From positions 1-23,196 of the IMG/VR virus record IMGVR_UViG_3300044638_003116: a DNA stretch of 23,196 nt; one strand, 5' to 3'. Positions 1-23,196 of this stretch are shown here, piece after piece (the first letter of the stretch is position 1; every line of letters starts with the position of its first letter). The notes below the pieces were generated by a model. That model was not told the DNA's origin. It searched no databases and was given only the letters and a program-made list of their open reading frames with translations. Source of the DNA: a virus. The translations under genes and the position numbers were made by a program.

Positions 1-395
1 TAGATGACGTGTCTGGTACACAGCCTGTAGCTATTGATGCTTATATTCAGTCTTCTGACTTTGACATTGGTGATGGGCATAACTTTGGCTTTGTATGGCG
101 CATACTGCCTGACATTAACTTTAATGGCTCTAACGTCAATAATCCGTTTGTAACTATGCAGGTCAAACCTCGTAGGAACTCAGGTGCTCCCTATGGCACA
201 TCAGATGATCCAGAAGTTATAAGCGCAGACAACTTTGCTAATTCCGCTTCTTATGACATTCAAGAGTTTACAGGGCAGGTCTATACCCGCCTAAGAGGGC
301 GCCAGCTTGCTTTTAGAATTCAGTCAGACAGCCTTGGAGTTAAGTGGCAGCTAGGTAGTCCACGAATTGATATTCGCAACGACGGACGCAGATAA
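1..395 (+). CDS. Phage virion structural protein, C-terminal part (5' end outside window)
   Basis: The reading frame is open from the window edge (codons from base 3: D-D-V-S-G-T), so the GTG at 9 is probably not the true start and this is the last ~130 residues of a longer protein. No enzymatic motif is visible. The tail end, RGRQLAFRIQSDSLGVKWQL followed by GSPRIDIRNDGRR, resembles the C-terminus of tail/head-completion-type proteins that I recall from podovirus-like phages and aquatic viral contigs, a beta-rich domain ending in a basic R-x-D-G-R-R. It overlaps the next gene by one base (TAATG), which suggests translational coupling within the late structural operon. The virion role is inferred from family resemblance and neighbours; the exact structural position (tail tube, stabilisation or connector protein) cannot be told from this fragment. 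Confidence 0.6.
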   Translation, partial: DDVSGTQPVAIDAYIQSSDFDIGDGHNFGFVWRILPDINFNGSNVNNPFVTMQVKPRRNSGAPYGTSDDPEVISADNFANSASYDIQEFTGQVYTRLRGRQLAFRIQSDSLGVKWQLGSPRIDIRNDGRR

Positions 396-736
396 TGGCA
401 CAGGTACCCCTTCGTCCTTCACAAGCCCCCAATTTACTGATTGCACCAGTAGAGTACCGCCAGCTTTATCAAGATCAGATGAATAACGCCTTACGCCTGT
501 ACTTTAACCAAATTGACAACTTTACTCAAAACGTAACAGTGCCCGCTTCAGGTACTACGGCAAATAGACCCACGGAAAATCTACAGGTTGGGCAGTATTA
601 CTTTGATACAAGCCTTGGGTATCCGATCTATTGGAATGGTTCAGATTGGGTAAATGCCCTTGGAGAGCCCTTAATTTTCTTAACAGGCGTAAAAACAGTA
701 GGTAGATTAGGCACAGTAACGGTTACAACTGTCTGA
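395..736 (+). CDS. Small phage virion-associated protein (113 aa)
   Basis: The ATG at 395 shares one base with the previous stop (TAATG), which fixes the start. The first ~45 residues look helical (QLYQDQMNNALRLYFNQID). They are followed by a Thr/Asn-rich linker and the motif VGQYYFDTSLGYPIYWNGSDWVNALGEP. This 'YYFDTSLGYPIYWNG..WV' pattern is typical of short domains in phage tail-fibre or collar proteins, where an aromatic beta-hairpin displays or anchors a fibre. The last ~20 residues are Val/Thr-rich and probably beta-stranded. There are no cysteines, signal peptide or membrane segment. Its place between two virion proteins supports a structural role such as a small tail or fibre adaptor. 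I do not recognise a named family. Confidence 0.6.
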   Translation: MAQVPLRPSQAPNLLIAPVEYRQLYQDQMNNALRLYFNQIDNFTQNVTVPASGTTANRPTENLQVGQYYFDTSLGYPIYWNGSDWVNALGEPLIFLTGVKTVGRLGTVTVTTV

Positions 737-778
737 CAACATGATAAAGTACTACTTAAATTAGGCGAGGTATATCTT

Positions 779-2299
779 ATGGGAACCGGTGTAGGCGAGG
801 CGATGTTAATTGGGGCTGCTGTTGGCGGCGGCTCCTCTGCTCTTACGGGTGGCGACCCTCTAAAAGGTGCCCTGATAGGTGCTGCGGGGGGTGGTATTGG
901 TTCTGCTATTGGCGCTGCGGGTCAAGCTGTTGGTGCAGAAGCAGTTGCTGGTCAATTAGGAGTTCAAGGAGCTGCCACTGGGGCTAATTCACAAGCAGCT
1001 TTACTTGCTAATCAAAATGCTGGGTTTGGTTTAGAGGGGCTGAGATCAATTAGTGGCGCAGCGGCAACAGCTACACCTACAAGTGTAATCCCTTCGGGTT
1101 ACGAGATGTTTGAGCCGGCTATAGGACCTTCTATGGGGGCCCAAGCCCCAATACCCCAAACCTCAACTCCTTTCTCAATTAGAGACTTATTTAGCAAAGC
1201 CCCAACGCCAGACATTACAGGAAGCCCAGAGGCTCAAAAACAAGTTGCCCAAGCAACAGGTAAAAACATTTTTGGCTATATGCCCGGAGAAAAAGGGTTT
1301 TTGTCTGACCCTACGTTAGCCGCAATTGGTGGTGGTAGCGCCCTTTTAGGGAGAAAAGATTCTTCAGGTTTGCCTGGCGAAGAAGACTATGTAAGTAGTT
1401 TTGACCCATCTAAATTTATACGATCTACCCCAACATACGCCCCTGGAAGCGTGTATGTGCCTGAGTATAAAACTTATGCTGCCGAGGGTGGAATTATGCA
1501 AGCCTATCAAGCTGGTGGTCCTGTAGAGCGTATGTCTATGATGAACACGGCTATGAACCCCCAAGGCGGTATGTACCCCCAAGGCATGATTGATAAGACC
1601 CAGTATGCCACCCCTACCCAGCGCCCAGTAAGTGCTGAGATGGTAGATGAAGCCCCTGCCTATGAGCGGTCTAGCCCAATGCTAATGGCAGCTGGTGGTC
1701 AAATTCCAATAAGTTTACAAGGATCAGTTAATTTAAACCCAAATAGTATGGCTTCACAAGGATTTACAGGAGCAGCAACTAGCGGACCTGGTATGGCTCC
1801 ACAAGCAGTATTTCCAGGAGGACCTGGAGGAATCGGTATGCAACCACAACTAGCTGTTATGCCAAGGACAATGGCTGGTGGTGGTATTGCAGGAATCCTA
1901 GAAGGTGCAAAAGCCCAAGGATATACCCCTATGGAGTACGACCAAATCTATGGACGGGGTAATGCCTTACAGGAAATGCAGGCAGCCATGAAACGGGCTA
2001 AATACGCTAGTGGTGGCATTTCTTCATTAGGGGGCTACTCAGATGGCGGCAGAATGCTTAAAGGTCCTGGTGATGGCATGTCCGACTCTATTCCTGGCGT
2101 TATTGCTAATAAACAACCTGCCCGTTTAGCGGATGGTGAATTTGTAGTTCCTGCGGACGTGGTTAGTCATTTAGGTAATGGTTCTACCGATGCTGGTGCT
2201 AAGCAGTTATATGCCATGATGGACAAAGTACGTAAGGCTAGGACAGGTAAAAAGAAACAGGCTCCAGCAGTTAAAGCTAACCGATACATGCCTGCCTAA
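779..2299 (+). CDS. Gly/Ala-rich virion protein with Gly-zipper N-terminus and 'DGEFV' C-terminal module (candidate DNA-ejection protein)
   Basis: 506 aa, starting at ATG 779 behind GAGG eight bases upstream. Residues ~5-60 form a Gly/Ala zipper (GEAMLIGAAVGGG..., GALIGAAGGGIGSAIGAAGQ) able to insert into membranes. Residues ~100-425 are low-complexity, rich in Pro, Gly, Met and Gln, with scattered '[A/S]-x-GG-[IQRP]' motifs. From G429 comes the compact module GPGDGMSDSIPGVIANKQPA and then the DGEFVVP motif (from D452), ending in a basic tail (RKARTGKKKQ). Modules of the type 'SD.IPA.L..GEFV.pa..V..lG' recur in tail and internal virion proteins of many phages. Size, composition and position before two larger proteins suggest a role like T7 gp14 in forming the DNA-ejection conduit. 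That role is inferred; virion membership is better supported. The stop overlaps the next start (TAATG). Confidence 0.65.
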   Translation: MGTGVGEAMLIGAAVGGGSSALTGGDPLKGALIGAAGGGIGSAIGAAGQAVGAEAVAGQLGVQGAATGANSQAALLANQNAGFGLEGLRSISGAAATATPTSVIPSGYEMFEPAIGPSMGAQAPIPQTSTPFSIRDLFSKAPTPDITGSPEAQKQVAQATGKNIFGYMPGEKGFLSDPTLAAIGGGSALLGRKDSSGLPGEEDYVSSFDPSKFIRSTPTYAPGSVYVPEYKTYAAEGGIMQAYQAGGPVERMSMMNTAMNPQGGMYPQGMIDKTQYATPTQRPVSAEMVDEAPAYERSSPMLMAAGGQIPISLQGSVNLNPNSMASQGFTGAATSGPGMAPQAVFPGGPGGIGMQPQLAVMPRTMAGGGIAGILEGAKAQGYTPMEYDQIYGRGNALQEMQAAMKRAKYASGGISSLGGYSDGGRMLKGPGDGMSDSIPGVIANKQPARLADGEFVVPADVVSHLGNGSTDAGAKQLYAMMDKVRKARTGKKKQAPAVKANRYMPA

Positions 2300-2730
2300 T
2301 GGATTTAAAAATACAGCCAGTCGGAGTTAATTACGTAGCACAGACTTGGCCTTTTGTAGAAACATATTTGAAGGAAGCGTTAGAAAAAGGAGAGCCGGTA
2401 CCTGAGTGGAGCGACAATTACGACATTTCCCATGTGCAAGGATTTTTGACTTCTGGGATGTGGACGTTGTTAGTTGCTACAGATGATAGTAACCAAGTGC
2501 ATGGGGCAGCAACTGTGTCATTTGCTAATTATCCTAAGAACCGAGTCGCTTTTATAACGCTTATTGGTGGAAAATTAATATCTAATAAAGATACGTTTGA
2601 ACAGATGAGCAACATATTAAGACATGCAGGAGCAACAAAGATTCAAGGAATGGCTCGTCCCGCTATAGCCAGATTGTGGAAGCGGTATGGGTTTGAAGAA
2701 CGCACTACTTTGGTGGAAGTAAAACTATGA
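2299..2730 (+). CDS. GNAT-like protein (degenerate acetyltransferase fold)
   Basis: 143 aa. The ATG at 2299 overlaps the previous stop by one base, and its own stop overlaps the next start (ATGA at 2727), so all three are probably translated together. The predicted pattern of an N-terminal helix (YVAQTWPFVETYLKEALEKG), strands (WTLLVATDD, HGAATVSFANYP, RVAFITLIGGK), a helix and a last strand (GATKIQGMARPAIARLWKRYGFEERTTLVEV) fits the GNAT fold. The ending 'R-p-a-I-A-R-L-W-k-R-y-G-F-E' is the usual end of these phage GNATs. The canonical acetyl-CoA pyrophosphate loop (R/Q-x-x-G-x-G/A) is not visible; 'GGKLISNKDTF' occupies that place. It may therefore bind CoA poorly or not at all, or be a structural or chaperone derivative. 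Such proteins recur among late genes of podovirus-like phages. Fold moderately sure; activity unknown. Confidence 0.6.
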   Translation: MDLKIQPVGVNYVAQTWPFVETYLKEALEKGEPVPEWSDNYDISHVQGFLTSGMWTLLVATDDSNQVHGAATVSFANYPKNRVAFITLIGGKLISNKDTFEQMSNILRHAGATKIQGMARPAIARLWKRYGFEERTTLVEVKL

Positions 2731-5174
2731 GCATATTAAGATCAAAACACAGCGGTTGGACCTGGGAAGGTAAACGTACACCTTTTGGTGGTCCTAGTGG
2801 TGGTGGGGGTCCTCAACAAACTACTTCTTATCAAACAAACCTTCCTGAATATGCCAAGCCTTATGTAGAAACTATGTTGGGCGCTGCTCAGAAGCAGGCT
2901 TACAAATATGACCCCGAAGGCAATATTGTAGGTTTCCAACCCTATGTACCTTATGGTGCCACTGTAGGTCCTGGTGGGGAGATTACTAATACAGCACAAG
3001 AACAAGCAAAAGCAGCAGTGGCTGGGTTTAGTCCTATGCAGGAACGGGCATTTCAACAAACGGCAGATTTAAGAGTTCCTGGACAGTATGGAGTCGGCAG
3101 TCAATTTGTTGGTGCAGGCGGTATGGGTGCGGCGAATATTGCTCAACAAGCTGCTGGTATTGGGCAAGGATATTATGGGATGGCTACTAATCCTTTTGCT
3201 CAGCAATCGTTTATGTCGCCCTACATGCAAAATGTGGTGGATGTTCAAAAACAAGAAGCTACTAGGGATTATTTAAAAACGTTACCTAGCATGCAGGCAC
3301 AAGCTACTCGTCAAGGTGCGTTTGGTGGTTCTCGTTCTGCTATTGAAGCAGCTGAAGCTCGTCGTAATTTAGGCACTCAACTAGGTAGTATTCAAGCTCA
3401 AGGGTCACAAAAAGCGTTTGATGAAGCACAACGAAATATGCAATTTGGCGCTAATTTAGGTCTTCAAGGTTATGGCACTGCACTGCAAGGTACTGGGCAA
3501 TTAAGTCAAGCTGGTAGGTCATTAGCCGATATTGGTGGGCAAGAACTACAAGCTCGTCAAGGGATTATTGGTCTTCAATCTCAGGCTGGTGCACAGCAAC
3601 AAGCTCTTGAACAACAACGAGTTAATCAGGCTATTCAGAATTACGCTTTGCAACAACAAAACCCACAGATGCAGTTGTCTTTAATGAGCAGTTTGCTACG
3701 TGGTTTACCCCTTCAACAAGCTACTACCCAAACATATCAAGCGCCTCCTAGCACTGTTTCTCAGTTCGGTGGTCTTGGTGCCGCAGGTTTGGGTCTATAT
3801 GGTATGGGTCGCTCTGCCGGTATTTTTGGTAAAGAAGGTGGGCATGTTAGGAAGTTAGCTAGTGGTGGTATTACAGGGATGTCTAAAAAGGTGTTGTTAA
3901 ATCCTGAAGACTTTTCTACTCAACAAGTTAAGACTATGATTGACAAGGGTATGATTTCCCAGTTAGTCGGTACCCCTATTCTTGATGCCAAGATGAAAGA
4001 CGAGCAACGCATAAAACTTGTTCAAGCTGCCCAACAACCTAAACCTATTGATACTATCGCTGCTGATATTATGGCTAGAGCCGCAGCCAGCCAAGGTATT
4101 GATAATGCCCCAAGTAATCTACCTGTTATGTCCGCATTTGATGGTGGTATTGTCGCCATGGCTGATGGTGGTGAGGTAGAAAGATTTCAAAATAAAGGCG
4201 CAGTTATAACCAAAGATGATGAAGGCTACGATTTGCCGTATGACCCAAGCATGGGATTCCCAAGATATATTAAAGACCTACCTTCTTATATTGGTGCTAA
4301 AGCAGGACCGTTTTACAGGGGTATGAAAGAACAAATTAAAACTGGAAAAGTTACACCAGGTGCTACGTTTAATCCAGCTTTACAAGATCCTGGCGTCGCT
4401 CCTGTTACTCCTTCGCCCGCTCCTGTTGTTCCGGAACTTGCAAAACCACGAATACTTGACGAACCTAGAGCAAACGCAGCTGCACCCGCAGCTCCAACCC
4501 CTTCTGTTGCAGATACAGGTGGTAAGGGTATTGCCGATATTCTCAAGAGATTTGAAGAGACGCTTGGTAAGGGCGAACAAAGAGATACAGAAGCTAAAAA
4601 AATGGCTTTTTATTCTTCATTGGCTCAGCTTGGCTTTGGTGCTATGGGTGGTACTTCTCGTGACCCTTTTACTAATATTGGTCAAGCAGGTGCTCCAGCC
4701 ATAGCTTCTGGTATGAAAGCATTAACTGATATTGGAGGACGCCAAGAAAAACGTGGTCTTGCCCAGCTCCAAGCTGCTCTTGAAGGTGAAAAACTTAAAG
4801 CCGAATACAGCAAACTTGGCATGATGGCGCCGTATTATAGCTCTGCCGCCGCAGAAAATCTTGCTAAAGCTGATTTCTATAAAAAAGGTGGTGGTAAGGG
4901 TAATACTGGTTTTGGTATTCCTGCAGCAACTTCTCAAAAAATGTTACAAGATCGTTCTGCCGCTTTAGCTAATCCAATGAGTTCACCAATATTTAAATCT
5001 TTAGATCCAACAACTCAAAAGTTTTTAGAAAAAGCAGACAGAAATTCTCCGTCTTATAAAACTGCCATGGCAGAATTTATAAAAGCATATGATATGGAGA
5101 TGAATAGAAATATAAATTTTATAAGAACATTAGGAGGTAAAGGTAGCACAGCTTTACCTGGCGAAGAAAGTTAA
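2727..5174 (+). CDS. Large internal/ejection virion protein with 'GAFGGSR' motif
   Basis: 815 aa, starting at ATG 2727 (ATGA overlap). The N-terminal third holds 'PEYAKPYVETMLGAAQKQAY', 'GFSPMQERAFQQ' and 'SFMSPYMQNVVDVQKQEATR', then GAFGGSR at residues 197-203 followed by Ala/Gln-rich helices. I recall this combination from large internal or tail proteins of podovirus-like phages. A long Gln-rich helical region (~205-320) probably forms coiled coils. A short Gly-rich hydrophobic stretch (~346-366, FGGLGAAGLGLYGMG) could enter a membrane. The motifs EGGHVRKLASGG (from E370) and FDGGIVAMADGGEVERFQNK (from F471) echo the 'GG' motifs of the 506-aa protein upstream. A Pro/Ala linker (~550-600) leads to a helical C-terminal third. 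The placement suggests a T7 gp15-like ejection protein. No catalytic site was recognised. Confidence 0.65.
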   Translation: MSILRSKHSGWTWEGKRTPFGGPSGGGGPQQTTSYQTNLPEYAKPYVETMLGAAQKQAYKYDPEGNIVGFQPYVPYGATVGPGGEITNTAQEQAKAAVAGFSPMQERAFQQTADLRVPGQYGVGSQFVGAGGMGAANIAQQAAGIGQGYYGMATNPFAQQSFMSPYMQNVVDVQKQEATRDYLKTLPSMQAQATRQGAFGGSRSAIEAAEARRNLGTQLGSIQAQGSQKAFDEAQRNMQFGANLGLQGYGTALQGTGQLSQAGRSLADIGGQELQARQGIIGLQSQAGAQQQALEQQRVNQAIQNYALQQQNPQMQLSLMSSLLRGLPLQQATTQTYQAPPSTVSQFGGLGAAGLGLYGMGRSAGIFGKEGGHVRKLASGGITGMSKKVLLNPEDFSTQQVKTMIDKGMISQLVGTPILDAKMKDEQRIKLVQAAQQPKPIDTIAADIMARAAASQGIDNAPSNLPVMSAFDGGIVAMADGGEVERFQNKGAVITKDDEGYDLPYDPSMGFPRYIKDLPSYIGAKAGPFYRGMKEQIKTGKVTPGATFNPALQDPGVAPVTPSPAPVVPELAKPRILDEPRANAAAPAAPTPSVADTGGKGIADILKRFEETLGKGEQRDTEAKKMAFYSSLAQLGFGAMGGTSRDPFTNIGQAGAPAIASGMKALTDIGGRQEKRGLAQLQAALEGEKLKAEYSKLGMMAPYYSSAAAENLAKADFYKKGGGKGNTGFGIPAATSQKMLQDRSAALANPMSSPIFKSLDPTTQKFLEKADRNSPSYKTAMAEFIKAYDMEMNRNINFIRTLGGKGSTALPGEES

Positions 5175-5183
5175 GGAATATTT

Positions 5184-8100
5184 ATGCCACGAGTAGAAAT
5201 ACCGGGGATAGGAATTGTACGCTTTCCAGATAATATGTCTCGTGAAGACATCATGTCTCAAGCTACAGCCATGCAGCTTGAAGCTTCTAAACCACTATCA
5301 TATGATGCACGAGACTTACCTACTTCTGAACTAATTAAAGGTGGATTTAGTCGTGGTATTGAAGGGCTTAAAGGCACTGCGTTTGACCTGCTCCCTGCGT
5401 TAGGCGCTACTCTCATTGGAAAAGACAATTACGCTAAAGAACAATTAAAAGAATATAGCGAACGTATGGCTGCTGAAGAGGCAATTAATCCTACAGCGTA
5501 TAAATCTTATAAAGACGTTGGTAGCATAGGTCAAGCATTTGATTTTGCGGCTGAAACCATAGGTGAGGTTGGCCCTGATATTGCTTCATTCATGCTTGGT
5601 ACTGGTATTGGTACTATTGCTGGTAAACAAATTGCTAAAAAATCATTAGAAAGCACAATAAAAAAAGAAGCTAACGAATTTGCTACTAAAAAAGGATTTA
5701 ACAAAGAAGCTAAAGAAGATTACGCTGAACGTTTAGTAGCTCGTGCAAAAGCAGGGGCTATTGGTGCTAAAGCAAATGAAATTGGTGCTAATGTTGGATT
5801 AAAAACAGGTTTATACGGCACTTCTCTTGGTATTAATGTTCCCGATATTTTTAATAGTATTTATCAAGATACAGGCGAGTTAGCTCCCGGTATTGCATTA
5901 ACAATTGGTCCTTTAGTTGCAGCGTTAGATGCTTATTTACCTAACAAAATATTAGATCAACTTGGTTTAAAAGGTAAAGAACAATTAGCAGCTAGGATGT
6001 TAAAAAAATCAACCGTTGTACCAACCACTTTTAAACGAGCTTTTGCTGGAGAAATATTAAAAACTGGTGCTGGCGAAGCGTTAACTGAAGGTACACAAGA
6101 GGCATTAAGTAAATTTGCTTCTCAACTTGCAGGGGACAAAGACCCATTTTTTTCTAGTGAAAATGTCGACCAAATTATTACGGCTTCGTTAAAAGGTCTT
6201 GTTGGCGGTACCGTGTATGGTGCACCTGGCGCTGCATTTGACGCTAGACGAATAAAAGAACAAAGTTTAAGACAGCCTTTTACAGAAGAACCTCCTCCAA
6301 TAACTCCACTAGGCGCACAGCAAACACAGCCTGATTTGTTTGGTGAACAAGCTCCTGCTACTCCATATGATGCTCGTCAAGCTCAAGTAGATGCTGCTAT
6401 GCAAGCTGTAGCACCACAAGCTGCGGCACAACAAATACCACTAGATTTACAGGGGGGTATGACTCCTGAGCAACAAATAGTTGCGGAACGAGATCGTCAA
6501 AACCAAGAAATGAATCAGTTGTATATTGAGGAAGCACAACAACAATTACAACAAGCTAGAGAACGTGCAACCATTGCAAAAGAAATTCTTGATGAAGAGA
6601 TCTTCCTAACAGACGAGCGTGTTCGTCTTGGTGAGATTAAACGTACTGAAGCAGAGCGTATTAGTTTATTACTACCTATTATTAATAATCTAGAGCGTGG
6701 GACAGAAGACTCTATTAACCTATTCCAACAAGCTTTACGTAGTGCTGGTTACAACAACCTTGAGTTAACTGAAGCCGAACAAAGATTACTGCAAAGAGCA
6801 GACGACGTTAAAACCGCTATTGCTGCATCACTACAAGGTGAGTTAGACCTACAACAACTAGAGTATTCTGCAGCAAATCAACTTACCCCAGATATCACTG
6901 GTATCAAAGAAAAAGGTGAGAAAGGTCCAGCAGGTACACCGAGAGCAGAAGAACCCGGTCAACCTAGATTAGACTTTGGTCCTTTTAAAACACCTCGTGC
7001 TAAATCAGAACCAACAGTAGAAGCTGTGCCGGAAGCAGCGCCTAGTACAGTTTTAGATACTGATACGTTAGACAATACTGGGTTGCCTAAGCAGTCTGGG
7101 TATTATCGGCAACTTGTTAATAAAGATGTATCTAATCCTGAAGATCAAGAAGCTGTGCGTAATATATTGGTTGCTGTTAGGCAGAACCCGAACTTATCAC
7201 CATCTACCAAACAAGCTGTAGAGTCAATAGCAATCCAAGCGTTTAATGCACTGGCTACACAGCAAACATTCCTTGGTCCACGGGGTGGCATTTTAAAAGG
7301 AGCCGATTATGGAAGAGTACGATCTGGACCTACCGGTGGAGTTAGTGGAGCAGGCGTTCCTGTTCCTAGTGAGCAAGCACCGACTGAACCCGCCAAAAGA
7401 ACTAGAGCACCTAAACCACAAAGAGTGGATTCAACTACAGAACCTGTTGATAAGTCTGGAAGTGGAGAAAAGCTGCCAAGCAGTACATTAGAACCAAAGA
7501 AACAAATAACTCCACCGCCACCACCTGCAAAGAAAGTTGCTAAAGAACCTGAAAACATTCCTGTTAATGCATACACTAAAGCATTACGGAAGCGGATAGG
7601 TATCGTCAACGATAAGCTACGCACAGAAACAGATCCGACTGAAAAAGAACTGCTTAGAGACGAGCTTGAAGAACTTAAGCTAAATCTTAGTGACGCAGCT
7701 ATTAACCCACCAGAAGATGCAGAACCAGATACCGGAGGTAGATTCCGTACTGGTGAAGGTACGGGCATGGACAAAGCTGATGTACAGAAGTACATTGCAA
7801 ACGAAATTAAAGGTTGGAAGAATGCTCCACCCGTAAAAGTAATTGAAACTCAGAATCAACTACCTAAGTATCTGCAAGAACAGATTGAGAAAGAAAACAT
7901 AGTTAATCCCAAAGGTGTATGGGACCCACGCACTCAGTCCGTATTTCTTATCTCTAATAACTTAACTAATAATCACGATGCTACATACACTGTCCTGCAT
8001 GAAATCATAGGGCACTTTGGCTTACAGAAGATATTAGGTAGTAAGTTTGACAAGGTAATGGGTGATATTTATAACAGTAACAAAGCTGTTAAAGACCGTG

Positions 8101-11100
8101 CCGATAATAAGATTGCCAACGGCATGGACAAGCTGGTTGCTGTTGAAGAAGTACTGGCTGAGATGGCTGAGACTGCAACTAACCCGTCTTTAATTCAAAA
8201 GGTAGTTAACATTATTCGCCAAGCATTAAGAGCGCTTGGTTTTAATCTTGATACCTTTACTAACGGAGAGATTCTGCAATTACTGCAAGACTCCCGTAAA
8301 TTTGTTACAGGGACTGAAGGTGTTCCTATTGGTGGCAACGTAAAATTTGGCGCCGTATTTAATTCAGATGCCCCCATCTTCTATAGTCAGTTAGCTTCAA
8401 TGGTAGCTGGCGCACCCAAACAACTTAACGTTGCATCAAAAGAACAATGGGCAGCGTGGATTAAAAGTAACGCTGGAAAAAACCAAGTTAAAGAAGAAGA
8501 GATTGAATACAGCGGTGTATTAGACTTCCTTAACACCACTTCCGGCAAAATTAGCCGTAAAGATCTACTTGAGTTTTTAAATCAAGAAGGTGTTCAAGTA
8601 GACACAATTATTCGTGATCAATATGCAACTAATGAAGAAGCTGAAAAGTTTGAATTACTTAAAGATGAAGCTAAAGAAAAAAGACGTTTATTTGCTAAAG
8701 ATTTAAAAAATCGTTTAGATTCAGGAGAAATAAAATTAAATCAATTAATTTCAGAAAAATCTTTAACATACCCACTTATAAATGCTGAAAGAAATCCTAA
8801 TATTAAAGTTGAAAACGAATTTGCAAAAGGGTATATAAAACGTGCTGTTTTATATAGAGATACACGTAAATGGATGGTCATGCAAAATGAAGATTTTAAT
8901 ACCTATAGCGTTTATGACACTAATAAAACTTTAGATGAACCAGCTATTGCTTTTGAAGATGAAGCATCTAATTACAGATCAAGATTTTCGACAGCAGATC
9001 AAGCACGAGAAGCTTTAGCAGAGTTTAATCTTAAAATGCAAGATAGATTTCCAAATGGTGGGGTAGATATTTATGATCAGTATATAGACTTAAATACTCA
9101 AGTAAGAACTTTTTCAGAAAAAGCAGAAAGTGCTAAAGAAGGTTTAGCCCCACAATATGCAGGATATACTCTAGGTCCAGAAGTTTCAACTAATTACGCC
9201 GAGCTTATCTTAACTTTACTACCTAGTAAGCAACGTAAAGAATACAAAATAGTTGAATACACTGACGGTATTATTACTAGTCTTTTTAAAGTTGTTGATG
9301 CTGAAGGTAACACGTTGGCAGATGACATCCTTAGTATGCAAACAGCTGAAGAAATAAAAGATGGTTTGGATAAAGATGGTATTACATTATACGAACATGT
9401 GCATTGGGCTAACGTTAACAATCCAATAGTACACGTTCGGGTTAATGAAAAGACCGACGATAAAGGCAACCGTGTATTATTTGTAGAAGAACTGCAATCT
9501 GACTGGGGTCAAGCATACGCAACTAATAAAGAACCAAATGTAGAAGTATTAGCACCGTTTGAAAACGACCGTCTAGGTGGTTATTATTCCGCTTATATTG
9601 ATGGCACTAGAGTTGCAAGAGCGTCTACAGCAGAACAAGCTCGTGAAGAAGCTTTAGAGTTTTGGGAAACCCATATTAAAGATAATGTAGCTAAAGCACC
9701 ATTTGTAACAGATCCACGCTCATATACCGCACTTGCTATTAAACGTTTGCTTCGTTATGCCGCAGATACTGGCTACAGTAAAATTTCGTTTATTAGTGGA
9801 ATAGAAGCACACAATCGTTTTCCCAAAACACAAGATGGTGAAAGTACTAAAAAGGGTATGGAAACCCACTATGATGTGCGCATTCCTAGTGTAACTAGAG
9901 ATATATTTAAAAAACTAGGTATTAATCCTAACTCACGCATAGAAGAAATAGCGGTGCGATTCCCTCAAGATGTATATAGCCTTGAACTTACAAGTGAAGA
10001 TGGCAGTACTACTATAGAAGAAAAAAATATTGATGCACCTGAAATTGATGGCCTTATATTAGATGGGTATTTTAGAATGTATGGTTCATACCCTAAGTTT
10101 ACAAAAGATTATTACGACCCTGTTACACAAGAAATTTTCTATAAAAAAGGAGACCGTTTACGTTCTAACGTAAAACTACAAAACGCAATAAATAGAGGCA
10201 TGGATATACAAGAAATACTTGTTGACTCTGTTACACCTTCAATGAAAGTTAAAATAGAATCAAAACAAAGTAGTACAACAGAACCATTCTTTACTATCGA
10301 CCTTACTCCTGAAACCAAAGAGAAAATTAAACGTGGTCAGCCTATGTTCCGTGCGGCTCGTTTCAGTACTGGTGCTGGTGCTACTTTCCGTAATAATCCT
10401 GCTGCGCCGGGGATAAATGGGAACGACGCTAGAACCGTCTTCGATAGTTTTGCTGACAGAATTGAAAGCGCAGGGATATTAAACTCCGAACGTGCAGATA
10501 GCTTACATGAATTTATTAAAAACGGTATTTTCGGTAATGCCCGCAAAGCATTACTTTACACGTTACCTGTTAAGCCTTTAACAGAAGAAGCTAAACGTGC
10601 CGGTTTAAAAATGGCCCCTCAGTTTAATACAATCATTGATGAACAATCAGGATATGTAAATAGCTTGAATCGTCGTATCGAGCCTTTGGTTCAACGTGCT
10701 GAAGCTTGGGCTAAAGGTGCTGGGCAAAAACAAATAGACTTATTTAACAAGGTAGTTTACGACAGCACAATCCTTAAAGCCGACCCAACCAAACTTAAGA
10801 AGGCAAGCGTTTCTCAGGCTGATTATGACCTAGTAAAAAATAACTACGATAAGTTAGGTGGTGCAGGTAAGTCTTTATACGTACAGATTCGTGACGGTTA
10901 CGCTGAAATGTACCAAGAAATCCTTGATTCTATTGAAGACCGTATAAATACGTTTGAAATTGGTAACGATGCAAAAGCAAAGATTAAACAAGACATCTTA
11001 GATAAGCTTTCTAAACAAGGTAAGATTGACCCCTACTTTGCGTTAACCCGTAAAGGTAAGTACTGGCTATCGTATAACTTAAAAAATGAACCATACATTG

Positions 11101-13235
11101 AAGCTTACACAACTGAACGTGAGCGTACAAAACAAGCAGCTTTAGTTAAAAACGAAGGTGCTACAGATGTACAAGCGTTCTCTCAAATATCTCAGTATAG
11201 GTATAGCCGTGCGCCATCCGGTTCGTTTGTAAACAATATGCTAAAAATTTTGGAGCTTAATAAGCCAAAGGGTCTATCTAAGGAAGCCTCAGATAAATAC
11301 AATCAAGCTGCCGATGAAGTGATGCGCTTGTATCTAAGCACCTTGCCTGAAACATCTTTTGCACAATCATTCCAAAAGCGTAAAGAAACCCTTGGATTTA
11401 AACGAGACGCTATTGAAGCTATGCGTGACCGGATGTACAGCACGTCTCAACAACTTGGTCGTATGCGGTACTCGGCAAAACTTAATAAGTTATTAGAAGA
11501 AATGCGTGAATATTCCAAACTTGTTAGTAAGGGTATGAACGCAGAGGGTGAAGAAGTTACCCAACAAGATAACAAGTTAATGAACGACTATATAAGCGTA
11601 CTGGAAAAACACGCTGAGTCTATTAACAATCCTAATGTTAGCAATATTTCTAGGTTAATTAACTCCCTTGGATTTAACTATTTACTAGGTTTAAACATAT
11701 CTTCTGCTGTAATTAACTTGGGTCAAGTGCCTATGGTTGTAGCACCTTATCTTGCCGGTGAGCATGGATGGGGCGAAACAATGTCTGCGGTTAATAGAGC
11801 TTACAAACTATATTTAAATAGTGGCTACGGTAAAGATGCCCGTGCAGTTGAAGTAATTGGTACAGAAAAACGAGATTTAAAAGGCAACATAATTACTCCT
11901 GCTGAAAAGGTTAAGCAGCGTGGTATGCCGTCTATTAGTAACTATGATCTAAATAGTGCTGAAGGTAAGAAGTATGGTACTTTAATTGAACAGGCACAGA
12001 AACAAGGTCAAATTAATCAGTCACAGTTCTACGATATTTTAGAAGTTGATGGTCGCAAAAACTTTGGAAGCACAGTAAATGCTGTTACCGGTTTTGCATT
12101 CCACCACGGAGATCGTATAAACCGTGAAGTATCTATGGTAGCTGCATATGACTTACAGTTAGCTAAACTAAAGAGTCAAGGTAAAACAGGCAAAGAAGCT
12201 GAGATTGAAGCTGCTAATTACGCAATCTATATAACCGAAATGACTAATGGTGGAGTGTCGGCAGCTAGTTCTCCTTTAATTGCTAAAGGTAATATTGGTA
12301 GAGTACTCTTTATGTTCAAACGCTACGGCGTTTCTATGTATTACATGCTATTTAAGATAACACGTGAAGCACTCAAAGGAGAAACCCCAGAAATACGTAA
12401 AGCCGCTATGAGTCAACTTGCTGGTGTTTATGGCACGTCAGCTTTGTTCTCTGGTTTACAAGGTGTACCAATGTTTGGTATTGCCGCTATGGTTTACAAC
12501 TTGTTTGCAGATGAAGATGAAGACGATATGGAGACTGCAACCCGTAAATACGTTGGCGAATTTGCCTATAAAGGTATGCTGAACTATGTTACCGGTGCTG
12601 AAGTTGCTAGTCGTTTCAGCTTAAGTGACCTGATATTTAGAAGTAACCCAACAGCAAACTCCCGTACATTTGAGCAAGGTCTTTTAGAAAACATTGGCGG
12701 TCCTGCATACGGTGTAATGTCACGGATTAAACGTGGTTTAGACTTTATGAGCGAAGGTAATATGGAGCGTGGTATTGAAAATATCCTGCCATCAGCTATT
12801 AGTAACTTGTTTAAAGCATATCGTTTTGGAACAGAAGGCGCCCAGAGTTTACGTGGTGATCCAATTGTAGAAGATATTAATGCGTTTAGTATTGCTGCTC
12901 AAGCTATGGGATTTGCCCCAGCAGACTATGTACGTCAGTTAGAAATAAACTCTAACTTAAAAGGTATTGAAAAAACTATTCTTCAAGAAAAATCTAAGCT
13001 ACTTCAAAAGTGGAACGTCGCTACTCGTATGGGTGACACCGAAGCGGCAAAAGAATATAAAGACGAACTTTTAGAATTAAACAGAAAACATCCTGATCTT
13101 GGAATTTCTGAAGATACTTTCCAACGTTCCGAAAGAGCCTTTAAAGAAGCTACTAAACGTACAGTAAATGGTGTTCAGTTTAGCCAAAAACTTTACGATC
13201 AAATGATGAGGAACGCTGCTGAGTACGATAGGTAA
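5184..13235 (+). CDS. Giant polyvalent virion protein with HExxGH metallopeptidase motif and C-terminal LPD38/PLxRFG-like region
   Basis: 2683 aa, ATG 5184 after AAGGA. Residues 1-35 (VEIPGIGIVRFPDNMSREDI) match the short leader seen on many phage ejection proteins. Residues ~110-360 carry Gly-rich hydrophobic segments fit for membrane insertion (FMLGTGIGTIAGK, PGIALTIGPLVAAL, LKGLVGGTVYGAPGAA). Residues ~433-560 are Gln/Glu-rich coiled coil and ~565-800 are Pro-rich linker. HEIIGH at 939-944 with EEVLAEMAE at 988-996 forms a gluzincin-like zinc-peptidase signature of the type found in phage polyvalent proteins. FVEELQSDW (1433-1441) and the DPRSYTALAIKRLLRYAADT segment (from D1510) match a recurrent polyvalent-protein module of unknown function. 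From ~2160 to the end lies a helical region resembling the LPD38/PLxRFG domain. Such proteins are thought to be packaged and delivered with the DNA (Iyer and colleagues' 'polyvalent proteins'). No lysozyme or transglycosylase motif was seen. Confidence 0.75.
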   Translation: MPRVEIPGIGIVRFPDNMSREDIMSQATAMQLEASKPLSYDARDLPTSELIKGGFSRGIEGLKGTAFDLLPALGATLIGKDNYAKEQLKEYSERMAAEEAINPTAYKSYKDVGSIGQAFDFAAETIGEVGPDIASFMLGTGIGTIAGKQIAKKSLESTIKKEANEFATKKGFNKEAKEDYAERLVARAKAGAIGAKANEIGANVGLKTGLYGTSLGINVPDIFNSIYQDTGELAPGIALTIGPLVAALDAYLPNKILDQLGLKGKEQLAARMLKKSTVVPTTFKRAFAGEILKTGAGEALTEGTQEALSKFASQLAGDKDPFFSSENVDQIITASLKGLVGGTVYGAPGAAFDARRIKEQSLRQPFTEEPPPITPLGAQQTQPDLFGEQAPATPYDARQAQVDAAMQAVAPQAAAQQIPLDLQGGMTPEQQIVAERDRQNQEMNQLYIEEAQQQLQQARERATIAKEILDEEIFLTDERVRLGEIKRTEAERISLLLPIINNLERGTEDSINLFQQALRSAGYNNLELTEAEQRLLQRADDVKTAIAASLQGELDLQQLEYSAANQLTPDITGIKEKGEKGPAGTPRAEEPGQPRLDFGPFKTPRAKSEPTVEAVPEAAPSTVLDTDTLDNTGLPKQSGYYRQLVNKDVSNPEDQEAVRNILVAVRQNPNLSPSTKQAVESIAIQAFNALATQQTFLGPRGGILKGADYGRVRSGPTGGVSGAGVPVPSEQAPTEPAKRTRAPKPQRVDSTTEPVDKSGSGEKLPSSTLEPKKQITPPPPPAKKVAKEPENIPVNAYTKALRKRIGIVNDKLRTETDPTEKELLRDELEELKLNLSDAAINPPEDAEPDTGGRFRTGEGTGMDKADVQKYIANEIKGWKNAPPVKVIETQNQLPKYLQEQIEKENIVNPKGVWDPRTQSVFLISNNLTNNHDATYTVLHEIIGHFGLQKILGSKFDKVMGDIYNSNKAVKDRADNKIANGMDKLVAVEEVLAEMAETATNPSLIQKVVNIIRQALRALGFNLDTFTNGEILQLLQDSRKFVTGTEGVPIGGNVKFGAVFNSDAPIFYSQLASMVAGAPKQLNVASKEQWAAWIKSNAGKNQVKEEEIEYSGVLDFLNTTSGKISRKDLLEFLNQEGVQVDTIIRDQYATNEEAEKFELLKDEAKEKRRLFAKDLKNRLDSGEIKLNQLISEKSLTYPLINAERNPNIKVENEFAKGYIKRAVLYRDTRKWMVMQNEDFNTYSVYDTNKTLDEPAIAFEDEASNYRSRFSTADQAREALAEFNLKMQDRFPNGGVDIYDQYIDLNTQVRTFSEKAESAKEGLAPQYAGYTLGPEVSTNYAELILTLLPSKQRKEYKIVEYTDGIITSLFKVVDAEGNTLADDILSMQTAEEIKDGLDKDGITLYEHVHWANVNNPIVHVRVNEKTDDKGNRVLFVEELQSDWGQAYATNKEPNVEVLAPFENDRLGGYYSAYIDGTRVARASTAEQAREEALEFWETHIKDNVAKAPFVTDPRSYTALAIKRLLRYAADTGYSKISFISGIEAHNRFPKTQDGESTKKGMETHYDVRIPSVTRDIFKKLGINPNSRIEEIAVRFPQDVYSLELTSEDGSTTIEEKNIDAPEIDGLILDGYFRMYGSYPKFTKDYYDPVTQEIFYKKGDRLRSNVKLQNAINRGMDIQEILVDSVTPSMKVKIESKQSSTTEPFFTIDLTPETKEKIKRGQPMFRAARFSTGAGATFRNNPAAPGINGNDARTVFDSFADRIESAGILNSERADSLHEFIKNGIFGNARKALLYTLPVKPLTEEAKRAGLKMAPQFNTIIDEQSGYVNSLNRRIEPLVQRAEAWAKGAGQKQIDLFNKVVYDSTILKADPTKLKKASVSQADYDLVKNNYDKLGGAGKSLYVQIRDGYAEMYQEILDSIEDRINTFEIGNDAKAKIKQDILDKLSKQGKIDPYFALTRKGKYWLSYNLKNEPYIEAYTTERERTKQAALVKNEGATDVQAFSQISQYRYSRAPSGSFVNNMLKILELNKPKGLSKEASDKYNQAADEVMRLYLSTLPETSFAQSFQKRKETLGFKRDAIEAMRDRMYSTSQQLGRMRYSAKLNKLLEEMREYSKLVSKGMNAEGEEVTQQDNKLMNDYISVLEKHAESINNPNVSNISRLINSLGFNYLLGLNISSAVINLGQVPMVVAPYLAGEHGWGETMSAVNRAYKLYLNSGYGKDARAVEVIGTEKRDLKGNIITPAEKVKQRGMPSISNYDLNSAEGKKYGTLIEQAQKQGQINQSQFYDILEVDGRKNFGSTVNAVTGFAFHHGDRINREVSMVAAYDLQLAKLKSQGKTGKEAEIEAANYAIYITEMTNGGVSAASSPLIAKGNIGRVLFMFKRYGVSMYYMLFKITREALKGETPEIRKAAMSQLAGVYGTSALFSGLQGVPMFGIAAMVYNLFADEDEDDMETATRKYVGEFAYKGMLNYVTGAEVASRFSLSDLIFRSNPTANSRTFEQGLLENIGGPAYGVMSRIKRGLDFMSEGNMERGIENILPSAISNLFKAYRFGTEGAQSLRGDPIVEDINAFSIAAQAMGFAPADYVRQLEINSNLKGIEKTILQEKSKLLQKWNVATRMGDTEAAKEYKDELLELNRKHPDLGISEDTFQRSERAFKEATKRTVNGVQFSQKLYDQMMRNAAEYDR

Positions 13236-13240
13236 AAATA

Positions 13241-13259
13241 CCCCCGAACTAGTCGGGGG
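13241..13259 (-). terminator. Intrinsic terminator at the convergent junction, best oriented for the - strand operon
   Basis: A perfect 7-bp stem, CCCCCGA (13241-13247) with TCGGGGG (13253-13259), encloses the 5-nt loop ACTAG. Read on the - strand, the stem is followed directly by TATTTTTACC (bases 13240 down to 13231), a good U-tract. On the + strand it is followed by CTAAAGG, with no U run. It therefore best ends the replication transcript and could act more weakly on the late transcript, whose last gene stops at 13235. The U-tract overlaps the last codons of the giant virion gene. The rest of the gap to 13315 holds only a weak 5-bp hairpin (CAACA/TGTTG at 13287-13302). Confidence 0.7.
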
Positions 13260-13315
13260 CTAAAGGTCCTTCACGTCGGAAAATCACAACAGGAGAATGT
13301 TGCGTAGTCAGTATA

Positions 13316-13591
13316 CTACACGATCCGCCAAAATCGCATCCCTAATTTCCCAGCTTCTATACGATCAAAACCCTTTAACTTAATATTCCTAACGTTTGCT
13401 ATTATTTGCATTTGTTTGTTTAATTCTGTTAAGTTAATTGCGGGTATAAATAGTGACGCTCCTACAACAAAATCGTTCCAATTTATTTTAATAACCACTC
13501 CATCAGGACAGACTTGCCCTTCTTCACGTATCACCTTCAAGGGTAGCTTTATGTTCTGCGGCGGCGGCAAGGGCTTGTTCTTTGTCGTCAT
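13316..13591 (-). CDS. Small conserved phage protein of unknown function (91 aa)
   Basis: Last gene of the - strand operon. The ATG at 13591 is supported by AAGGA seven bases upstream, even though this makes a 68-base overlap with the end of the primase gene. The sequence reads as a Pro-rich N-terminus, then two strands and a basic helix: GVVIKINWNDFVVGASLFIP, then NLTELNKQMQIIANVRN, then KGFDRIEAGKLGMRFWRIV. The ending 'R-I-E-A-G-K-x-G-x-R-F-W-R' is a pattern I associate with small proteins next to replication genes in aquatic phage contigs; no biochemical role is known to me. The basic, aromatic end would suit nucleic-acid binding, but that is only a guess from composition. The terminator lies 57 bases beyond its stop. 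Confidence 0.65.
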   Translation of the reverse strand: MTTKNKPLPPPQNIKLPLKVIREEGQVCPDGVVIKINWNDFVVGASLFIPAINLTELNKQMQIIANVRNIKLKGFDRIEAGKLGMRFWRIV

Positions 13592-16382
13592 CTAAAAATC
13601 CTTCACAATTAATCCACCATACATCTAAAGATGGCAAGCTCATATGTGTGCCTTTAGCCATACGTTTTTTATCTAACTTAGCTTTAGTCCTTCCTCGTTT
13701 CAACGAATCGGTTAACCATTCATAGTTGATTTGACGTTCACTACACCATTTCCTTAGTGGGTTAGGGTAGATAAACATCATCTTCACGTCGTATTCATAA
13801 CGTGCTATAAATGACATTCTCGGTGTTGCATCAGGTATAATTAAATGTTCTAGGGTATCGTTGTGACGTAAGGTACGTGCATCGTCAGTGCTTTTAATAC
13901 GTAAAACACTGTTGTAGTTTTCTGCTAAGAAATTAGTTAGTGTGCCCTCAGCATCAACATCCATCGACTTAGCTTGTTCTTTAACACTACTTACAAGATT
14001 CTTTAGCCATTTAACTATATTACTAATGTCGTAGTCTATTAAACCGGCACGTTTAGCAATCATTAAACCCATAATGCCGTCAGCTGCTAAAACTGAATGA
14101 TACCGATCTGCAGGGCTAAAGCCACATATCTTATCTAGTTTTTTCTGCGTTACTTTATAAAGTTCCTTGATGCCCTGAATATCATTCATAACATACTGCA
14201 GGTATGGCAGAGCAGCGTGTCCATAGTTATTAGCAAGTTGCTCACTAAGTATGTCGGTGTCTTCTTTCTCTAAACCCGGCACAGGTCTAGCCCGTACTTC
14301 TAAAAGACGCATAGCCTCGCCTTTGGGTAGTGCCTTGTATGCACTCATCTTTTCCATTAACGAAGCGTTCCCGTTACTAACACCTACTTGTTTCCAAGGT
14401 TCACCACGAACTCTTTCTTCATTTCCGTTTGCTGACATACGGTTTCTTTGTGAGCCGGATGTATATTGATACACGAAATCACTAACATCTTTAGCGGTTG
14501 CGTTGGTCAATTCGTCCATAGGTAAGAATATGTTTTTGTACTTCTCAGCACGATTCATCTTTGATGCCGCTGTGTCGGTCTCTTTAAGAATTATTTTGCT
14601 TGGATTACCCCATATACTTGCCCCTGCTATAAGGGCTGTGGTTTTACCAATACCTGATTCAGGGCTATAGATGTGAAATAAAGACCCAGTAACTGGTGTA
14701 AAGTCTGAAAATATTGAACCGAAAGCAAGACCAATAGCAAATTGATGAGTCTCCATGCCGGGTCTGTTAAAGAAAGTCATTGCTTCTTTCCATACTTCAA
14801 AAGAACCTTTGGTACTAAATGCGCTAAATAACTGTGCGGTAGCCGAAGATGGTGGGTTATGGTCTACACGATCTGCACGGATCTCCTTATTGCCTAATAT
14901 AAACGCTTGATGCTTTTCGTCTGCCCAACCAAACTGTCTATATGCTTTGTCTGCTTTTGATGTAAATTGCAAATGGTTTACCCAAGTTGTTACGTATGAC
15001 ATGATTTCATCCGTTTTAATAAGTGCTACACCTTTTGATGACATATGCTTTCTTAGTTCATCTTTAGAAGTAACAGCCGATAGGGGCACAGTAAATTCTT
15101 TTACCCCGTCCTGTGGTAAATGTAACCGCACAACTACCGCTTCTCCTACATCAGAATCTTCTAAACGACGAGTTACATATAAGTCATTGTGATATACCAT
15201 GACTTCAATCTCGTCATCTTCTTTAACGATTCGTTTAAAGATACCGCCGTTTTTACCACGGAAATAAGGGTTAGGGTACTTAGGTATAACGTATGTCTGT
15301 GTATGTCCTTGGTTAATCTCTGAGAAAGTGTCTTCAACAATGTTGTCTTCTTCAGAAGCTTCCTGCACCTCACGACCCAATACAATCGGAGATTTAATAG
15401 AACCTTTGTATGAACATCCATCACACCCATTAGGGTTATATTCTTCAAACTTACCGCAGGTATAAGGACCGCCTTTGATGCCACGTACCTTACGATCAGC
15501 CATCATGGGGCTGTATTCAGGATGACCATTAGAGATCTTCTCAATAGCTTTATCAGCATCTACACAAAATTTAGCAATAGACAGCCCTGCTCTCCACATC
15601 GGTTCCGACATAGTAGCTTGATGCTCAATAATATACTTAAGCTGATTACATCCTTCACCTTTAACCGTCTTAAGCATGATGGTCTTAAACCGATTGGTAT
15701 AGTTCCCAAGAATAGCTTTGGTTACTTCGTCCATCTCCCCACGGGGTATGTAGGGTTTTTTCTCAAGGACAGGTTCTCCAATAACATCTTTTAGTGTGCT
15801 GTATTCAAATGGTTCACCAGGATCTCCAAGTAACTTAACTTCTCTAGGCTCATCATTTTTATAGTTTAATGTTCCAGGAACCCGTAATATACGCACCGAA
15901 TCTGCGGTAACAACGGGGTCAGCATGTAAGTCGTGATCATCACACAGGCTCTTTAATTTTTCAGCCAAGGGCATCCACGTTTCACGTGAAACGGGTTCTT
16001 TTAAAGTCCAGTATGCGTGTATCCCACCACCTGAATTAACAAGTGCTGGTTTGGGTAACTTCGTTACTTTACAGAAAGACTTTAACGCTACGAGGGCTTC
16101 TGTCTGTGTTTGATAAGGTTTGTCCGGGCCGCAATCTAAATCAATATACAACGACCTAAGTTGTTTAACGTTTGCGGTCTTCCTAGACTTACCGTCTTCA
16201 AACGTAGCTAGAGCATAGTATGCGTCATAACCCTCGTTTTTTAAATTGTCGGCAACAGTTACTGCTTGATCTAAAGTTTTATAAAACTTTTGGACAGGTT
16301 TATCCGAATCCTTTTTTAAACCAACTATGCAGTAGTATCCTTCGTCTCCAAGGACTTGCCGTAAAAATTCTAAATTGTTCAT
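13524..16382 (-). CDS. Bifunctional primase-helicase: AEP-type primase/polymerase plus DUF927-like helicase
   Basis: 952 aa. The N-terminal ~200 residues carry the three archaeo-eukaryotic primase (AEP) motifs: LYIDLDCG with D81 and D83 (metal binding), SGGGIHAYW with H122 (nucleotide binding), and ADSVRILRVPGTLNYK with D161 (third acid). A cysteine cluster, C309-x10-C320-x2-C323, probably binds zinc. The C-terminal half has a Walker A motif, SPESGIGKTT (K580), and a Walker B motif, IFLPMDE (D623, E624), in the context ('ALIAGASIWG', 'KETDTAASKMN') typical of DUF927-type ATPases, which replace SF3/D5 helicases in some phages. It would unwind DNA and synthesise primers for the polymerase at 21044-22873. 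The start at ATG 16382 has AAGGG six bases upstream. A parS-like palindrome lies inside the coding region at codons for VSRET (see 15978-15993). Confidence 0.85.
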   Translation of the reverse strand: MNNLEFLRQVLGDEGYYCIVGLKKDSDKPVQKFYKTLDQAVTVADNLKNEGYDAYYALATFEDGKSRKTANVKQLRSLYIDLDCGPDKPYQTQTEALVALKSFCKVTKLPKPALVNSGGGIHAYWTLKEPVSRETWMPLAEKLKSLCDDHDLHADPVVTADSVRILRVPGTLNYKNDEPREVKLLGDPGEPFEYSTLKDVIGEPVLEKKPYIPRGEMDEVTKAILGNYTNRFKTIMLKTVKGEGCNQLKYIIEHQATMSEPMWRAGLSIAKFCVDADKAIEKISNGHPEYSPMMADRKVRGIKGGPYTCGKFEEYNPNGCDGCSYKGSIKSPIVLGREVQEASEEDNIVEDTFSEINQGHTQTYVIPKYPNPYFRGKNGGIFKRIVKEDDEIEVMVYHNDLYVTRRLEDSDVGEAVVVRLHLPQDGVKEFTVPLSAVTSKDELRKHMSSKGVALIKTDEIMSYVTTWVNHLQFTSKADKAYRQFGWADEKHQAFILGNKEIRADRVDHNPPSSATAQLFSAFSTKGSFEVWKEAMTFFNRPGMETHQFAIGLAFGSIFSDFTPVTGSLFHIYSPESGIGKTTALIAGASIWGNPSKIILKETDTAASKMNRAEKYKNIFLPMDELTNATAKDVSDFVYQYTSGSQRNRMSANGNEERVRGEPWKQVGVSNGNASLMEKMSAYKALPKGEAMRLLEVRARPVPGLEKEDTDILSEQLANNYGHAALPYLQYVMNDIQGIKELYKVTQKKLDKICGFSPADRYHSVLAADGIMGLMIAKRAGLIDYDISNIVKWLKNLVSSVKEQAKSMDVDAEGTLTNFLAENYNSVLRIKSTDDARTLRHNDTLEHLIIPDATPRMSFIARYEYDVKMMFIYPNPLRKWCSERQINYEWLTDSLKRGRTKAKLDKKRMAKGTHMSLPSLDVWWINCEGFLDDDKEQALAAAAEHKATLEGDT
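15978..15993. other. parS-like ParB-binding palindrome
   Basis: CGTTTCACGTGAAACG is a perfect 16-bp palindrome. Its inner 14 bp, GTTTCACGTGAAAC, equal the core of the widely conserved bacterial chromosomal parS site (TGTTTCACGTGAAACA); only the outermost pair differs (C/G in place of T/A). The site is inside the primase gene and reads as codons for P-V-S-R-E-T on the - strand. Because the palindrome is specified in advance by ParB biology, its chance occurrence in a window of this size is very low (about 23,000/4^14). ParB, a CTPase, loads as a sliding clamp at such sites. No parA or parB gene is present in this window. That ParB binds here is inferred. Confidence 0.55.
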
Positions 16383-16413
16383 TAGCCACCCTTGTTAGGT
16401 GGGGTACTCGTGC

Positions 16414-16434
16414 GACATGTACGTGAAGCATGTC
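16414..16434 (-). promoter_or_regulatory. Inverted repeat in the 87-bp gap upstream of the primase gene
   Basis: The gap 16383-16469 is one of only two substantial non-coding gaps in the replication operon. It holds GACATG (16414-16419) and CATGTC (16429-16434), a 6-bp inverted repeat around a 9-base spacer. Nearer the gene, CCACC (16386-16390) pairs with GGTGG (16398-16402); on the mRNA this hairpin would include part of the primase ribosome binding site (AAGGG). I see no convincing -35/-10 pair. The region may hold an operator, an RNA processing site or a translational control element. Confidence 0.3.
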
Positions 16435-16469
16435 TAGTGTGAAATGCACTTTCCCCCCAAACCGTTTAT

Positions 16470-17342
16470 TTAAGCATCATCCCATTCACCAACTAAATCT
16501 TCTAGTTTAGGTTCGGCAGTAACGGCTGCCTTCTTGGGTGCGGCTTTCTTTGGTTCTTCAACCTCGGCTTCTGCTTTTTCAACAGGTGCGCTTGCAACAG
16601 CTTTTGGCTTGTCTTTTACACCATCAGTTTGTGCCACGGTCATGGTAATTGCCGCAACAGCTTCAGGAGAATCTTTTAAACGCTGTACAGTAGCAAACTC
16701 TTCTTCTGTTACAGGACGTACAGGCTTAAAGATTAACTTAGGTGTAGGACTTGCTGTGTCAAACCGCATCTCGGTAATCACCCCCGTTATGGGTGTACCG
16801 TGATTTTTCAGATGACGAGCATATGCTTGTAGAGGGAGTCTACCTTTTTCTCCATCACCAAATACTGAGGTAGGTGGTAATACAAGTTGGTAGACTTCTT
16901 CTTTATCAACTTCGCCATCTAATACTACTGCTAAACGTTGTTGATAACGACAAGCACGGCTATCACCTTGACCGCTACCTTTGATGTTTTGGGGGCAAGT
17001 CAAGCAGGTGGCTGATTGCTTTTCTTTGACCTTATCATCAGGGCGTTGGCTGTCGGCTGACCAGCAAGTTGGGGACACGGTTTCACCTTCTACATAGGTT
17101 CCGGCATAAAACACACGTGAAACTTTTGGTGCGGCTTTAATAATAACCACACTCATGGAGCGTTCTTCCGATACACGGTACTCTTTACCGCCAATAAACT
17201 CACGGAATACACCACCTTTAATACTGATACGACGTGCGCCTAAACCACCTTCGCCTGTACCTGCTAAAGAATTAGTTGCATCATCAGCTGTACCTTTTAA
17301 ATAGGCAGGTAGACCGCCTTTGAATAGAGTTAAATCACTCAT
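16470..17342 (-). CDS. Candidate zinc-containing single-stranded DNA-binding protein (phage SSB-like)
   Basis: 290 aa. The ATG at 17342 has AGGAG seven bases upstream. Residues ~35-200 look beta-rich, as in an OB-fold. They contain four cysteines, C93, C113, C116 and C131 (C-x19-C-x2-C-x14-C, around 'CLTCPQNIKGSG..DSRACRY'), likely a zinc site comparable in principle to that of T4 gp32. Residues ~235-275 are a disordered Ala/Lys/Glu/Pro linker. The last residues, LEDLVGEWDDA, form a short acidic tail with an aromatic residue, a hallmark of bacterial and phage SSBs, whose tails recruit replication partners. Its place next to the primase-helicase supports the call. It would coat ssDNA at the phage fork. 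A different zinc protein of replication remains possible because overall similarity to a named SSB family was not checked. Confidence 0.65.
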   Translation of the reverse strand: MSDLTLFKGGLPAYLKGTADDATNSLAGTGEGGLGARRISIKGGVFREFIGGKEYRVSEERSMSVVIIKAAPKVSRVFYAGTYVEGETVSPTCWSADSQRPDDKVKEKQSATCLTCPQNIKGSGQGDSRACRYQQRLAVVLDGEVDKEEVYQLVLPPTSVFGDGEKGRLPLQAYARHLKNHGTPITGVITEMRFDTASPTPKLIFKPVRPVTEEEFATVQRLKDSPEAVAAITMTVAQTDGVKDKPKAVASAPVEKAEAEVEEPKKAAPKKAAVTAEPKLEDLVGEWDDA

Positions 17343-17353
17343 TTACATTCTCC

Positions 17354-17623
17354 TTAAATATCATCGTTAGGGTTAAAATTAAGAGCCATTTGGGCTTGGT
17401 CTTTTTGCTTGACCGTTAAACTCCCGTCAGCTTCTTCTCTTACAAGGTCTCCACCGTTTAGTTTCTTCAAAGCTTGTTCTACTTCAGAAATTTTAAAACG
17501 GTATACACCGCCAAGTTTCAAAGCAGGAATTAAACTTTGTCGAATCCATGCACGGACAGTAGACACCGATACAGAAAAATGTTTTGCAACATCTTCAATC
17601 GGGACAAACGTTTCTTCTACCAT
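17354..17623 (-). CDS. Excisionase/MerR-like helix-turn-helix DNA-binding protein
   Basis: 89 aa. The ATG at 17623 shares a base with the previous stop (TAATG) and has AAGGAG six bases upstream. Residues 5-55 (FVPIEDVAKHFSVSVSTVRA, then WIRQSLIPALKLGGVYRFKISEVEQAL) fit the winged HTH_17 pattern of excisionases and MerR-type proteins. In that pattern, 'V-a-x-h-f-x-V-S-x-x-T-V-r-x-W-I' is the helix-turn-helix and 'G-x-x-Y-R-F' is the wing. The last 30 residues are acidic and probably flexible. It could be a recombination directionality factor, but no integrase is visible, and in a replication operon it may equally act as a transcription regulator. The direct repeats at 18064-18090 in the promoter upstream are a candidate target (inference). 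Confidence 0.75.
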   Translation of the reverse strand: MVEETFVPIEDVAKHFSVSVSTVRAWIRQSLIPALKLGGVYRFKISEVEQALKKLNGGDLVREEADGSLTVKQKDQAQMALNFNPNDDI

Positions 17624-18033
17624 TAACTTCTCCTTATGGTTACTGAATACTCACTGTTGGCATTTAATCCGGCAGGAATTAATTCCGGATTTTCTTCTAA
17701 AAATGCTTTCATGTTGGTTTGATGAATCCGTTTTTCCAACAGTTCCGGCACACTATGTTCAAGAATAAACTTGTTCATAGATTCCCAGTCAGATGTTGCA
17801 TACGTAGTCCTTACGGTACGATAAACAACCCCTGCGCTAGTCTTTAAGCTTTCAGCCCCAATGTCCTTCATATGTTGAAGGATTGCCGATTTAACGGCTT
17901 TCATGTCAGAGTCAATCTTGTCGATTTTATCTTCCATTTCATGGGCAACTTCAGCTTTCTTTTCCCGCATTTTGATATAGATACGGGTGAGTTTTTCTAA
18001 AGGGATCTCTACCCCTGTCGTGTTTTCTGACAT
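17623..18033 (-). CDS. Coiled-coil phage protein of unknown function (Gp157-like architecture)
   Basis: 136 aa from the ATG at 18033. A GTG immediately upstream (18036) would add one residue, but AGGAG lies six bases from the ATG and only three from the GTG, so the ATG is preferred. Residues ~10-60 are a charged helix (LTRIYIKMREKKAEVAHEME, then DKIDKIDSDMKAVKSAILQH) likely to form a coiled coil. Residues ~60-136 form a mixed domain, GAESLKTSAGVVYRTVRTTY through NPELIPAGLNANSEYSVTIR. A long helix followed by a short strand region of the type 'K-t-x-x-G-x-x-Y...iP.G' resembles the general layout of the phage Gp157 family, but I am not certain of membership. It is the first gene after the internal promoter, ahead of the HTH protein and SSB. 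Confidence 0.6.
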   Translation of the reverse strand: MSENTTGVEIPLEKLTRIYIKMREKKAEVAHEMEDKIDKIDSDMKAVKSAILQHMKDIGAESLKTSAGVVYRTVRTTYATSDWESMNKFILEHSVPELLEKRIHQTNMKAFLEENPELIPAGLNANSEYSVTIRRS

Positions 18034-18063
18034 CACATTCTCCTGTTTAAAAACAATAACGGT

Positions 18064-18121
18064 TTGGTGTTATTCTCGCTATTGGTGTTACTACTATACT
18101 ACCAAACTTTATCTTAGTTAA
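18064..18121 (-). promoter_or_regulatory. Putative internal promoter with direct-repeat operator
   Basis: On the - strand, TTAACT (18121-18116) and TATAGT (18098-18093) are separated by 17 bases, matching the sigma-70 -35 box at 4/6 and the -10 box at 5/6. The 9-mer TTGGTGTTA occurs twice on the + strand, at 18064-18072 and 18082-18090, 18 bases apart, which would cover the start site and the early transcribed region. A 6-bp hairpin AATAAC/GTTATT (18055-18074) overlaps the downstream copy. The -35 box overlaps the last codon of the upstream helicase gene. The layout fits a repressible promoter for the genes from 18033 to 13316. Confidence 0.4.
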
Positions 18122-19652
18122 GTAAATCTTTGTAAAGTTCAACTAACTTTACATGATCTTTAATACGGTTGTCAAGCATTTTATATAGGTGTTTCTCCGC
18201 ATTTGAACCCTGTAATCTCACTACTGTAACTGGATGCCTCTGCCCTGCTCTATGCGCCCTTGCATTCGCTTGGGCATAAATCTCTAGGCTTGGGGTCGGT
18301 CCCCACCAAATAACCGTGTCAGCTGCCGTTAAAGTAACTCCATGAGCCGCTGCCTGTGGTTGAATAATAAGAATCCGTGGGTTAGGGGTTTCTTGAAATC
18401 GTTTAAATATATCGGCACGGTTGGATGCGGTTACGTCGCCACTAATAATCTCGGTTGTAAATCCGTCATCTTGTAACTTGTTGGAAAGAATTTTAATCGT
18501 GTGCTTAAACGGCACAAAGATTAAGGCTTTCTGCTTGGTCTCATCTAGTACTTCTCGCATTACCTTGTAGCGGTTCTTAATATCAAACTCTAAGGTCTCG
18601 CCCCCATCTGAGTAAACTGCGCCACAAGATATTTGTAGGAGTTTGTTTAATCCCACTGCAGCATTAACTGCGGTAATTTGTTCGCCAACTGTATGAACCA
18701 CAAGTTGTTTACGTAGAAGTTCGTAGTACTTTTTCTGTTGTGCGGTCAGTTCGACTTCACGGGTCACGTAAGTCATTTCAGGTAAGTCTAAGCATTCTTC
18801 CTTGGTAAATCGTATAGCAGGTTGTAATGCATTAAATACTATTTGATCTGAATTAGGACGGGGTATCCATTTAAACTGGGATATTTTATACATCACCATA
18901 TCTTTAAAACCACTAAAGAATCGAGGTACATTTTGTGGGTTTACAAGCTTGGCTAAACCGTAAGCATCTACTGGCGATTGAGCCGCAGGTGTTCCTGTCA
19001 ACATCCAAAGCCATGTGTCAGGCTTAAGTAATTTATTTAATGTTTTCCAACGAGTTGTTTGTGCGTTCTTGTAAGCGTTAGCCTCGTCAATAACAACCAA
19101 GTCAAATCCACCATTGGCAATTTCTTCTTGAACAATCTCTACTCCATCATAGTTAATGATAATGAACTCAGCATCGCTGTTGATTATTCTTGTCCGTTTA
19201 TCCTTGTTGCCATAAGCAATATCGACCGAACGATGCATGGCAAACTTAAATAGGTCTGCTCTCCATGCGCTATCCATAATAGATAATGGGCATATGACAA
19301 GCACACGCTTTATTTTTTTCATCTTCATTAAATAATCTGCTGCCCATATAACAGAACCTGTCTTACCTGTACCCTGCTCGTTGAGGCAGAAGGCACGGTG
19401 ATTTAAGGTTAAAAAAGACGAAGTAACTTTTTGATGGTCAAACGGTTTATGTAGTCCAGGCCAATCGTACTGTCCCATGATAGGTGATGGGATGTTTTTT
19501 ATTTGTAGGTTTTTAAGAACACGAATTTCATCTAAGCCCCATTTAACGGCGACTTGGTTTTCCCCGACCATCCTACTTTTGGATATTAAAGTTGTAACTT
19601 TATTTGGATTACGAAGATTTAATAAAAGAACTTTGTTGTCTATTATTTCCAT
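18114..19652 (-). CDS. SNF2-type superfamily 2 DNA helicase/translocase
   Basis: 512 aa. The ATG at 19652 follows the previous stop directly (TAAATG). The SF2 motifs appear in order: DHQKVTSSFL (Q-like, from 72), motif I NEQGTGKTG (91-99, K97), motif II DEAN (189-192), motif III LTGTP (218-222), then the second RecA-like domain with 'ALIFVPFKHTI' (~376), 'IISGDVTASNRADIFKRFQ' (motif IV/V area) and motif VI QANARAHRAGQ (461-471, arginine fingers R465 and R468). 'WWGPTPSLEIYAQANARAHR' is the signature spacing of SNF2-like proteins. It would translocate along duplex DNA and remodel protein-DNA complexes or forks. Motif II is DEAN in place of the common DEAH/DEAD. It is shorter than cellular SNF2 proteins and has no accessory domain. 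A role in replication or recombination follows from its operon position. Confidence 0.85.
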   Translation of the reverse strand: MEIIDNKVLLLNLRNPNKVTTLISKSRMVGENQVAVKWGLDEIRVLKNLQIKNIPSPIMGQYDWPGLHKPFDHQKVTSSFLTLNHRAFCLNEQGTGKTGSVIWAADYLMKMKKIKRVLVICPLSIMDSAWRADLFKFAMHRSVDIAYGNKDKRTRIINSDAEFIIINYDGVEIVQEEIANGGFDLVVIDEANAYKNAQTTRWKTLNKLLKPDTWLWMLTGTPAAQSPVDAYGLAKLVNPQNVPRFFSGFKDMVMYKISQFKWIPRPNSDQIVFNALQPAIRFTKEECLDLPEMTYVTREVELTAQQKKYYELLRKQLVVHTVGEQITAVNAAVGLNKLLQISCGAVYSDGGETLEFDIKNRYKVMREVLDETKQKALIFVPFKHTIKILSNKLQDDGFTTEIISGDVTASNRADIFKRFQETPNPRILIIQPQAAAHGVTLTAADTVIWWGPTPSLEIYAQANARAHRAGQRHPVTVVRLQGSNAEKHLYKMLDNRIKDHVKLVELYKDLLN

Positions 19653-19967
19653 TTATTTCTTTTTTCTCTCACGTTTGCTAGTTTCCGACACTAGGTTACT
19701 TTTTTTGTCCCTTTTAAAGGATCTATTCTTTGATGGTGTTGTTATGTAATATCCATCTTTATTTGTACCGCCTTTATCCATAGCTTTTTTATGGGCTACG
19801 TCTTTACCTTCACGAGCATCGGCTTTACCGTTACCGTTGTTATCAGGCATTTTTTTATCAACCGCACGTCTAGCACGTTGACGCTCCATGCGATTAGGAT
19901 GTTCGCTACGAGCCTTTTGTTGCTCGTATTCTTTAGTATATGGTCTTGGTTTGTTTACGTATGGCAT
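19653..19967 (-). CDS. HNH-like small basic protein (possible endonuclease)
   Basis: 104 aa, very rich in Lys and Arg. The ATG at 19967 abuts the previous stop (TAAATG) and has GGGAGA six bases upstream. The core KDVAHKKAMDKGGTN (from K55) and SKNRSFKR (from S79) match the layout of short phage HNH proteins: H59 as the H of 'D-x-x-H', GG and N69 in the loop, and N81/R82 at the end. The zinc cysteines of many HNH proteins are absent, which is common in this small subfamily. The segment D42 to E53 (DNNGNGKADARE) fits an EF-hand calcium loop (D1, N3, N5, G6, D9, E12). I recall related proteins with 'GKDVDHK' there. It may nick DNA for replication, packaging or recombination, or bind DNA without cutting. 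The activity is inferred. Confidence 0.5.
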   Translation of the reverse strand: MPYVNKPRPYTKEYEQQKARSEHPNRMERQRARRAVDKKMPDNNGNGKADAREGKDVAHKKAMDKGGTNKDGYYITTPSKNRSFKRDKKSNLVSETSKRERKKK

Positions 19968-20636
19968 TTAATTTCTCCCATTATGTGGGCACTCAAGAAC
20001 TAAACAATGCTTCTTGCAAAGCCCACTAGGACGAGGATTCCATACATTACTCTCGTACGAAAACTTCATCCTGTTGTATTCACTAATCCACTTATGCCAC
20101 ATCTTATCCTGATTTTCAGAAGAATACGAGTCCTTTATAAAGTTTTTAGACACGACAAAGAGTAACCCTGCTTTAACCTTTTTGACTTGAGGAAAGTGTT
20201 TGAATATGGCAAGAGCCATTAGTTCTAGCTGATCGGTATCGGCATACTTAGCAGACTTACCGGTCTTGTAATCTAACACCCGTGCCTCTTCCTCGTTAAT
20301 GACTAACAGGTCAGCAATACCCCGCCACCAAACTTTGGGGTCTTTAAACCCACATGGTTCAAGATCTTCAGTCAACCCAAATTCATACTCGCAATACTTA
20401 TCACCATTTAGTTGTTTTAGACTATCCAAGGCGCTTTTTACAAAATTAAACTGTGGGGGTAGTGGCACGTTATCCCGTACGTAATGTTCTGCTGCCGAAT
20501 GAAATTCTTTTCCGTAAATAATCGCATCCGTAGGGGGTTCTTTAACGTCTTTAACCACCCGCAAATGGTAGTACTTCTTGGGACATTGATCGTAAAGTTT
20601 AATACTTGAATACGACCACGAGGTTAGTTTATTCAT
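19968..20636 (-). CDS. Cas4/RecB-family PD-(D/E)XK exonuclease with four-cysteine (Fe-S type) cluster
   Basis: 222 aa from the ATG at 20636 (a GTG at 20639 is adjacent; neither has a good Shine-Dalgarno, so coupling to the overlapping upstream gene is likely). Motifs in order: SYSSIKLYDQCPKKYYH (residues 8-24), GKEFHSAAEHYV with H46, WWRGIADLLV with D109, VLDYKTGK with D122 and K124 (the PD-(D/E)XK core), and DQLELMAL with Q136 (motif QxxxY-like, without the Tyr). C18 together with C207, C211 and C216 reproduces the one-plus-three cysteine layout that binds a 4Fe-4S cluster in Cas4 and AddB. It probably digests DNA ends from ssDNA or dsDNA during phage recombination or end processing. The lack of cas genes or a CRISPR array argues against a CRISPR adaptation role. 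Confidence 0.8.
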   Translation of the reverse strand: MNKLTSWSYSSIKLYDQCPKKYYHLRVVKDVKEPPTDAIIYGKEFHSAAEHYVRDNVPLPPQFNFVKSALDSLKQLNGDKYCEYEFGLTEDLEPCGFKDPKVWWRGIADLLVINEEEARVLDYKTGKSAKYADTDQLELMALAIFKHFPQVKKVKAGLLFVVSKNFIKDSYSSENQDKMWHKWISEYNRMKFSYESNVWNPRPSGLCKKHCLVLECPHNGRN

Positions 20637-20871
20637 CACGTAATTTCAATAATTGTTGGGTTACTTCTACTGACATTTTTGATCCATTATGTTTATCGGG
20701 ATGACACAACATTATAAGCTTTGGTAGTAGTTGTTTAGGTATAGAGGGATTATAGTTTTTTTGTGGTTTAATTGTGCCGTTTTTATTAAATAAAAAACAC
20801 TTAATACATACTCGTTTCCAAGGTTGATCTTGATCAAACATATTTTTACATTGTGGGCATTCAATAAACAT
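20629..20871 (-). CDS. Zinc-ribbon/J-domain-like mini-protein
   Basis: 80 aa. The ATG at 20871 has a strong GGAGGAA six bases upstream, lying within the end of the previous gene. C5-P-Q-C8 and C22-I-K-C25 form a zinc ribbon of the rubredoxin/knuckle type. After a linker, PKLIMLCHPDKHNGS (from P50) contains the HPD signature (H57-P58-D59) with a following K-H, as in helix II-III of DnaJ J-domains, and then a single helix (VEVTQQLLKLRDE). The J-domain is truncated: only the HPD loop and flanking helices remain. It might recruit host DnaK to the replication complex or mimic a DnaJ fragment; zinc and DNA binding are also possible. The gene overlaps the nuclease start. The motifs are seen; the function is inferred. 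Confidence 0.65.
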   Translation of the reverse strand: MFIECPQCKNMFDQDQPWKRVCIKCFLFNKNGTIKPQKNYNPSIPKQLLPKLIMLCHPDKHNGSKMSVEVTQQLLKLRDE

Positions 20872-20874
20872 TTG

Positions 20875-21057
20875 CTATTCCTCCAATGGGATCCATGTTC
20901 TAACCGCACCACTCATTAATTTAATTTCTACTTGAGCATTTAAACAATGATCATATGCATCTTGAAACTTGTTTGCTACTAACGCATCATGCGCTTTACG
21001 AATCTCTTGCATAGCATGTAAATAAAAATCTGAATACTCCACCTTAACATTCCCCAT
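20875..21057 (-). CDS. Small helical protein of unknown function (60 aa)
   Basis: Its 5' end overlaps the end of the polymerase gene. Three in-frame starts exist: GTG 21081, ATG 21069 and ATG 21057. Only the last has a usable ribosome binding site (GGGA, six bases upstream), so 21057 is chosen, giving a protein that begins MGNVKVEYSDFYLHAMQEIR. It appears to be two helices (DFYLHAMQEIRKAHDALVAN and QDAYDHCLNAQVEIKLMSGA) followed by VRTWIPLEE. The layout resembles a single TPR-like or four-helix hairpin unit. It has no catalytic motif and one cysteine. The stop is three bases before the next start, and that gene's Shine-Dalgarno is inside this one. Probably a replication-accessory protein by context only. 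Confidence 0.6.
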   Translation of the reverse strand: MGNVKVEYSDFYLHAMQEIRKAHDALVANKFQDAYDHCLNAQVEIKLMSGAVRTWIPLEE

Positions 21058-22873
21058 AATTTTTCCCATACCCTGAATCACAATTAACAGGCAAGCCTTC
21101 AGCCCATGCAGGTGTCCACCGCATACACTCCTCTACATAAGCTTGAGCTTCTTCAGCTTCTTCCTCTTTGGCAATACAGGCAACCGCATCGTGTACGGTG
21201 AGTACGACGTTATATTTTTTTGAAATCTGTATCATCTGCTCACCAATAATGCAACGAGCAATAGCTTGACATACGTTCTCAATTACTTTACCACCATAAA
21301 TTTTATTCCAACCATACCGAGTTTTGTATTGATATTGAATACCTTTCTCATCTCGTAAAGTTATTAATCCGTCGTAACGTAATAACAAACCGCTTGGTAA
21401 TCGTATTGATCGTTCTTCTGGGACCAACGCAAGTACACCATTACGTCCTAAAGATGTTGTACTGTCCTTAGTCAAAGCCTCAAGGGCCACTTGAGCTTCT
21501 CGCCACAACCTAACTACATTCGGGTACGTTTCTCGATAAGTTTGGATAATGTGTCTAGCTTGATCCTCATTAACTTCTGTGCCAAACGTTTTGAGTTGGG
21601 CTTTGAATTTCTGCGCCCCCATGCCATAACCAGCCCCAAGGATTGTCGTCTTCCCGACGAAACGTTCTTCTGCAGTAATTTCGTTATTTTTCTTATTATA
21701 AATAGCCGATGCCATGATTCTGTATACGTCTTCTCCATTTTTAAATGCCTTTACTAAATCGTTCTGTTCTGATAACCATGCAAGTACCCGTGCTTCAATT
21801 TGACTAGAATCGGCATCAATGATGACGTATCCATCAGGCGGTTTAATTGCCTTCTTTAGCTTACCTGCATTGTCACCACGTGAAGGAAGGTTCTGAAGGT
21901 TCACGCTATCACTACCACCCCACCGTCCTGTATGCGCCGCATAATATTTTAGGGGCACTGGCATCAACCCTCGCTTTGAAATCCCAATAAATCTTTCAGT
22001 GCGAGTTTCTTCAAGTGTTGATTTTGTACCAAGGCGAGCTGCTACCAACGCTTGTACTCTCACGTCAGGATGTTCAGCCAAAGCTTTAAACTCTTCATCA
22101 TTCTTAGCCAAAGCAAAAGTTTCTTTACCTGTTGTTGGGCTAATCTTCATGGGCGGTTCTACCCCTAAAGACTTAAGCAGTTCGGCAAACTTTGGATTAC
22201 TAGCAAGTTCTTCTTTGTCTACTTCGGCTACGCTAAGAAGTTCGGCTTTCTTTGCTTTGATGTCTACAAGATGCATCTCTAATAAATTTAAGTCAAGATC
22301 CAACTTAGGTTGAACAAACATACGCACAGTCAAATCAATCAATTTCATTTCTGTTTTGGGAAAACCTTTTTTGAGCATAGCATGGAATAATTTGTATGTA
22401 AGTTCCACGTCATTTATACAATAGTCGCCATATTTATCAAGATCTTCGGGTGAGAAATCTTCACGGTTTTTCCCGGAAGCAGCAATAACTTCATCACCCT
22501 TAACACCTAGTTTGTATCTTTCAGCTAAAGCACCTAAACTAGCTCCAACCTCAACACCATGTAAAGCTCTACCCATACATAAAGTATCTGCGTAGGCTTT
22601 AGGTTGTATATCAAATATTTCGTTAAGAATAAAGCCATCAAACATCATATTATGGGCAACTGCCATAGAGTCTGCCCAAGGGTAAGTCTTTAACCATTTT
22701 TTAATTTGTTCGTGTGTGCCACTACCCCATTCGGTTTCGCCATCGTTTACTTTAACCGCTACACCAATTACTTCAAAACGGTCACTACGCACGTACTCTT
22801 CTGTTGTCAGCTTTGATAGGCTGAAGGTAGACTTCTCATAGAAAGTTTCAAAGTCTATTGTTATCAGGTTCAC
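21044..22873 (-). CDS. Family A DNA polymerase with 3'-5' exonuclease domain
   Basis: 609 aa if it starts at GTG 22873, which overlaps the upstream stop (TAGTG) and has GGGAG six bases upstream; the ATG at 22879 is directly against that GGGAG and is less likely. Numbering is from the GTG. Exonuclease motifs: DFET (D7, E9), AHNMMFD (N75, D79), YCINDVE (Y151, D155). Polymerase motifs: A, IIDADSSQIEAR (D353, E360); B (O-helix), RFVGKTTILGAGYGMG (R404, K408, L412, Y416, G417); C, VHDAV (H561, D562). Aligned to E. coli Pol I, L412 takes the place of Phe762, and A563 takes the place of Glu883 in the usual HDE. There is no 5'-3' exonuclease domain, as usual for phage replicative Pol A. It is the replicative polymerase of this phage and heads the visible operon after two small ORFs. 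Confidence 0.93.
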   Translation of the reverse strand: MNLITIDFETFYEKSTFSLSKLTTEEYVRSDRFEVIGVAVKVNDGETEWGSGTHEQIKKWLKTYPWADSMAVAHNMMFDGFILNEIFDIQPKAYADTLCMGRALHGVEVGASLGALAERYKLGVKGDEVIAASGKNREDFSPEDLDKYGDYCINDVELTYKLFHAMLKKGFPKTEMKLIDLTVRMFVQPKLDLDLNLLEMHLVDIKAKKAELLSVAEVDKEELASNPKFAELLKSLGVEPPMKISPTTGKETFALAKNDEEFKALAEHPDVRVQALVAARLGTKSTLEETRTERFIGISKRGLMPVPLKYYAAHTGRWGGSDSVNLQNLPSRGDNAGKLKKAIKPPDGYVIIDADSSQIEARVLAWLSEQNDLVKAFKNGEDVYRIMASAIYNKKNNEITAEERFVGKTTILGAGYGMGAQKFKAQLKTFGTEVNEDQARHIIQTYRETYPNVVRLWREAQVALEALTKDSTTSLGRNGVLALVPEERSIRLPSGLLLRYDGLITLRDEKGIQYQYKTRYGWNKIYGGKVIENVCQAIARCIIGEQMIQISKKYNVVLTVHDAVACIAKEEEAEEAQAYVEECMRWTPAWAEGLPVNCDSGYGKNYGEC

Positions 22874-23049
22874 TAACATCTCCCGTCTATGTCTTCGTTG
22901 TCTCTTTTGTTTTGCTCTTCTAAATAATTTATGTAGTTAGCCACAACTCGTATCATCATGGTTAATCGTTTGCTTTCGTCTGAGGGTATACGCTCTGATA
23001 ATCTACCTATATTAAAAAAGGCTTCTTGGCACTCTGTTCTTAAACTCAT
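22873..23049 (-). CDS. Small protein upstream of DNA polymerase (58 aa)
   Basis: The ATG at 23049 has AGGAG seven bases upstream, so this is a real gene by start signal and position, though short. Its stop overlaps the polymerase GTG by one base (TAGTG), implying coupling. The sequence is helical and charged: MSLRTECQEAFFNIGRLSER, IPSDESKRLTMMIRVVANYI, then NYLEEQNKRDNEDIDGRC. Residues 25-46 look like a single amphipathic helix ending in acidic/polar residues. No family is recognised. It could be a polymerase accessory or leader-type coupling peptide. Confidence 0.55.
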   Translation of the reverse strand: MSLRTECQEAFFNIGRLSERIPSDESKRLTMMIRVVANYINYLEEQNKRDNEDIDGRC

Positions 23050-23187
23050 TTATTTTCTCCTAATGCTCGCATATCTTTTCTTTTTAATTGCAACAATACC
23101 ATCTTCTTCTATTTCATCTTCCATCATAGCTTTAGCCATAGCTTTAGCCTTAGATGGTATTTCTTCAGGACTATAATCCCCATTCAT
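23050..23187 (-). CDS. Small charged protein at the window edge (45 aa, possibly longer)
   Basis: The ORF begins at ATG 23187 and its stop abuts the next start (TAAATG at 23049). The frame stays open for three more codons to the window edge (G-Y-L), and the nine bases upstream show no Shine-Dalgarno, so the true start may lie outside. The sequence MNGDYSPEEIPSKAKAMAKA continues with an acidic stretch (MMEDEIEEDG) and ends basic (IKKKRYASIRRK). No family is recognised. The spacing and the ribosome binding site inside its 3' end (for the 58-aa gene) fit the tight operon style. Confidence 0.45.
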   Translation of the reverse strand: MNGDYSPEEIPSKAKAMAKAMMEDEIEEDGIVAIKKKRYASIRRK

Positions 23188-23196
23188 TAAATAACC

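Follow-up and report, generated by a model that had tools for sequence, protein, structure and literature searches.

Residues 864-1050 of a 2683-aa phage protein form a well-supported candidate for a zincin-type metallopeptidase domain, as judged from sequence conservation and a structure model. The best explanation of its role, to which we give about an even chance, is that a zincin-fold peptidase with an HEXXXH motif processes the giant protein or partners ejected with it. The protein is encoded in a 23,196-nucleotide stretch of viral DNA (IMG/VR record IMGVR_UViG_3300044638_003116, positions 1 to 23,196), here called the window. With its named residues (E940, H939, H944 and E989), the predicted protease is a specific and testable candidate within giant phage proteins, and almost no literature was found on the function of PLxRFG or polyvalent giant proteins.

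The giant protein and its predicted metal-site motifs

The features relevant to the candidate peptidase are the following.

2727..5174, + strand: 815-aa DNA-ejection-protein-like protein directly upstream (phrog_4287 'DNA ejection protein', E 2.2e-8)
5184..13235, + strand: polyvalent PLxRFG-tail protein carrying the predicted peptidase, a single ORF of 2683 aa
7773..8333, + strand: zincin-like metallopeptidase domain, residues 864-1050 (alignments A1 and A4, AlphaFold2 model, omega)
7914..7916, + strand: G911, glycine before the last strand, invariant in 48/48 rows of A4
7998..8015, + strand: HEIIGH, residues 939-944, with H939 and H944 as predicted metal ligands and E940 as predicted general base
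8145..8147, + strand: E988, the earlier-named ligand, replaced by R, K or D in several relatives
8148..8150, + strand: E989, predicted third metal ligand (46/47 rows of A4, invariant in A1)
8334..10553, + strand: stretch between peptidase and LPD39, residues 1051-1790 (identity comparison with L002 and L003)
10536..11012, + strand: LPD39 domain, residues 1785-1943 (PF18858, E 7.8e-8, 32.7 bits, cut-off 27)
11031..13193, + strand: PLxRFG-type C-terminal tail, residues 1950-2670 (NF032893, alignment A7)

The 2683-aa protein matches the NF032893 profile (E 4.8e-115, 385.6 bits, cut-off 100) and phrog_10089, 'DarB-like antirestriction' (E 1.3e-75). By its LPD39 domain and PLxRFG-type tail it is, at the sequence level, a 'polyvalent protein', and this giant phage protein is probably carried in the virus particle. 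The name-giving PLxRFG motif reads ALTRKG at the aligned place in A7, yet the profile cut-off is still passed; the literal motif is the family name and not a criterion of the profile. An additional, unnamed domain at about residues 1322-1723 is common to other giant proteins, with matches in L009, L040, L044 and L067, while a search of viral contigs with residues 1322-1733 returned two loci, each on a contig of a close relative.

The original prediction placed membrane-penetrating segments at the N-terminus of this protein, which a Kyte-Doolittle scan (19-residue window, threshold 1.6) does not support. The best window scores 1.47 (start 233-234), and further peaks of 1.44 at 2419 and 1.39 at 2168 both lie in the C-terminal tail.

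HEIIGH does start at residue 939 of the ORF, matching base 7998, as had been proposed. The second motif, EEVLAE (residues 988-993), is likewise in its predicted place, with E988 44 residues past H944, but the metal ligand is better assigned to E989, as E988 varies among relatives. The site had also been described as gluzincin-like. A zincin-type domain is backed by conservation, model and family matches, but the motif is a bulged HExxxH, with three residues between E940 and H944. This spacing rules out a classical HExxH gluzincin, and no HExxH was found across the whole 2683-aa protein.

Conservation, fold and selection

Alignment A1 comprises the window protein, one 92%-identical relative and nine relatives at 21-26% identity, and its sole invariant columns are H939, E940, H944, G946 and E989. 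In the larger alignment A4, the HE..H motif is present in 48/48 rows; several searches used patterns containing the HE motif, so conservation of H, E and H in those rows is largely by construction. G911 lies inside one pattern in each of two pattern searches, and E989 and G946 lie in none, E989 nevertheless being kept in 46/47 non-gap rows. Plain tblastn, run with no pattern, found 19 relatives, of which 18 carry HExxxH and one HExxH, and a clear second-motif Glu is present in 18/19. The MetMV relative has HExxH and is one residue shorter in the alignment. Among plasmid relatives, 6/8 are annotated as LPD or PLxRFG proteins.

These figures depend on how loci were sampled. Phage records were examined for 11/119 at an E limit of 10, and a K249-type query in viral contigs gave 0/12 confirmed stretches. 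Pattern-found loci had the motif in 75/76, the exception (L037) being broken by a frame change, and 47/75 motif loci were kept after removal of near-duplicates. L004 was left out, its record starting inside the motif. In A1 and A2 the L003 row is displaced by 67 residues and ends soon after the second motif; in A3 the L002 row is displaced by 67 residues, and A3 enters no count.

A chance motif in a non-enzymatic stretch would be consistent with the outcome of family searches, in which neither Pfam nor NCBIfam gave a peptidase family above cut-off for the window protein or its aligned relatives, and with the appearance of HExxxH alone in 12/2000 shuffles of the protein (29 when HExxH is also allowed). 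However, none of the 2000 shuffles combined HExxH or HExxxH with EExxA 35-60 residues on, and relatives at 18-32% identity retain the motif residues. This conservation already contradicts chance, which we regard as extremely unlikely.

Weaker family signals were also recorded. Pfam M76 matched 2/11 A1 members weakly (best E 0.0079), and the domain matched phrog_19077, 'protease', weakly (E 0.034). A match of HTH_51 to residues 1003-1034 (E 0.0011, 19.1 bits) fell below the cut-off of 50 and was rejected. DUF6647 was matched by 6/48 A4 members, with a best E of 0.0017.

Structure prediction, suggested earlier as a check on the motif region, gave an AlphaFold2 model of residues 864-1063 with pLDDT 74.8 and pTM 0.69. 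In model numbering, a helix (2-12) is followed by three strands (21-24, 48-51 and 56-60), a helix (67-82) and a later helix (120-134) in which E989 falls, with more helices between and after. This order, in which a helix and three strands precede the HExxxH helix and a later helix bears the Glu, corresponds, by element order, to the core described in the available sections of Iyer et al. (2017; PMC5512222). The element order of zincins was thus recovered, but the structural matches are weak. A predicted zincin-like protease ranks first (Z 6.0), rows 2-4 (VIA) are a transcriptional regulator, by title no peptidase, and more zincins occur further down the list. The best Foldseek match to the PDB has E 0.24, and both PDB scores (E 0.24, Z 6.0) may fall in the range of a mere common arrangement. 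Among ten matches to viral models at E <=0.001, three carry the name large polyvalent protein and one is a MuF protein. Conservation, model and family matches agree on the central part of the original prediction, a metallopeptidase domain inside an ejection-type giant protein.

Comparison with two close relatives gave omega values of 0.086 and 0.041 for the domain: the peptidase is under strong purifying selection. Residues 1051-1790, in contrast, show 52-53% identity to L003 versus 95-98% to L002, indicating that the stretch after the peptidase is diverged in one (L003) of the two relatives compared.

Position before the tail and proposed role

In 47 of 57 non-redundant PLxRFG-tail proteins, HExx(x)H lies in the 1100 aa preceding the tail (2.5 expected); the remaining 10/57 have no motif in this interval, so the motif is not universal. 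Controls gave 1/42 and 1/57. Cultured phages with a motif in this position include Pseudomonas phage Skulduggery (host P. fluorescens SBW25; HEAFH) and Vibrio phage douglas 12A4 (host V. fischeri; HELITH). The set was derived from 105 tail loci, of which 80 were kept and 59, then 57, used after short upstream stretches and near-duplicates were dropped. Five of six fetched PLxRFG phage records were compared, Itty13 being omitted as its gene is cut short near the record end.

For the processing reading, we infer metal binding, catalysis, virion packaging, substrate and timing as follows. Residues 864-1050 would fold as a zincin and act as a zinc metallopeptidase of the HEXXXH type known from phage polyvalent proteins, with the metal held by H939, H944 and E989, water activated by E940 and the active-site helix bulged by one additional residue. 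With variable cargo on one side and the conserved PLxRFG tail on the other, the peptidase would act in cis or on partners from the ejection block; the giant protein or co-travelling proteins would be cut during maturation, inside the head or once entry has occurred. Such cutting could free domains from one another or from the tail. In the available sections of PMC5512222, Iyer et al. suggest that such proteins process themselves and cite P1 DdrB; they also describe the N4 virion RNA polymerase, a protein with a domain of this kind, as packaged uncut, which counts against processing.

The same N4 example favours an encapsidation or structural part, in which peptidase and tail form a packaging unit and catalysis is dispensable: the C-terminal region of this polymerase, with such a domain, is needed for encapsidation and is unprocessed (PMC5512222, in the sections available). 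The recurrence of HExx(x)H before the tail in 47/57 relatives would suit this role as well. Yet few positions are as well conserved as the metal ligands and the catalytic Glu, and a scaffold alone would have no need of them, making this alternative improbable.

An injected effector, a peptidase cutting host proteins such as defence or regulatory proteins after entry, is a possible but unlikely alternative. For polyvalent proteins, injection and action on the host have been predicted (PMC5512222, in the sections available). The motif form also varies, which an arms race driven by the target could produce, with HExxH in 21 and HExxxH in 26 of the 47, a split in which a few may be second, chance motifs (e.g. 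that at -27 in L152) because classification used the motif closest to the tail. Nonetheless, the recurrent place before the tail and the low omega (two close relatives) better fit an in-phage target, and no host target was indicated by any analysis run.

Cleavage of peptidoglycan stem peptides by the domain during entry would fit the ejection-type context (the phrog_4287 neighbour) and the match of the domain to a PHROG named endolysin (E 1.8e-5, covering part of a profile of 1277 positions). In the close relative L002, moreover, a 343-aa insert lies directly before the peptidase and its model resembles L,D-transpeptidases, so the giant protein may come into contact with the cell wall. The insert itself matched no Pfam family at E 0.1, and among PDB sequences it matched unrelated ones only (best E 0.0027). 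The original prediction saw no lysozyme or transglycosylase motif in the ejection block; as far as Pfam reaches, the window has no cell-wall enzyme, but L002 has its L,D-transpeptidase-like insert. Against wall cleavage by the domain, Pfam and NCBIfam gave no wall-peptidase family match, and the wall enzyme, where seen, is a separate module; we consider this role very unlikely. Of the three roles proposed earlier, processing of the protein itself or its partners fits best and peptidoglycan cleavage least.

Beyond the processing reading, a broader proposal, more speculative and rather doubtful, is that PLxRFG giants share a 'protease slot' before the tail. This slot would hold interchangeable HExxH and HExxxH zincins, in some lineages with an L,D-transpeptidase cassette before it, within a delivery unit of cargo, self-cutting protease and packaging/ejection tail. 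Protease and cargo would be swapped between phages and the slot kept. Should the peptidase release cargo from the tail, phages would be using the polyprotein trick of RNA viruses too, in which many activities are made as one chain and later cut. Polyprotein-like cutting was put forward by Iyer et al. 2017 (PMC5512222, in the sections available), and no tests of it for the PLxRFG/polyvalent group were found in the literature searched. The slot statistics suggest where the cut should be sought.

Comparison with known systems

At its active site, the domain resembles M49 (DPP III). According to the available sections of PMC5667867, M49 enzymes carry HEXXGH and EEXR(K)AE(D), and one ligand of rat DPP III is Glu508, in EECRAE; the window has HEIIGH and EEVLAE. 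The two differ in size, fetched M49 matches spanning 546-686 aa versus about 190 aa for the window domain. PF03571 (M49) gave no match to the window protein up to E 10, and the same profile finds members in 4/4 bacterial genomes. Comparison of the domain with M49 by hhalign, using only four M49 sequences, was non-significant (probability 0.9%, E 0.059), and the second motifs were unpaired. The M49 fold consists of two domains around a cleft, whereas the model here covers one 200-aa domain, and its structural matches do not discriminate. DPP III is absent among the 50 PDB rows listed, an absence that excludes nothing. M49 membership was consequently rejected on the Pfam and profile results, and the likeness is kept for the active site only.

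The Pfam name of MPTase-PolyVal (PF18818) marks it as a polyvalent-protein metallopeptidase. The family has HExxH. It gave no match to the window protein up to E 10 and is absent from the 25 families listed for A4 members; its profile found 0/3 genomes, and also 0/14 control genomes, a search with no positive control. PLxRFG/DarB-like proteins (NF032893, phrog_10089) share with the window protein the C-terminal 700 aa and a zincin-like motif before the tail. They differ in that the window protein matches no methylase or helicase family in Pfam and has ALTRKG for PLxRFG.

The closest likeness is to the HEXXXH metallopeptidases of polyvalent proteins already described by Iyer et al. (2017), the only paper, by title on polyvalent proteins, returned for HEXXXH and phage. 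In the available sections of PMC5512222, these enzymes have HEXXXH with a presumed helix bend, a later Glu in a C-terminal helix and a three-strand core, within a giant phage protein with LPD domains. The window shares HEXXXH, the later-helix Glu, the element order and an LPD-bearing multidomain protein, and no difference was found in a comparison with their text rather than their 12-clade alignments. Since such metallopeptidases were described there in 2017, the window peptidase belongs to a known kind. The available text does not mention the recurrence of the motif before the tail, the L002 insert or the constraint on the peptidase; the tail might appear there as an LPD domain (e.g. LPD38). 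Less expected is that a zincin-like motif appears, from the sequences, to precede the same tail in many related phage proteins.

The giant protein and its putative peptidase

The 23,196-base virus record carries leftward genes for a family A DNA polymerase, an SNF2-type helicase, a PD-(D/E)XK nuclease and a DUF927 protein. The last of its rightward genes encodes the giant protein of 2683 aa, whose main features are as follows.

2727-5174: DNA-ejection-family ORF (phrog_4287, E 2.2e-8), directly upstream of the giant ORF
5184-13235 (+): giant ORF
Residue 939 onwards (from base 7998): HEIIGH
Residues 988-993: EEVLAE
Residues 1785-1943: LPD39 family match
Residues 1950-2670: PLxRFG tail (NF032893, 385.6 bits)

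Given the LPD39 and NF032893 matches and a further match to phrog_10089 ('DarB-like antirestriction'), the giant protein is, by sequence, a polyvalent protein as Iyer et al. 2017 (PMC5512222) use the term.

Two other parts of the window stand out. A 143-aa ORF (2299-2730), with no Pfam match at 0.01, lies roughly where Skulduggery, RHph_TM29 and ZX1 have, ahead of their giant protein, a gene for an N-acyltransferase. Within the giant ORF, bases 9147-10353 (residues about 1322-1723) encode an unnamed domain with HVHWANVNNPIVHVRVN and EELQSDWGQ; it is common to four relatives (L009, L040, L044 and L067), and Pfam gives nothing for it at its cut-off.

The original prediction combined the His-Glu motif at 939 with E988 into a gluzincin-like site. 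Both motifs are present, and HExx(x)H followed 35-60 residues on by EExxA occurred in 0 of 2000 shuffles of the protein. The form, however, is HExxxH, and a search of the whole giant protein found no HExxH. Plain tblastn with the domain returned 119 phage records (E limit 10) and 8 plasmid records (E limit 0.1). All 19 relatives inspected, 11 of the phage and all 8 of the plasmid records, have HExx(x)H (HExxxH in 18, HExxH in one), with near-copies among them: K249 and two other Vibrio phages, and BF1-TP2 and a Parabacteroides plasmid. The second-motif Glu is clear in 18, a Moraxella bovis plasmid protein being the doubtful one. The archaeal-virus relative, Methanosarcina virus MetMV, has HELTH, so that its domain is naturally of the HExxH form, and its motif is one residue shorter than the others in the alignment.

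In an alignment of 11 sequences (the window, one relative at 92% identity and nine at 21-26%), only H939, E940, H944, G946 and E989 are invariant. Among 48 sequences, G911, H939, E940 and H944 are strictly invariant, with Glu at E989 in 46/47 and Gly at G946 in 45/48; the search patterns behind this set contained the His-Glu motif, two included G911, and none included E989 or G946. E988, by comparison, varies, with R, K or D at that position in a number of relatives. Since E989 is kept and lay outside all patterns while E988 varies, E989 is the likely third ligand of the predicted site, in place of the residue originally proposed. In rat DPP III, Glu508 of EECRAE is likewise a ligand (PMC5667867). 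In two relatives, L083 and L084, a scripted search finds no clear second Glu; L083 has a long stretch after its HE motif, with a twin-arginine-like RRSFLQG.

Fold and family

The HEXXGH and EExxAE pair resembles family M49 (DPP III). M49 proteins from Bacteroidales genomes carry HECLGH and EEARAD, and a weaker M49 match has HEVAH. Membership was rejected: profile comparison with four M49-side sequences gave E 0.059 with the second motif unpaired, and the giant protein does not match Pfam M49. Read cautiously, the window protein, with its predicted site, and M49 may have converged on a similar bulged metal site.

An AlphaFold2 model of residues 864-1063, built on the 48-sequence alignment (pLDDT 74.8, pTM 0.69), comprises a helix and three strands, followed by the HEIIGH helix (67-82 within the piece) and the E989 helix (120-134); three further helices, two of them shorter and one about as long, separate these last two. 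Iyer et al. (PMC5512222) give the core elements in this order. In VIA-align, a predicted zincin-like protease ranked first (Z 6.0, 73 aligned, 3.5 A), a mycobacterial transcriptional regulator filled rows 2-4, and lethal-factor, Wss1, selecase and IrrE zincins recurred lower down among unrelated chains. Foldseek against the PDB reached a best E of only 0.24, while a viral-model comparison gave 10 matches at E <= 0.001, including three named large polyvalent proteins and one MuF protein. Structural comparison of the model thus points weakly, but in one direction, toward a zincin. Sequence profiles only hint at the same: Pfam M76 is matched by 2 of the 11 aligned sequences (best E 0.0079), and the top VIA-align protease is also reached at E 1.2.

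A recurring position ahead of the tail

PLxRFG proteins of named phages carry HExx(x)H in 5/5 cases (whole-protein shuffle rates 3-13%), a count that leaves out a sixth record, Itty13, consisting of the tail part only. An IMG/VR tail search yielded 105 loci, of which 80 were kept. Among 59 non-redundant loci with at least 300 aa upstream, 35 have the motif either within the 450 aa preceding the tail match or in the first 60 aa of the match itself, whereas a control stretch has it in 1/59 and shuffles in 2.8%. Widening the upstream stretch to 1100 aa brings this to 47 of 57 proteins (expected 2.5; controls 1/42 farther upstream and 1/57 in the tail). The motif nearest the tail is HExxH in 21 and HExxxH in 26, each a candidate zincin by sequence; the position ahead of the tail therefore recurs while the motif's apparent form changes. 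Ten proteins lack it in these 1100 aa (L123, L126, L128, L129, L134, L135, L136, L163, L165 and L166), nine of which were covered by a near-motif scan. In the window protein, residues 1051-1790 intervene and so put the motif about 1011 residues ahead of the tail.

Most fetched relatives, many of them partial proteins, match the window protein in the peptidase domain only (E 1e-3), which suggests that this domain is mobile as a unit. Comparison with the close relative L003 gives 91% identity in the peptidase (omega 0.086), 94% in both LPD39 and tail (omega 0.10) and 52-53% across residues 1051-1790 (omega 0.45-0.71). For L002, another close relative, the peptidase omega is 0.041, and identity across residues 1051-1790 is 95-98%. 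Peptidase and tail are thus conserved in both relatives, while in one of them the intervening stretch has either diverged or been swapped.

L002 (IMGVR_UViG_3300034120_001427) is 95% identical to the window protein from residue 852 on. Directly before its peptidase, 343 extra residues (L002:8945-9973), absent from the window and L003, include an L,D-transpeptidase (YkuD)-like domain; the equally close L004 begins at residue 943, with the upstream part outside its sequence. Eight further giant phage proteins (L095-L102) have the same domain, and H...SxGC[IV]N is found in 9/9 loci counting L002's contig; of the six patterns used in the search, one already contained part of this motif. When four of the further proteins were scanned with Pfam, two matched YkuD, the better at E 1.8e-4 and 22.6 bits (cut-off 23.4); L002's own insert has no such match at E 0.1. 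For the AlphaFold2 model of the L002 domain (pLDDT 72.3, pTM 0.74), the first 39 Foldseek rows are L,D-transpeptidases or related proteins (best E 1.5e-4, query TM-scores 0.30-0.46). Pgp2, Tlde1a and DpaA are among the proteins with the L,D-transpeptidase fold. HExx(x)H follows in 8/8 of the further proteins, at 287-546 residues counted from where the matched stretch begins, and 3/8 also match the window's tail.

Likely role and relation to known systems

The domain is a predicted peptidase, best conserved at its catalytic residues, with cargo on one side and a conserved C-terminal tail on the other. Iyer et al. (PMC5512222) take P1 DdrB as their case for self-processing, and also describe the N4 virion RNA polymerase as packaged uncut. 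Weighing the DdrB argument against the uncut polymerase, together with placement and kept residues, puts first a role in which the peptidase would process the giant protein itself or partner proteins, a reading with about an even chance of being right. By the same weighing, action as an injected effector comes second and is rather unlikely, a packaging role is less probable still, and wall cleavage, last among the functional readings, is improbable.

Neither YkuD nor transpeptidase appears in the main text of PMC5512222. That paper does not use the name PLxRFG, though the same tail may appear there under another name. In the literature searched, which took in few subscription journals, no earlier report of the regular motif position or of the L,D-transpeptidase-like neighbour was found. 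The HEXXXH polyvalent-protein peptidase itself is already published, and the window protein adds one more such protein.
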